NCBI RefSeq assembly: GCF_039532215.1
Contig: NZ_BAAARN010000005.1
Coordinates: 62,001 to 126,000 of the forward strand
Reading direction: 5' to 3'
DNA: 64,000 bases
DNA from: Pedococcus aerophilus
GTDB lineage: Bacteria; Actinomycetota; Actinomycetes; Actinomycetales; Dermatophilaceae
The notes under the pieces were generated by a model that was not told the DNA's origin, did no database searches, and worked only from the letters and a program-made list of their open reading frames with translations. Each line of letters begins with the position of its first letter. Within the stretch, counting starts at the first letter, position 1. The position numbers and the translations under genes are program-made. Positions 1 to 64,000 of the stretch are shown here, in pieces.

Positions 1-1191
1 GCGGGCAGGGTCGAGCGCCTGCTCGCCATCCGGTGGAGCGGGGGCGGCTCACCGGTGCTGAGGTCGTTGCGCGACGCTGGTGTGGTCGAGCTGCTCGGTG
101 GTCCCGCTGCGCACCCGTTCCTTCCCCTGCTGCTGCCCGAGGTGGCCGCCCTGGCCCTCGAGTCGGGGTTGTCCGACAGCACCTGGCGTCTCGGCGAGCG
201 GCCCCGAGGCATCTGGTCCCCCGAGTGCGGTTGGGCACTGTCCCTGGCTCCCGCCTTCAGCGCTGCCGGGGTGGGCCACTTCGTGGTCGACGAGCAGCTC
301 GTCCGCGACGCGGGGGGCCACCCCCATGCCGCCTGGCGGGTGAAGGGCACCGACGTGGTCGCGGTCCCCCGCGACCTCGACGTGACCAACCTCGTGTGGT
401 CCTCCCGGACCGGGTACCCGGCGGCCGCGGCGTACCGCGACTTCCATGCCCGCGAGGAGTTCACCGGCATCCGCCTGTGGGCGGTGGGTCGCGGGCACGA
501 CGGCAGCCCCGCGCCGTACGACACGGACGCAGCCTCGGCCCAGGTGGACCGGGACGTCGCGCACTTCGTCGACGCGGTCCGTGCCAGGCTCGAGCAGGCC
601 CACGCCGCGACGGGCGGACCAGCGCTGGTCGTGGCCGCCTACGACACCGAGCTCTTCGGTCACTGGTGGCACGAGGGCCCGACCTTTCTGGGTCGTGCGC
701 TGCGGGCATTGCGGGCCAACGACATCCGCGTCGACACGCTCGAGAACGCCCTCGCTCGCGACGACGGCCGGCACGTCGCCGGCGAGCTGGAGCTCGGCGC
801 CGGCTCGTGGGGCGCAGGAAAGGACTTCTCGGTCTGGGACGGACCAGCAGTCGCGCAGATCGCCGACGAGAACCTGTGGATGCAGCACCGCTGGCTCGCC
901 CTCGTCGAGCGTGAGAGATCCGCGGGGCGCGTCGGGAACCGTCGCCCCGACCTCGACCAGCTGCTCATGACGTTGTGGAACGCGCTGTCCAGCGACTGGG
1001 CCTTCCTCGTCTCGCGCGGTCAGTCCGTCGACTACGCGCTGCGCCGCGCGCAGGAGCACCGCGCCGACTTCCACCGGCTCGCCCAGCTCGTCGAGGACCA
1101 GGACGCGGCCGGCGCGCTGGACGAGACGCGGCGGCAGGCCCGGCACGACTGGACCTTCCCCGCGCTCGACGCCCGGCTGCGTCCCCGCTGA
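1..1191 (+). CDS. GH57 family 1,4-alpha-glucan branching enzyme, 3' part (5' end outside window)
   Basis: The frame is open from base 1 and ends at TGA 1189-1191, so about 396 C-terminal residues are present and the start is missing. The protein carries the GH57/DUF1957 signatures GIWSPECGW (with the catalytic-type Glu) and YDTELFGHWWHEGP, then an alpha-helical C-terminal domain. Family members of about 520-550 residues transfer alpha-1,4 chains to make alpha-1,6 branches in cytoplasmic glucan; the mycobacterial relative is Rv3031 of the methylglucose lipopolysaccharide locus. The convergent acyltransferase and methyltransferase genes at 3.8-5.4 kb fit that context. A different GH57 amylase activity cannot be excluded from sequence alone. 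Confidence 0.85.
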   Translation, partial: AGRVERLLAIRWSGGGSPVLRSLRDAGVVELLGGPAAHPFLPLLLPEVAALALESGLSDSTWRLGERPRGIWSPECGWALSLAPAFSAAGVGHFVVDEQLVRDAGGHPHAAWRVKGTDVVAVPRDLDVTNLVWSSRTGYPAAAAYRDFHAREEFTGIRLWAVGRGHDGSPAPYDTDAASAQVDRDVAHFVDAVRARLEQAHAATGGPALVVAAYDTELFGHWWHEGPTFLGRALRALRANDIRVDTLENALARDDGRHVAGELELGAGSWGAGKDFSVWDGPAVAQIADENLWMQHRWLALVERERSAGRVGNRRPDLDQLLMTLWNALSSDWAFLVSRGQSVDYALRRAQEHRADFHRLAQLVEDQDAAGALDETRRQARHDWTFPALDARLRPR

Positions 1192-1195
1192 CCGA

Positions 1196-1226
1196 TCCGG
1201 CGGCCCGGCCGGGTGGTCGAGCCGGA
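1196..1226. terminator. Possible bidirectional hairpin between convergent genes
   Basis: The 39-base gap between the GH57 stop and the histidine-kinase stop holds TCCGGC and its complement GCCGGA. These enclose an inner CCCGGCCGGG palindrome. There is no T-tract on either side, which is common in high-GC genomes. The placement between convergent stops is the main support. Confidence 0.35.
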
Positions 1227-1230
1227 CGGT

Positions 1231-2451
1231 TCAGGCCGGGTGGGTCCAGGCGGACTCGGGAGCGACTGCTCGCTCCTCGGGTTCGGCAGGCAGGCGCACC
1301 TCGAAGGTCGAACCTCGCTCGACGGCGAGGACGCGCACCGTGCCTGCGTGACGCTCGACGACCTCGCGGACCAGCGCGAGACCCAGACCGAAGCCGGGCG
1401 ACGCCGCGTCCTTGGCGAAGCGGTCGAAGATCCGGCTCGCCGCCCCTGGGTCGATGCCGGGGCCGTCGTCAGCCACGGTGAGGACGACATCAGCACCCTC
1501 GTCGACCAACCGCACCGTCACCGCGGTCTCGGCGTGGTGCAGGGCGTTGTCGACGAGCGCGTCCACCACCCGACGCAGGGCTGCGTGCGCACCGCGCACC
1601 GGCGCGACCGCACGGAGATCGGCCGCCAGGCGCACCCCGCGCTGCGTGGACAGCTGGTGGTCGAGGTCGAGGACCTCCTCGACGAGCCCGAGGAGGTCGA
1701 CCAGCTCTCCGGCCTCCGGTGAGGCGTCCACCTCGGCTGCGTGCAGCAGGTCCTCGACGATGTCGGCGAGCGCGGCCGCCTCCCTCCTCAGGAGATCGAC
1801 CTCCGCAGCCAGCTCGGCGGAAGCCGGCTTCCCGCGCAGTGCGTCGTGGAGCAGGTCGGCGCGAAGGGCCAAGCGGGCCAACGGAGTTCGCAGCTCGTGG
1901 CTGGCGTCGGCGATGAACCGGCGCTGGCGCAGCAGCGCCTCGTCCCACACCGAGACGGCTCGGCGACCGAGCCGTCCGCCGGTGACGAGGGCGACGAGGG
2001 CGGCCACCGCGCCCGCTGCGGCCAGGGCGATCAGGAGACGGTGCCGCTCGGACTCGTACGGGGCGATGTCGACGCCGGCCTGCACCACCGAGCCGTCCAC
2101 CGTCCGTGTGCGCGTCTGGTACTCGGCATCGCCGATGTACGCCTCGCGGTCGACCTCGGTGCCCCTCCTGGCCAGCTCGAGGTCGTCCGCGGTGGGCAGC
2201 GAGGACGGCGCCCCGGCGGACGCGGTGCGCACGCCGTCGGACCCGATGCGGACGACCCAGGTCCCCGACGGGACGGACCTGGCGTCCGGAACGGCCAGCA
2301 ACGCGGTCAGCTGCGACTGCACCTCACGGTGCTGCCCCACCAGCACCAGGCCCACGGTCGCCGCTCCCGCGACGAGCACGCCGGCCACCACTCCGGCCAG
2401 GGCTTGCAGGGCGATGACGCGGCGGGCCCGTTCGAAGGCGTCGGTGCTCAC
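1231..2451 (-). CDS. Two-component sensor histidine kinase
   Basis: The 406-residue membrane kinase has a transmembrane segment at about 12-40, a roughly 100-residue extracytoplasmic sensor region, and a second membrane segment at about 138-158. A HisKA domain follows with RRFIADASHELRTPL (phospho-acceptor His185), then a HATPase_c domain with the G-box ADDGPGIDPGAASRIFDRF. It should autophosphorylate and pass phosphate to the response regulator just upstream, whose TGA overlaps this GTG start by four bases (GTGA). No HAMP domain is obvious. The signal is unknown. Co-transcription with a DUF2231 membrane protein hints at an envelope or redox cue, but that is inference. Confidence 0.9.
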   Translation of the reverse strand: MSTDAFERARRVIALQALAGVVAGVLVAGAATVGLVLVGQHREVQSQLTALLAVPDARSVPSGTWVVRIGSDGVRTASAGAPSSLPTADDLELARRGTEVDREAYIGDAEYQTRTRTVDGSVVQAGVDIAPYESERHRLLIALAAAGAVAALVALVTGGRLGRRAVSVWDEALLRQRRFIADASHELRTPLARLALRADLLHDALRGKPASAELAAEVDLLRREAAALADIVEDLLHAAEVDASPEAGELVDLLGLVEEVLDLDHQLSTQRGVRLAADLRAVAPVRGAHAALRRVVDALVDNALHHAETAVTVRLVDEGADVVLTVADDGPGIDPGAASRIFDRFAKDAASPGFGLGLALVREVVERHAGTVRVLAVERGSTFEVRLPAEPEERAVAPESAWTHPA

Positions 2452-3143
2452 GCCTCGCCCAGCTCACCTGCGCGGTAGCCCACGCCCCGGACCGTCCGGA
2501 CGACCTCGCGCCCGAGCTTGCGCCGGATGCCGTAGACGTAGGTGTCGACCAGGGACAGGCTCCGCGTGCCCGGTGCCAGCGAGTCCCGCAGCTCGTCCCG
2601 CGAGAAGACGCGGGTGGGCCTGCGGGCCAGCTGGGCGAGGAACGCGGCCTCGGCCGGGGAGAGCTCGACCGGTGCCCGCCCGGGAACGGTCACGAGGTTC
2701 GTCGTCGTGTCCAGCCGGGCTGCACCGAGCGGCAGCACCACGGCACCGTCGTCGAGGTGGCGCCGCAGCAGCGACCGCACCCGGGCGAGCAGCTCGGCGG
2801 AGTCGAAGGGCTTCACGAGGTAGTCGTCCGCTCCCCCGTCGAGTCCCTCGACCCGGTCACGCACGGTGCCGTGGGCGGTGAGGACGAGCACGGGGGTGGT
2901 CACGCCCTGGCGACGGAGCCGGGAGACGAGGTCGACCCCGTCGCCGTCCGGCAGGCGCCGGTCGACGACCATGACCGCGTGCACGCCGGTCAGGGCCGCG
3001 TGCAGACCGGACTGGACGTCACGCACGGCCTGCACGGCATACCCCTGCCCCTCGAAGAGCCGCACGAGGAGGCCACTGAGCTCACGGTCGTCCTCGACGA
3101 GCAGCAGACCGGTGCCCGCGGCGTCTCCCATGTCGTCCAGCAT
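2448..3143 (-). CDS. OmpR/PhoB-family response regulator
   Basis: The protein has 231 residues, with a receiver domain at 12-125 (acidic pair ED18-19, phospho-acceptor Asp61 in VVDRRLPDGDG, conserved Lys111 in LVKPFD). A winged-helix DNA-binding domain follows (RTVRGVGYR near the end). It is coupled to the kinase by a GTGA overlap and lies 9 bases downstream of the DUF2231 gene, so all three are probably one transcript. Start: ATG 3143; a second ATG at 3131 (MGDAAGTG) would only trim four residues. Direct repeats upstream of the DUF2231 gene could be its own binding site. Confidence 0.92.
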   Translation of the reverse strand: MLDDMGDAAGTGLLLVEDDRELSGLLVRLFEGQGYAVQAVRDVQSGLHAALTGVHAVMVVDRRLPDGDGVDLVSRLRRQGVTTPVLVLTAHGTVRDRVEGLDGGADDYLVKPFDSAELLARVRSLLRRHLDDGAVVLPLGAARLDTTTNLVTVPGRAPVELSPAEAAFLAQLARRPTRVFSRDELRDSLAPGTRSLSLVDTYVYGIRRKLGREVVRTVRGVGYRAGELGEA

Positions 3144-3152
3144 GGCAGTGGC

Positions 3153-3674
3153 TCAGCGGGCCGGGGCGCCTTCGTCCGAACCGCCGCCGGAGGTCGCGGT
3201 CTGGCTCCACACCGACTTGGCTCCGCTGTGGCCGATCCGTCCGACCTGGACGAGGGTCCCGAGCGCGGCCACGACGGCGACGACCGCGACGATCCGCATC
3301 ACCACGGGCGAGGCCCAGCGGGCGGCCTGGCCTCCGTCCCCACCGCGGGTGCCGCGCAGCTCGATCCACGCGAGCGCGAACGCGAGGACGGTCACCACGA
3401 TCATGAACGGGAGCAGGGTGTCGCCGAGCTCGGTGTGCTCGCGCAGGAGGGCGGTCTCCTGCACGGTGTGCTCGAGGTTCTCACCGCTGCTCGTCGCCAG
3501 CGGCACCAGCACGAGTCCGACGAGCGCCGCGGCCGGGGTGGCGTACCGCGCCCAGCGGCGGAACCGTGGCGAGACCGCCGACGCCGCGAGCAGCAGCGCG
3601 GCCAGCGGGACGAGCACCACGACGGCGTGCACGATCAGGGGGTGGACGGGCAGGCCGAGGATGGTGCTGGGCAT
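3153..3674 (-). CDS. DUF2231 multi-pass membrane protein
   Basis: The 173-residue protein has four predicted membrane segments (about 10-33, 40-60, 85-105 and 122-142) and a short polar C-terminus. The N-terminus LPVHPLIVHAVVVLVP carries the paired histidines typical of DUF2231 proteins, which are often discussed as heme or redox-linked membrane proteins; function is not established. ATG 3674 is preceded by AGGAG with about 5 bases spacing. It is the first gene of a probable operon with the response regulator and histidine kinase, so it may be a sensor accessory or a target. Confidence 0.75.
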   Translation of the reverse strand: MPSTILGLPVHPLIVHAVVVLVPLAALLLAASAVSPRFRRWARYATPAAALVGLVLVPLATSSGENLEHTVQETALLREHTELGDTLLPFMIVVTVLAFALAWIELRGTRGGDGGQAARWASPVVMRIVAVVAVVAALGTLVQVGRIGHSGAKSVWSQTATSGGGSDEGAPAR

Positions 3675-3720
3675 GGTTTCTCCTGGTCGTCAGGGCTGGA
3701 GGCCACAGCCTCCCCCGCGT

Positions 3721-3738
3721 TTCTCAACCGATTCTCAA
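3721..3738 (-). promoter_or_regulatory. Two TTGAGAA direct repeats, 11-bp period
   Basis: On the minus strand TTGAGAA occurs twice, 11 bases apart, about 47-64 bases upstream of the DUF2231 start. OmpR-family regulators usually bind direct repeats with 10-11 bp period, so this is a candidate autoregulatory site of the downstream response regulator. No experimental support; inferred from spacing and position only. Confidence 0.35.
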
Positions 3739-3760
3739 GAGCGCGGGCGTGGGACGCGGG

Positions 3761-4426
3761 TCAGCTCCGAGACCTGACGACCCGGCCCGGCACGCCGGCG
3801 ACGACGGAGAGCTCGGGGTACTCGCCGCGCGCGACGGCCGACGCCGCGACGACGCTGTGGGAGCCGATGCGGGTACCGCGCGTCACGACGACCTTGGTCC
3901 CGATCCAGACGTCGTCGCCGATGCGCACCGGGGACTTGACGATGCCCTGGTCCTTGATCGGGACGTCGAGCCGGTCGGTGACGTGGTCGAAGTCGCAGAC
4001 GTAGACGTCGTCGCCGAGCAGGCAGGCGTCGCCGATGGAGATGTCGAGCCAGCAGTTGATGGTGTTGCGTATGCCGATCACGGACTTGGCGCCGATCCGC
4101 AGCGTCCCCTCGTGGGCACGGACCCGCGCATGGGCACCGAAGTGGGAGTAGGCGCCGACGACAAGGCGTCCGTACCCCTCGCGGACCTCGAAGCGCACGT
4201 CGGGGCCGATGAAGCACGGGCCCTCGAACCTCAGGGACGGGTAGCGCGCACTCGCTCGGGCCATCCGCACGTAGCTGAGCAGGTGGTGGCGCGTGAACGC
4301 CCGGTGGGACAGGGCCCAGCCCACCCACCGCACCCACAGCAGGGGCCGGGGCAGTCCCCACGGCCCGAGCGAGCCGCCCGCCCCGTGCTCGGCCGGCGTC
4401 ATGTCGGCATCGGCCGCGGCGTCCAC
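3761..4426 (-). CDS. Left-handed beta-helix (hexapeptide repeat) acyltransferase
   Basis: The 221-residue protein is built of hexapeptide-repeat turns from about residue 60 onward (for example LRIGAKSVIGI, ISIGDACLLGDDV, VRIGDDVWIG and TRIGSHSVVAA). It ends in VVAGVPGRVVRSRS, as in maltose/serine O-acetyltransferase-type enzymes that move acetyl or short acyl groups from CoA to sugars. The GTG start at 4426 lies one base after the methyltransferase stop; ATG 4402 (MTPAEHG) is an alternative. Neighbours suggest modification of an alpha-glucan or lipopolysaccharide, as for Rv3034c of mycobacteria. Substrate is inferred, not shown. Confidence 0.8.
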   Translation of the reverse strand: MDAAADADMTPAEHGAGGSLGPWGLPRPLLWVRWVGWALSHRAFTRHHLLSYVRMARASARYPSLRFEGPCFIGPDVRFEVREGYGRLVVGAYSHFGAHARVRAHEGTLRIGAKSVIGIRNTINCWLDISIGDACLLGDDVYVCDFDHVTDRLDVPIKDQGIVKSPVRIGDDVWIGTKVVVTRGTRIGSHSVVAASAVARGEYPELSVVAGVPGRVVRSRS

Positions 4427-4427
4427 C

Positions 4428-5399
4428 TCAGCCGGGCTTCACGCCGGTGATCCCGACGTTGTAGAAGAACCTGGCCGGCACCGCCCGCGCCAGCACCCGG
4501 TCGACGACGGACAGTCGTCGCCACGAGCCGTAGGCGAACATCGCCCAGCCCCAGCCGAGGGCACCGGGCTTCACGGCAGCCTCGAAGGTGCGCACCGGCC
4601 ACCCGAGGAAGGCCGCGGTCAGCTCCTCGGTCTGCGTCCGGACGTCCACGGCGCCGGCGCGCAGTGCCATCCGGGCGAGCTCGTCGGGGTCGAAGGTGTG
4701 CAGGTCCACGACGGCTTCCAGCGCCGCCGCCCGGGACGACTCGTCGAGCGCCTCCGCGTCCTTGGCCCACTGGGCTCGCAGGGGCGGCAGGGCCGTGATC
4801 GCCCTGGTCGCGTGCCACGTGATCCGGCCGAGGCGGCGGGCGTACCAGTCACCGATGCGGGTCGGCTCGCCGGCGACGACGAACCTGCCACCAGGCTTGA
4901 GCACCCGCAGCATCTCGGCGAACGCTGCCTCCACGTCGGGGATGTGGTGGATCACCGCGTGACCCACGACGATGTCAAAGGTGTTGTCGTCGTAGGGAAT
5001 GCGCTCGGCATCCGCGACCCGCCCCTCGACGGCGAATCCGAGCTTCCCGGCGTTCGCCCGCGCCGCCTCGACCATCCCCGGAGACAGGTCGGTCACGTGG
5101 ACCTCGTCGAGGATGCCCGCCTGCTTGAGGTTGAGCGAGAAGAAGCCGGTGCCGGCCCCGAGCTCGAGCGCAGTGGCGTAGGGCAGCGGATCGGGCGTGC
5201 CCGTGACCGCCTCGAAGCGGTCACGGGCGTACTCGATGCAGCGCTCGTCGAAGGAGATCGACCACTTGTCGTCGTAGGTCTGCGCCTCCCAGTCGTGGTA
5301 GAGCACCTGGGCGAGCTTGTTGTCCTCGAAGGCTCTCGAGACGTCCTCGCGGCTCGCGGGCGCGCCGCCCGCGGGACCGGAGGTGGAGCGGGAGGCCAT
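4428..5399 (-). CDS. Class I SAM-dependent methyltransferase
   Basis: The 323-residue protein has the Rossmann SAM-binding motif I LELGAGTGFFSLNL at about residue 83, then VTDLSPGM (motif II region), a DIVVGHAVIHHIPD post-motif and LKPGGRFVVAGEP. The C-terminal half is extended relative to a minimal methyltransferase. It sits directly between an enoyl-CoA hydratase (3 bases upstream) and the hexapeptide acyltransferase. The order and sizes resemble mycobacterial Rv3038c (methyltransferase) and Rv3039c (EchA17). The methyl acceptor is unknown; a sugar or polysaccharide is plausible from context. Confidence 0.8.
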   Translation of the reverse strand: MASRSTSGPAGGAPASREDVSRAFEDNKLAQVLYHDWEAQTYDDKWSISFDERCIEYARDRFEAVTGTPDPLPYATALELGAGTGFFSLNLKQAGILDEVHVTDLSPGMVEAARANAGKLGFAVEGRVADAERIPYDDNTFDIVVGHAVIHHIPDVEAAFAEMLRVLKPGGRFVVAGEPTRIGDWYARRLGRITWHATRAITALPPLRAQWAKDAEALDESSRAAALEAVVDLHTFDPDELARMALRAGAVDVRTQTEELTAAFLGWPVRTFEAAVKPGALGWGWAMFAYGSWRRLSVVDRVLARAVPARFFYNVGITGVKPG

Positions 5400-5402
5400 C
5401 GG

Positions 5403-6182
5403 TCAGGCGCCCTCGAACTTCGCCTTGCCGGGTCCGTTCTCGACGAACGACGTCATGCCCGTCGCCCGGTCCTTGGTGGCGAACAGCGACGCGAAGAGCA
5501 TCCGCTCGATCTCCAGGCCGGTGTCGAGGTCGACCTCGATCCCCCGGTCGATCGCCTCTTTGGCGGCACGGATGGCGTAGGCCGGGCCGCCGACGTAGGG
5601 CGCGAGCCGGGCCCGCGCGGCGGCATACACGTCCTGCGCCTCGACCACCTCGTCGACGAGGCCGATCGCGAGCGCCTCGTCGGCGGACACGAACCGGCCG
5701 GAGAAGATGATGTCCTTGGCCTTTGCCGGGCCGACGAGACGGGCGAGCCGCTGGGTGCCACCGGCTCCGGGGATGATCCCGAGCAGGATCTCCGGCTGGC
5801 CGAGCTTGGCGTTCGAGGCGGCGACGCGGAAGTCGCACGCGAGCGCGACCTCGCAGCCCCCACCGAGGGCGTAGCCGGTGATCGCGGCGACCGTCGGCTT
5901 CGGGATGCGGGACAGGGCCTTGGTGAAGTCCTGGAGGGCGCCGGAGTGGTCGGCCATGTCGGTGTACGACATGGTCTCCATCTCCTTGATGTCGGCACCG
6001 GCGGCGAAGACCTTCTCGCCGCCGTAGATGATCACGCCGGAGACGTCCTTGCGCTCCCCCACCTCGACGGCGGCGGCCGCGAGCGCCGCCTGGACCTCAC
6101 GGTTGAGGGCGTTCATCGGCGGGCGGTTCAGCAGGATCGTCGCGATGCCGCCCTCGACCTCGACGGAGACGAGGTCGCTCAC
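5403..6182 (-). CDS. Enoyl-CoA hydratase/isomerase family protein
   Basis: The 259-residue crotonase-fold protein has the CoA/oxyanion-hole segments GGEKVFAAGADIKEM and ITGYALGGGCEVALACDFRVA. The two catalytic acidic positions fall in LGQPEILLGIIPGAGGTQRL, as in active enoyl-CoA hydratases. The GTG start at 6182 is chosen because it overlaps the stop of the upstream YbjN-like gene (GTGA) and the upstream extension is not conserved-looking. It would hydrate 2-enoyl-CoA in beta-oxidation or an acyl-modification pathway. Its pairing with a methyltransferase mirrors EchA17 of mycobacteria. Confidence 0.88.
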   Translation of the reverse strand: MSDLVSVEVEGGIATILLNRPPMNALNREVQAALAAAAVEVGERKDVSGVIIYGGEKVFAAGADIKEMETMSYTDMADHSGALQDFTKALSRIPKPTVAAITGYALGGGCEVALACDFRVAASNAKLGQPEILLGIIPGAGGTQRLARLVGPAKAKDIIFSGRFVSADEALAIGLVDEVVEAQDVYAAARARLAPYVGGPAYAIRAAKEAIDRGIEVDLDTGLEIERMLFASLFATKDRATGMTSFVENGPGKAKFEGA

Positions 6183-6661
6183 GCGGGAGCCCCGTCCGTC
6201 GGCGGCTCGCCCTCCGTCGGACCGGCTTCGCCGCCCATGATGCGCTCGTGCCACATCTGCACGCCCGCGAGGACCAGCTGGATGGTGACGTTCACGAGGC
6301 CGGGGACGTCGGTGCTGGGGGTGACGATGTGCTCACCGGTGACGACAAGGGTGTCGTTGGCGAGGCCGGCCTTGACGATGTTGAGCTGGAGGGTGATCTC
6401 GTTGCAGGTCGCCAGCCGCGTCAGCGGGTCGCTGGGCACCGAGTCGCTGATGGCCCACTGGCCGAAGAGGCGCATGATCTGGAAGTCGCCCTCGGTGCAG
6501 CGGACGAACAGCTGCTGGTCCTGCACGGTGAACGCGACGTCGCCGTCACCGTCGATGTCGGGCGCGAGCCCCATGTCGATCAGGGCGTCCAGGACGCGTC
6601 CGCGGAGGGGGTGCTCGTCCGCGGGCGGCGGGAAGTTGGGCAGCGACGTGGGATCAGTCAT
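6179..6661 (-). CDS. YbjN-domain protein
   Basis: The 160-residue soluble protein has the YbjN-like alpha/beta pattern: an N-terminal ALIDMGLAPDIDGDGDVAF strand-loop, QLFVRCTEGDFQIMRLFGQW in the middle, and LVLAGVQMWHERI near the C-terminus. YbjN relatives look like type III secretion chaperone folds and are of unclear function. The start ATG 6661 begins MTDPTSLPNF; further upstream codons overlap the divergent glgX. It heads the YbjN, enoyl-CoA hydratase, methyltransferase, acyltransferase cluster. A TACGGT box ends 6 bases before the start, so the transcript may be leaderless. Confidence 0.75.
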   Translation of the reverse strand: MTDPTSLPNFPPPADEHPLRGRVLDALIDMGLAPDIDGDGDVAFTVQDQQLFVRCTEGDFQIMRLFGQWAISDSVPSDPLTRLATCNEITLQLNIVKAGLANDTLVVTGEHIVTPSTDVPGLVNVTIQLVLAGVQMWHERIMGGEAGPTEGEPPTDGAPA

Positions 6662-6682
6662 GCGCCAACCGTAACCACTACC

Positions 6683-6688
6683 TAGGCT
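6683..6688 (+). promoter_or_regulatory. -10 box TAGGCT of glgX, 7 bases before ATG
   Basis: TAGGCT lies exactly seven bases before the glgX ATG at 6696. With the usual 6-8 base distance to the start point, transcription would begin at or next to the ATG, giving a leaderless mRNA. No clear -35 is visible in the 34-base divergent gap. Confidence 0.5.
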
Positions 6689-6695
6689 GAGGACC

Positions 6696-8855
6696 ATGTC
6701 GCCTGCCACGCGCCCGCGTGACCTTCCCCCCACCCTCGGCATGACCCTCGTCGAGGGTGGCGCGGAGTTCGCGGTGTACGCCGGGCACGCAGAGTCGGTC
6801 GAGGTCTGCCTCTTCGACGCCGGTGACAGCGACGGCTCGACGGAGCGGCGCGTCCCCCTGACCGAGCGCACCCACGGGACGTGGTTCGGCTTCCTCCCCG
6901 GCGTGACCGCGGGTCAGCGGTACGGCGTGCGCGCCGACGGTCCGTGGCGCCCTCAGGAGGGCCTGCGCTACAACCCCCACAAGCTCCTCCTGGACCCCTA
7001 CGCCCGCGCCATCGAGGGCGACGTCGACTGGTCCCCTGAGGTCTACGCCCACGCCGTCGACGCGCGGCTCAAGGGTGACGACGTGCTCCGCGGGAGCCTC
7101 GACAGCGCCGGCTCGGTGCCCCGCTGCGTCGTGGTCGAGGACCGCTTCGACTGGGGCGACGACCGCCACCCCCACACCCCGCTCGCCGACTCCGTCGTCT
7201 ACGAGGCGCACGTCCGGAACCTCACGATGCTCCACCCCGAGGTGCCCGACCACCTGCGTGGCACGTATGCCGGGTTGTGCCACCCGGCGGTCATCGCCCA
7301 CCTCAAGGCGGTGGGCGCGACCGCGGTCGAGCTGCTGCCGGTGCACGCCTTCGCGTCCGAGCCCGAGGTGAGCCGTCGCGGGCTGACGAACCACTGGGGC
7401 TACAACACCCTGGGCTTCTTCGCCCCGCACTCCCCCTATGCCTCGACCACCGACCCGCAGGGCGCCCTCGACGAGTTCAAGGGCATGGTGAAGATCCTGC
7501 ACGCCGAGGGCATCGAGGTCCTGCTGGACGTCGTCTACAACCACACGGCCGAGCAGTCCCGGCAGGGCGCCTCGCTGTCGTGGCGCGGGCTGGACAACCG
7601 CGCCTACTACCGCCTCGACGACCGCGGACAGGACATCGACGTCACCGGCTGCGGGAACACCCTGGACCTGCGGCACGCCATGGTCTGCAAGATGGTCCTG
7701 GACTCGCTGCGCTACTGGGTGGACGAGTGCCACGTCGACGGCTTCCGGTTCGACCTGGCGGTCGCCCTCGGGCGCGGGCAGAACGACGACTACGACCCCA
7801 ACCACCCGTTCCTCGTGGCCCTGCGCACCGATCCGGTCCTGTCGCGGGTGAAGCTCATCGCCGAGCCCTGGGACGTCGGCATCCACGGCTGGCGCACGGG
7901 GCAGTTCCCCCCGCCCTTCGCCGAGTGGAACGACCGCTTCCGCGACGCCGTCCGGACCTTCTGGCTGCAGGACGTCGCGACTCAGGTGCACGGCAACGAG
8001 GGCCACGGCATCCGTGAGCTGGGCACCCGGATGGCAGGGTCCCAGGACCTCTTCGGCGCCCGCGACCGCGGGCCGGTCGCGTCGGTGAACTTCGTCGCCG
8101 CCCACGACGGGTTCACGGTCGCCGACCTCACGGCATACAACTCCAAGCACAACGGGCCCAACGGTGAGGGGAACCGCGACGGGACGGACGGCAACCGGTC
8201 CTGGAACCACGGGGTCGAGGGGCCGGTGGACGCCGGGGACGAACGCAAGGACGACATCGAGGCCGCGCGCCGGCGCTCGATGCGCAACCTGCTCGCCACC
8301 ACGCTGCTGGCCACCGGGGTGCCGATGCTCAACGCGGGCGACGAGTTCGGGCGCTCGCAGGGCGGCAACAACAACCCCTACTGCCAGGACAACGAGGTGT
8401 CGTGGTTCGACTGGGGGTTCGAGGACTGGCAGCAGGACCTGCTCGCGACCACCGGCTTCCTCACCCGGCTGCGGGCCGACCACCCCGTGCTGCGCCAGCG
8501 GACCTTCTTCACCGGACGCGCCGTCCACGCCGACGGCTCGACCGACCTTTCGTGGTTCGGCGCCGACGGCGACCCGATGGTCAACGGCCGCTGGGAGGAT
8601 CCGTCCACCCGGACCCTGCTGATGTACCTCAACGGCGCCTGGCTCGAGCACCACTCGCTGCTGCTGGTGCTGCGCGGTGACGCCGAGGACGGCAAGGTCA
8701 CCCTGCCGACGGTGCCCGGCCTGACCGGCTACGAGCTGCTCTGGGACTCCGCCGACGAACGCCCCGCGGACGGCCCCGCGCCCGTGGTCGACCCGGGCGT
8801 GGTCGCCGTCAGGGGTGCCAGCCTGCAGGTCTACCGCGCCGTCGACCAGACCTGA
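6696..8855 (+). CDS. glgX: Glycogen debranching enzyme GlgX (GH13, isoamylase type)
   Basis: The 719-residue enzyme has an N-terminal CBM48-like beta domain (about 10-115) and a GH13 barrel with the family motifs DVVYNHTAE, GFRFDLAVAL (nucleophile Asp), LIAEPWDVG (acid/base Glu) and FVAAHDGFT (third Asp), plus a C-terminal beta domain. It hydrolyses alpha-1,6 branch points in glycogen already trimmed by phosphorylase. It is divergent from the YbjN gene and convergent with a small membrane protein gene 12 bases away. glgP follows after that, so degradation genes are clustered though not one operon. Confidence 0.95.
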   Translation: MSPATRPRDLPPTLGMTLVEGGAEFAVYAGHAESVEVCLFDAGDSDGSTERRVPLTERTHGTWFGFLPGVTAGQRYGVRADGPWRPQEGLRYNPHKLLLDPYARAIEGDVDWSPEVYAHAVDARLKGDDVLRGSLDSAGSVPRCVVVEDRFDWGDDRHPHTPLADSVVYEAHVRNLTMLHPEVPDHLRGTYAGLCHPAVIAHLKAVGATAVELLPVHAFASEPEVSRRGLTNHWGYNTLGFFAPHSPYASTTDPQGALDEFKGMVKILHAEGIEVLLDVVYNHTAEQSRQGASLSWRGLDNRAYYRLDDRGQDIDVTGCGNTLDLRHAMVCKMVLDSLRYWVDECHVDGFRFDLAVALGRGQNDDYDPNHPFLVALRTDPVLSRVKLIAEPWDVGIHGWRTGQFPPPFAEWNDRFRDAVRTFWLQDVATQVHGNEGHGIRELGTRMAGSQDLFGARDRGPVASVNFVAAHDGFTVADLTAYNSKHNGPNGEGNRDGTDGNRSWNHGVEGPVDAGDERKDDIEAARRRSMRNLLATTLLATGVPMLNAGDEFGRSQGGNNNPYCQDNEVSWFDWGFEDWQQDLLATTGFLTRLRADHPVLRQRTFFTGRAVHADGSTDLSWFGADGDPMVNGRWEDPSTRTLLMYLNGAWLEHHSLLLVLRGDAEDGKVTLPTVPGLTGYELLWDSADERPADGPAPVVDPGVVAVRGASLQVYRAVDQT

Positions 8856-8867
8856 GTCGGGACGCGG

Positions 8868-9290
8868 TCAGTCCTCGTCGGCTCGGTGGGGACGCGGGTG
8901 GGTGACCAGGGCGGCCACCGCCGGTGAGAGCACGAGGCCGAGCACCCACCACGGGACGACCGACTCGGCGCGGCCCACCACACCCCACCCCCACGCCACC
9001 AGGAGCGCGGCGGTGACCAGACCCACCGGCGCGATGCGCAGCCGCACGCACCAGACGATGATCGCGCTGGCCGCCACGACCGGCACCAGCACCGTCAGGA
9101 GGAGCAAGCCCCACAGGGCCACCTCCCCGGCCCCCTCGGTGGCGGGGACCAGCAGCAGCAGCGCGAGCACGACGGCTGCCACGAGGACACCGACGGCCTC
9201 GACCGCGTACGCCCGGGCGACCCGGCTCCAGCCACGAGCACTGTTGACTCCCCGAGGCACCCGTCGGTGCCGAGCCCTGCGTGCCCCCAT
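8868..9290 (-). CDS. Small integral membrane protein of unknown function
   Basis: The 140-residue protein has an Arg-rich cytoplasmic N-terminus followed by three or four hydrophobic segments (about 32-52, 57-84, 86-104 and 110-128) and a short charged tail. I do not recognise a family. ATG 9290 is the only good start. It is convergent with glgX and its promoter would lie in the 150-base gap that also holds the glgP terminator. A role linked to glycogen cannot be inferred. Confidence 0.6.
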   Translation of the reverse strand: MGARRARHRRVPRGVNSARGWSRVARAYAVEAVGVLVAAVVLALLLLVPATEGAGEVALWGLLLLTVLVPVVAASAIIVWCVRLRIAPVGLVTAALLVAWGWGVVGRAESVVPWWVLGLVLSPAVAALVTHPRPHRADED

Positions 9291-9384
9291 CGGTCGATCG
9301 TCGCAGAACCCCGGCCCGGGCGCCCCTCAGCCAGCGAGGTCGGCGATGACCGTTGCGGCGACGCCGCGTCCGAACCCGGACGCA

Positions 9385-9419
9385 GCTGTGCCGCGCGCCC
9401 TCAGGACGCGCGGCACAGC
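9385..9419 (-). terminator. Terminator hairpin downstream of glgP
   Basis: A perfect 13-bp G+C-rich stem (GCTGTGCCGCGCG and its complement) with a 9-base loop sits 22 bases past the glgP stop. No T-run follows, as is usual for actinobacterial intrinsic terminators. Confidence 0.7.
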
Positions 9420-9440
9420 CGGGTGTGGCAGGTGGTGGCG

Positions 9441-12029
9441 TCAGGCGTTGGCCACCAGGCCGAGCTCGCTCGTGCTGGCCAGGCCGGCGTGCCTGGGCAG
9501 CACCCGGACGGTGTAGCCGAAGGCGCCGGTGCGGGCGAGGGCGAGGTCGCCGGCGAACTGGTGGCGGCCACCTTCGTAGGACTCGACGAACTCCAGCGGC
9601 GCGTACTGCACGTCGCGCAGCTCGTCGGAGTCGCGCGCCGTGCCGTGCGCGACCTGGACCTCGACCTGGTCGGGGGTCAGCTCGCCGAGCGACACGTAGG
9701 CGCGCACGTGCAGGGTCTCGCCGATCTGCGGTGAGTCCGAGACGCCCGAGGACTCGACGTGGTCGACCTGCACCGACGGCCACGCGGAGCGGACCGTGGA
9801 CTTGTAGGCCGCGAGGTCGCGAGCGCCCTCGAAGGAGTTGCCGGACGCGGCCCAGCCAGCGCGGGCGGCGGGCCCGTAGAGCTGGGTCGTGTAGTCGCGG
9901 ACCATGCGGCTGGCGAGCACCTTCGGCCCGAGGGTGCGCAGGGTGTGGCTGATCATGGACAGCCAGTTCTGCGGCAGGCCGGCCTCGTCGGTGTCGTAGA
10001 ACCGCGGGGCGACGGAGTTCTCGATGAGGTCGTAGAGCGCGGCCGCCTCGAGGTCGTCGCGGCGGTCCTCGTCCTCGACGCCGTCGGCGGTGGGGATGGC
10101 CCAGCCGTTCTCACCGTCGAACCACTCGTCCCACCAGCCGTCGAGGATCGACAGGTTGAGTCCACCGTTGAGGGCGGCCTTCATGCCGGACGTCCCACAG
10201 GCCTCCAGCGGGCGCAGCGGGTTGTTGAGCCACACGTCGCAGCCCGGGTAGAGGTACTGCGCCATGGCGATGTCGTAGTTCGGGAGGAACACGATGCGGT
10301 GGCGGATCTCGGGGTCGTCGGCGAAGCGGACCATCTGCTGGATGAGCTGCTTGCCGGTCTCGTCGGCAGGGTGCGACTTGCCGGCGATGACGAGCTGGAT
10401 CGGCCGCTTCGGGTCGAGCAGCAGTCGCTTGAGGCGCGCGGGGTCGCGCAGCATCAGGGTGAGCCGCTTGTAGGTCGGGACGCGGCGGGCGAACCCGATG
10501 GTCAGCACGTCGGGGTCGAGGATGTCGTCGACCCAGCCGAGCTCGGCCGGGCTGGCGCCACGCTTCTTCCACGAGGAGCGGGTGCGGCGGCGGGCCTCGA
10601 GGACCAGCTGCTCGCGCATCTCGCGCTTGGTGGCCCAGATGGCCTCGCGCGGGACCTCCTCGATGCGGTTCCAGGCGTCGTCGCGCTCGAGGTCGTGGGT
10701 GCCGAGGTGCTTGTCGGCCAGCTCGTAGACGCGACGGTCCACCCAGGTGCCGGCGTGGACACCGTTGGTGACGCTGGTGATCGGGACCTCGTCGTCGTCG
10801 AAGCCCGGCCACAGGCCGTCGAACATGCCCCGGCTGACGACACCGTGCAGCTGGGAGACGCCGTTGGCGCGACCGCCGAGGCGCAGGCCCATCACGGCCA
10901 TGTTGAACATGCCGGACTGGCCGCCCGGGTAGTCCTCGGCACCGAGGGCGAGGAGCTTGTCGACCGGCACGCCGGCGACTGCCTGCTCGCCACCGAAGTG
11001 CAGCTCGATGAGGTCGGCGCCGAACCGGTCGATGCCGGCGGGGACGGGCGTGTGGGTCGTGAAGACCGTGGCGGCACGGACGGCCTCGAGCGCCTCGTCG
11101 AAGGACAGCCCGGCCGACTGCGTCAGCTCGTGGATGCGCTCGACACCGAGGAAGCCGGCGTGGCCCTCGTTGGTGTGGTAGACGTCCGGGGTCGGGGCGC
11201 CGGTGAGGCGCGACCACAGGCGCAGCGCCCGGACGCCACCGATGCCGAGGAGCATCTCCTGCTGGAGGCGCTGCTCGCCGCCGCCGCCGTAGAGACGGTT
11301 GGTGATGTTGCGGGCAGCCTCGTCGTTGTCGGGCACGTCGGAGTCGAGCAGCAGCAGCGGCACCCTGCCGACCTGCGCGCGCCAGACGTGGGCGTGCAGC
11401 TCGCGGCCGCCCGGCAGCTCGAGGGTGATGACGCAGGGCGTGCCGTCGTCCTCGCGCAGCATGCTCAGCGGCAGGCCGTCGGGGTCGAGGACGGGGTAGG
11501 TCTCCTGCTGCCAGCCGTCGCGGTTGAGGCTCTGCTTGAAGTAACCGGTCTTGTAGAAGAGGCCGACGCCGACGATCGGGACACCGAGGTCGGAGGCCGT
11601 CTTGAGGTGGTCGCCGGCGAGGATGCCGAGACCGCCGGAGTACTGCGGCAGCACCTCGGTGATGCCGAACTCCGGGCTGAAGTAGCCGATCGCCTTCGGG
11701 GCTCCCGCGCCGTCCTCGTCCTGGGCCTGCGCCCACGCCTGGTACCAGCGCGGCTCGGTCAGGTAGGTGTCGAGGTCGGCCTTGGCCGCCGCGACGGCGG
11801 CCACGAAGCCGGCGTCGGCCGCGAGGTCGGCGAGCTCGTTCGGCGACAGGGCCGACAGCAGGCGGACCGGGTCCTTGCGGACCTTGGCCCAGCGCTGCGG
11901 GTCGATGCGCTCGAACAGGTCGCGCGTCGGGGGGTGCCAGGACCACCGGAGGTTGCTCGCCAGGTCGCCGAGGGCGGCGATGGGGGCGGGCAGGACAGTA
12001 CGGACGCTGAAGCGTCGAATCGCCTTCAC
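9441..12029 (-). CDS. glgP: Alpha-glucan (glycogen) phosphorylase
   Basis: The 862-residue GT35 enzyme is of the bacterial type that carries an N-terminal DUF3417-like domain (ALGDLASNLRWSWHPPTRDLF at 20-40). The pyridoxal-phosphate lysine lies in GTSGMKAALNGG at about residue 617. PEFGITEVLPQYSGGLGILAGDH and VHAGTWVD are further phosphorylase signatures. It releases glucose-1-phosphate from non-reducing ends of glucan in the cytoplasm, feeding the phosphoglucomutase encoded downstream on the other strand. The GTG start 12029 gives MKAIRRFSV. It is divergent from glgE, sharing a 177-base control region. Confidence 0.95.
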   Translation of the reverse strand: MKAIRRFSVRTVLPAPIAALGDLASNLRWSWHPPTRDLFERIDPQRWAKVRKDPVRLLSALSPNELADLAADAGFVAAVAAAKADLDTYLTEPRWYQAWAQAQDEDGAGAPKAIGYFSPEFGITEVLPQYSGGLGILAGDHLKTASDLGVPIVGVGLFYKTGYFKQSLNRDGWQQETYPVLDPDGLPLSMLREDDGTPCVITLELPGGRELHAHVWRAQVGRVPLLLLDSDVPDNDEAARNITNRLYGGGGEQRLQQEMLLGIGGVRALRLWSRLTGAPTPDVYHTNEGHAGFLGVERIHELTQSAGLSFDEALEAVRAATVFTTHTPVPAGIDRFGADLIELHFGGEQAVAGVPVDKLLALGAEDYPGGQSGMFNMAVMGLRLGGRANGVSQLHGVVSRGMFDGLWPGFDDDEVPITSVTNGVHAGTWVDRRVYELADKHLGTHDLERDDAWNRIEEVPREAIWATKREMREQLVLEARRRTRSSWKKRGASPAELGWVDDILDPDVLTIGFARRVPTYKRLTLMLRDPARLKRLLLDPKRPIQLVIAGKSHPADETGKQLIQQMVRFADDPEIRHRIVFLPNYDIAMAQYLYPGCDVWLNNPLRPLEACGTSGMKAALNGGLNLSILDGWWDEWFDGENGWAIPTADGVEDEDRRDDLEAAALYDLIENSVAPRFYDTDEAGLPQNWLSMISHTLRTLGPKVLASRMVRDYTTQLYGPAARAGWAASGNSFEGARDLAAYKSTVRSAWPSVQVDHVESSGVSDSPQIGETLHVRAYVSLGELTPDQVEVQVAHGTARDSDELRDVQYAPLEFVESYEGGRHQFAGDLALARTGAFGYTVRVLPRHAGLASTSELGLVANA

Positions 12030-12037
12030 GAGAGGGG

Positions 12038-12043
12038 ATCATA
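12038..12043 (-). promoter_or_regulatory. -10 box TATGAT of glgP
   Basis: TATGAT on the minus strand ends eight bases before the glgP GTG start, close to the sigma-70-type consensus TATAAT. The distance implies a leaderless or nearly leaderless transcript. Confidence 0.5.
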
Positions 12044-12072
12044 GGGCCAGCGGCTGGCTTCGCTGCTGCCTT

Positions 12073-12098
12073 CTTGCAGATCTTTCAGAAAGTTTCAC
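12073..12098. promoter_or_regulatory. CTTGCAG / CTTTCAG / GTTTCAC repeats in the glgP-glgE control region
   Basis: Three related heptamers start at 12073, 12082 and 12092. The middle one also forms the small palindrome CTTTCAGAAAG (12082-12092). TTGCAG-type repeats recall operators of LacI-family maltose/amylase regulators in streptomycetes. They lie just upstream of the glgP -10 box, which suits a regulator that blocks or tunes glgP and perhaps glgE. The resemblance is from memory and weak. Confidence 0.3.
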
Positions 12099-12193
12099 GG
12101 GCCGGTCCGTCGCGGGGTCGCCCCGGCACTCCCGTGTGGTCCACCTGATGGGTGCCGCGTGGTCCGGGGAGGTGCACGGGGCCCCAGACCGAG

Positions 12194-12199
12194 TAGCGT
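12194..12199 (+). promoter_or_regulatory. -10 box TAGCGT of glgE operon
   Basis: TAGCGT ends seven bases before the GTG at 12207. The same spacing and nearly the same hexamer precede the EssC-like gene and the PPOX gene, which supports both the promoter and the choice of GTG 12207 as the start of glgE. Confidence 0.5.
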
Positions 12200-12206
12200 C
12201 GGGCGC

Positions 12207-14308
12207 GTGACTGCGACGCCTCCGGCAACCACACCCACCTCCCCCGACGCCCCGTCCACGGGCAGCACCGGCACCCGCCCCAGCGCGGCGCCCGCCCCCA
12301 CCACCAGACCACCCCAGACCCCCATCGGCCGGATCCCGGTCCAGGACGTCAGCCCCGTCGTCGACGGTGGCGCCCGCCCGGCGAAGTCGGTGGTCGGCGA
12401 GCAGTTCACCGTGACCGCCACGGTCTTCCGCGAGGGCCACGACGCCGTCAACGCCTCGGTCGTCCTCACCGCCCCCGACGGCTCCGAGCGCGTCCTGCCA
12501 ATGGCCAGCACCAACCCGGGCCTGAACGCCTGGGAGGCCGTCGTCGAGGCGGACGAGCCCGGCTGGTGGTCCTACCGCGTCGAGGGTTGGTCGGACCCCT
12601 ACGCGACGTGGGAGCACGACGCCTCGATCAAGGTGGCCGCCGACATCGACGCGGAGATGATGCTCGAGGAGGGTGCCCGCGTCCTGGAGCGGGCCGTTTC
12701 CGAGGTGGATCGCGACGCATCGCAGCAGACCGTCCTCCGGGACGCGATCACCGCGCTGCGCGACACCCGCCGGCCCCCGCTGGCACGCCTGCACGCCGGC
12801 ACCGACCCGTCGGTCGAGCGCGAGCTCGCCGCCCGCCCGCTGCGCGACCACGTCAGCCCCTCGACCGACCTCCCGCTGCTCGTCGAGCGCGAGCGCGCGC
12901 TGTACGGCGCGTGGTACGAGATCTTCCCCCGCTCCGAGGGAGCCGTGCAGGATCCGACCACCGGGAAGTGGACGAGCGGCACCCTGCGCACGGCGGCCGA
13001 TCGCCTTCCGGCCATCGCGGCCATGGGCTTCGACGTCGTCTACCTCACGCCGATCCACCCGATCGGCACCACTGCGCGCAAGGGGCCGAACAACACGCTC
13101 GAGGCCGGGCCCGACGACCCGGGCAGCCCCTACGCCATCGGCTCCCCCGACGGCGGCCACGACGCGATCCACCCGGACCTCGGCACCTTCGCCGACTTCG
13201 ACGCGTTCGTCGCCCGCACCGAGGGGCTCGGCATGGAGGTCGCGATGGACATCGCGCTCCAGTGCTCCCCCGACCACCCCTACGTGCAGTCCAACCCCGA
13301 GTGGTTCACGACGCGGGCCGACGGCACGATCGCCTACGCCGAGAACCCGCCCAAGAAGTACCAGGACATCTACCCGCTCAACTTCGACAACGACCCCCAG
13401 GGGTCCTACGCCGAGATGCGCCGGATGATCCAGGTCTGGATCGACCACGGGGTCAAGATCTTCCGCGTCGACAACCCGCACACCAAGCCGGTCGAGTTCT
13501 GGCAGTGGCTCATCGACGACGTCGCCCGTGACCACCCCGAGGTGATCTGGCTGGCCGAGGCGTTCACCAAGCCGGCGATGATGCACTCGCTCGGCAAGGT
13601 CGGGTTCCAGCAGTCGTACACCTACTACGCCTGGCGCAACCAGAAGTGGGACCTCACGGAGTACGTCGAGGAGCTCGCCGGTGACGCGGCGGCATACATG
13701 CGTCCCTCGTTCTGGCCCACGACGCACGACATCCTCACGCCCTACATGCAGTTCGGCGGCCCGGCCGCGTGGAAGCTGCGTGCCGCCCTCGCCGCGACGC
13801 TGGTGCCGACCTACGGCATCTACGCGGGCTACGAGCTCGTCGAGCACGTCGCCCGCCCGGGCGCCGAGGAGCAGATCGACAACGAGAAGTACCAGTACAA
13901 GAACCGCCACTGGGAGGACTACGAGCCCGGCGGCGCCAAGGAGGGCCAGTCGCTGGCCGGCTACCTCACGCGCATCAACGAGATCCGCCGCGAGCACCCC
14001 GCCCTGCACTGGCTGCGCAACATCACGTTCCACCACGTCGACGACGAGAACATCATGGCGTTCTCCAAGCGGCGCACCCTCCCGGACGGCAGCGAGGACA
14101 TCATCGTCGTCGTCGCCAACCTCGACCCGCACAGCACGCGCGAGTCGACCGTCCACCTCGACATGCCCGCCCTCGGCCTCGGCTACGAGGACGGCATCGC
14201 CGCCCAGGACCTCCTGACCGGCGCGTCCTGGCACTGGGGTGAGCACGTCTACGTCCGACTCGGTCCCGAAACCGAGCCCGTCCACATCGTCGCCATCCGG
14301 AGGTTCTG

Positions 14309-14309
<1 letters not shown>
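12207..14309 (+). CDS. glgE: Alpha-1,4-glucan:maltose-1-phosphate maltosyltransferase GlgE
   Basis: The 700-residue GH13_3 enzyme extends linear alpha-1,4-glucan by adding maltose from maltose-1-phosphate. Catalytic motifs are IFRVDNPHTKP (nucleophile Asp about 422), IWLAEAFT (acid/base Glu about 451) and PTTHDILTP (Asp about 508). The first 45 residues are Pro/Thr/Ser-rich and probably disordered. GTG 12207 is preferred over the in-frame 12159 start because of the TAGCGT box seven bases upstream. Its TGA overlaps the treS ATG (ATGA), so translation is coupled to the rest of the pathway operon. Confidence 0.93.
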
Positions 14310-17443
<3,134 letters not shown>

Positions 17444-17447
<4 letters not shown>

Positions 17448-20044
17448 GCCCTTTCGGCAAGAAGGACAAGAAGCCCAAGAAGGCCAAGGCGACCCCCACC
17501 GAGCCGACGCCTCCGGTGGCCCCCGCCCCGGCGCCGCAGCCGGCCGGCGCCGAGCCGCCCGCCGAGGAACCGCCCGCCGAGGAACCGGTCGCTGCGGCGG
17601 CCGAGTCCGCGGCGGTCGAGCCGACCGTCGAGCCGGCGACCACCGTCGAGGGGGAGTCGGTCCCGCCGCACACCTCTCCCGAGGAGTCGCTCATCGAGAA
17701 GCCTGCGGGCTCACCGTCTGCGCCCACGGCGCCGACCACCGAGCCCCCGGTCGACCGCTCCCCCGAGCCCCTGCCCCCGGTCTCCACGCCGGAGGAGGCC
17801 ATCCGCGCCCTGGCCGACGGCCGCCACCAGCAGCCGCACGACCTGCTCGGCCATCACCTCGAGCCGGCGGGGCTGCGCGTGCGCGCCTACCGGCCGTTCG
17901 CGTCCACCGTCGCCGTGCGCTTCGCCGACGGCACCCGACTCGACCTCCAGCACGAGGCCGACGGAGTGTGGGGCGGCCTGCGCGAGGGCGCCGCCGAGAC
18001 CCAGGACTACCGGCTCCTCGTCAGCTACGCCGACGGGGTCGAGCACGAGATGGACGACCCCTACCGCTTCGCCCCCACGCTCGGTCCGCTCGACCTGCAC
18101 CTCATCGGTGAGGGTCGCCACGAGCAGCTGTGGACCGTGCTCGGTGCGCACGTCCGCGAGTACGACGGACCGCTCGGCAACGTCGTCGGCACGTCGTTCG
18201 CCGTGTGGGCCCCCCGTGCCCAGGCGGTGCACGTGACCGGCGACTTCAACGGCTGGGACGGCCGCAGCCACCCCATGCGCCTGCTCGGAGAGTCCGGGGT
18301 CTGGGAGCTGTTCGTCCCCGGTGCCGGTGACGGCACCCTCTACAAGTACCTCGTGCGCGGCGCCGACGGGAAGGTGCGCGAGAAGGCCGACCCGATGGCC
18401 CAGGCCACCGAGCTCCCGCCGGGCCGCGCCTCGGTCGTCGTCCGGCCGCAGTACGACTGGAACGACGGCGAGTGGCTCGCCAAGCGGACCGAGAGCAACC
18501 ACCACGAGCAGCCGATGAGCATCTACGAGGTGCACCTCGGGTCGTGGCGCAGCGGCCACTCCTACCGCGACCTCGCCGAGCACCTCGTCAACTACGTGGC
18601 CGACCTCGGCTTCACGCACGTCGAGCTCATGCCCGTCATGGAGCACCCCTACCCGCCGTCCTGGGGCTACCACGTCACGAGCTACTACGCGCCGAGTGCG
18701 CGCTTCGGTCGGCCCGACGACTTCCGCTACTTCGTCGACCGCCTGCACCAGGCCGGCATCGGCGTCATCCTCGACTGGGTGCCCGGCCACTTCGCCACCG
18801 ACCCGTGGGCGCTGGCCCGGTTCGACGGGCTCCCGCTCTACGAGCACCCGGACCCGCGCAAGGGCTGGCACCCCGAGTGGGGTTCGTACATCTTCGACTT
18901 CGGCCGCATGCAGGTGCGCAACTTCCTCGTGGCCAACGCGGTCTACTGGCTCGAGGAGTTCCACGTCGACGGCCTGCGCGTCGACGGCGTCGCCTCGATG
19001 CTCTACCTCGACTACGCCCGCAAGGACGGCGAGTGGGTGCCGAACATCCACGGCGGCCACGAGAACCTCGAGGCGGTGGGCCTGCTCCAGGAAGCCAACG
19101 CGACCGCATACAAGCGGGTCCCCGGCGTCGTGATCATCGCCGAGGAGTCCACGTCGTGGCCGGGCGTCACCAAGCCCACCAGCGGCGGCGGTCTCGGCTT
19201 CGGGCTGAAGTGGAACATGGGCTGGATGAACGACTCCTTGAAGTACCTCAAGGAGAACCCCATCCACCGGCAGTACCACCACCACCTGCTGACGTTCTCG
19301 CTCATGTACGCCTTCAGCGAGAACTACCTGCTGCCCATCAGCCACGACGAGGTCGTCCACGGCAAGGGCTCGTTGCTGCGCAAGGCCCCCGGCAGCCGCT
19401 ACGACCAGCTCGCCACGGTGCGGGCGTTCCTCGCCTACCTGTGGAGCCACCCCGGCAAGCAGCTGCTCTTCATGGGCAGCGAGTTCGCCCAGGAGGCCGA
19501 GTGGGCCGACGGACGCGAGCTCGACTGGTGGCTGCTCGACCACGCGGCGCACTACCGCGTCCACAACCTCGTCAAGGAGCTCAACCGGGTCTACCGCGAG
19601 AACCCTGCACTGTGGGCGCTGGACGCCGACCCGGCCGGGTTCGAGTGGCTCGACGCCGACGACGCAGCAGGAAACACCTACTCCTACCTGCGTTTCGGCC
19701 AGCGTGACCGGCAGGGGCCGGTGGTCGCCGTGGCAGTCAACTTCGGTGGCCTCGCGCGCGACCCGCTGCGCCTCGGCGTCCCGCACGCCGGTGACTGGAA
19801 GGTCATCCTCGACACGAGCGGGTACGACGAGTTCGGCACGCCGAGCCAGGCGGACGTCGTCGTCACCGCCCAGGAGCACGGTGCCCAGGGCCAGCCGTAC
19901 TCGGTCGAGGTGCGCGTCGCCGCACTGTCCGCGGTCTACCTCGCGCCGGTAGGCACCGCCGCCGAGCAGACCGTCGAGTCCACCACCACGTCGACCATCG
20001 CAGGGTCGCCGCGGGCGACCGCCGCGGAGGACACCACCGAGTGA
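17444..20044 (+). CDS. glgB: 1,4-alpha-glucan branching enzyme GlgB (GH13) with disordered N-terminal extension
   Basis: The 866-residue protein is longer than the usual 630-740. About the first 115 residues are a Lys-rich start followed by Pro/Glu/Ala-rich sequence. Next come the GlgB N1 module ([20 protein letters not shown]), a CBM48 domain ([20 protein letters not shown]), the GH13 barrel with [15 protein letters not shown] (nucleophile Asp about 514), [11 protein letters not shown] (Glu about 567) and [12 protein letters not shown], and a C-terminal beta domain. It makes alpha-1,6 branches in GlgE product. A second, unrelated GH57 branching enzyme is encoded at the start of the window. 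GTGA overlaps occur at both ends. Confidence 0.95.
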
Positions 20045-20603
20045 CCGGGCTGTGGGTCGGCGGGGTCCAGGTGCCTCCGCTGGTCCTCCCCGTCGCGATC
20101 ACGTATGCCGTGCTGGCCGGCCTCGCCCTCCACCGGGGGCGGGGCCGGTGGCCGGTCGTGGTCCCGTGGGTCCTGCTGCTCGGTGCGCTGGCGGTCACCG
20201 CCACCGCCACGCTGACGCCGCCGCTCACGCTGGACAACCCCGAGCTCTACGGCGAGTTCGTCGGTCGGCAGTGCGCCGTGGTGGTCCCCGACATGTCGTG
20301 GACCGCCATCACCTCGGGCGACCAGCGCCTGCTCAACGTCGCGCTGTTCGTCCCGATCGGGCTGCTGGCCGTCCTCGTGTCGCGAACGCTGCGACGCGTG
20401 GTCGTCGGACTCGTCATCGCGGTGGTCGCAGCGCTCCCGGTCGTCATCGAGGCGATCCAGTGGGCCTTCCCCTCCCTGCTCCGGGCCTGCGACACGACCG
20501 ATCTCGGCGACAACTACGTGGGCCTGTTGACCGGACTCGCCGTCGGTGGACTCGGCGTGGGACTGCGGTGGGCAGCAGGGCGGAACGCTGGCAGAGTGGG
20601 CCC

Positions 20604-20607
<4 letters not shown>
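20041..20607 (+). CDS. VanZ-like membrane protein
   Basis: The 188-residue protein has four or five membrane segments (about 14-30, 38-58, 105-123, 125-145 and 160-178). The VanZ-type core [15 protein letters not shown] is followed by a hydrophobic helix with EAIQWAF. VanZ proteins confer low teicoplanin resistance in enterococci, but most members have unknown roles. Its GTG overlaps the glgB stop by four bases and its own stop overlaps the pgm ATG by three or four bases, so it is translated as part of the glycogen operon. Why a membrane protein sits here is unexplained. Confidence 0.75.
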
Positions 20608-22247
<1,640 letters not shown>

Positions 22248-22257
22248 ACCCGTGGCT

Positions 22258-22277
22258 CCGCTGTGAGCGGACAGCGG
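22258..22277 (+). terminator. Hairpin just after pgm
   Basis: CCGCTGT and its complement ACAGCGG form a 7-bp stem with a 6-base loop, 11 bases past the pgm stop. No T-tract follows. It is plausible as the terminator of the glgE-pgm operon. Confidence 0.45.
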
Positions 22278-22553
22278 TGCGGAACAACTCGGACATCGAC
22301 CGACGTTGACACCGACATGACGCCCTCGAACACCCCTCGCCAGATCCGCGAGACCGGGCCTCGCACCTTTCCCCGAGCGAGCAGCACCGGTCCCAACCTC
22401 GCCACCCTCGACCGCGTCCGTGGTCTGCGTCGTCCCCGGCTCATGCAGCCGGAGGCGCGCCGTCACCAGGTCGAGCAGGAGTGCCGCGCCTGCTGAAGGC
22501 CCCCACTCCTGTCGTCTGACGGGCTCCGCCACCTCGGCGTCAGTCGCGTCCGG

Positions 22554-22599
22554 GGTCGGTTCGCCCCGAGGTCGGTTCGCCCCGGGTCGGTTCGCCTCC
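22554..22599. repeat. Three tandem copies of GGTCGGTTCGCC(C/T)C
   Basis: Copies start at 22554, 22570 and 22585 (period 15-16 bases), the third with one C-to-T change. The last copy runs into the palindrome CGCCTCCCGGGGAGGCG (22593-22609), which may act as terminator for the gene that ends at 22614 on the minus strand. Confidence 0.6.
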
Positions 22600-22613
22600 C
22601 GGGGAGGCGGGCG

Positions 22614-23924
22614 TCAGTCGGTCAGCGCGGGCGCCGGTCCACCGACGACGGCCTCGTCAGCGGAGGAGCGCCCGGGGCTCAGCCGTGAGGTCTCGTCCGA
22701 GACCCACAGCCGGGTCAGCCCGCCGAAGTGGCCCTCGAACTTGTCCCACTCGTGCTGGGGGTACGTCGACCGGATCGTGTCGGTGAGCAGCCCGCGGAAG
22801 TCCGGGGAGTCCACCCACTCCAGCACCATCTCGTCGAGGTGCGGCAGCGCCGCGTCGCAGAACTCGCGGTAGCGGTCGGTCTCGAAGTGGTCGTCCGAAA
22901 GCCCTTGGTAGGCAGCGAGCTTCGCCTGGTAGTCCAGCGCCGGGTCGTCGGCGATCTCGAACCAAGGACCGGTGTCGACCTGGGTCTTCGCCTTGCGGCC
23001 CGTGGCCACACAGAACACCGACCACTTGAGCAGCGCCTTCATCGCCCACGGGAAGTAGTAGTGCAGCGAGGTCACCGCGACGTCGGGGCAGGCGTTGGCG
23101 TAGTCGATCGGGTAGACCACGCCGTCCTTGACGAGCATCTCGCAGGAGTTGAACTCCCACCGGAAGAACGCGTTGACCGTCTGGGCGATGGTGACCGCCT
23201 CGGTCCCCACGCCCTCGGAGAGGAAGCCGTGCTCGACGGCATACCGGTTGTGCATGGGCTCGTCGGGGCGGAACTTCATGACCATCGACTCGGGGCCGAT
23301 GGTCAGCGCCCGGGCGAACACCTCGAACCCGTCGACCGACTTCTGCAGGTGCATGAGCATCTCGCCGGAGTCGTCGTACGCCTCGTGCAGGTCGGCCCGG
23401 TCCTTGATCTGGGAGACCCCGCGCCACGCCCCGCCGTCGAACGGCTTCATGAACATCGGGTACCCGAGCTCGTCGGCGATGCGGTCGAGGTCGAAGGACT
23501 TGTTGTACTTCTCGGAGGTGAAGGCCCAGCGCGCGTTGTCGAGGGGGTTCTTGTAGGGGACGAGCACGGTCTCGGGGACGTTCATCCCGAGGCGCAGCAG
23601 CGCGCAGTACGCCGAGTGCTTCTCCATGGACTGGAACGTGAACGGGCTGTTGAGCAGGTAGACGTCGTCCATGAGGGCGACCTTCTTGAGCCACTCGCGC
23701 GGGTGGTAGTACCAGTGCGCGAGGCGGTCGATGACCAGGTCGTGACGAGGCTTGTCGCGCAGGTTGAAGGGCTCGATCGTCACCCGCTCGGTCGACACGT
23801 CGTGCTGCGTGCCGTCCGGCCCGGTGATGACGCCCATGCGCTGGGCCAACGTCTCGAACGCGCGGGGCCAGTCGCCCTCGGCGCCGAGGAGCAGTCCGAT
23901 GAGGTGTTCCTGCGATTTCGCCAT
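22614..23924 (-). CDS. ATP-grasp fold protein of unknown substrate
   Basis: The 436-residue soluble protein has ATP-grasp features: a lid/central segment ELGYPMFMKPFDGGAWRGV where the Lys and Gly-rich loop would contact ATP, a hinge region FEVFARALTIGPESMVMKF, and a metal-binding segment KDGVVYPIDYANACPDVA. The C-terminal 130 residues are helical and acidic. Substrate and product are not recognisable. ATG 23924 (MAKSQEHL) is preferred; ATG 23933 lies nine bases upstream. It lies 55 bases downstream of the CnoX-like gene on the same strand and could be co-transcribed. Confidence 0.65.
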   Translation of the reverse strand: MAKSQEHLIGLLLGAEGDWPRAFETLAQRMGVITGPDGTQHDVSTERVTIEPFNLRDKPRHDLVIDRLAHWYYHPREWLKKVALMDDVYLLNSPFTFQSMEKHSAYCALLRLGMNVPETVLVPYKNPLDNARWAFTSEKYNKSFDLDRIADELGYPMFMKPFDGGAWRGVSQIKDRADLHEAYDDSGEMLMHLQKSVDGFEVFARALTIGPESMVMKFRPDEPMHNRYAVEHGFLSEGVGTEAVTIAQTVNAFFRWEFNSCEMLVKDGVVYPIDYANACPDVAVTSLHYYFPWAMKALLKWSVFCVATGRKAKTQVDTGPWFEIADDPALDYQAKLAAYQGLSDDHFETDRYREFCDAALPHLDEMVLEWVDSPDFRGLLTDTIRSTYPQHEWDKFEGHFGGLTRLWVSDETSRLSPGRSSADEAVVGGPAPALTD

Positions 23925-23979
23925 GCGCCCCATCCTGTCGGCTGGGGCGCCTCCCCGAAAGTGGAGTCGACGTGTTCGG

Positions 23980-24996
23980 CTAGAACAACGCGCTCATCAG
24001 GGACGTGCGCGCCTTGCGCACCCGCTCGTCGTGCGCCCCGACGACCGCGAACAGCTGCACGAGGTGCACGCGGACCTGCTCGCGCTCGTCACCGCTCGTC
24101 GCGCGCACGAGGTCGATGAGGCGCAGGAACGCGTCCTCGACGTGACCGCCGAGGACGTCGAGGTCGGCGACCAGCGTCTGGGCGGCGACGTCGGTCGGGT
24201 GCTCCGCCGCGGCGGCGCGGGCAGCCTGGAGGTCGGCGCCCTCGGTGCGCTGCATCAGCCCGACCTGGGCCAGGCCCAGCTCGGCGTCCGCGTCGGCGGG
24301 GTTCGCCTTGAGCGCCTTCGTGTATGCCGCGTGGGCGGCGTCGAGGTCGCCGCTCTCGATCGCGTCGTAGGCCTCCTGGTGCAACGGCGGCAGCGGCGGC
24401 TCCACCGGCTCGTCGCCGTCCTGTGCCGGGGTCCCGGCGACCTCGACCCGTCCCGTGACGCCGTGCTGGACCGCCAGCCCGAGAAACTCCTCGAGGATGG
24501 GGCGCACCGCCTCTGCGGGCTGGACCCCGGCGAACATCGGGACCGGCTGGCCCTGGACCATTCCCATCGTGACCGGGACGCTCTGCACCTGGAAGGCACG
24601 CAGCAGCGTGGGATTCTGCTCGACGTCGACGCTGACCACCTGGAGGCGTCCGGCGTGCGCGCCCGCGAGCTCGACCACCGTGTCGAGGTAGGCGCGGGAC
24701 TCCGGCACCTGGGAGGCCCACAGCACCAGGAGCAGCGGGACGCTGACCGAGGCGTTCGCCACCTCCTGGAAGTTCGCGTCGGTGCCCTCGACGACCAGGC
24801 CGGACCGACCGGGGACACCGGTCGGCGCCCCGCCACTGGCGCCGGCGCCACCCGCACCTGTTCCGGCGGGACCACCCGGTGCACCCGCGGGGCCACCTTG
24901 CGGCGCCCGAGATGCGTTGGACGGTGCGGTGGCCTTCAGGCCGGTGAGGTCGACGGCCCCACGCAGGCCTCCAGCGGTGAACGGCTGCTCAGTCAT
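23980..24996 (-). CDS. Thioredoxin-fold/TPR protein, CnoX (YbbN)-like co-chaperone
   Basis: The 338-residue protein has a Gly/Ala/Pro-rich N-terminal linker (about 20-65), a thioredoxin domain (about 70-180) and TPR-like helices to the end (HQEAYDAIESGDLDAAHAAY, then ADADAELGLAQVGLM). The redox CXXC is replaced by Ser-Gln-Val-Pro in VLWASQVPES, so it is not a disulfide reductase. The cis-Pro loop VQSVPVTMGM is kept. CnoX of E. coli is a chlorine-activated holdase that also lacks a canonical CXXC. That function is inferred from architecture only. Confidence 0.8.
   Translation of the reverse strand: MTEQPFTAGGLRGAVDLTGLKATAPSNASRAPQGGPAGAPGGPAGTGAGGAGASGGAPTGVPGRSGLVVEGTDANFQEVANASVSVPLLLVLWASQVPESRAYLDTVVELAGAHAGRLQVVSVDVEQNPTLLRAFQVQSVPVTMGMVQGQPVPMFAGVQPAEAVRPILEEFLGLAVQHGVTGRVEVAGTPAQDGDEPVEPPLPPLHQEAYDAIESGDLDAAHAAYTKALKANPADADAELGLAQVGLMQRTEGADLQAARAAAAEHPTDVAAQTLVADLDVLGGHVEDAFLRLIDLVRATSGDEREQVRVHLVQLFAVVGAHDERVRKARTSLMSALF
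24322..24334 (+). repeat. Dispersed 13-mer GTATGCCGCGTGG (copy inside the CnoX-like gene)
   Basis: This is one of four exact copies in the window (others at 29455-29467 inverted, 35124-35136 and 43236-43248). Here it lies within coding sequence and forces the rare GCA codon before TAC on the minus-strand gene. Confidence 0.55.
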
Positions 24997-25048
24997 GGTG
25001 GCGATTCTTCCTCACTGCGGGCCCCGGTGCGCACGCGCCCCGAGCAGG

Positions 25049-26065
25049 TCAGGAACCCTTCGCGGAGAACAGCACCTCGTCGGCCCCGACGACACCGGCC
25101 TTGCCCTCGGCCGGGACGGTGAAGACCACGGTCTCGTAGGACTTGAGCTCGGCGCTCTTGGTCAGCGTCTTCTTCTTCACCAGACGCTGGAACTCCGCAC
25201 TCGGGGTGAGCGACTTGCCGCCCGACTTGAGCGTGATGGTGTCGGTGCGCTCGAGCAGGGAGAACACCAGGGCTCCCCCACCGCGCAGCGCGATGGCCAC
25301 GGTCTGCTTCGGCTGGGCCACGTGCTTCTGGGTCAGGGTGGCCAACGCGCCGAAGGCCTTGGCCTGGGCCGCGGCGTTGGCCCGCACCGAGGTCGAGAAC
25401 GGGTCGGTGGTGTCGACCGCCTCCGCCTTGCCCGGCTTGGGGTACGCGAGGCTGTCGGCGTACTGCGTCACCAGCGCGGCAGGCTCGACGGCCAGCTCGG
25501 TGTCCTTGCTGACCAACGGCGACCCGCTGTCCAGCGAGTCGAGCGCGGCCACCTGGGTGCCGGGCGCCATGGTAACGGCGGCGCTCAGCCGGAAGGGCGT
25601 CGTCGCGTCGGGCGAGGTGAGGAGGTTGAGCTTCGCCGCCCCCTCGGCGGTCGCGGTCTGCACGAGGATGAGGCGGGGAAAGGCGGTGCCACGGGAGACC
25701 GCGAGCACCTTCGGGGGCTCGCTGCGGGTCAGGGGCGCCGGCGTCGCCGTGCCCGCCGGGTCGGCCTCGAGCTTGCTCGCGGCCTCGGCGACCGCGAGCG
25801 CACTGCCGGTCAGGGCCTCGTCGCGCAGGGCCTTGGCCGCCTCGGCCGCCTTGGCGTCCTTGACCGGCGCCGCAGCGGCGGCATCGGCTGCGGCGATGAC
25901 GCGCTCGGCGATCTTCTCCGCACTCGCGGCGTCGATGGGAGCGGTGGTCGTCACCTGCGCCGGCGCCGCGTCGTTGACGCCGACGAGGGCGCTTCCGGCA
26001 CCGCAGCCGGTCAGGGCGAGGGTGAGGGCGCCGGCGAGGAGCGCGGGGGTGGTCAGCTTCCTCAT
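25049..26065 (-). CDS. Predicted lipoprotein of unknown function
   Basis: The 338-residue precursor begins MRKLTTPALLAGALTLAL and has the lipobox LTGC, giving Cys22 or so as the lipid-anchored residue. The mature part is Ala/Lys-rich with a long helical stretch (about 65-110) followed by a mixed alpha/beta region; I recognise no domain. ATG 26065 is fixed by the signal peptide and by the ATGA overlap with the upstream membrane-protein gene. The pair probably acts together at the outer face of the membrane, for example as an adaptor or sensor, but this is inference. Confidence 0.75.
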   Translation of the reverse strand: MRKLTTPALLAGALTLALTGCGAGSALVGVNDAAPAQVTTTAPIDAASAEKIAERVIAAADAAAAAPVKDAKAAEAAKALRDEALTGSALAVAEAASKLEADPAGTATPAPLTRSEPPKVLAVSRGTAFPRLILVQTATAEGAAKLNLLTSPDATTPFRLSAAVTMAPGTQVAALDSLDSGSPLVSKDTELAVEPAALVTQYADSLAYPKPGKAEAVDTTDPFSTSVRANAAAQAKAFGALATLTQKHVAQPKQTVAIALRGGGALVFSLLERTDTITLKSGGKSLTPSAEFQRLVKKKTLTKSAELKSYETVVFTVPAEGKAGVVGADEVLFSAKGS

Positions 26066-26724
26066 GCGGAGACCTCCTCGGTGGGACGGGCTTCGTCGGT
26101 GGGTGTCGTGGGGTGGACCTGCCGACGACGCTGCTGCCACAGGCCGGCGGCACCGGCGGCGGTGGCCAGCAGCCCGACGAGGGTGACGAGCAGGGCCTGG
26201 AAGAACCACGTGCGTCGCTCGATGGTCACGCTCAGCTCGGCGATGTCGGCAGGCTTGCCGTCGGCCGTGGCGATGACGACGGCCTCGGGGGCGTCCTCCT
26301 GGGAGACGGCCAGGCGGACCCGGCCCTCACCCTGGAGGCTCTCGCGCCATACGTCCGCACCTGCGAGGGCGGGAGCGGCGCCGGCACCGGCGCGGGAGGA
26401 GACCAGCGACCACGAGCGCACCTTCGCGCCCGTCACGGTCCTGGTGTCGGCGCCGCCGACCACGGCCTCGACGTCGGACGGGGTGGCCCGGGCGATGAAC
26501 ACCGGGCTGTCGCCACGGGTCACGACGGTGACCGTGGTGGGGCGCTCGATCCGGTTGAGCAACGAGGGCTCGACGACGACGACACTGCCCTTCGCGGGGG
26601 TGCTGGTGAAGGTCGCGCTACCGGAGGGGCCGAGGTTGAACGTGAACCAGGACCCGAGCCCCAGCAGCACGAGCCCGATCACGGTCAGCACGGCCAGGAC
26701 GGCGCGTTTGGCCACAATCGACAC
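26062..26724 (-). CDS. Bitopic membrane protein with extracytoplasmic domain
   Basis: The 220-residue protein has a membrane helix at about 8-27 (AVLAVLTVIGLVLLGLGSWF), an extracytoplasmic beta-rich domain of about 140 residues, and a second helix at about 173-195, then a short charged tail. GTG 26724 is chosen because AAGGAA stands seven bases upstream on the minus strand (plus-strand 26732-26737). An upstream in-frame GTA cannot start. Its stop overlaps the lipoprotein ATG. Family not recognised. Confidence 0.7.
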   Translation of the reverse strand: MSIVAKRAVLAVLTVIGLVLLGLGSWFTFNLGPSGSATFTSTPAKGSVVVVEPSLLNRIERPTTVTVVTRGDSPVFIARATPSDVEAVVGGADTRTVTGAKVRSWSLVSSRAGAGAAPALAGADVWRESLQGEGRVRLAVSQEDAPEAVVIATADGKPADIAELSVTIERRTWFFQALLVTLVGLLATAAGAAGLWQQRRRQVHPTTPTDEARPTEEVSA

Positions 26725-26806
26725 AGTCAGATTCCTTACGTGAATGGGCCGGCACGGGAGTGTTCCCCGCACCGGCATCGTCATCCACCATGACCCAGAC
26801 GCTCCC

Positions 26807-26822
26807 TGAGGACAAATCCTCA
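26807..26822. promoter_or_regulatory. TGAGGA-CAAA-TCCTCA inverted repeat before the TetR gene
   Basis: Perfect 6-bp arms with a 4-base spacer lie 40 bases upstream of the TetR start, in the 137-base divergent gap. TetR regulators commonly repress themselves and the divergent gene from such a site. Candidate operator only. Confidence 0.4.
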
Positions 26823-26861
26823 GCCACCCAAACCGGGACGTCAGTGGCATGATCGCCCGTA

Positions 26862-27512
26862 ATGACCACTCGAGCCCGGCACAGTCACCACCGCCGTCCC
26901 GGACGCCCCCGTGAGGAGGCCACGGAGCAGGCGATCACGGCCGCAGCACGCCAGGTCCTCGCCGACAAGGGCGTCGCGCGGATGTCGATGGAGCACGTGG
27001 CGGCCAGGGCCGGTGTGGCCAAGAGCACGCTCTACCGGCGGTGGCCGAGCAAGGTCGAGCTGGCCGTGCACGCGGTCGCCGCGACGTTCGACGAGATCGA
27101 GGTCGGCGACCACGGCTCGCTGGCCGCCGACATGCGCTCGGGCATCGAGGAGGCCGCCCGCCTCCTTCGGGACCCCTCCACCGGAGGGGCGTATGCCGCG
27201 TTGCTGGCCGAGTCGGCCCGCGACCCGGAGGGCGTCGGCACGCAGGTCCGCGAGTCGCTCTCGACCCGGCTGCACGCGCTCGTCGCGACCTCCGTGGCGC
27301 GGGCGATCGAGCGCGGTGAGATCCAGCCCGACATGGTCGACGTGGACCTGCTCGCCGATGTCGTGGTGGGTTCGGTCATGCACCGCTCGCTGGCGACCGG
27401 CGTGCCGGACCAGGCATTCGTGGACGGGCTCATCGAGCTGCTCGCCGACGTCGCCTACGCCCGGCTGCACCGCGCGGCGGTGGCCGCGAGCGCCGCCCGC
27501 GCGACCGACTAG
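26862..27512 (+). CDS. TetR-family transcriptional regulator
   Basis: The 216-residue protein has a [20 protein letters not shown] first helix, the HTH core [24 protein letters not shown] (recognition helix about 48-56) and a helical ligand domain. It is divergent from the membrane protein/lipoprotein pair. It overlaps the 3' end of the mutase gene by four bases in convergent orientation. Its targets may be the divergent pair through the inverted repeat at 26807, or the mutase through the palindrome at 29271; neither is proven. Confidence 0.9.
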
Positions 27513-29260
27513 AAGCGGGCCGGCTCGCGGTAGATGCCCCACTCGTCGCGCAGGGCGTTGCAGATCTCGCCCAGCGTGGCCTCGGCACGGACCGCGTCGA
27601 GCATGGCGGGGAGCATGTTGTCGTCGGTGCGGGCGACCTCGACCATGTGCGCGACGGCGGCGCGGACGGCGTCCTCGTCGCGGGCGGCCTTGCGGGTCGC
27701 CAGCGCGGCGACCTGCTCGGTCTCGACCTCGTGGCTGACGCGCAGGATCTCGAGCTCGTGGGTGACCGAGGCGGTGTGGCAGTTGACGCCGACGACCTTC
27801 TTGTCACCCTTCTCCAGGGCCACCTGGTACTGGAAGGCGGCCTCGGCGATCTCGGACATGAACCAGCCCTCCTCGATGCCGCGCAGGATGCCTCGGGTCA
27901 TCGGCCACTCGTTGCCGGTCTTCCCGGTGTTCTCCGCGACGAGCGACGCGAGGCCCTCCGTGTCCTGGGTCGTCAGGTCGCTGCCGCCCATGGCCAGGAT
28001 GCGCTCGAAGATCGCCTCGGCCTCGGCCTCGATCTTGTCGGTGAGGGCCTCGACGTACCAGCTGCCGCCCAGCGGGTCGGCGACGTTGACGACGCCGGTC
28101 TCCTCCATGATCACCTGCTGGGTGCGCAGGGCGATCTCGGCCGCCTGCTCGCTGGGGAGGGCGAGGGTCTCGTCGAGGGCGTTGGTGTGCAACGAGTTCG
28201 TGCCACCCAACACCGCGGCGAGCGCCTCGACGGCGGTGCGGACGACGTTGTTGTAGGGCTGCTGCGCGGTGAGGCTGACGCCGGCGGTCTGCGTGTGGAA
28301 CCGCAGCCACTGCGCCTTGTCGGTCTTCGCGCCATACACGTCGCGCAGCCAGCGGGCCCAGATGCGGCGGGCCGCGCGGAACTTGGCGATCTCCTCGAAG
28401 AAGTCGAGGTGGCTGTCGAAGAAGAAGGACAGGCCGGGGGCGAAGGTGTCGATGTCGAGGCCGCGGGACAGGCCGAGCTCGACGTACCCGAAGCCGTCGG
28501 CGAGGGTGAAGGCGAGCTCCTGCGCGGCCGTGGAGCCGGCCTCGCGGATGTGGTAGCCCGAGACGGACAGCGGCTTGTAGTCCGGGATCTTCTCGGCGCA
28601 GTACTCCATGAGGTCGCCGATCAGGCGCAGGTGCGGCTCGGGGGCGAACAGCCACTCCTTCTGCGCGATGTACTCCTTGAAGATGTCGGTCTGCAGGGTG
28701 CCGTTGAGGACACCGAGGTCGACGCCCTGGCGCTCGGCGGCGACGAGGTACATGCAGAAGACCGGGACGGCGGGGCCGCTGATCGTCATCGACGTGGTGA
28801 TCTGCTCGAGCGGCAGCTCGTTGAACAGGACCTCCATGTCGGCGGCGGAGTCGATGGCCACGCCGCAGTGGCCGACCTCGCCGAGCGCCATCGGGTCGTC
28901 GGAGTCGCGCCCCATCAGGGTCGGCATGTCGAAGGCGACGGAGAGGCCGCCGCCACCGCGCTCGAGGATCATCTTGTAGCGCTCGTTGGTCTGCACCGCG
29001 TTGCCGAAGCCGGCAAACTGGCGGATCGTCCAGGTGCGGCCTCGGTAGCCCGTCGGGTAGAGGCCGCGGGTGAACGGGTACTCCCCCGGCCAGCCGATGC
29101 GCTCGGGTGCCTCGCCGTCGGTGGGGCCGTACGCCGGGTCGACCTCCATCCCGGACAGCGTGGTGAAGTCGGCGTCGCGCACCCGACCGGTGGACTGGGC
29201 CGCGTCGTAGCGCGCCTGCCAGCGAGCGGCGCCGGACTGGTCGGGAGTGGTCTGCGTCAT
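27509..29260 (-). CDS. icmA: Isobutyryl-CoA mutase-type large subunit (methylmalonyl-CoA mutase family)
   Basis: The 583-residue protein has the substrate-binding barrel of adenosylcobalamin acyl-CoA mutases but no C-terminal B12 domain (no DXHXXG), so a separate small subunit is needed. The specificity positions are Phe82 in [11 protein letters not shown] and Gln200 in YIAQKEW. Methylmalonyl-CoA mutase has Tyr and Arg there; IcmA has Phe80 and Gln198, so the offset of two matches at both sites. It should rearrange isobutyryl-CoA and n-butyryl-CoA. ATG 29260 is used; the TTG three codons upstream lies against the -10 box. No icmB is visible in the window. Confidence 0.85.
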
Positions 29261-29267
29261 ACCCGGC

Positions 29268-29273
29268 AATTTA
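29268..29273 (-). promoter_or_regulatory. -10-like TAAATT of the mutase gene
   Basis: TAAATT on the minus strand ends seven bases before the mutase ATG, the same spacing as other TANNNT boxes in the window, and overlaps the 20-bp palindrome by three bases. Binding at the palindrome would block RNA polymerase. Confidence 0.4.
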
Positions 29274-29290
29274 CTAGGACGTCCTAGTAA
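29271..29290. promoter_or_regulatory. Perfect 20-bp palindrome at the mutase promoter
   Basis: TTACTAGGAC followed by GTCCTAGTAA is exactly self-complementary, ten bases upstream of the mutase ATG. Size, symmetry and position fit an operator for a dimeric TetR- or MarR-type repressor; both kinds of regulator are encoded next to the mutase. Confidence 0.75.
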
Positions 29291-29350
29291 TCACCAACCC
29301 CGTGCTCCAAGCTCGCGCTCCACCCCTCCAATCCCACCCCCCACCCCCGG

Positions 29351-29414
29351 GAAACGGTGGTTGCTCGACGAAACGGGCCCCATGTGCGCCGTTTCCTCGA
29401 GCAACCACCGTTTC
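29351..29414. repeat. Large inverted repeat, 26-bp arms
   Basis: Arms at 29351-29376 and 29389-29414 match at 25 of 26 positions and enclose a 12-base loop. Each arm begins and ends with GAAACGG or its complement around TGGTTGCTCGA. It lies in the gap between the mutase promoter and the MarR 3' end. It could terminate marR transcription, but its internal symmetry looks like a REP/palindromic dispersed element. Confidence 0.85.
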
Positions 29415-29436
29415 GTGGGGTCACCCCGGGAGGAGA

Positions 29437-29468
29437 GGTATGGCGCGGCGCCGGCCACGCGGCATACC
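29437..29468. repeat. Imperfect inverted repeat containing the GTATGCCGCGTGG word
   Basis: GGTATGGCGCGG (29437-29448) pairs with ACGCGGCATACC (29457-29468) at 10 of 12 positions. The right part includes an inverted exact copy of the dispersed 13-mer (29455-29467). It lies between the larger inverted repeat and the marR stop. Confidence 0.6.
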
Positions 29469-29518
29469 GCAGGGTTTGCGGGGCGGGGCGGGGCGGCGGG
29501 GTCGGCGGGAGGACGGGG

Positions 29519-30034
29519 TCAGGCGTCGAAGTCGGCGGCGCCGATGCGGACCTTGCGCAGGAGCTCGAAGAGCTGCTCGTGCTCGGCCGCGCTGAGCATG
29601 CCGAGGCCGAACCGGGACTCCACGAGGTCCTTGGTCGCCGCCTCCATGGCGTCGCGTCCCGCCGGGGTGATCACGGCGAGCGTGCCGCGGCCGTCGTCGG
29701 GGTTGGGCACCCGCTCGACGAAGCCCTGGGCGTGCAGTCGCTGCACGATGTTCGTCGCGCTCGTCGGGTGGACCATGAGGCGCTGCCCGATCTTGCTCAT
29801 CCCGAGTCGTCCGTCCCGGCTGAACGCGAGCAGCACGAGCGCCTCGTAGCGGGCGAAGCTCAGGCCGCGCCGCCCGACGAGGGCGTCGTAGTCGGTGATG
29901 AGCAGCTGCTGGACCCGCATGATCGAGGTCGCGCTGGCCATCGCGAGCGGCTGGGACGTCCGACCCCAGCGCCTGGTCCACAGCTGGGCCGCCCGGGTGA
30001 TCGGGTCGAACGGCAGTCGGATGGGCTTGGGCAC
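29519..30034 (-). CDS. MarR-family transcriptional regulator
   Basis: The 171-residue winged-helix protein has a helical start (DPITRAAQLW), the HTH IGQRLMVHPTSATNIVQRL and the wing VERVPNPDDGRGTLAVITPAG. GTG 30034 (VPKPIRLPFD) is chosen because earlier codons overlap the ABC gene out of frame and lack domain similarity. It is the last gene after a permease and two ATPases with a 10-base gap, so it probably controls that exporter. The mutase operator is another possible target. Confidence 0.88.
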   Translation of the reverse strand: MPKPIRLPFDPITRAAQLWTRRWGRTSQPLAMASATSIMRVQQLLITDYDALVGRRGLSFARYEALVLLAFSRDGRLGMSKIGQRLMVHPTSATNIVQRLHAQGFVERVPNPDDGRGTLAVITPAGRDAMEAATKDLVESRFGLGMLSAAEHEQLFELLRKVRIGAADFDA

Positions 30035-30044
30035 GCGCAGCAGG

Positions 30045-30722
30045 CTAGCTGCGGGGAACGCGCACCGTCTCGAGGTGTCCGTCATCGAGACGGATCTCCC
30101 CGTCGGCCTGCGCCGCGGCCTCGGGGTCGTGGGTCGCCATGACGACGATGGCCCCGCGCTGCGCCTCCGCCCGGAGCAGGGCGAGGACCTTCTCGCGGTT
30201 GTCGTGGTCGAGCTCGGAGGTGGGTTCGTCCGCCAGCAGGACCCGGCCGCGCAGCGCCAGCCCACGCGCCACGGCGACGCGCTGCTGCTGGCCACCGCTC
30301 AGCTCCTCCGCGAGGTGGCTGCCCGACTCCTCGAGCCCCACGGACGCCAGGGCCTCCTGCACCCTGTGCCGCGCCTCCTGGGCAGGGATGCCGCGGGCCA
30401 GCAGCGGGAGCTCGAGGTTCTCCTGGGCGGTGAGCAGCACCGCGAGCGCGCTGCCCTGGGGGATCACCTCGATGCCGAGACCGGCACCCTGCGACCGGTC
30501 GGTGACGAGGTCGTCCCCGAGCCGCACCGCACCCTCGGCCGTCACCGCACCGGCGATCGCCCACAGCAGCGAGGACTTGCCGGCCCCGCTGTGGCCCGTG
30601 ACCGCGATGAACTCGCCCGCGTAGGCGTCGAACGACGCGGCGTCGACCGCCACGGTGTCGCCGTACCGGACGGTGACGGCGTCGATCACCAGCGGCGGCG
30701 TCTCGAGGTCGTCGTCAGCCAT
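30045..30722 (-). CDS. ABC transporter ATP-binding protein (canonical site)
   Basis: The 225-residue LolD/MacB-like ATPase has Walker A GHSGAGKSSLL, Q-loop QGSALAVLLTAQENL, signature ELSGGQQQRVAVARGLA, Walker B VLLADEPTSELD and switch His in VMATHDPEA. It is ATG-started with an 8-base overlap with the partner ATPase. It should energise the large FtsX-like permease encoded upstream in the operon, for export or extraction of an envelope substrate. Confidence 0.92.
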   Translation of the reverse strand: MADDDLETPPLVIDAVTVRYGDTVAVDAASFDAYAGEFIAVTGHSGAGKSSLLWAIAGAVTAEGAVRLGDDLVTDRSQGAGLGIEVIPQGSALAVLLTAQENLELPLLARGIPAQEARHRVQEALASVGLEESGSHLAEELSGGQQQRVAVARGLALRGRVLLADEPTSELDHDNREKVLALLRAEAQRGAIVVMATHDPEAAAQADGEIRLDDGHLETVRVPRS

Positions 30723-31557
30723 CGGTCGGGCCTCCGTCCTGGGGGATCAGGGTCCAGACCCCGTCGACGTGGTGGACCCGGACGAGCGCGCCGGGAGGGA
30801 ACGCGTCGACCGCCGCGGCCGGCAGCGGCAGGGACCCGTCCGCCGACACCACGGCATACTCCTCACCCGCTCGGCCCTCGCTCCCGACCCGGCCGTCACG
30901 GATGGTGACGGTGCGCGGCAGGCGCGCAGCGACATCGGGGTCGTGGGTGACGACGACGATCGTGGTCCCCCACTCCTGGTTGACCCGGTGCAGGGCATCG
31001 AGCACGACGTCGCGCGAGGTGTGGTGCAGCTGGCTGGTCGGCTCGTCGCCGAGGAGCAGGCCGGGACGGCTGGCCAGCGACACCGCGAGGGCGGCGAGCT
31101 GGAGCTGGCCGGGCGGCAGCGAGTCGAGCGGAGCTGTCGCGGCGCCGTCGAGCCCGACGAGCTCGAGCACCTCGCCGGCTGACGGGACCGCGCGCCCCGC
31201 CTTCCTCGCGGAGCGTTGGGCGAACTCGACGTTCTGGCGGGCTGTGAGGTAGGGCAACAGGTTTCGCACGGCGCCCTGGAGGATGATGCCGACATCGGCC
31301 GCCCGGAAGCGGTCGAGCTCCGGCTCGGTCATCGTGGACAGCTCGTGCTCCCCCACCCGCACCCGCCCCGCACTCGGACGCATCAGCCCGCCGAAGAGGG
31401 TGAGCAGCGTGGACTTGCCGGCCCCGGACGGACCGAGCAGGCCGACGACCTCGCCGGGGTCGACGACGAGGTCGACGCCGGACAGCGCGGCGACGTCGTG
31501 GCCCTCGGCGCGGTAGATGTGCACGAGTCCGCGGGTGCTGACCCCGAGCCCGTTCAC
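30715..31557 (-). CDS. ABC transporter ATP-binding protein with degenerate signature
   Basis: The 280-residue ATPase has Walker A GPSGAGKSTLL and switch THDPDV intact, but the signature reads SLPPGQLQLAALAVSLA instead of LSGGQ, and the D-loop reads EPTSQLHH instead of SALD. The Q-loop Gln is present (ILQGAVRNLLPYL). About 45 extra C-terminal residues follow the ATPase core. Paired with the canonical ATPase next to it, this suggests an asymmetric heterodimer with one weak site. The GTG start overlaps the permease stop (GTGA). Confidence 0.88.
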   Translation of the reverse strand: MNGLGVSTRGLVHIYRAEGHDVAALSGVDLVVDPGEVVGLLGPSGAGKSTLLTLFGGLMRPSAGRVRVGEHELSTMTEPELDRFRAADVGIILQGAVRNLLPYLTARQNVEFAQRSARKAGRAVPSAGEVLELVGLDGAATAPLDSLPPGQLQLAALAVSLASRPGLLLGDEPTSQLHHTSRDVVLDALHRVNQEWGTTIVVVTHDPDVAARLPRTVTIRDGRVGSEGRAGEEYAVVSADGSLPLPAAAVDAFPPGALVRVHHVDGVWTLIPQDGGPTDG

Positions 31558-34500
31558 AGCGACTCCCTGATGCGTCGCAGGGCGATCCGCCGACCGCACC
31601 CGACTGCGGCAGCCGCCCCGACGGGCAGCAGGACCAGGAGGCAGGCGAGCGTGGCGAGCAGCACCGCCGGCACCGACGGCGTGATCTGGACCGCGGGGAC
31701 GGGGGTGCCCGGGTCGTCGAACAGCGGCAGCAGCGGCATCGCCACGAGTGCGGAGACCGCACCGCAGACGGTGCCCACGGCGGTGCCGACCCCGACGAGC
31801 AGGGCCTGTTCGCGCACGAGGGCGCGGCGCAGCACGGGCAGTCGCACCCCGGCCATGTGCAGGGCCGCCAGGTCGCGAGCCACGACGCGCCAACCCGTCA
31901 CGGTCATGACGATGACGACCAGCGCCGCGAGGACGAGCGCCATGAGACCGGTGAAGACGGCCAACCGCACGCCCCACCCGGACCCCGAGGTGTCGAGGCG
32001 CTTCTTGGCGGCGTCGTAGGTGTTGGTCCGCAGCACGCCGATCCCGTTGTCCCGCAGACCTGCTCGGACCTCGTCGACCTGCCCGGAGTCCCGGAGCCAC
32101 ACGGAGAGCGTGCCGCCGGAGGTCAGCGTGCCACCGAGGCGCGTCAGGGTGGAGTAGTCCACCATCACCCCTCGGGCGCCGACGACCGGAAGGGCCGCGG
32201 GGCGCTGCGCTGAGGCCACCGTCAACGGTGCACCCGTGAGGCTGGACGCGGTGAACGAGCCCGGGGTCCCCCCGGGAGGCACGACTCCGGCCAGGAGGCC
32301 GGGCACCGTGGCGGGGACGTCGCCATACGTGCGACCGACGGCGACCCCGCTGCTGCTGAGGCGGAACTGCATCGTGTCGGCCGCCGGGCTGGTGAGGTCG
32401 AGGGCGTCGGTGGTGCCGCTGGAGACGGGGACGAACGGGTTCCAGCTGCCTGGGTCGGAGATGCCCACGGACGTGCCGTCGACACCGAGCCCGCTCACGG
32501 TGACCGTGCCGGACACCGACTTCGACGCGCGGTCGGTGGGCCGGAAGTCGATGCCGGCCAGGCGACAGGTGTCCGGGCACAGCAACGGGGTCGACAGGAC
32601 CCGGCTCCCGGAGCCGTTGGCGGGGAACGTCGTCACCTGCCGCACCAGGGCGGTGCCGTCCGGACCCGTCACCAGAAGCCGCATCTCGACCGGCGCGAGG
32701 TCGGCGGCCGGCGAGGGGCCGGCGAGGCTGTCGGACTGCGACGAGAGCTGCCAGGTCACCTTGCCGGTGATCTGCTGCCCCTCGAGGACGACGGTGCCGA
32801 CCGGGGGTGGCTTCAGCGCGGACAGGCGCAGCTCCTGCCCTGCCGGGACGTAGGCCACGGAGGCGAAGTGCTCGGCGTCCACGGCGATGGTCGGGGTGGA
32901 CCCGGCTGCCGTCTGCCGGATGACGGCCACCGGGGTGACGCGGTCACCGGTCGGGTCGATCGAGCGAGCGGCCTTCGCCAGGGTCGTGGGGTTGACGCTG
33001 TCCGTCTCGAGGACCACCGGGGCGCCGGTCTGGAGCTCGGCCCGGGAGGTCCAGTTGCGGTTGGCGACGACGACGGCGTTCGCCGCGAACACGGTGAGCG
33101 CGACGGCCACGCTCACCACCGTGACGACCTTGCGCATCGCCGGTCGGCGCTGGAGCCCGAACGCGGTGAGCGCAGGGCCGATCTGCCCCCGGGACAGGTT
33201 CGCCCGGCCCGTCGCCCGGGCGACCGGCACCGCGAGGCGGGAGACGACGAGCCCTCCCGCCAGGGCCACGAGCGTCGGGGTGAGCAGGGCGAGCGGACCG
33301 GTGAGGGTCCGTGTCGCCAGCCCGACGATCCCGAACACCGCGAGCGCCACCGCGAGGATGTCGACCACGGCGAACGCGCCGGCCCGACCGGGTGACACCC
33401 GCCGCAGGAGGGCCGAGATCGCCTGCCGTTGCAGGGGACGCACGGCCACGACGATGGCCACGGCGCAGACGAGTGCGGCGAGGCCGACGGCCACGAGTGC
33501 AAGCACCGGGACCTCGAAGGGCACACCGGGAGCCAGCAGCGTCCGCCGCACCGCCTCCGACAGCAGGACCGCGAGCCCGAACCCCAGGGGCAGCCCCATC
33601 GCCACGGTGAGTCCCAGCTCGGCCATGACCAGTCGCCCGGCGCCCTCCCGGCTGCGTCCTCGCAGTCGGGCGAGGGCGGCCTCGGGGCGGCGCTGCTCGA
33701 CCGCGGCCTGCGCCACGAGGAGCAGGATCGCCCCGGCGAGCAGCGCCAGCTGGGCCATGAGGAGGGGGACGATGACCCGCAGCTGCTTCTGGCCACCCGA
33801 CACCGCCTGGATGACGAGGGGCAGCTCGCTCTCGACGAGCAGGCCACCTTGGCTGGTCGTGCTGGCCTTCGCGCCGATCACGCCGATGACCTCGTCGAGG
33901 TTGTCGACGGACAGCAGCTCGCGGCGCAGCGGGAAGCTCAGCGTGGACGTCACCTGCCCCCAGGCCGCGTCGAAGGTGTCCTCGGTGGTGACGAAGTCGT
34001 CGATCGCCGGGACGGGCTCGGTGCCGACGACCACGAGGGTGCCGGACTTGCCGTCGAGCGTGGTGCGCAGCCAGTAGGACGCGTCGGGTTCCACCTCGTA
34101 GGCGCCGACGACCTCGAGCGTGGCCTGCACGTCCGGTGGCCGGGGGTAGACGTTGCTGTCCGGCCCCGGGACGGGCGTGGTGAACTCCTGCCCGAGCTGC
34201 CAGCTCCAGGCCTTCTGGTCCTTGGCCGAGACGAGGACCTCCCCGGCGGCCGTCGGGCAGCGGCCGGTGGTGAGGGTGAGGTGCGCGCACACGTCGCTGC
34301 GGGAGACCATCCGCCCCGGCGACGGCTTGAGGCCGGTCCGCGGCACGATGTCGACCAGGTCCGACATCTGGCCGATCGGCGCCGAGTAGAGCGCCTTGAC
34401 CTGCGCGGGGACCGAGGAGGAGAGGTCTGCCGGACGCAGCTCGGGGTTCACCGGCGACCTTCCCCCGCGCGCGACGAGCGCGGTGTCGGCAACCGGGGCC

Positions 34501-34640
34501 CCGTCCACGGCGGACCTCAGGAGGGACTGCTCGAGGGAGCGTTCGTAGAGGGGCGCGAAGACCGCACAGGCCGTGACCAGGGTCGAGAGCAGGACGAGCA
34601 CGATCGCCTGCGCGCGGCGGTAGCGGATGGCTGCCCACAC
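31554..34640 (-). CDS. Large FtsX/MacB-type ABC permease
   Basis: The 1028-residue protein has one N-terminal membrane helix (about 10-30), a roughly 250-residue outer domain, and several central membrane helices (about 285-310, 340-400, 420-470 and 500-525). A second outer domain of about 330 residues follows, and a C-terminal FtsX domain (about 880-1015, with WRVVARDLAALHMAGVR). This is the duplicated architecture of actinobacterial FtsX-like exporters. First gene of a four-gene operon (permease, two ATPases, MarR). GTG 34640 has GGGGAGG about 10 bases upstream. Substrate unknown. Confidence 0.88.
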   Translation of the reverse strand: MWAAIRYRRAQAIVLVLLSTLVTACAVFAPLYERSLEQSLLRSAVDGAPVADTALVARGGRSPVNPELRPADLSSSVPAQVKALYSAPIGQMSDLVDIVPRTGLKPSPGRMVSRSDVCAHLTLTTGRCPTAAGEVLVSAKDQKAWSWQLGQEFTTPVPGPDSNVYPRPPDVQATLEVVGAYEVEPDASYWLRTTLDGKSGTLVVVGTEPVPAIDDFVTTEDTFDAAWGQVTSTLSFPLRRELLSVDNLDEVIGVIGAKASTTSQGGLLVESELPLVIQAVSGGQKQLRVIVPLLMAQLALLAGAILLLVAQAAVEQRRPEAALARLRGRSREGAGRLVMAELGLTVAMGLPLGFGLAVLLSEAVRRTLLAPGVPFEVPVLALVAVGLAALVCAVAIVVAVRPLQRQAISALLRRVSPGRAGAFAVVDILAVALAVFGIVGLATRTLTGPLALLTPTLVALAGGLVVSRLAVPVARATGRANLSRGQIGPALTAFGLQRRPAMRKVVTVVSVAVALTVFAANAVVVANRNWTSRAELQTGAPVVLETDSVNPTTLAKAARSIDPTGDRVTPVAVIRQTAAGSTPTIAVDAEHFASVAYVPAGQELRLSALKPPPVGTVVLEGQQITGKVTWQLSSQSDSLAGPSPAADLAPVEMRLLVTGPDGTALVRQVTTFPANGSGSRVLSTPLLCPDTCRLAGIDFRPTDRASKSVSGTVTVSGLGVDGTSVGISDPGSWNPFVPVSSGTTDALDLTSPAADTMQFRLSSSGVAVGRTYGDVPATVPGLLAGVVPPGGTPGSFTASSLTGAPLTVASAQRPAALPVVGARGVMVDYSTLTRLGGTLTSGGTLSVWLRDSGQVDEVRAGLRDNGIGVLRTNTYDAAKKRLDTSGSGWGVRLAVFTGLMALVLAALVVIVMTVTGWRVVARDLAALHMAGVRLPVLRRALVREQALLVGVGTAVGTVCGAVSALVAMPLLPLFDDPGTPVPAVQITPSVPAVLLATLACLLVLLPVGAAAAVGCGRRIALRRIRESL

Positions 34641-34793
34641 GACCGATCGCCTCCCCTGCTGCGCTGCTGGTTCGTCCTGGTGGTCACCGGACGCCGGCTC
34701 ATCCCCGACGCCCGGACCGACCCTAGGGCGAGAACGTGCGGCTGGAGAGCACGTTCCGGCAACGATTCACGGTGTCAGCACCGCAGGCAGGAA

Positions 34794-35114
34794 CTACTCC
34801 TGTGCTTGTTCCTGCGCATCGATGGCCGCCTCGAGGCGGTCGAGCTTGCCGGTCAGCTCGCCGGTGAACCCCTCGCGGATGTCGGCCTTGAGGACGAGCG
34901 AGACGCGCGGCCCGTAGGCGGCGACGGCGTCGACCGCGCCCTTGACGACGGCCAGGCACTCGTCCCACTCCCCCTCGATGGTCGTGAACATCGAGTCGGT
35001 GCGGTGCGGCAGGCCGGAGGCGCGGACGACGGCGACCGCCGCAGCGACCGCCTCACTCACCGAACCTGTGGAGTCTGCGGCGACGGACGGGGCGACGGAG
35101 AAGGCAACGAGCAT
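34794..35114 (-). CDS. Thiamine-binding (MTH1187/DUF77) family protein
   Basis: The 106-residue protein MLVAFSVAPSVAADSTGSVSEAV has the ferredoxin-like fold pattern of the MTH1187/YkoF-type thiamine-binding family, with the internal HRTDSMFTTIEGEWDECLAVV. The last 30 residues form a Gln/Glu-rich helix. ATG 35114 is preferred over an upstream ATG because it starts the first beta strand. A TACGGT box ends six bases before it. Exact ligand unproven. Confidence 0.75.
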   Translation of the reverse strand: MLVAFSVAPSVAADSTGSVSEAVAAAVAVVRASGLPHRTDSMFTTIEGEWDECLAVVKGAVDAVAAYGPRVSLVLKADIREGFTGELTGKLDRLEAAIDAQEQAQE

Positions 35115-35123
35115 GCGTCCACC

Positions 35124-35136
35124 GTATGCCGCGTGG
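35124..35136 (+). repeat. Dispersed 13-mer GTATGCCGCGTGG (intergenic copy)
   Basis: Exact copy of the word at 24322, here in the 60-base gap upstream of the thiamine-binding protein gene, overlapping that gene's putative -10 on the other strand. Confidence 0.55.
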
Positions 35137-35174
35137 CTGCGTCCGCCGCGGCCCCACCCCACGAGGGGCCCGGG

Positions 35175-36245
35175 TCAGTCGACGTGGCGCTGGTAGGCCA
35201 GCAGGGCCTCGACCCTGACGAAGCCGAGCTCCTCGTTGACCCCGACCATGTGGGCGTTCTGCTCGGCGTTGCACGTCTGAACCCGCTTCGCCTCGGGCGC
35301 CACCCGCGCCAGCTCCTGCAGACCGCGCACCTTGACCGCCATGCCCAGCCGGTGGCCGCGGTGCTCACGGCGCACGAGGGTGCCCCACTGCATGACCTCG
35401 TCCGGGTCGTCGCGAGACAGGACGAGGTCGTTGTAGGCGACCACCTCGCCCGCCGGGCCGATCGCGACGGTGTGGATCATCGTCCGCCCCTGCTCCGCCA
35501 TGCGGTCGAGCTCCTCCTGGTAGGTCTCCGGGCTGAGGGACTCGGGCTCGAACTCGACGTCACCGGTGGGGGCGTCGACGGCGAGCTGGTTCCAGCAGTC
35601 GCAGTACGACTGGCGCAGCTCCTGCGGCAGCCTCTTGACGTAGGACTCCACGCGGTAGTCCACGTGCCGGGAGGCGGCGCCTGCGGCCAGCTCCTCCAGC
35701 CGGCTCGCGGCGAGCGGCAGCTCGAGGATGCGACGGATCTCGGTGTTGGCGTGCGCGAACCCGTGCTTCGCGGCGAACCGGACGTGGGGATGGTCCTCAC
35801 CCGCGTCGTCCGGCACGTGGCTCTCCACCAGGACCGTCGACCTGCCCTCCTCACGGGTGCGCTCGACGAGCTGCTCGACCAGCGCCCCACCGGCACCGCG
35901 GCGGCGCAGGCGCGGGTGGACGTCGACCTCGCCCCACGTGAAACGGGTGTTGTCGAGCAGCGGGAACCACTGGAGGGCGAGTCCGGCGACCTCGCCGTCG
36001 ACGAGGGCGACCCACGGCTCGAGTCGCTCCATGGTGCTCGGCGCCCGCAGGTCCACGACGAGCTCGCGCAGCGACATCCGCTTGGCCCACGGACGCCCGT
36101 GGTTGCGCGACGCCGTCATGGCGACGTGCGCTGCAGCGACCTCGGCGTCGTCCTCCACGGCCAGGGCGCGCACGACGACCTCGCCCCGGCGTCCCGCCGG
36201 GTCGGCGGTCGTGCTCGTGGGGTGCGCGGTGCTCGGTGCGGTCAT
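35175..36245 (-). CDS. Protein with two GNAT acetyltransferase domains
   Basis: The 356-residue protein has two GNAT halves: the N-terminal one with FTWGEVDVHPRLRRRGAGGALVEQL (the acetyl-CoA loop R-R-R-G-A-G-G) and a C-terminal one with WGTLVRREHRGHRLGMAVK (second acetyl-CoA loop) and NAHMVGVNEELGF. The two-domain form is common in actinobacteria and includes mycothiol synthase relatives, but substrate residues cannot be matched here. ATG 36245 (MTAPSTAHP) starts after a Thr/Ser-rich tail. It lies 58 bases after the next GNAT gene. Confidence 0.85.
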   Translation of the reverse strand: MTAPSTAHPTSTTADPAGRRGEVVVRALAVEDDAEVAAAHVAMTASRNHGRPWAKRMSLRELVVDLRAPSTMERLEPWVALVDGEVAGLALQWFPLLDNTRFTWGEVDVHPRLRRRGAGGALVEQLVERTREEGRSTVLVESHVPDDAGEDHPHVRFAAKHGFAHANTEIRRILELPLAASRLEELAAGAASRHVDYRVESYVKRLPQELRQSYCDCWNQLAVDAPTGDVEFEPESLSPETYQEELDRMAEQGRTMIHTVAIGPAGEVVAYNDLVLSRDDPDEVMQWGTLVRREHRGHRLGMAVKVRGLQELARVAPEAKRVQTCNAEQNAHMVGVNEELGFVRVEALLAYQRHVD

Positions 36246-36303
36246 GGCACGAGTGTCTGCCCACGGCGGCCGACGCCACAACGGGTTTATGCGTCCAGCA
36301 GGG

Positions 36304-36927
36304 TCAGGTGGCCGACGGTCCCGGGGGTGCGGTCTCCGGGTGGCCTCGGTGCCTGCGCCACTCGTCCTCGAGGACGGCCATGAGCACGGAGTCGACCCAC
36401 CGACCGTCGAACCGCAGCGCGTCCCGCCGGGTCCCTTCGACGACGAAGCCCACCTTCTCGTAGGCGCGTCGCGCGCGCGGGTTGAAGCTGAACACCTCGA
36501 GCGACACCCGGTGCAGGCCCAGCCGGTCGAACGCATGGGCCAGGACGAGCCGGGTGGCCTCGGTCCCGAGGCCCCGGTCACGACCGGGTGGTCCCAGGAG
36601 GATCCGGAAGTTGGCACTGGCGTCGTCCTGCTCCCACTCGTTGAGCACGACCTCCCCGACGCACCTCCCCGTGGCCCGGTCGACGACCGCGAGGTCGAGG
36701 CGGTCGGTCTGCTGGTTGCGCGTGGAGTACCAGTCACGCAGCACGTCGGGGTCCGGTGGCTCGGCGGCGTCGGCGCTCGAGTGGAAGGAGCCGGTGAGGC
36801 GGCCGACCTCCGGGTCGCCGACGGCCTCCGCCAGCGCTGCCAGGTCACCGTCCTCGAACGGGCGCAGCACGACCTTCTCGCCGGTCAGGATCGGCTTCTG
36901 CGCGAAGGTGGCTGCACGGTCTGCCAC
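36304..36927 (-). CDS. RimJ/RimL-type GNAT N-acetyltransferase
   Basis: The 207-residue GNAT protein has EKVVLRPFEDGDLAAL at the N-terminus, the acetyl-CoA loop PPGRDRGLGTEATRLVLAHAF, and LHRVSLEVFSFNPRARRAYEKVGF, the usual RimJ/L motif. Substrates could be ribosomal protein N-termini or small amines; nothing specifies which. The GTG start at 36927 is three bases after the DUF4265 stop, so it belongs to the kinase/flavoprotein operon. Confidence 0.85.
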   Translation of the reverse strand: MADRAATFAQKPILTGEKVVLRPFEDGDLAALAEAVGDPEVGRLTGSFHSSADAAEPPDPDVLRDWYSTRNQQTDRLDLAVVDRATGRCVGEVVLNEWEQDDASANFRILLGPPGRDRGLGTEATRLVLAHAFDRLGLHRVSLEVFSFNPRARRAYEKVGFVVEGTRRDALRFDGRWVDSVLMAVLEDEWRRHRGHPETAPPGPSAT

Positions 36928-36930
36928 GGT

Positions 36931-37395
36931 TCAGCCCGGCTCGACGCCGAGGTCGAAGTCCCAGCGCCCGTCCTCGCGTCCGGCGGCGAGGAGGGCGAGG
37001 AGCGACGGCGCATCCACCTCGGGCGGCACGTCGGCGGCCACCAGCCCGAAGCTCGTCTCGTGCGCCCGACAGCCCAGTCGCGCCAAGGCCTCGACGACCA
37101 CGTCGAACGACGTCTCACCGAGGGGGACGACCCGCACGACACCATGGCCGGACTCGAGCAGCACGTCGGTCACCCACCACTGGCCGTCCTCGACCTCGAC
37201 GACCGAGACGATGTCCTCGACGGCCAGGCCGCTGGTGAAGACGGGGGTGCCGACGATCGTGCACGCCCCGTCAGGGCGCATCACGGCGTCGAGCTCCTCG
37301 GCCTCGTACGGCGGGTAGCCGTCCTCGTCCTCCTCCAGGGCGACGAAGACGTGGACGGGGCGGCCGCTGTGGTCCTCGGCCACGGGTCCGGTCAC
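36931..37395 (-). CDS. DUF4265 family protein
   Basis: The 154-residue acidic protein has EEDEDGYPPYEAEELDAV near the start and GLAVEDIVSVVEVEDGQWWV then LLESGHGVVRVV, the pattern of DUF4265 proteins, which are small and of unknown function. The GTG start at 37395 overlaps the upstream flavoprotein stop (GTGA). Position suggests it acts with the flavoprotein or Ser/Thr kinase, but no biochemical role is known. Confidence 0.72.
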   Translation of the reverse strand: MTGPVAEDHSGRPVHVFVALEEDEDGYPPYEAEELDAVMRPDGACTIVGTPVFTSGLAVEDIVSVVEVEDGQWWVTDVLLESGHGVVRVVPLGETSFDVVVEALARLGCRAHETSFGLVAADVPPEVDAPSLLALLAAGREDGRWDFDLGVEPG

Positions 37396-39185
37396 GCGGA
37401 GTCGTCCTCGGTGAGGTGGGCGTGGACCAGGGCGACGGTGGCGGCACCCTCCCCGCTGGCGGAGGCGACCCGCTTCATCGAGCCGGCCCGGACGTCGCCG
37501 GCCGCGAAGATGCCGGGCACGGTCGTCTCGAGGGCCGCCGGCGGCCGCCCGCCGGTCCACAGGTGCTTGGGCACCTCGCGCCCGGTGTAGACGAACCCCC
37601 GCTCGTCGCGGACCACGGAGTCGGGGAGCCAGTCCGCGCAGGGGTCGGCTCCGAGCAGGAGGAAGAGGCCGTCCGCGTCCACGCGGACCGGCCCGTCCTG
37701 ACCGGTCAGCTCCAGCCACTCGAGGTGCCCGTCACCGCCTCCGTCGGTGACCCGGGTCGAGGTCCGCACCGAGATGCGGGACGTCGCGGCGATCTCACGC
37801 ACGAGGTAGTCCGACATCGTCGAGGCGAGGTCGGCCCTGCGGACCAGCAGGGTCACCGATCGGGCGTACCGGGCGAGGTGGACGGCGGCCTGTCCGGCGG
37901 AGTTGCCTCCCCCGACGACGAACACCTCGCGGTCCTCCATCTCCCGCGACGCGCTCGTCGCGGCGCCGTAGTAGACGCCGAGCCCGACGAGCTCCTCGAG
38001 GGCTTCGATCCCCAGTCGGCGGTAGCGCACCCCGGTCGCGACGAGGACCGCTCGCGCCCGTAGCGGCCCGCCCTCGGTCACGACGGTGTGGGCTCCTCCC
38101 GGCTCGGAGGCGGGCACGAGGGACTCGGCCGACAGGCCGGTGTAGATCCGCGCCCCGAACCGGGTGGCCTGGAAGCGCGCCCGCTGCGCGAGCCGCATAC
38201 CGGAGATCCCTCGGGGGAAGCCCAGGTAGTTGCGGATCATCGAGCTGGTGCCGGCCTGTCCGCCGACCGCGTCCTCCTCGAGGACCACGGTGTCGAGCCC
38301 CTCGGACGCGCCGTAGACGGCGGCCGCGAGCCCTGCCGGACCGGAGCCGACGACGACGAGGTCGGCGACGTCGTCGTCGTCGACGACCTGCGGCGAGCCG
38401 TAGACGAGGCGGGCGACCTGGCGGGCGGTGGCGCCCTCGAGGACGGTGCCGACACCGAGCCCGCCGGAGGCCACGACCGGGAAGGCCGGGGCCGCGCCGC
38501 TCTGGACCGAGGGCAGCCCACCCAGGACCGTGCGCCCGACCTCGCTGTCCGGGCGGTGGACGCGGTGCGGGATGCCCATCCGGTCGAGGAAGTCGCGGAT
38601 CCGCGCCACCTCCGCCGAGCTCCCCAGGTCGACGATCTGGACCCCCTCGACCTCGGGGGTGGAGGCGGTCCAGCCCCAGTCCGAGAGGTACTCGGTGACC
38701 GCGGTGTGGAACTCCTCGTCGCGCGGGCCCTGCGGGATGAGCAGGTACGTGTCGATGCGCCCCTGCTGGAGCGCCTCGCGGAGCTTGGGGAGGGAGAGCG
38801 CGAAGTCACCCCGGGCCGTCAGGCAGATGCGTCGGGCCGTCGGGAGCAGGGCGTGCAGCTCGTCCATGAGGGCCAGGCCGCTGTGGTGCTGCCCGACCCC
38901 GAGCCCGTCCCCCTCACCGCCTTCACCGTCCTCGTCACCGCCGTTGTCACCGGGCAGGTGCCAGCCGATCCCGAGCAACGCCACCGGCTGACCCTGCTCG
39001 ATGGCGTCGGCGACGACTTGCCGAGCACCGGAGACACTGTCGGCACAACAGATGTCGTAGTCCCGGGCGTAGCGCGCGAACTCGCTGTCGACGGTCGGCA
39101 GGTGCTCGGGGGCGACGACGAGCACGAGCGCCGGCCGGACGCGCGCAGGCGGCGTCGTGGTCCCGGAGACGGCCGCCGTGGTCAC
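37392..39185 (-). CDS. Thioredoxin-reductase-like FAD/NAD(P)-binding protein with pseudo-receiver domain
   Basis: The 597-residue protein begins with a receiver-like domain (about 17-160; LVLVVAPEHLPTVDSEFARY) interrupted by an acidic Gly/Asp/Glu loop. A short glutaredoxin-like segment follows (VQIVDLGSSAEVARIRDFL, about 178-200). The rest is a thioredoxin-reductase-like flavoprotein with FAD motif VVGSGPAGLAAAVYGA (about 283), NAD(P) motif VFVVGGGNSAGQAAVHLA and PGIFAAGDVRAGSMKRVA. Where the redox CXXC should be, it has YYGAATSASR, so it cannot pass electrons to a disulfide in the usual way. It is immediately downstream of the Ser/Thr kinase with no gap. Confidence 0.82.
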   Translation of the reverse strand: MTTAAVSGTTTPPARVRPALVLVVAPEHLPTVDSEFARYARDYDICCADSVSGARQVVADAIEQGQPVALLGIGWHLPGDNGGDEDGEGGEGDGLGVGQHHSGLALMDELHALLPTARRICLTARGDFALSLPKLREALQQGRIDTYLLIPQGPRDEEFHTAVTEYLSDWGWTASTPEVEGVQIVDLGSSAEVARIRDFLDRMGIPHRVHRPDSEVGRTVLGGLPSVQSGAAPAFPVVASGGLGVGTVLEGATARQVARLVYGSPQVVDDDDVADLVVVGSGPAGLAAAVYGASEGLDTVVLEEDAVGGQAGTSSMIRNYLGFPRGISGMRLAQRARFQATRFGARIYTGLSAESLVPASEPGGAHTVVTEGGPLRARAVLVATGVRYRRLGIEALEELVGLGVYYGAATSASREMEDREVFVVGGGNSAGQAAVHLARYARSVTLLVRRADLASTMSDYLVREIAATSRISVRTSTRVTDGGGDGHLEWLELTGQDGPVRVDADGLFLLLGADPCADWLPDSVVRDERGFVYTGREVPKHLWTGGRPPAALETTVPGIFAAGDVRAGSMKRVASASGEGAATVALVHAHLTEDDSA

Positions 39186-40841
<1,656 letters not shown>

Positions 40842-40944
40842 AGGGATCCTTTCGTCGGGTCGCGGACCACCCTATGACGTGACGCGGGGCCGGGACACTC
40901 CAGCGCCCCGTGGCCCGCCTGCCTGCGGGGAGGTGACGCGGCGA

Positions 40945-41907
40945 TCAGCGGAGGGCGGCCACGACCTGGTCGGCGGCGGCATACGGGTCGGTGCTCCCGT
41001 CCACGACGCGGCCGGCGAGCTCGTCCACCCCGCTGCCGTGCCGCAGGTCGCCCATCCTGGCCCGCAGCTGCTGGAGGGCGATGGCCTCGATCTCGTCGCC
41101 GGCGCGGCGGACCCGGCGTTCGCGCAGGGTGCCGGTCTCCTCCATCCACGCGACGTGCTTGTCGAGCGCCTCCATGACCTCGTCGATCCCCTGTCCCTGC
41201 GCGGCGACCGTCTTGACCACGGGCGGGCGCCAGAGGTTCGGCTCGGTGCGGTCGCCGAGGGAGATCATGTGGCGGATGTCGCGGACGGTGGCGTCGGCGC
41301 CGTCGCGGTCGGCCTTGTTGACGACGAAGAGGTCGCCGATCTCGAGGATGCCGGCCTTGGCCGCCTGGATCCCGTCGCCCATGCCGGGCGCGAGCAGGAC
41401 GATCGTCGTGTCGGCGAGGCCCGCGATCTCGACCTCGGACTGCCCCACGCCGACCGTCTCGACGATGATCACGTCGCACCCAGCGGCGTCGAGGACGCGC
41501 AGCGCCTGCGGGGTCGTCCACGACAGGCCGCCGAGGTGGCCGCGGCTGGCCATCGAGCGGATGTAGACCTCGGGGTCGAGGACGTGGTCCTGCATCCGGA
41601 TCCGGTCACCGAGGAGCGCCCCTCCCGAGAACGGTGACGAGGGGTCGACCGCGAGGATGCCGATCCGCTTGGCCCGGGCGCGGAAGGCCGCCACCAGCGC
41701 GTTGGTCGAGGTCGACTTGCCGACGCCGGGGCTGCCCGTGACACCGATGATGTGCGCGTTGCCGCTGTGCGGGGCCAGCGCGGCCATGACCTCGCGCAGG
41801 GCGGGGTGGGCGTCCTCGACGAGGCTGATCAGGCGCGCGACGGCGCGGGGCGAACCTGCCCTGGCCGACTCGACCAGGGCAGGGACGTCGACGGTGCGGG
41901 GAGCCAA
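40945..41907 (-). CDS. meaB: Methylmalonyl-CoA mutase-associated GTPase MeaB
   Basis: The 320-residue G3E GTPase has Walker A GVTGSPGVGKSTSTNAL, ILAVDPSSPFSGGALLGDRIRM, VETVGVGQSEVEIAGLAD (switch/Walker B), LFVVNKADRDGAD (base specificity) and a C-terminal dimer helix. MeaB protects and reloads adenosylcobalamin mutases. No ATG fits; TTG 41907 is chosen since GGAG lies eight bases upstream and the protein then starts MAPRTVDVPALVE. It is 26 bases downstream of the thiolase gene. The mutase it serves may be the IcmA at 27.5 kb or another elsewhere. Confidence 0.93.
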   Translation of the reverse strand: MAPRTVDVPALVESARAGSPRAVARLISLVEDAHPALREVMAALAPHSGNAHIIGVTGSPGVGKSTSTNALVAAFRARAKRIGILAVDPSSPFSGGALLGDRIRMQDHVLDPEVYIRSMASRGHLGGLSWTTPQALRVLDAAGCDVIIVETVGVGQSEVEIAGLADTTIVLLAPGMGDGIQAAKAGILEIGDLFVVNKADRDGADATVRDIRHMISLGDRTEPNLWRPPVVKTVAAQGQGIDEVMEALDKHVAWMEETGTLRERRVRRAGDEIEAIALQQLRARMGDLRHGSGVDELAGRVVDGSTDPYAAADQVVAALR

Positions 41908-41933
41908 GCGGTCGTCTCCGGTCGTCGCCGGGG

Positions 41934-43136
41934 TCAGGCGCTCTTGGGGACGCGGACGATGAGGGCGTCGCCCTGGCCGCCGCCACCGCACAGCGCGGCC
42001 GCACCGACACCGCCACCGCGGCGCTGGAGCTCCAGCGCGAGGTGCAGGGCGATGCGCGCACCGGACATGCCGATCGGGTGGCCGAGGGCGATGGCGCCAC
42101 CGTTGACGTTGACCTTGTCGACGTCGATGCCGAGCTCCTTGGCCGAGGCCAGGCCGACCGCGGCGAACGCCTCGTTGATCTCGACGAGGTCGAGGTCCGC
42201 GGGCGTGATGCCCTCGCGCTCGCAGGCCTTGGCGATGGCGCGAGCCGGCTGCTGCTGGAGCGTCGAGTCGGGGCCGGCGACCATGCCGTGCGCGCCGATC
42301 TCGGCGAGCCAGGTGAGCCCGAGCTCCTCCGCCCTGGCCTTGCTCATCACGACGACGGCAGCAGCGCCGTCGCTGATCTGACTGGCGGACCCGGCGGTGA
42401 TGGTGCCGTCCTTGGAGAACGCCGGGCGCAGCTTGCCGAGCGAGTCGGTCGTCGTGTCGGCACGGATGCCCTCGTCGGACTTGAACTCGATCGGGTCGCC
42501 CTTGCGCTGCGGGATCGACACCGGCACGACCTCGTCGTCGAACAGGCCGTCCTTCCAGGCGCGGGCGGCGAGCTGGTGGCTGCGCGCGGAGAACTCGTCC
42601 TGCTGCTCGCGGGTGAACTCCTGCGAGCCGGTGTTGGCCTGCTCGGTGAGCAGCCCCATCGCCTGGTCGGTGAACGCGTCCCACAGGCCGTCGAAGGCCA
42701 TGTGGTCGCGCATCGTCACGTCGCCGTACTTGTAGCCCTCGCGCGACTTCTCCAGCAGGTGCGGCGCGTTGGTCATCGACTCCTGGCCGCCCGCCACGAC
42801 GACGTCGACCTCGCCGGCGCGGATCATCTGGTCGGCCATGGCGATGGCGTTGATGCCCGACAGGCAGACCTTGTTGATCGTCAGGGCCGGGACGTTCATC
42901 GGGATGCCGGCCTTGGCCGCAGCCTGGCGTGCGGGGATCTGCCCGGCGCCGGCCTGGAGCACCTGGCCCATGATCACGTAGTCGACCTGGTCGGGAGCGA
43001 CGCCGGACTTGTCGAGCGCGCCCTTGATGGCGACGCCACCGAGGTCGGCCCCGCTGAAGCCCTTGAGCGAGCCGAGCAGGCGGCCCATGGGGGTGCGGGC
43101 CCCCGCGACGATGACGGAAACGGGACGGTCAGACAT
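41934..43136 (-). CDS. Acetyl-CoA C-acetyltransferase (thiolase)
   Basis: The 400-residue thiolase has the nucleophilic Cys in [13 protein letters not shown] (about residue 89), [19 protein letters not shown] (His) and [11 protein letters not shown] (second Cys), all intact. It condenses or cleaves acetoacetyl-CoA/3-ketoacyl-CoA. The ATG at 43136 has GGAGG eight bases upstream, and TAGAGT at 43181-43176 is a likely -10. It is followed by meaB as a two-gene unit, linking acetyl-CoA and propionyl/butyryl-CoA metabolism. Confidence 0.94.
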
Positions 43137-43175
43137 GGTTCAAGCCTCCAGCGCCATTGGTGTGGTTCACCGGGC

Positions 43176-43181
43176 ACTCTA
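43176..43181 (-). promoter_or_regulatory. -10-like TAGAGT of the thiolase-meaB unit
   Basis: TAGAGT on the minus strand, about 39 bases upstream of the thiolase ATG, leaves room for a leader with the GGAGG ribosome-binding site. No clear -35 is seen. Confidence 0.35.
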
Positions 43182-43225
43182 GTCGCGCGCCCGGGGCACG
43201 GGTCGGCCCGGGCGGGTGGCCCTGA

Positions 43226-43251
43226 CCACACGCGGGTATGCCGCGTGGTGG
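43226..43251 (-). terminator. Hairpin after the giant two-gene operon
   Basis: CACGCGG and CCGCGTG pair across the loop GTATG; the stem continues for three more pairs past a one-base bulge. It starts 24 bases beyond the stop of the 1256-residue gene and lies upstream of the thiolase promoter. The right half is the dispersed 13-mer. Confidence 0.5.
43236..43248 (+). repeat. Dispersed 13-mer GTATGCCGCGTGG (intergenic copy)
   Basis: Exact copy of the word at 24322 and 35124, here forming the loop and right arm of the hairpin between the giant operon and the thiolase gene. Confidence 0.55.
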
Positions 43252-43274
43252 GCTCTGCGCCCACCGCGCCGACC

Positions 43275-46200
43275 TCAGGTGGTGGCCGTCGCCGTGACCC
43301 GTTGTCCCTCGGGGCTGAGCACGCCCACCGAGATCCGCACCGCCCCCGTGAGCGGGATGAACGCCTCGTACGGAGCAGGGGCGCCGGGTCCCCGCCGGAG
43401 CCGGTTGCGCACCACGGCGATCTCACCGGTCCGGGGCAGTCCGTCGGAGGCCCACGGGATCTCGTCGAACGGGAACGTCCCCGTGAGCGTCCGGACGCGA
43501 GGCAGGAACGGCCCGACGGGTGGGAAGGGCAGTCCCCGTCGGAACCCTCCCCCGACGCCACCGGCACGCACGGGACCGCCGAGGCCACCGGGGAACCTCT
43601 CGCGGAACGGCGGTGGCCGGTCGGGCAGCACGACCGGTCCGAGGAGCTGGGAGGCGACCACCTCGAGCACGTAGGGCGGACGTCGTCTGGCGCTGGCGTT
43701 GGTCCGGATGCCGACGTGCACGCCGCGGCCGGCGATCGTGAAGACGTCGACGAGCTCGAGCGTCACGTCCGGGGGCGGCTCGACCCACCCCGGCACGGTG
43801 AGCTCTCGGGTCACCTCGCGGCCGAAGGGGTCGACCAGGCGCAGGAGCACGTCGACGGGGTCCGCGGCCACCGGGCGGGTGAACCACAGGGCGAGCGGCG
43901 ACCGCCCCGCCACCCTGTCCCCCTGCTCGATGATCGGTGTCGTCGAGGCCGCAGCCGGCGGAGCGGTCAGTGGGGCCCTGGGGACCTCGGGCAGCGCGAC
44001 GACCGCGACGCCCTCCGCCCCGGCCGTCCCGTCGAGGCGGTGGACGCCGGCGGGCAACCAGCGCGGCGGGGCGGTCGTCGCAGACCGGACGAGCACGCCC
44101 CGGTGGCCGCCGCCCCAGACCTCGGCGGTCAACGGCTCCAGCTCGGGCGCACCCGGCGGCACGACGAGCGGGACGACGTCGGACGCCACCGACGGGAGCC
44201 CCCGCTCCCCCTTCGCCGGCACGGTGTCCACCGGCACCGCCACGGCGCGCAGGAGCCAGGGGTCCCAGCGGCCGGGCAGCGTGCCGGTCCACGTGGCCGA
44301 CCAGATCGGCTGTCCCAGCACGCGGTCGACGTCCGCCGGCGTCGGCACGGCCGTCACCGCCACCTCGGCGAACGCCGGACCCATCGTGGACACGTCGCGA
44401 GCAGCCTCCTCCGAGGTGGTCCGGTGCAACCGGAACCGTTGCACCGCAATGTCGCTCGCGGCATACAGGGTGATCGTGACGGTGCCGTCCGCGGCGACGG
44501 ACGGACGTGCCAACGGTGGCGCGGGGCGGCGCAGCCGCGGCGCCATCACGGCCTGGAGGTGCTCGTGGGGGGTCCCGGAGTCGGGCCACGGGCTCTCCAC
44601 CCCGGACCTCGTCATGGTGGTGACGAGGAAGAGGTGGATGTCGGTGGATCCCTTGGGCAGGGTGGCGTCGTACGTCCGGTCGGCGCCGTCGACCTCCTGG
44701 AACCTGCGGAAGGCGGCCCGGCGCTGGGTCGGGGTCATGGCGTCGTACGCCGTCCTGAGGTCCACCAGGCGCTGACCGGGCACCGTGGAGTCGGGCGCCC
44801 TGGGGGTGAGGCCCGCCCGCTGGCGCAGCGACGTCTCGTTGACCTCCCAGATGATGCAGGTCCGCACGTCGGCGCCGCCCGGCAGCGACCAGGCCACCCG
44901 CACGTGGCTGCAGCCCTGGGCGTCGAGGGTGCTGCCGAGCGGGACCCCGGGCAGCGGCGGCGGCGGGAGGGGGACGACCGGCACCGGGCTCGCCGCGCTG
45001 GTGCGCGCCGGGTGCGGCTCCCCCGGGGACCACGGGGTGGGGCTCGCCCCGACGAGCAGGTGCCGACGCGCCCACACCTGGACGCCCCAGCGCCCGGTGC
45101 TCCCGAAGTCGAGGGTGGGGACGTCGGCGACCACGGCGTAGCGACGCCCACCGTCGCCCTGGGCCGGGCCGGGGACGACGGTCTCCGTGCCGTCGGCGGA
45201 CAGCGGTCGCACGGTGCAGCCGGACGGCACCGGGGTGTCGCCGACGAAGCCGAACCCGAGGTCGCGGCGGAAGCACCCGCCCGGGGTGACGGCGTCCGGC
45301 GACAGCCCTGCGGGCGGGGTCGCGGTGGGTGAGGACATCGGGAACCAGATGGCGACGAGGTCGACCTGGGTCGGGGTGCGCTCCTCCCACTCGACGGCGA
45401 CCTCGGCCTTGAGGGTCGCAGGGCAGGACGGGGAGCCGGCGTACCGGGTGTCCAGGGCCACCGAGATGAGGCGGGTGGGTTGCGGCGCGGGTTCGTCGCC
45501 GTTCCAGGCGACGTCCTGCCACGGTGACCAGATGCCGTGCAGGTCGCTCACCGCGACGGCGTAGCCGAGGTGGCGTCCACCGCTGCCGATCGGGATCTCC
45601 TGCCCACCGTCGACGAGGGCGATGCGGTTGTTGCCCGTCCTGCCCTCGGGACCGTCCGGGGTGACGAGCAGGGGACGGTCGCCGCCGGCGTCGCGCCGCG
45701 GCAGCAGTGAGACCGCCGGGCCCGTGGTCAGGAGGTCGAACCGCGCGAGGGCGGACTCGGTCACCGGCGAGGTCGCGGCAGCCTTCGGCACGCGGTCCCA
45801 GGCGAGGCGGACCGACTCCCTCCACGGTGCGTCCGGTACGACCGGGCCGACGAGCCCGGCGCGTTCGGAGGTGAGCCCGGTGGGCGCCGGTACGACCAGG
45901 TGCGGCTCGGGGGCGGGTGCGTAGGCGGCGAACTCCGCTCCCCCGCGGTCGGGCGGAGCGAGGCGCGAGTACTTCGCGGTGACGAGGAAGTCGCAGCGAC
46001 CGACCTGCACCTGGACGTCGTCCATCTGCTCCATCGTGTAGCTGGCCCCGAAACCGCAGGCGAGGTTGAGGAAGGGGTCGCTCAGCGCGGGGAGCATGAG
46101 CATCGGCCACGGCCCCGTGTCGGCGGTGGTGCCGAGCGAGGAGGTCCGGCCGTCCTGCTGCGGCGGGTCGACCGTGCGCGGACTCGTGACGGCGAACTGC

Positions 46201-47045
46201 TGGTACTCGCGGACGCTGGGGTCGTAGAGGGCGGGCAGCTCGGGGAACAGGTCGCGCCGGACCTCCTCGACGAGCAGCTTCGGGTCGGGGGCCTGCCACG
46301 GCGGCGCCGCCCGGCCCGCCTCGGTGACGGGTGCCCAGCCGATCGGCGGGCCGCCTCGCAGGAGGCGGTGGATCGCGGCGTCCACCGGCGGCATGAGCCG
46401 GTCCAGCGGCCCCTGGTCGGAGGTGTCGTACTCGAAGCCCGCGAGCGGCTGGTCCACCGGCAGCCCGACGAGCTCGAGCGGCACCCAGGCGTCGTCGTTG
46501 ACGATCCGGTCGAGTGGGTCGACGGCGACGCGGATGTCGGTGCCGTTGACCACCTTCGCGTAGGTCGCCCCGGATGTGCGGACCTCGAGCGTGACCGGAT
46601 CGGCATTGACCGGCCGCAGCGACGCCGCAGCGACCACGTGGTCGGGGTCGTCACCGGTGCGGAACAGCAGCACCGCGACCGGCTGGCCGGGGTCGAGGGG
46701 ACGGCAGGTGACGACCACGCAGCCCGCCTCGACCGCGCCCCAGGTCACCAGCGGCACGGGGTCGGAGAAGACGAACGCCTTGGTGCGCTTCGGCGCGTCC
46801 TTGGGGCTGCGGGTCCAGACCGTGAAGGCGCCACGGGGCACACCGAGCCCGGGACCGCAGGCCCAGCTCAGGTGGATGTCCATGGAGCGCAGCTGGAGGA
46901 GGCGCTCGTCGAACGCGGGGCCCGCGCGGTCGACGTCGATGTGGCCGAGCCGGCGCAGGAGCGCTCGCTGACGTGCTGCCAGGGTCGCCCACGGCAGCCG
47001 GACGGCCTTGGCGCGGAACAACGACGAGTCGGACCGGCGTGCCAT
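43275..47045 (-). CDS. Giant protein (1256 aa) of unknown function, partner of the 2260-aa protein
   Basis: The protein begins MARRSDSSLFRAKAVRLPWAT and has no signal peptide or membrane helix. It is Pro/Val-rich, with many beta-strand blocks that look like fibronectin/Ig-type repeats (for example LTSERAGLVGPVVPDAPWRESVRLAWD, then a VRVAWSLPGGADVRTCIIWEVN block). The C-terminal 150 residues are Gly/Pro/Arg-rich. ATG 47045 shares one base with the TGA of the upstream 2260-residue gene (TGATG), so it is translationally coupled to it. Codon use is as in neighbouring genes. No enzyme motif found. Confidence 0.8.
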   Translation of the reverse strand: MARRSDSSLFRAKAVRLPWATLAARQRALLRRLGHIDVDRAGPAFDERLLQLRSMDIHLSWACGPGLGVPRGAFTVWTRSPKDAPKRTKAFVFSDPVPLVTWGAVEAGCVVVTCRPLDPGQPVAVLLFRTGDDPDHVVAAASLRPVNADPVTLEVRTSGATYAKVVNGTDIRVAVDPLDRIVNDDAWVPLELVGLPVDQPLAGFEYDTSDQGPLDRLMPPVDAAIHRLLRGGPPIGWAPVTEAGRAAPPWQAPDPKLLVEEVRRDLFPELPALYDPSVREYQQFAVTSPRTVDPPQQDGRTSSLGTTADTGPWPMLMLPALSDPFLNLACGFGASYTMEQMDDVQVQVGRCDFLVTAKYSRLAPPDRGGAEFAAYAPAPEPHLVVPAPTGLTSERAGLVGPVVPDAPWRESVRLAWDRVPKAAATSPVTESALARFDLLTTGPAVSLLPRRDAGGDRPLLVTPDGPEGRTGNNRIALVDGGQEIPIGSGGRHLGYAVAVSDLHGIWSPWQDVAWNGDEPAPQPTRLISVALDTRYAGSPSCPATLKAEVAVEWEERTPTQVDLVAIWFPMSSPTATPPAGLSPDAVTPGGCFRRDLGFGFVGDTPVPSGCTVRPLSADGTETVVPGPAQGDGGRRYAVVADVPTLDFGSTGRWGVQVWARRHLLVGASPTPWSPGEPHPARTSAASPVPVVPLPPPPLPGVPLGSTLDAQGCSHVRVAWSLPGGADVRTCIIWEVNETSLRQRAGLTPRAPDSTVPGQRLVDLRTAYDAMTPTQRRAAFRRFQEVDGADRTYDATLPKGSTDIHLFLVTTMTRSGVESPWPDSGTPHEHLQAVMAPRLRRPAPPLARPSVAADGTVTITLYAASDIAVQRFRLHRTTSEEAARDVSTMGPAFAEVAVTAVPTPADVDRVLGQPIWSATWTGTLPGRWDPWLLRAVAVPVDTVPAKGERGLPSVASDVVPLVVPPGAPELEPLTAEVWGGGHRGVLVRSATTAPPRWLPAGVHRLDGTAGAEGVAVVALPEVPRAPLTAPPAAASTTPIIEQGDRVAGRSPLALWFTRPVAADPVDVLLRLVDPFGREVTRELTVPGWVEPPPDVTLELVDVFTIAGRGVHVGIRTNASARRRPPYVLEVVASQLLGPVVLPDRPPPFRERFPGGLGGPVRAGGVGGGFRRGLPFPPVGPFLPRVRTLTGTFPFDEIPWASDGLPRTGEIAVVRNRLRRGPGAPAPYEAFIPLTGAVRISVGVLSPEGQRVTATATT

Positions 47046-50000
47046 CAGAGCTCCTCCTCCCAGGGTGCGCGTTGCAGCGGGACGTCCACGGCCAGCGCCC
47101 GGCTCTCCGAGGCGTTCGCCAGGGCGTCGGCGGCGACGACGAGGTCGAGGGCGACCCGCTTGCCGCGCGCACCGGCGTCGAGCAGGACAACGGCTCGTCC
47201 GAGTCCGGGGCCGCGGATGATGCGGGTGATGCCGGCCGCGGGGAGCGAACCCGCCGGTGCCGCAGAGGTGCTCGCCCTGAGCGAGAGCCAGTCGGTCGGG
47301 CGTGCTGCCCACCAGTGGTGCGTGGGATCGACCGAGTCCACTGGTCCCTGGACCTTGGTCGGCATGAGCCTGTTCCGCCACAACGTCTCGCTGCACTCGA
47401 CGAGGACGGCCAGTGGTGTCGGCACCGCGTCGGTCGACCACAGCACCTGGACCACGGGAGCCCCCGGGGTCTGCGGGACGGTGAGCCCGGCCGCCTGGAA
47501 CGCCGTGTCGAGCTGGTCGCCGGTGGGGGCGTCCGGCAGGGCCGCCAGAGGGCCGATCGCAGGGACGACGGTATGGCGCCAACGCGCCTCCCGCAGCAAC
47601 CCGGCCAGCTGCGCGACGGTGCCGAAGGCGCTGGTGGTGAAGCCGATCCGGTGCACGAGGGCCCGGGCACCGGCAGGGGCGCCTTTGGGCACGGCGTGGA
47701 TGTCGATGAGGTAGTCGGTGAGCGGCTCGAGGTCGTAGGGCAGCTCCAGCACGTCGTGGTGGGTGCGTTCGCCGGAGAGGTCGATGCACTGCTGCCCCTG
47801 GCTCAGCACCTCGACGACAGCCTCCTCCCACGGGGTGGTCACGGCCAGCCCGCGTGCCTCCTTGAGGAACACCCCGTCGCGCTGGAGCGCCACGGCGAAG
47901 GCGCTCCCCGGCGCCCCTCCCCCGGGCGGCACCGGGTGCTTGCCGGAGGCGGCGAGGACGATGACGCGCAGCTCCTTGCCGTAGGCGTCGAACAGGGCGG
48001 TGACGTTCTGCGTCGCCAGGGCGATGCGGATCGGCTCGGCGCACAGGACGCCGACGTCGTCCATGCCCGGGGCCGTGGCGAGCAGCCACGGCGACAGGTC
48101 CTTGGGCGACTCGTCCTGGCCGTCGGCGGCGAACCGGTAGCTGTCGGTGTGGCCACCGTCCCACGTGGGCGCCACCGTCGGCTCGGCGTCCTGCTTGACC
48201 GAGGCAGCCTTCCAGTCGACGGTCACCGTGTAGGAGCGGCCGGGCACGAGCAGGGCGTGGTCGTCGGGGTCCTGGGCGAGCGCGGTGGAGATGGCCTCCT
48301 GCTCGCTGGTGACGACCGAGGTGTCCCACTCCCACCGTGTCGCCTCGCTCGTCACCACACCCGTCATGGCGACGAGGTGGAAGGCGGGCGGCTCCTGGTC
48401 CTTCGGGAACTGCGTTGCGTCCCAACCGATCTCGATCGTCGCGACGTCCCGCAGGTCGCGGGAGTGCACGAGGACTAGGGTCTGTCGCCACGTCGCCCGC
48501 GCGGCGGTGCGGGCCGCCACCTGCCCGGCCCGGCAGACCGGATCGGCCCACGGGCCGTCGCCGTCGACCCAGGTGGCGGGCAGCGGGTTGTCGGCGTCGA
48601 CCCGGTCGTCGGAGGACAGCCCGCGCTCGTCGAGCACCTGGCCCTTGGCGTCGAGCCAGCGCACGACAAGGCGTTCGACGAAGATCTCCTCGGGGACGAG
48701 CAGCAGCAGGGTCACGTCGCCCGCGCCCCCGCCGGGGGCGATCCGCAGGGTGTCGCGCAGGTCGCCCGGGGTGAACCTGAGCCGGTCCCACGCCCGCTTC
48801 ACGCGCTCCATGTCGGACTCCGTGCCGCGCGGGGCAGGCTGGTCCGAGTCGAGGACGGGCGAGCGGAGGATGCGCCCCTCGCAACCGAGCCCGGTCGACG
48901 CGGCCCGGCCGACCGCCATACCTGCTGCTCGTCCCCCGCCCACCCCGACGGCCAGCCCGAGCGCTGGGTCCCATCCCTGCATCAGCCGGGTGGCCTGCAC
49001 GTCGCCGAGACTCGCTCCGTCGGCCAGGGCCGTGGCGACCTCGGTCCAGGCGCGCTCGTCCGTGGCCAGGGCACGGTGGGAGAACGTCGAGCCCGCGGTG
49101 GCGACCCAGCCCTTGAGGGGGTCGGGCTGCGGGCGGCCGGGTGCCTTCTCGCAGCAGCGCACCGAGTCGCCGACGACGACGGCCGGGCTCGTGCCCTGGA
49201 GCAGGTCGATCGCCGCGTCACCGGTCCGCCAGGCCTCCGTGACGTCGCAGTCGGCGTGCACCGGGCGCGTGCGCAGTGTGTCGGGCGGGTCGGGCCACGG
49301 GATGCCGGTGAGGTTCCAGCCGACGGTGCTGGCGCCGGGAGGCTTACCGTCGAACGTCCACAGCACCGAGGCCGGCGGCGCGGCAGGGTTGCAGGCGGTC
49401 CCCCACCGGTCGGTCACGCTCGTGGTCAGGGCCTCGCCGTAGGGCAGGGCCCGGCTGAACGGTGTCGGCAGCCAGTTGAGCAGGGCGAGGGCCGGGCCGG
49501 AGGACGGGTCCGCCGGTGAGGTCTGCTTCCACCACGAGCTCGGGGTCTTGCCGGCGGGCGCCGCCGGCTGGAGGTCGCCGGTGAGCGTGACCGAGGTGAC
49601 CTGGTAGGTCCACCACCGGTCGCCCAGCCGCACCCACGGGCGGGCGCCGCTGTTGCCCAACGGCGTGCCGCCGAGGACGGGACCGGCGACGGAGGGGGCC
49701 GTGTTGAACAGCACCACCGGTATGGCGTCCAGCGGCACCGTGGGCGCGGCGCCGGCGACCCCGTCCCCCAGGGCGTCCGCCAGCTTGCCGTCGATCGAGC
49801 GTTGCCCGCCCGTCCCCTCGACGAGCGCAGGTGAGCGCGAGACGAGGCTGACACCCGCCACGAGCGGTGGCGGGGTGAGCGTCTCGCTCGGCTTGGAGCC
49901 GATGGTCAGCGACACGCAGCCCTTGACGCTGAAGAAGAAGAAGTCGACCTCGCCGCAGACCTCGCCGTGGACGTAGGTGATGTCGGGGCTGCTCGGGGTG

Positions 50001-53000
50001 GTGCGGCCGACGAGGACTTCGAGCTCGGCGCTGGCCCCGATGCTGATGATGAACAGGCGCAGCTCGCCCCTGACGTAGATCTTTCCGGCGAGGAAGAACG
50101 GGTCGAAGCCCAGGATCGCGTCGAAGCCGCCGGCGACCTCGAGGTAGAGCCCGATGCTCTTGCTGCCCATGAGGACGCAGCTGATGTGGAAACCCGTGGC
50201 GATGGCCATCCCGCCGGTGACCGGCGGCAGCACGGGGATGCTCGTGATGCCGTTGCCGTGGACCATGAGGTAGCCGCTGCCGGTGATGACGTCGAGCACC
50301 TGGACCGTCACGCGGTCCTCGTAGGACCCGAGGTCGACCAGCCAGTCCTGCGGGTTGCCGGTGTCGAAGAACGCCGTGACCGGCACCCGGATCTTCAGCA
50401 GGCTCTGGATCTCGTAGGCCGCGACGATGCCGAGGGTGATCGTCCCGCGTCCGAAGTCGATGTCCAGCACGGCGAGGAAGGTCGCGCTCTGGTTGGCGTC
50501 CTTGAGGACCGGAGGCATCTTGAGGACGTCGGCCTTCATCACGAGCAGCAGCCTCGGCCCCGGCACCTCGATGAGGACGATGCCCTTGAGGTTGACCACG
50601 AACCCGCCGTCCACGGTGCCGAGCAGCATGCCGGCGGCGAACGCGTAGGAGCCCGCGGTGTGGGTCCATCCGTCCGGGTGCATGACGTGGCCGCGCTGGA
50701 GCTGCGCCTGGAGCCAGTCGAGCGCTGGGACCGGCCGCGCTGCATACGGGGCCTCGTTGCGGGCGTAGTTGATGCCCACGCCGCCGAGGAAGCCGTAGAT
50801 GCCCAGCCCCGAGTTCCCGAGCAGCAGCGGCACCGGCAGCTCGACCTCTGCACCGATGAGCACTCCGGTGACGCCGTCCCGGGTCTCGACGGCGAGGACG
50901 GCGCTGGCCCGCAGGTTGATCGGGGTGACGGTGAGGTCGAAGTAGCCCTTGAAGCCGAGCGGGGTGAACTCCAGGGATCCCCTGCCGTGCAACGTCCCCG
51001 GCACCTCGATGGAGGCCGCGAGCTTGGTGAGCGTCAGCTCGAACGGGCCGTCGATCCGTGCCCTGATCCGCACGGTCTCGACGGTGACGATGCCGAGGTC
51101 GAGCCCGAGGCCGACCTCCACCTCCATGTACGTGGGGTTGTCTCGGCTGACACGGAAGCCCAGGACGCGCAGCAGCTCGTCGAGCGGGGGGCTGGCGGTG
51201 AGGGCGCCGGCGGGGATGTCGAGGCTGTAGCCCCTGCTCGGGTCGAAGACGGGGACGGGCAGGTAGTCGACGTGGCTGGGGTTCGCAGGGTTGGGGGCGG
51301 TGTCCCACGAGGAGCGCACGCCGATCGCCTTGTACCGCGTGGTGACCGGGTGCTCGGGGTTGACCTTGACGATCGTCAGGTCGAACGTGAAGGTCACCTC
51401 GATGTCGAGCAGGATGCTCACGCTCGTGCCGCGCGGGTCGACCGTGGCAGACCCGTCCGGCGCGATGACCCCCTGGCTGACGACGAGCTCGCCGCCGCGC
51501 AGGATGAGCTTCTGGGTGTTGATGAGGCTGCTGGCGCCCAGGGCGATGCTGCCGAGGGAGACCAGCGCACCGGCGGCCGGGCTGAGCTCGGCGGCGGCCG
51601 AGCTCAGCGGAGCGAGGATGCTCAGTGCGCCGAGGACGTTGAGGGCGTTGGGGTTCGAGTGCGCGAAGTCCATCTGCGCGAGCCCGTCGAGGTCGGCCTC
51701 GGCAGCGCGGAACTCGGCGCTGACGAGCCACGAGTCGCGGTCCTCGGCGATCCGCAGCCGCACGAGGAACGTGCAGATCCCGTCGTTGGGGTTGCGGGTG
51801 CCCTGTCGGAGCGCGGGCTGGGAGTGCTGGCGCAGGGCCGTCTCTGCGGCGGTCTCGATGTCGAACTCGCCGTACACCTCCGCCCGGATGAAGGTGCTGC
51901 GCAACAGCTCGACGCGCACCCCGATCTTGCGGAAGCAGTCCGGGCGACCGCCGGTGGGTGGTGTCCGGTCGACCTCCCGGGCGGGTGGCCGCACGACGCG
52001 TTCGACCCTCGCGGTGATGGTCTCCTCGCCGTTGCCCGCGGTGGTGGCCCTCGCCCGCCACCAGACGCCACTGCCTGCCGCGGGTGGCGGTGTGGTCCCC
52101 TCGACCGAGGCCGTCTGGGCCTTGGCCTGGGTGAACCCCTCGGCGCTTCCCGCGGTGACGTTGGTGAATCCCTTGCTGCGCAACAGGTCCACCATCACGT
52201 CGCGGCGCCGCTCGCTGAGCTTGCGGTTGTACTCCGCGTCCGCGGGGGTGTCGTGCAGCGGACCCTCCCACGACGCATACCCCTTGACTGTCAGGGCCGT
52301 TCCCGCACCGATCTGGGCGATGACCGCCGGGGTGAGCGCCTGGGTCAGTGGCGTCGAGCTGCCGGCGTCGTCGCGGCTCGATGCCTGACCTGTGCGGACG
52401 TTGTCGGGGTTGGTCGCCCACGTGTGCAGCGCCCCGGTGATGGTCGGGTTGAACGGCTCCGGCTTGGCGAACCGGTAGTACGCGTCGATCACCTGTGGCT
52501 GCGTCGCGGGCAACGTGGCCGTGACGTCGACCCGCGCCCCGGCCGCGACCGGGACGTCGGCGGTCGTCGAGGGACCTGCCGAGCCGCCGGCCCACGACCA
52601 GTTCGCAGCGACGGGCGGGTCCGTGGTCAGGCGCACCATCGTCGCCGTGGAGGCTCCCAGCACCTCGCGTATGGCGTGCGGCCGGGTGTTCGTCGGCGTC
52701 ACCTTGACCGTCGAGCTGCCGCCCGTGTCACTGGGATCGGTGCGCCGCATCGCACTCAGGCTGCGGGTGGTCGTGTTGCCCGCGCCGTCGGTCGCCGTGA
52801 CGGTGATGGACAGGCTGCCTGCGGCGGGGACGGTGAGCTCGACGCGGTCGTCGGTGGTGACGGTGCCGTCGACGGTGATGCTGACGCTGATCGGCGCGAG
52901 GCCGCCGGCGGTGTCGACGAAGAGGGTCGCGTGCTCGGGCACCTGGGCCGCCCCGGTGCCGGGGTCGCCGATCCACTCCCCCGACGCAGTGCGGAAGCTC

Positions 53001-53827
53001 ACCGTCATCGTCGGCGTCCCACCGCGGTTGACCACCTCGGCCTCGAAGACGCCGGTGACCCCGGCGTGGACCCCGAGGCCGATCCAGAGGTCGCGGACTC
53101 CTGCGCTGACGGCGACGCCCTGGAGACCGGTCGGGGCGACGAACAGCCGCGCCTCGGGCAGCCAGAAGCCCTGCCAGTCGGCAGGCATCGCCCGGGCCTG
53201 CGCCGGGACGCCGGGTCCGGCCGTCCCCGACAGGTCGAGCACCGCGGTCCGGAAGGCGAAGCCGACGACGTCCGAGGGGCCGACGAGGGCGTGCGGCGGG
53301 TTCATCGAGACGAACTCGTAGATGTGGTCGACGGGGGTGCCGCCCGTCTCTGCCGACAGTAGCTCGACGCCGACCGACTGGCCGGTGAGCTGCTTGGCGC
53401 GGATCCGCAGGGCGGGCAGGGTGAAGGTGACCGGCATGCCGTTGGCCCGCAGCTGGCCCTGGCCGTCGAGCTCGGCTCCGCGCAGGAACGGCAGTCGTAC
53501 CAGCACGATCGGCACGCTCAGGGTGACTCGCCAGCCCCCGTCGCCGACCCCGCCGCTCTGGTGCAGCGCGAGCTGGACGCCGACGGTCGGGTCGGGGAAC
53601 TCGATGGGTGTGGTGCTGGTCGTCCCGCCGTTGCCGAAGCCTCCCGACCCGGGGTCGAGCGTGATCGGTGTCGGCCAGGTCCCCGTGGCGGAGTAGGCGT
53701 GCCAGGTGCCGTCGTCGTCGGTCTGCAGCCCCTCGTCGGTGGCCGTCAGTCCCTGGAGCAGCGGGCGGACCTGGTCGAGGGCGCCGGAGCTCTGCGCTCC
53801 CGCGGGGAGCTCGTCCCAGAGCGACAC
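47045..53827 (-). CDS. Giant protein (2260 aa) with an OmpA-like segment and a DUF6603-like beta core
   Basis: GTG 53827 has GGAGG seven bases upstream. No signal peptide is present. Residues about 1-400 are beta-rich with an Ig-like block (SITVTATDGAGNTTTRS). About 505-575 resemble an OmpA-type peptidoglycan-binding fold (VKGYASWEGP, then YNRKLSERRRDVMVDLLRS). About 730-762 form a hydrophobic helical stretch. About 880-1310 are regular hydrophobic beta strands (LEFTPLGFKGYFDLTV, GLGIYGFLGGVGINYARN, GEVCGEVDFFFFSVKGCVSL) reminiscent of the DUF6603 proteins I remember. The last 950 residues are beta-rich with scattered Cys. Function unknown; an envelope, particle or tail-like structural role is a guess. 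Confidence 0.8.
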   Translation of the reverse strand: MSLWDELPAGAQSSGALDQVRPLLQGLTATDEGLQTDDDGTWHAYSATGTWPTPITLDPGSGGFGNGGTTSTTPIEFPDPTVGVQLALHQSGGVGDGGWRVTLSVPIVLVRLPFLRGAELDGQGQLRANGMPVTFTLPALRIRAKQLTGQSVGVELLSAETGGTPVDHIYEFVSMNPPHALVGPSDVVGFAFRTAVLDLSGTAGPGVPAQARAMPADWQGFWLPEARLFVAPTGLQGVAVSAGVRDLWIGLGVHAGVTGVFEAEVVNRGGTPTMTVSFRTASGEWIGDPGTGAAQVPEHATLFVDTAGGLAPISVSITVDGTVTTDDRVELTVPAAGSLSITVTATDGAGNTTTRSLSAMRRTDPSDTGGSSTVKVTPTNTRPHAIREVLGASTATMVRLTTDPPVAANWSWAGGSAGPSTTADVPVAAGARVDVTATLPATQPQVIDAYYRFAKPEPFNPTITGALHTWATNPDNVRTGQASSRDDAGSSTPLTQALTPAVIAQIGAGTALTVKGYASWEGPLHDTPADAEYNRKLSERRRDVMVDLLRSKGFTNVTAGSAEGFTQAKAQTASVEGTTPPPAAGSGVWWRARATTAGNGEETITARVERVVRPPAREVDRTPPTGGRPDCFRKIGVRVELLRSTFIRAEVYGEFDIETAAETALRQHSQPALRQGTRNPNDGICTFLVRLRIAEDRDSWLVSAEFRAAEADLDGLAQMDFAHSNPNALNVLGALSILAPLSSAAAELSPAAGALVSLGSIALGASSLINTQKLILRGGELVVSQGVIAPDGSATVDPRGTSVSILLDIEVTFTFDLTIVKVNPEHPVTTRYKAIGVRSSWDTAPNPANPSHVDYLPVPVFDPSRGYSLDIPAGALTASPPLDELLRVLGFRVSRDNPTYMEVEVGLGLDLGIVTVETVRIRARIDGPFELTLTKLAASIEVPGTLHGRGSLEFTPLGFKGYFDLTVTPINLRASAVLAVETRDGVTGVLIGAEVELPVPLLLGNSGLGIYGFLGGVGINYARNEAPYAARPVPALDWLQAQLQRGHVMHPDGWTHTAGSYAFAAGMLLGTVDGGFVVNLKGIVLIEVPGPRLLLVMKADVLKMPPVLKDANQSATFLAVLDIDFGRGTITLGIVAAYEIQSLLKIRVPVTAFFDTGNPQDWLVDLGSYEDRVTVQVLDVITGSGYLMVHGNGITSIPVLPPVTGGMAIATGFHISCVLMGSKSIGLYLEVAGGFDAILGFDPFFLAGKIYVRGELRLFIISIGASAELEVLVGRTTPSSPDITYVHGEVCGEVDFFFFSVKGCVSLTIGSKPSETLTPPPLVAGVSLVSRSPALVEGTGGQRSIDGKLADALGDGVAGAAPTVPLDAIPVVLFNTAPSVAGPVLGGTPLGNSGARPWVRLGDRWWTYQVTSVTLTGDLQPAAPAGKTPSSWWKQTSPADPSSGPALALLNWLPTPFSRALPYGEALTTSVTDRWGTACNPAAPPASVLWTFDGKPPGASTVGWNLTGIPWPDPPDTLRTRPVHADCDVTEAWRTGDAAIDLLQGTSPAVVVGDSVRCCEKAPGRPQPDPLKGWVATAGSTFSHRALATDERAWTEVATALADGASLGDVQATRLMQGWDPALGLAVGVGGGRAAGMAVGRAASTGLGCEGRILRSPVLDSDQPAPRGTESDMERVKRAWDRLRFTPGDLRDTLRIAPGGGAGDVTLLLLVPEEIFVERLVVRWLDAKGQVLDERGLSSDDRVDADNPLPATWVDGDGPWADPVCRAGQVAARTAARATWRQTLVLVHSRDLRDVATIEIGWDATQFPKDQEPPAFHLVAMTGVVTSEATRWEWDTSVVTSEQEAISTALAQDPDDHALLVPGRSYTVTVDWKAASVKQDAEPTVAPTWDGGHTDSYRFAADGQDESPKDLSPWLLATAPGMDDVGVLCAEPIRIALATQNVTALFDAYGKELRVIVLAASGKHPVPPGGGAPGSAFAVALQRDGVFLKEARGLAVTTPWEEAVVEVLSQGQQCIDLSGERTHHDVLELPYDLEPLTDYLIDIHAVPKGAPAGARALVHRIGFTTSAFGTVAQLAGLLREARWRHTVVPAIGPLAALPDAPTGDQLDTAFQAAGLTVPQTPGAPVVQVLWSTDAVPTPLAVLVECSETLWRNRLMPTKVQGPVDSVDPTHHWWAARPTDWLSLRASTSAAPAGSLPAAGITRIIRGPGLGRAVVLLDAGARGKRVALDLVVAADALANASESRALAVDVPLQRAPWEEEL

Positions 53828-54147
53828 GACACACCTCCCGGAGCGGGTGCGGGCACGACGGAGGACAGCCGGTCAGGGCGTCCGAGAAGAGGTCGGCCGC
53901 AGGTACCCCCTCGCAGCCAATCCCCAGCGAATGCAAGCCAATGGTGCTCTCTGCAGGTAACCAGCGGGCAGCGCTCCGGGTCAACGACCTGTCACAGAGC
54001 CGACACCCGTGCCATCCCATACGCCGACAATCCGGACGCCGGCCGACGCGCCGCGCTCGTGCTCGTGTCGCAGATCGTCACCGGCGCGCCCGACGGCCAC
54101 GGGCGCGAGGTGCGGACGCTCCACCTCTCCCACCGTGCACTGTCGGG

Positions 54148-54186
54148 GCTACGTCATTGAACGCGCTGTGCGTTCAATGACGTAGC
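54148..54186. terminator. Perfect 17-bp stem hairpin between the Tad and giant operons
   Basis: GCTACGTCATTGAACGC (54148-54164) pairs fully with 54170-54186 around a GCTGT loop. It is 111 bases past the end of the Tad operon and 320 bases before the giant gene start. There is no T-tract on either side. Less G+C-rich than its surroundings. It may end the Tad transcript, or be a DNA-level palindrome. Confidence 0.6.
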
Positions 54187-54205
54187 GTCCACACTCGCTC
54201 CCGCT

Positions 54206-54273
54206 GCCCTGCTCAGGTGCCGTGCCCCAGTGTCCTGCTCAGGTGCCCTGCCCCAGTGCCCTGCTCAGGCGCC
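54206..54273. repeat. 26-bp tandem repeat, 2.6 copies
   Basis: The unit, containing CCTGCTCAGGTGCC then TGCCCCAGT, starts at 54206 and 54232, with a partial copy at 54258-54273. Copies differ at two or three bases. It lies directly downstream of the Tad operon stop. Confidence 0.75.
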
Positions 54274-54296
54274 GGCCACCCGCCTCGTGGTTGCTC

Positions 54297-54806
54297 TCAC
54301 TGTCGGAGCTCGGCCCTGGCCCGCGACTCCACCGAGATGGTCACCGATCCACCCAGGGCATCGAGCAGTTCCCCGACGAGGGGCAGGTCGGCCTCGCCGG
54401 TCAACCGCACCACCGCGGTCCGGCCGTCGGGACTACCTGTGCCGTCGCTGACGGTCCAGGCGTTCATGCCCACGGGCAGCGGGCGTTCGGCGAGGTAGCG
54501 CTGGGCCGTGAGCGCGACGGTGGCGTCGTTCACGGGCACCGACTGCTCGATGCCTTCTTGGTACGCACCGAGGTCAAGGGAGTCGGCAGCATCGAGGGCA
54601 GCACCATCGGCGGCGTCGAGCAGGCGCATCCGTGACAGCTGGGCGGAGGTCACGGCGATGGTCCCGACGATCAGCAGGATGGCCACGACCGTGTAGCCGA
54701 GGACGAGGATGCCGACCTGACCGCCCTCGCCTCGTCGCAGCAGCGATCGCCGCGCTCGGGAGGCCGCTCGTGGGATCTCGCCCACCCACGGAGATCGTGG
54801 TGTCAC
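54297..54806 (-). CDS. TadG-like pilus-associated membrane protein
   Basis: The 169-residue protein has a basic N-terminus, then GEGGQVGILVLGYTVVAILL with a prepilin-like Gly before the single membrane helix (about 32-53), and an extracytoplasmic domain rich in Ala/Asp (LLDAADGAALDAADSL). This matches the short TadE/TadG-like protein ending actinobacterial tad loci (Rv3654c position). The GTG start 54806 overlaps the upstream gene stop. Probably a minor pilin-like or assembly component. Confidence 0.78.
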   Translation of the reverse strand: MTPRSPWVGEIPRAASRARRSLLRRGEGGQVGILVLGYTVVAILLIVGTIAVTSAQLSRMRLLDAADGAALDAADSLDLGAYQEGIEQSVPVNDATVALTAQRYLAERPLPVGMNAWTVSDGTGSPDGRTAVVRLTGEADLPLVGELLDALGGSVTISVESRARAELRQ

Positions 54807-55285
54807 GGGCCCGCCCGGAACCGGTCGACGACCGCGACGTGGCTCGCCGACACCGGCACCTCGAGCGGCACCAGGTCTCTCGCGAACGCCGGGACCAGTG
54901 GCAGCGGCACCGTCACGGTCGCCACCATCTCGATCCTGCCCTCTGGCCGAAGGCACGGCGTCCCGTCGCACTCCATCGTCAGCACTCCCTCGCCAGCGCG
55001 GAAACCTTGGTCCTCGAACGCGATCGAGGCAGCACCCAGCGCTCGCGGCTCGGCCGCCTCCACCGTCCTGGCCGTGACGAAACCTCGTGCCGCTTCACGC
55101 GCCGCAGCCGACGCGGCATACGCACCGGCTTGCAGGCGCGCCATCGTCATCACGAGGTAGATCAACGGCACGAGCATGAGCACCCCGAGGACGACGAACT
55201 CGACGACGGCACTTCCGCACTCGCCGTCGCGTCGCCGGAGCACGAGACGACACCAGAGGGCTGGCCGGCGCAGGCGCAGGATCAC
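54803..55285 (-). CDS. TadE-family pseudopilin
   Basis: The 160-residue protein has the motif GSAVVEFVVLGVLMLVPLIYL: a Gly followed by Glu at the fifth position and a membrane helix, the TadE/prepilin-peptidase cleavage pattern. The outer domain carries two Cys in MECDGTPCL that could form a disulfide. Coupled by four-base overlaps to the genes on both sides. Expected as a minor pseudopilin of the Flp pilus. Confidence 0.8.
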   Translation of the reverse strand: MILRLRRPALWCRLVLRRRDGECGSAVVEFVVLGVLMLVPLIYLVMTMARLQAGAYAASAAAREAARGFVTARTVEAAEPRALGAASIAFEDQGFRAGEGVLTMECDGTPCLRPEGRIEMVATVTVPLPLVPAFARDLVPLEVPVSASHVAVVDRFRAGP

Positions 55286-55731
55286 TGGGACTCCAGGAAG
55301 GCCCGGCCCACGACGTCGAGGCTCCGATCGGGTCCGAGCGGCCCGAGCACGGGCAGGGGCGCGCGCACCCGCACCGAGACGACCTGGACCCCGGCAGCCT
55401 GCGCGGTGCTCACGGTGACGTCGCCGGCGAAACGCGCAGACAGGGACGAGCTGATGAGCTCGCGTGTCCGCTCGGCTCCGTCCTCGGGACGAGCGCCGTC
55501 TCGAGCCCCGAGCCGAGCCCCCTCGGAGGCGCAGGAGATGAGGGTGTTGCGGACGTGCAGCGCCAGCCCGAGCTGGAACACGGCGAGGAACAGCAGGGTG
55601 ACGAGCGCAGACACCATCGCGAAGTCGGCGACGGCCGCCCCCGACTCACCCGTCGGGCAGCGACGACCTCGCGCCGCGAGTCCGAGCCCTAGCCGTCCTC
55701 GCGCCGTCACCGGGCCACCACCCGCCGGCAT
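55282..55731 (-). CDS. TadE/TadF-like pseudopilin
   Basis: The 149-residue protein has GAAVADFAMVSALVTLLFLAVFQLGLALHVRNTL, in which Asp takes the place of the TadE Glu after the Gly, followed by a membrane helix (about 33-55). The helix continues into the typical NTLISCASEGARLGA. ATG 55731 is three bases after the Flp-like stop. Role as the second minor pseudopilin of the pilus. Confidence 0.82.
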   Translation of the reverse strand: MPAGGGPVTARGRLGLGLAARGRRCPTGESGAAVADFAMVSALVTLLFLAVFQLGLALHVRNTLISCASEGARLGARDGARPEDGAERTRELISSSLSARFAGDVTVSTAQAAGVQVVSVRVRAPLPVLGPLGPDRSLDVVGRAFLESQ

Positions 55732-55734
55732 CGC

Positions 55735-55935
55735 TCAGGGGCCGGAGACGGTGTTCATCGCGCGGCTGAACAGGGCGCGCAGCTGGTCGTCGGCCACGGT
55801 CCACAGCACGGCCACCAGCCCTGCCGTCATCAGGGTGATCATCACCCAGCCGGGGACGTCGCCTCGCTCGCCGCGTCGGACGGCGATATGGAGTGACAGC
55901 TGCGCGTGGGTCAGCGCCTTGGTGAGCACGGTCAT
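55735..55935 (-). CDS. Small Flp-type pilin candidate
   Basis: The 66-residue protein has a charged leader (RRGERG), then a hydrophobic segment GWVMITLMTAGLVAVLWTVA and a short amphipathic tail. Size and place between tadC and the tadE genes match the Flp pilin (Rv3656c position). The usual Glu five residues after the cleavage Gly is not present (DVPGW), so processing may differ. AAAGG lies seven bases before the ATG. Confidence 0.7.
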   Translation of the reverse strand: MTVLTKALTHAQLSLHIAVRRGERGDVPGWVMITLMTAGLVAVLWTVADDQLRALFSRAMNTVSGP

Positions 55936-55957
55936 GGTCGTACCTTTCGTCGAGCCA

Positions 55958-56911
55958 TCAGAGGGAGAACCGGAGGAACGAGAAGCCGGGGTAGATCGCG
56001 AAGAGCACCGTGATGGGCAGCACGAGGAAGACGACGGGGATCATCATCGCGATCTCCTTCTTGCCACCGGCCTCCATCACCGCCCGTCGCCCGGTCTCGC
56101 GGACGTCCTGCGCCTGGGCCCGCAGCACATCGGCCAACGGGGTGCCTCGTTCGACGGCGATGATCATGCCGTCGACGAACCGGGCCAGGCTGATTAGGCC
56201 GGTGCGGTCGGCCAGACCCTGCAACGCCGTCGGGAGGTTGGCTCCGGCGCGCGCGTCGGCCAGGCACCGACCGAGCTCGTAGGACAGCTCACCGTGCGAG
56301 AGGCGACAGACCCGTTCGAGGGCACCGACCGCTCCCTCCCCGGCGCCGACGGCGAGGGCGAGCAGCTCGGCGATCGTGGGGAACTCGGCGAGCATCCGCT
56401 CCTCGCGACGGTTCGCCTCACGGCTGAGCCACTGGTCGCGGGCCACGACGCCGACACCGGCACCACAGAGGGTCACGATGACGGCGGGACCGACCGACCC
56501 GCCGTTGCCCAGCCACAGGCTGACGCCGAGCACGAGCCCTGCCACGAGCCCGGCGGCGCCCCAGAGCACCTGCTCGGCCCGGAACCGGTCCACGTCCGCC
56601 GGTCGTCCGGCGCGCAGCAGGCGGCGGCGCACGGACGCCGACCCACCCAGGACGCGCTCGATCCTGGCGGCCAGGTCAGCCACCAGCGGTCTCGCGAGCA
56701 CCCCCAGCGCACCGGCCCCCGCGACCTGGCGGCCGGCGAGGAGCCGGGACGGGCGTGGGGCGTCACGCAGGTAGGGCAGCACGCGGTCGTCCAGGGTCGC
56801 CCTGCGACGGCGTGGCAGTCCGGCCCAGGTCAGCAGCAGCCCCAGCCCGAGGCCGAGTCCGATGGCCGCACCCGGCAGGGAGACGGACAGGCTGGTCACG
56901 ACGCCGGTCAC
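55958..56911 (-). CDS. tadC: Tad pilus inner-membrane platform protein TadC (T2SS-F family)
   Basis: The 317-residue protein has membrane helices near 10-30, 115-155 and the C-terminus (FLVLPITVLFAIYPGFSFL), and a T2SSF cytoplasmic domain with FPTIAELLALAVGAGEGAVGALERV and RFVDGMIIAVERGTPLADVLRAQAQDVRETGRR. It forms the platform with TadB that the TadA ATPase drives. The GTG start overlaps the tadB stop. Confidence 0.88.
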   Translation of the reverse strand: MTGVVTSLSVSLPGAAIGLGLGLGLLLTWAGLPRRRRATLDDRVLPYLRDAPRPSRLLAGRQVAGAGALGVLARPLVADLAARIERVLGGSASVRRRLLRAGRPADVDRFRAEQVLWGAAGLVAGLVLGVSLWLGNGGSVGPAVIVTLCGAGVGVVARDQWLSREANRREERMLAEFPTIAELLALAVGAGEGAVGALERVCRLSHGELSYELGRCLADARAGANLPTALQGLADRTGLISLARFVDGMIIAVERGTPLADVLRAQAQDVRETGRRAVMEAGGKKEIAMMIPVVFLVLPITVLFAIYPGFSFLRFSL

Positions 56912-57816
56912 CGGAGCACCCGCTCATCCTCGGGGAGGCGCCCGATGTGGATCATGATGCGGTAGGCGGCCACCGAGACCGCGGCCCCCACGAGGAGGAC
57001 CATCGCGCCCGTGGGGCTGGCGTAGGCCTGGATCGACTCGGGCCGGGTGCACAGCATCGCCAGCACGATCCACGGCGCCGCCACCGCGAGGCGTGCGGCG
57101 TTGACCGTCCACCCCTGACGGGTCTCGAGCTCGGCCCGGGTGCGACTGTCCTCACGCAGGAACGTGGACAGCGTCCGCAGGAGCCTGCCGAGGTCGCTGC
57201 CGCCGACCTCGCGCGCGATCCGCAGCGACTCGACGAGCCGGTCCCCCACCGGGTCGCTGAGCCGGACCTTGAGCAGGTCGAGGCTCTCGTGGAACCGGCC
57301 CGTGGTGCGATAGTCCTCCGCGAAGGCCCGGAACGCGGGGCGCAGCTCCTCGGGACCTCGACGGCCCAGCTGGCTCAGTGCCTCGGGCAGGGCGAGGCCG
57401 GCACGCACTGCCGAGGCGATGTTGTCGACCGCATCCGGCCACAGCTCCCGCAGGCTGGCCCGCCTGCGCCGTGCCCTCATCCGGACCAGCGCCAGGGGTG
57501 CGTACCCAGCCATTGCGGCGAAGCACAGCGCCACGGGGACGACGCCGGTCGTCGCAAGAACGATCAGGACCACGACGCCGAAGGCGATGAAGCAGGCACT
57601 GACCAGGCTGCGCGGACCGACGGAGTCGTATCCCGCCTGCACGAGCTCGTCGCGCAGGCGGTCCGACACCGTGACGCGCGGCGCGGCGTCGACCCGTGGA
57701 GCGGGCACCCACGCGGACCACCAGATGCAGAACAACCCGCACCCGAGCAGCAGCCCGACGAGCGTGCCGGTCGCACTTCCGCCCACGGCCGCGACGACGT
57801 CACCGAGTCCTCCCAC
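56908..57816 (-). CDS. tadB: Tad pilus inner-membrane platform protein TadB (T2SS-F family)
   Basis: The 302-residue protein has an N-terminal helix (about 13-33), paired helices at about 88-115, a T2SSF domain (LWPDAVDNIASAVRAGLALPEALSQL) and two C-terminal helices. It starts GTG, nine bases after tadA. It acts with TadC as the pilus assembly platform. Confidence 0.88.
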   Translation of the reverse strand: MGGLGDVVAAVGGSATGTLVGLLLGCGLFCIWWSAWVPAPRVDAAPRVTVSDRLRDELVQAGYDSVGPRSLVSACFIAFGVVVLIVLATTGVVPVALCFAAMAGYAPLALVRMRARRRRASLRELWPDAVDNIASAVRAGLALPEALSQLGRRGPEELRPAFRAFAEDYRTTGRFHESLDLLKVRLSDPVGDRLVESLRIAREVGGSDLGRLLRTLSTFLREDSRTRAELETRQGWTVNAARLAVAAPWIVLAMLCTRPESIQAYASPTGAMVLLVGAAVSVAAYRIMIHIGRLPEDERVLR

Positions 57817-57825
57817 GTCGTCGCC

Positions 57826-59049
57826 TCAGTCCTGCGCCAGCAGGGCCGCGACGTCGAACCCGGCCCGCCGGAAGCGCTCGGGGTGGGGCGGGAAGCCGTC
57901 GGCGCGACGAAGCACACCGTCGCGCTGCACGAACAGGTCGGCCGTCTCCACGACATCGGCCTCGACGCGTCCGGGGACGGCGACGATCTCGCGCACTCGA
58001 CGCACCCCGTCGTGCTCGAGCGCCGCGTGGACGACGATGTCGATGGAACCCGCGACCGTCGGCACGACGAAGCGGCTGCCGACGTTCTCGCCGGCCAGCA
58101 ACGGGAGCGTGCACATCTTGGTGATCGCCTCGCGGGCGCTGTTGGCGTGGATCGTGCACATGCCGGGCAACCCGCTGTTCAGGGCGATGAGGAGGTCCAG
58201 ACTCTCCGCCTGGCGAACCTCGCCGACGATGATGCGGGAGGGCCGCATACGCAGCGCCTCCTTGACCAGGCGGCGCAGCGGTATCTCGCCTGTCCCCTCG
58301 AGACTCGGCTGGCGGCACTGCATCGACGCCACGTCACGCAGGGGGATCTTGAGCTCGAACACCTCCTCGCACGTCACCACCCGCTCCCTGGCGGGGATCG
58401 CGGCGCTGAGGCAGTTCAGCAGTGTCGTCTTGCCGGCCTGCGTCCCTCCGGCCACCAGGATGTTCAGGCCCGCGGCGACCGCGGCGCCGAGGAAGGTCGC
58501 GGCCTGCGGCGTCAGCGTGCCCAGGGCGACGAGGTCGTCGAGGTGGGAGGCGCGGACGACGAACTTGCGGATGTTGACGTTCCAGTGCGCGCGGGTGATG
58601 TCGGGGATGACGACGTGGAGGCGGGAACCGTCCGGCAGCACCGCGTCGACGAACGGGCTCGACAGGTCGACCCGACGGCCGCTGGTCTTGAGCATCCGCT
58701 CGACGAGGTCGCGGACGCTGTCCGACGTGAGGAACGTCGTGGTCAGCTCGGCCACACCGCCACGGGCGATGAAGACCTTGGTGGGCTCGTTGATCCAGAT
58801 CTCCTCGACCTCGGGGTCGTCGAAGTACGGCTGGAGCGGCCCGAACCCGGCGACCGCGTCGATCACGGACTTCACCGCGTCCTCGACGTTCGGCAGGGTC
58901 GGTAGGCCACCGTGAAGGGAGCGTTCGTCGTAGTCGGCGACCGCGTCGCGGACGAGCCGGTCGAGCTCGCGGGTGTCCCGCGCAGGATCGAGACCGGAAC
59001 GCCGGATGAGCTCGCGCACCTCCGACTCCACGGTCATGACCGCGTCCAT
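57826..59049 (-). CDS. tadA: Tad/Flp pilus assembly ATPase TadA (CpaF)
   Basis: The 407-residue VirB11/GspE-type ATPase has an N-terminal domain with FGPLQPYFDDPEVEEIWIN, Walker A ILVAGGTQAGKTTLLN, the Asp/His-box region VVTCEEVFELK, and Walker B-like LRMRPSRIIVGEVR. ATG 59049 has GGAGG five bases upstream and begins MDAVMTVESEV. It powers pilus assembly and heads the operon tadA-B-C-flp-tadE-tadE-tadG. No tadZ gene or prepilin peptidase lies beside it. Confidence 0.93.
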   Translation of the reverse strand: MDAVMTVESEVRELIRRSGLDPARDTRELDRLVRDAVADYDERSLHGGLPTLPNVEDAVKSVIDAVAGFGPLQPYFDDPEVEEIWINEPTKVFIARGGVAELTTTFLTSDSVRDLVERMLKTSGRRVDLSSPFVDAVLPDGSRLHVVIPDITRAHWNVNIRKFVVRASHLDDLVALGTLTPQAATFLGAAVAAGLNILVAGGTQAGKTTLLNCLSAAIPARERVVTCEEVFELKIPLRDVASMQCRQPSLEGTGEIPLRRLVKEALRMRPSRIIVGEVRQAESLDLLIALNSGLPGMCTIHANSAREAITKMCTLPLLAGENVGSRFVVPTVAGSIDIVVHAALEHDGVRRVREIVAVPGRVEADVVETADLFVQRDGVLRRADGFPPHPERFRRAGFDVAALLAQD

Positions 59050-59125
59050 CAACACCTCCCCCTTGACGTGTCCTCCGGTCTCGCTGGCCCCCCGGCCACC
59101 GGCGCGAGCCCGGTTCGTCTGCCGC

Positions 59126-59131
59126 ATACTA
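59126..59131 (-). promoter_or_regulatory. -10-like TAGTAT of the Tad operon
   Basis: TAGTAT on the minus strand lies about 77 bases before the tadA ATG. The bases just upstream, CGTCCTAGTA (plus strand 59127-59136), equal half of the mutase-promoter palindrome. Confidence 0.4.
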
Positions 59132-59205
59132 GGACGAACCACACGTTCTCGTCCTCGCGAATCCACAGGTGTGGACAGCCCGTCGGCCAGCAGGCACCCC
59201 CGACC

Positions 59206-59211
59206 TAGCGT
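59206..59211 (+). promoter_or_regulatory. -10 box TAGCGT of the EssC-like gene
   Basis: TAGCGT ends seven bases before ATG 59219, implying a leaderless transcript. The same hexamer and spacing precede glgE and the PPOX gene. Confidence 0.5.
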
Positions 59212-59218
59212 GCGCAGG

Positions 59219-62200
59219 ATGCGACTGCAACTGACCGTCACGCACCGCGCGTCCTCACCCGGAGCCCCACCCGGTCCGACGACCACCGAGGTGGAGGTGG
59301 ATGCTCCCGAGGGCACCACAGCCGCTGAGCTGAGCAACGCCCTGGTGGCCCACCTCGGGGGCGAGAGCCGTTCCGCCACGGGCCCCGTCGACAGCTCCGC
59401 CCCCGTGCTCCACGTCTCCGGCGAGGCCATCGACCCGGCGGCCCGCCTGGGAGCTCCCCCGCTGCTCACGGGCGCGTCCTTGACACTGCTCCCACGAAAC
59501 CTGTTGCACGACAGCACCTCTCGCACCGAAGGGGCTCGACGCAGCACCATGCTGCTCGCGGTGACGCACGGCCCGGACTGCGGGCGTTCGGTGGACCTGC
59601 GGTCAGGGTCGCTGACGGTCGGGCGTTCCGAGGAAGCCGACCTGTGCCTCGACGACCCCGGGCTGTCCCGCCTGCACGCCAAGCTCCGGGTGGAGGCGGA
59701 CGGGGTGACGCTCCAGGACCTCGGTTCCACGAACGGCACCACCGTGGACGGCCTCACCGTGGGCCACGACCCCGTACCGGTCACCACCACGAGCCGCATC
59801 CAGGTGGGAGCGACCACACTGGCCCTGCGTCCCGCCGGTGCCGTCCCCGCCGCCACGTCGGCCACCTGGCTCGGAACGCTCGCCGTGAACCGTCGGCCAC
59901 GGATCCTCGAGCCGCACCGTCCAACCACGGTCACCCTCCCCACGCCCCCGACCCCACCGCGCCGCACCCGGGTGCCCTGGCTGGCGGTGCTGCTCCCGCT
60001 GCCGGTCGCAGCGGCTCTCGCACTGTTCCTGGGACCGACGATGCTCGCCTTCGCCCTCATGGGCCCGGTGCTCATGGTCGGCTCCGTCCTGAGCGACCGG
60101 TGGGGAGCGCGTCGGACGTATGCGGCCGAGCTGGTCTCGCACGAGGCCGCTGTCCTCGTGGCGCGCGAGCGCGTCGCGGCGGCCTGCCGCGAGGAGCACC
60201 AGTTCCGGGTGCGCGCCGCGCCCGACCCTGCCACGGTCCTGGCGGTGGCCGGTGGCCCCACCGATCGGCTGTGGGAACGGCGGCACGACGACCCCGACGC
60301 TTTCTCCGTCTCGATCGGGCGGTGCCGTCGGGACGCCTCGGTCCGACTCGTGCACCCAGCGGCCTCGGGCCTCGAGGACCGGCCGCAGCTGTCCGATGCC
60401 CCATGCACCCTCGCCCTTCCCGAGGTCGGCGTGCTCGGCGTGTGCGGAGACCCCGTGGCGGTCACCCGCTCGGTGCGGTCGTTGCTCGGTCAGCTCGTCA
60501 CCACGCACTCCCCCGCGGACCTGCGGGTCGTCGCACTGGCCGACACCACGGACCACCTTGATCGTTGGCGGTGGCTGGATCGGGTCCCGCACTGCCACAA
60601 CGGGTTCCACGACCGGGGTGACTCGTCCCGGGCATCGTCCATCCACCCGGGACGCCTCGCGCTCGACCGCGACGACGCCGCCGTCCTCTCGACCGCGGGC
60701 GGCCTGGCTGCCCTGGTTCGCGACCGCCTCGACGACCGTCCCGGCAGCCGATGGGACGGTCCGGTCACCGCGGTGCTGCTCGACGGCGCCGCCGCCTTCC
60801 GCGCCGTCCCGGACCTGGCGGTGGTCCTCGCCGACGGCGCCAGGGCGGGCGTCGTGTGCCTCGCCCTCGGTGCAGACCGGTCCGAGCTCCCCCACGAGGC
60901 GGGCGCGGTGCTGGACCTGGCGCGGCCCGGTACCCCGTCGCTCTCGGCGCCGGGGCACCAGCACGAGGACCTGGTCGTGGACGGTGTGGGCGCTGCGTGG
61001 ACCGAGCGGCTGGGACGGGCCCTCGCGCCGCTCCGGGACGCAACCCCCTCCCAAGGTGCCGCAGCACTCCCCGGTCGCGCCGGCCTGCTGGGTCTCCCGG
61101 GCTGTCCGTCGGAGCACGTCGACCGCCCCGGCGGGTCGCCGAGCAGCGAGAGCGCCGGGTCCGACGTCGCCGCAGCCTGGACCCGGACGCCGCACTCCAC
61201 CCTTGTGCCGCTCGGGGTGTGCAGCACCGGCACCTTCTGGGTCGACCTGGCGCAGGACGGCCCCCACCTGCTCGTGGGTGGGACCACGGGAGCAGGCAAG
61301 TCCGAGCTCCTGCGGACGCTGGTCGCGGCCCTCGCCCTGCACAACAGCCCGGAGCACCTGTCGTTCGTGCTCGTGGACTACAAGGGTGGAGCCGCCTTCC
61401 GCGACTGCTCGGACCTGCCCCACGTGACCGGGGTCGTCACCGACCTCGACGACCAGCTGGCCTCGCGGGCACTCACCTCGCTGATGGCGGAGGTGACGCG
61501 GCGCGAGCGTCTACTGCGCGACGCCGGTGTCACGGAATTCGTTGCCTACCAATGCAGTTCGGCTGGAACGGGCTCACCGCTGGCGCGCCTCGTCGTCGTG
61601 GTCGACGAGTTCCGCGCCCTCGCCGAGGAGCTTCCCAGGTTCGTCGACGGCCTGGTCCACCTCGCCGCCGTGGGTCGGTCGCTCGGGATCCACCTGGTCC
61701 TGGCGACCCAGCGCCCAGCAGGGGTGGTGACTGCCGACATCAAGGCCAACGTCAACCTGCGCATCGCCTTGCGCATGCGAGACCGGATCGACTCGGAGGA
61801 CGTCATCGACAGTCCCGTGGCCGCGTCGATCTCGCCCTCGACCCCCGGTCGCGCCCACGCCCGCGTCGGAGGCTCGCCCCTGCTGGAGTTCCAGGCCGCC
61901 CACGTCGGATCCTTGCTCCGCGGAGGACCCCGAGACGGGGTCCGCATCACGACGATCGACGACGGGTCGGAGATCGTGGAGAGAAAGCGGTCGGACTTCC
62001 GCACACCCGATGGTTTCGAGCCCACCGAGCCGACCGAGCTGCGCGCCATCGTCGAGGCGACCGCCGGGGCAGCAGCACTCCTGGGCATCGAGCCCGCACC
62101 CAAGGCCTGGCTGCCTCCCCTTCCCGATGTCGTGGACCACGCGTCCCTGGCCGTTCCCCCGGACGACCTGACCGCCCACCTCGGGATCGTGGACGTCCCG

Positions 62201-63664
62201 GAGGAGCAGCGCCAGCACCCCCTCGTCCTCGACCTGCGGGCCAGGGGCCACTGGGCGGTCGTGGGCGCCCCGGGCACTGGCCGGTCGAGTGCGTTGACGA
62301 CCGTGGCCCGATCGCTGTGCGCCCGTCGCGCCAGCGACGCCCTGCACGTGTACGCCGTCAGTGGGGGTGGACTCGAGACCCTCGCCTCGCTGCCCCACGT
62401 GGGGGCCAGCACGAGCTGGTCCGACCCGCAGCGGGTGGAACGACTGGTCCGACGACTGGCCTCGGAGGTCTCCGACCGGCGCAGCGCCCTGGCCCGCCGC
62501 GGCCTCACGACGATGACCCAGTGGTGGGAGTCGGCAGACTCGGTCACCGCCCCGCCGCCCATCCTGCTGCTCGTCGACGACTGGGACCTGGCCGCCGGCC
62601 GACACGACGACCTGGCCCTGGCCTCCCTCGTCGACCAGATCCTGACCCTGCTGCGCGAGGGTGAGCCGGTCGGCCTGACCGGGGTGCTGGCCGGGGACCG
62701 GTCGCTGCTGCTCGGTCGGGCCGGGGCGGCGGTCAGCCGCCGGGTGGTCCTCCGGCTGGCAGACCCTTCCGACGCGGTGCTGCTCGGACTGACTCCCCGT
62801 GCCGTCGGGGTGCTCCAGCACAGTGGACGTGGGCTGACGTCGGACGGCCGGTACGTCCAGCTGGCCCTGCCTCCGGAGCCTGACCTGACGCACCACGCTC
62901 CACCTGCCGACGACCGCCAGGGGCCACTGCGGATCGAGCCCCTTCCGGTGTTGGTGCGGTCCGACGACCTGGCGCAGGACCTCGGCGACCGTACCGGGGT
63001 GGCCCTGGGTGTCGGTGGCGACGAAGCCATGACCCTGACACTCGACCCGGGACGGGACGGGCGACGTTGGCTGGTCGTGGGAGGGGCCTCCTCCGGCGTG
63101 TCGACCACCGTGCTGCTCATCGCCGGCCACCTGCTCGCAGTCGGGCGACCGGTCGCCGTCGTCGCTCCGCGCGGAGGCCCGCTCGAGGAGCTCCGCGGCC
63201 ACCCGGGGATCGCCTGTTGGCACGACGGGTCGTCGTCAGCCGGCCTGGTCCGGGCTCGGCAGGAGCACCCCGAGCTCGCCGTCGTGGTCGACGACGCCGA
63301 GCAGCTCCTCGACGACCCCGTGGAGCCCGTCGTCAAGGAGATCTCGCACCTCGTCGACCGTGACGACGGCCTCCTCGTGGTGGGCGCGAACGCCACCGCG
63401 CTGTCGTCCCAGTACCGCGGCGTCGCCGTCGAGATCGCCCGCCACCGAACCGGGGTCCTGCTGGGACCTCGCTCGGGCGTCGAGCGAGACCTGTTCGCGC
63501 TCAAGATCCCGCTCGAGCGCGACGCGCTGGCAGGCCGTGGCCAGCTGGTTCGCCGCGGGCTCGGGACACCGATCCAGGTCGCCCTGCCCACCGCCACCAA
63601 TGGCGTGGCCGCCGCTACCAGCGGCGTGGTCGCAGCGGTCGCTGCCCCTCCACCCGCGGGGTAG
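59219..63664 (+). CDS. EssC-like FHA / FtsK-SpoIIIE secretion ATPase
   Basis: The 1481-residue protein matches EssC of type VII secretion in length and layout. It has an N-terminal beta domain (1-100), an FHA domain (about 108-200; LTVGRSEEADLCLDDPGLSRLHAKL, LQDLGSTNGT), two membrane helices (about 251-292) and three FtsK-like ATPase modules. Module 1 has full Walker A VGGTTGAGKSELL (about 688) and Walker B LVVVVDEF. Module 2 has GAPGTGRSSA (Lys replaced by Arg). Module 3 has GGASSGVSTT (Lys lost). The ATG start has a TAGCGT box seven bases upstream. No WXG100 substrate gene is visible. Confidence 0.85.
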   Translation: MRLQLTVTHRASSPGAPPGPTTTEVEVDAPEGTTAAELSNALVAHLGGESRSATGPVDSSAPVLHVSGEAIDPAARLGAPPLLTGASLTLLPRNLLHDSTSRTEGARRSTMLLAVTHGPDCGRSVDLRSGSLTVGRSEEADLCLDDPGLSRLHAKLRVEADGVTLQDLGSTNGTTVDGLTVGHDPVPVTTTSRIQVGATTLALRPAGAVPAATSATWLGTLAVNRRPRILEPHRPTTVTLPTPPTPPRRTRVPWLAVLLPLPVAAALALFLGPTMLAFALMGPVLMVGSVLSDRWGARRTYAAELVSHEAAVLVARERVAAACREEHQFRVRAAPDPATVLAVAGGPTDRLWERRHDDPDAFSVSIGRCRRDASVRLVHPAASGLEDRPQLSDAPCTLALPEVGVLGVCGDPVAVTRSVRSLLGQLVTTHSPADLRVVALADTTDHLDRWRWLDRVPHCHNGFHDRGDSSRASSIHPGRLALDRDDAAVLSTAGGLAALVRDRLDDRPGSRWDGPVTAVLLDGAAAFRAVPDLAVVLADGARAGVVCLALGADRSELPHEAGAVLDLARPGTPSLSAPGHQHEDLVVDGVGAAWTERLGRALAPLRDATPSQGAAALPGRAGLLGLPGCPSEHVDRPGGSPSSESAGSDVAAAWTRTPHSTLVPLGVCSTGTFWVDLAQDGPHLLVGGTTGAGKSELLRTLVAALALHNSPEHLSFVLVDYKGGAAFRDCSDLPHVTGVVTDLDDQLASRALTSLMAEVTRRERLLRDAGVTEFVAYQCSSAGTGSPLARLVVVVDEFRALAEELPRFVDGLVHLAAVGRSLGIHLVLATQRPAGVVTADIKANVNLRIALRMRDRIDSEDVIDSPVAASISPSTPGRAHARVGGSPLLEFQAAHVGSLLRGGPRDGVRITTIDDGSEIVERKRSDFRTPDGFEPTEPTELRAIVEATAGAAALLGIEPAPKAWLPPLPDVVDHASLAVPPDDLTAHLGIVDVPEEQRQHPLVLDLRARGHWAVVGAPGTGRSSALTTVARSLCARRASDALHVYAVSGGGLETLASLPHVGASTSWSDPQRVERLVRRLASEVSDRRSALARRGLTTMTQWWESADSVTAPPPILLLVDDWDLAAGRHDDLALASLVDQILTLLREGEPVGLTGVLAGDRSLLLGRAGAAVSRRVVLRLADPSDAVLLGLTPRAVGVLQHSGRGLTSDGRYVQLALPPEPDLTHHAPPADDRQGPLRIEPLPVLVRSDDLAQDLGDRTGVALGVGGDEAMTLTLDPGRDGRRWLVVGGASSGVSTTVLLIAGHLLAVGRPVAVVAPRGGPLEELRGHPGIACWHDGSSSAGLVRARQEHPELAVVVDDAEQLLDDPVEPVVKEISHLVDRDDGLLVVGANATALSSQYRGVAVEIARHRTGVLLGPRSGVERDLFALKIPLERDALAGRGQLVRRGLGTPIQVALPTATNGVAAATSGVVAAVAAPPPAG

Positions 63665-63667
63665 CGT
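63662..63667 (+). promoter_or_regulatory. -10 box TAGCGT of the PPOX gene
   Basis: TAGCGT ends seven bases before ATG 63675 and overlaps the stop of the EssC-like gene. Confidence 0.45.
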
Positions 63668-63674
63668 CGCGGCC

Positions 63675-64000
63675 ATGACCCTCGCTCCGTCCCTCGCCGA
63701 CCTCGGCGACGAGAAGTTCGTGTCCCTGACGACGTTCCGCAGGACCGGGGTGGGCGTCGCCACCCCCGTGTGGATCGGTCGGGACGGCGACACCCTCGTC
63801 GTGACGACGCCGACCGGCAGCGGCAAGGTCAAGCGGCTGCGCAACGACAACCGGGTCGAGCTGCGCCCCTGCTCGCGCCGCGGAGCCGTCGAGGACGGCG
63901 CTCCCACCGTGACGGCCGTCGCCGAGGTGGTCGAGGGGTCCGACGCGATGCGCCGACTCGACGCCGTGCTGAAGCCCAAGTACGGCATCGAGTACCGCAT
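63675..64000 (+). CDS. PPOX-class flavin/F420-dependent oxidoreductase, 5' part
   Basis: About 108 residues are present before the window ends. FVSLTTFRRTGVGVATPVWIGRDGDTLVVTTPTGSGKVKRLRNDNRVEL is the split-barrel start of PPOX-class, probably F420-dependent, oxidoreductases; the charged GKVKRLRNDNRV loop usually binds the cofactor phosphate. ATG 63675 follows the EssC-like stop by 10 bases. Substrate unknown. Confidence 0.8.
   Translation, partial: MTLAPSLADLGDEKFVSLTTFRRTGVGVATPVWIGRDGDTLVVTTPTGSGKVKRLRNDNRVELRPCSRRGAVEDGAPTVTAVAEVVEGSDAMRRLDAVLKPKYGIEYR

What the first reader, a model, noticed from the sequence alone, without database searches (positions are those of the whole stretch)
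47045..53827. 2260-residue protein of unknown function with OmpA-like segment and long hydrophobic beta core
The gene starts GTG with a good ribosome-binding site, keeps normal codon use for 6.8 kb, and yet has no signal peptide and no enzyme motif. It combines an Ig-like region, an OmpA-like peptidoglycan-binding segment (about 505-575), a hydrophobic helix (about 730-762) and some 430 residues of regular hydrophobic strands recalling DUF6603. Such a protein could be a structural spike, envelope scaffold or part of an extracellular particle. It is the best candidate in the window for an undescribed system.
Basis: partly seen in the sequence, partly recalled or inferred. Interest (0 to 1): 0.72.

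Follow-up and report, generated by a model that had tools for sequence, protein, structure and literature searches.

The report
Mobile giant-protein pair with DUF6603 core
This soil actinobacterium carries a two-gene cassette for two very large proteins of unstudied function, one with about twenty long half-oily, half-watery protein strands, and related bacteria swap the cassette in and out of the same chromosomal spot, which suggests an undescribed exchangeable machine, possibly lipid- or membrane-binding.

Summary
The gene is real: 2260 aa, minus strand, GTG start at 53827, strong codon bias and purifying selection. The stop codon overlaps the start of a second large gene (43275-47045, 1256 aa, FN3-like by eye). 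Among 395 actinomycete genomes, the full-length second protein occurs only in the four that carry the first. The OmpA-like segment is weaker: no profile hit here, sub-threshold hits in relatives. Residues 886-1310 are predicted as 21 antiparallel strands averaging 12 residues, 18 with one hydrophobic and one polar face; the nearest solved structures are ApoB-100 and outer-membrane barrels, none significant. No signal peptide, enzyme motif, phage relative or tail sheath was found. In 11 Phycicoccus genomes the pair occupies a variable slot between Tad-pilus genes and a thiolase; the slot is empty in three and holds a different DUF6603 operon in one. Remote relatives lie on Rhizobium and Paracoccus plasmids. 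Best reading: an exchangeable, leaderless two-subunit assembly whose core binds lipid or membrane. That role is inferred; the cassette is well supported.

The parts
47045..53827 (-). Gene 1 (P0001), 2260 aa, leaderless, divergent DUF6603 protein
53834..53839 (-). Ribosome-binding site GGGAGG of gene 1
   Evidence: sequence
52988..53827 (-). N-terminal region, residues 1-280, beta-amphipathic, no family match
52757..52915 (-). Ig-like stretch, residues 305-357, sub-threshold only
52103..52315 (-). OmpA-like segment, residues 505-575; no profile hit here, sub-threshold in relatives
51521..51646 (-). Hydrophobic stretch, residues 728-769, marginal as a membrane helix
49898..51172 (-). Core of 21 long amphipathic antiparallel strands, residues 886-1310
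   Evidence: AlphaFold model (local pLDDT 75-89 at residues 929-1089), face analysis
50453..51160 (-). Match to DUF6603 (PF20248), profile 14-253 of 502, 27.9 bits against cut-off 27
47063..48052 (-). C-terminal region, residues 1926-2255, weak FN3/Ig-like arrangement, with motif FTTSxF/Y at 2063
43275..47045 (-). Gene 2 (P0002), 1256 aa, start overlaps stop of gene 1 (TGATG); FN3-like repeats judged by eye
43247..43265 (-). Hairpin after gene 2, stem also changed in register in L002; likely terminator
   Evidence: sequence
54297..54785 (-). Left border of the cargo slot: last gene of the Tad/Flp pilus cluster
41934..43136 (-). Right border of the cargo slot: thiolase

Best explanation
The two genes form one horizontally exchanged cassette for a two-subunit giant assembly. 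Shown by computation: gene 1 is a divergent DUF6603 protein; gene 2 is its constant partner; both are under purifying selection; the cassette occupies a slot that congeners leave empty or fill with other cargo, once with a different DUF6603 operon. Supported by a moderate-confidence model: the core of gene 1 is a meander of about 21 long antiparallel strands, oily on one face and polar on the other. Inferred: the two proteins bind each other; the Ig/FN3-like parts of both are arms for contact; the oily face of the sheet shields or binds lipid (as in lipid-transfer grooves or the ApoB belt) or inserts into a membrane; the complex is built in the cytosol because neither protein has a signal peptide, and reaches its site by lysis or an unknown route. 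A phospholipase-D-like third gene in two proteobacterial versions of the operon fits a lipid theme.
For: DUF6603 identity (hhalign against a clear DUF6603 class, probability 97.9%, E 5e-13). Pairing: P0002 full length only in the four of 395 genomes with P0001, plus one genome with decayed pieces of both; same order in Phycicoccus, G113, G096, G076, Rhizobium tropici and probably Paracoccus. Slot. Selection. Amphipathic strands. Nearest folds: ApoB-100 first in Foldseek (E 2.4e-3), then usher, porins, LptD; barrels by VIA with large rmsd. PLD-like neighbour.
Against: Model confidence is only moderate (mean pLDDT 57), no Foldseek match reaches E 1e-3 in the PDB, and VIA rmsd values are large. 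An amphipathic sheet could equally pack against a second sheet in a soluble protein with no lipid at all. No PLD-like gene lies with the pair in the actinobacterial loci seen, and the catalytic motif looks degenerate in Rhizobium; PLD-like proteins can also be nucleases. No experiment or paper on DUF6603 was found.
Confidence: 0.35

Rival explanations
1. Leaderless subunits of a lysis-released toxin or antagonistic particle that inserts its barrel-like core into target membranes, analogous in logic to Tc-type complexes or tail-like particles.
For: Leaderless, multi-gene, giant beta-rich proteins; patchy in soil, plant- and fungus-associated bacteria; cargo exchange; barrel-like nearest folds.
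Against: No tail sheath in the genome, no phage relatives, no recognisable toxin domain, no immunity gene next to the pair; related DUF6603 operons also in haloarchaea.
Confidence: 0.2
2. A structural scaffold of the cell surface or cell interior: large Ig/FN3-like arms on a stable soluble beta sheet, with no lipid role.
For: Ig/FN3-like arrangement of the C-terminal region; no enzyme motif; the haloarchaeal DUF6603 operon is followed by genes annotated as BGTF surface-domain and lamin-tail proteins.
Against: No signal peptide in the members examined; strand faces are strongly unequal; frequent gain and loss is unusual for a structural protein.
Confidence: 0.25
3. An anti-phage or other conflict system kept in a variable slot next to pilus genes.
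For: Variable slot, patchy distribution, decayed copy in G118.
Against: No match to PADLOC models for P0001 or P0002; no nuclease, sensor or effector domain in the pair; slot also holds unrelated cargo.
Confidence: 0.08
4. Gene 1 is an outer-membrane beta-barrel protein, as annotated in Paracoccus.
For: Annotation in pAMI4; barrels among nearest folds.
Against: No signal peptide in the members examined, including those from Gram-negative hosts; found in Gram-positive bacteria that have no outer membrane; the strands are internal, not C-terminal.
Confidence: 0.04

Closest known systems
DUF6603 proteins (Pfam PF20248, function unknown)
   Same: Core profile match just above cut-off, same conserved motifs in alignment A3, same habit of sitting in operons of giant leaderless proteins
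   Different: Only half the profile matches and identity to typical members is 15-21%; carries an OmpA-like segment and a different partner; partners of other DUF6603 classes are not detectably related to P0002
ApoB-100 / large lipid transfer proteins (beta belt)
   Same: Long antiparallel amphipathic strands; best Foldseek hit
   Different: Match not significant (E 2.4e-3, TM 0.15); no sequence relation; no lipid shown
Outer-membrane beta-barrels (porins, ushers, TonB receptors)
   Same: Up-and-down meander of long amphipathic strands
   Different: No signal peptide, present in monoderms, internal position in a 2260-aa protein, large rmsd
OmpA-family domain (PF00691)
   Same: Segment YNxxLSERRxD; sub-threshold hits in relatives
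   Different: No profile hit in this protein; the Asp of the canonical motif is Ser here

Membership tests
DUF6603 (PF20248) | Curated profile reached | tested here: met
   27.9 bits against 27 in the genome search, profile 14-253 of 502; hmmscan of the whole protein did not list it
DUF6603 (PF20248) | Relation confirmed by an independent profile comparison | tested here: met
   hhalign of the gene-1 family against class IV DUF6603 proteins: probability 97.9%, E 5e-13; class II 64.6%, class III 34.5%
DUF6603 (PF20248) | Known biochemical function | not testable with these tools
   Function unknown; no paper in the library holds DUF6603, PF20248 or IPR046538
OmpA family (PF00691) | Profile reached | tested here: not met
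   No hit for P0001; relatives 13.4-24.3 bits against 27.2
OmpA family (PF00691) | Peptidoglycan-contacting Asp and Arg | tested here: not met
   By eye: motif reads GYASWEG, Ser in place of Asp; Arg kept in SERRRD; the Paracoccus relative has both
Outer-membrane beta-barrel protein | Signal peptide for export | tested here: not met
   No N-terminal hydrophobic stretch in gene 1 or its DUF6603 relatives
Outer-membrane beta-barrel protein | Closed barrel of amphipathic strands | tested here: inconclusive
   Meander with barrel-like matches but moderate pLDDT and large rmsd
Lipid-transfer groove / large lipid transfer proteins | Long amphipathic antiparallel sheet with one oily face | tested here: met
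   18 of 21 core strands in a moderate-confidence model
Lipid-transfer groove / large lipid transfer proteins | Bound lipid | not testable with these tools
   Needs purified protein
Lipid-transfer groove / large lipid transfer proteins | Sequence or significant fold match to a known member | tested here: inconclusive
   No Pfam match; best Foldseek ApoB-100 E 2.4e-3
Contractile injection system / tail-like particle | Sheath gene in the genome | tested here: not met
   PF04984 search of own genome: none, with 3 positive controls
FN3 repeat protein (gene 2) | Profile reached | tested here: not met
   No Pfam hit for whole or pieces; FN3-likeness rests on reading the sequence

The most novel reading that the evidence does not exclude
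DUF6603 operons, of which this pair is a divergent class, are an undescribed kind of horizontally exchanged system found in actinobacteria, bacilli, proteobacteria and haloarchaea: leaderless giant-protein complexes built around an open or closed amphipathic beta sheet that carries lipid or enters membranes.
Probability: 0.25. Interest if true: 0.85.

Novelty: new variant of a known kind. Interest (0 to 1): 0.56.

Why it matters
DUF6603 is a named protein family without a function, and the paper library holds nothing on it. The data here turn one odd gene into a defined, testable unit: two genes, always together, moving in and out of a fixed slot where a congener carries another DUF6603 operon. 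Empty, occupied and decayed sites in relatives give ready genetic comparisons. If the core binds lipid, it would be a large lipid-handling protein in bacteria outside the known transfer-protein families.

Tried and rejected
Phage or viral origin: no relatives in viral contigs or phage records. Viral structure library: one hit under 1e-3, a tail fibre with TM 0.10, not meaningful. Tail sheath in genome: none. Known enzyme or adhesin: no family. Solved relatives by sequence: none. Structure of the C-terminal 916 residues: poor model (pLDDT 44), only weak FN3/Ig arrangement. Relation of gene 2 to partner genes of other DUF6603 classes: none detected. Two early genome searches with the full protein failed on the server. 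A functional link to the Tad pilus was considered: most DUF6603 loci examined have no Tad genes beside them, so the neighbourhood is read as a slot, not a partnership.

Full report
What is there. The window lies in a Phycicoccus-like actinobacterium (closest relatives Phycicoccus sp. Root101 and Soil802, 92% and 84% identity for this protein). The ORF at 47045-53827 is on the minus strand, starts GTG at 53827 after GGGAGG, and has third-position GC of 0.94. The start is kept in relatives (GTG in Root101, ATG in G113 and G096). dN/dS is 0.09 against Root101 and 0.21 against Soil802, and all segments are constrained in the Root101 comparison. The gene is real and used.

The unit is two genes. 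The stop of gene 1 overlaps the start of gene 2 (TGATG at 47043-47047). Gene 2, 43275-47045, codes for 1256 aa with no Pfam match. Reading the sequence, it resembles repeated FN3 domains, but no profile confirms this. A hairpin follows gene 2 and another precedes gene 1; both are kept in Root101 with paired changes in the stems. In a sample of 395 actinomycete genomes, full-length gene 2 occurs in exactly the four genomes with gene 1 (G000, G076, G096, G113), and a fifth genome, G118, holds decayed pieces of both side by side. Rhizobium tropici plasmid pRtrCIAT899c has the same order, gene 1 (77% covered, 30% identity) then gene 2; Paracoccus pAMI4 has a gene 1 relative followed by a 1114-aa protein with a marginal match to gene 2. 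Mycetohabitans plasmids have a DUF6603 protein after a phospholipase-D-like gene and a protein related to part of gene 2.

Identity of gene 1. hmmscan of the whole protein found nothing over cut-off. The genome search with PF20248 (DUF6603), which scores candidate stretches, gave 27.9 bits against a cut-off of 27 at window 50453-51160. Profile-profile comparison with a clear DUF6603 class gave probability 97.9%, E 5e-13. A joint alignment shows shared motifs over the whole core. The OmpA-like segment has no hit in this protein; the same segment of three relatives gives 24.3, 17.8 and 13.4 bits against 27.2, and the Asp typical of peptidoglycan contact is Ser here. It is probably an OmpA-like fold with unproven binding.

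Structure. AlphaFold of residues 690-1345 with 28 sequences gave mean pLDDT 57, with 75-89 for residues about 929-1089. It shows a meander of long antiparallel strands. In the core (886-1310) there are 21 strands averaging 12.3 residues, mostly joined by turns of 2-8 residues; 18 have one hydrophobic and one polar face. The face contrast over all 26 strands tested exceeds all 2000 shuffles (z 6.9), and the beta hydrophobic moment of 890-1330 has z 5.8. The strand limits come from the model, so the face test is not independent of it; the moment test is. Foldseek against the PDB put ApoB-100 first (E 2.4e-3), then ushers, porins and LptD, none under 1e-3. VIA-align gave barrels at Z 9-14 with rmsd 6-17. 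I read this as an amphipathic sheet whose closure is undecided. The C-terminal 916 residues gave a poor model with weak FN3/Ig-like arrangement.

The slot. The thiolase downstream (41934-43136) exists once in each of 11 Phycicoccus genomes. Between it and the last Tad/Flp gene (54297-54785) lie: the pair in G000, G007, G008 and G003 (in G003 gene 2 is interrupted by a frameshift); a different DUF6603 operon (about 200, 3320, 329, 1290 and 1250 aa among its genes) in G004; unrelated genes in G001, G009 and G005; and nothing but about 165-270 bases in G010, G006 and G002. So the pair is cargo of a variable site, and once another DUF6603 operon took the same site. DUF6603 is found in 36 of 395 actinomycete genomes, and in Paenibacillus, Paraburkholderia and haloarchaea, in multi-gene operons whose partner proteins have essentially no Pfam match.

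How it most likely works. The constant pairing and overlap suggest that the two proteins act together. Neither has a signal peptide, nor do the DUF6603 relatives from Gram-negative hosts, so an outer-membrane role is unlikely. The oily face of the core needs a partner: lipid, membrane, a second sheet, or the other protein. I favour lipid or membrane because strands are long and one-sided and a phospholipase-D-like gene joins two proteobacterial versions; this is inference, and a soluble scaffold or a lysis-released antagonistic particle are serious rivals. No tail sheath, phage relative, PADLOC match or toxin domain was found for the pair.

Novelty. As a protein, gene 1 is a divergent member of a family without a function. 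As a unit, the pair and the wider set of DUF6603 operons appear undescribed in the papers held, which exclude most subscription journals. I therefore rate it as a new variant of a known kind, with a real chance that the kind itself is new.

Noticed in passing
window 41934-54785 and L079, L080, L084, L085: Variable cargo slot between the last Tad/Flp gene and a thiolase in Phycicoccus: empty, DUF6603 pair, another DUF6603 operon, or unrelated genes.
   Followed up: yes
window 54150-54184; L002 1-33 and 9629-9663: Intergenic palindrome CTACGTCAYTGAWCG with paired changes between strains and more than one copy in Root101; may be a REP-like element or terminator.
   Followed up: partly
L065 1303-11233 and 13311-14818: In another genus of the family, a different DUF6603 operon also lies beside Tad/Flp pilin genes, in another arrangement.
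   Followed up: no
window 59297-63664: FHA plus FtsK/SpoIIIE ATPase protein resembling EccC of type VII secretion, beside the Tad cluster; no other ESX gene was looked for.
   Followed up: no
L104 10055-11223: Decayed pieces of both genes side by side in G118, a relic of a lost cassette.
   Followed up: yes
L050 2300-6183: Gene 2 is frameshifted in G003 while gene 1 is intact; real decay or assembly error not decided.
   Followed up: partly
L003 20770-22608 and L050 544-2346: A further gene of about 600 aa, opposite strand, lies between gene 2 and the thiolase in two congeners.
   Followed up: no
L067 4033-7788, L068 4027-7548, L069 14557-18231: The last gene of the class II DUF6603 operon (about 1200 aa) shows DGGxxW-type motifs suggestive of a beta-propeller, by eye only.
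   Followed up: no
L095 6335-30642: Streptomyces europaeiscabiei plasmid DUF6603 operon lies between sets of tyrosine recombinases, suggesting a mobile element.
   Followed up: no
L092 1-15672: Paenibacillus plasmid p-YT9A: DUF6603 operon about 9-12 kb from baseplate-V and GH-E nuclease genes, with unrelated genes between.
   Followed up: no
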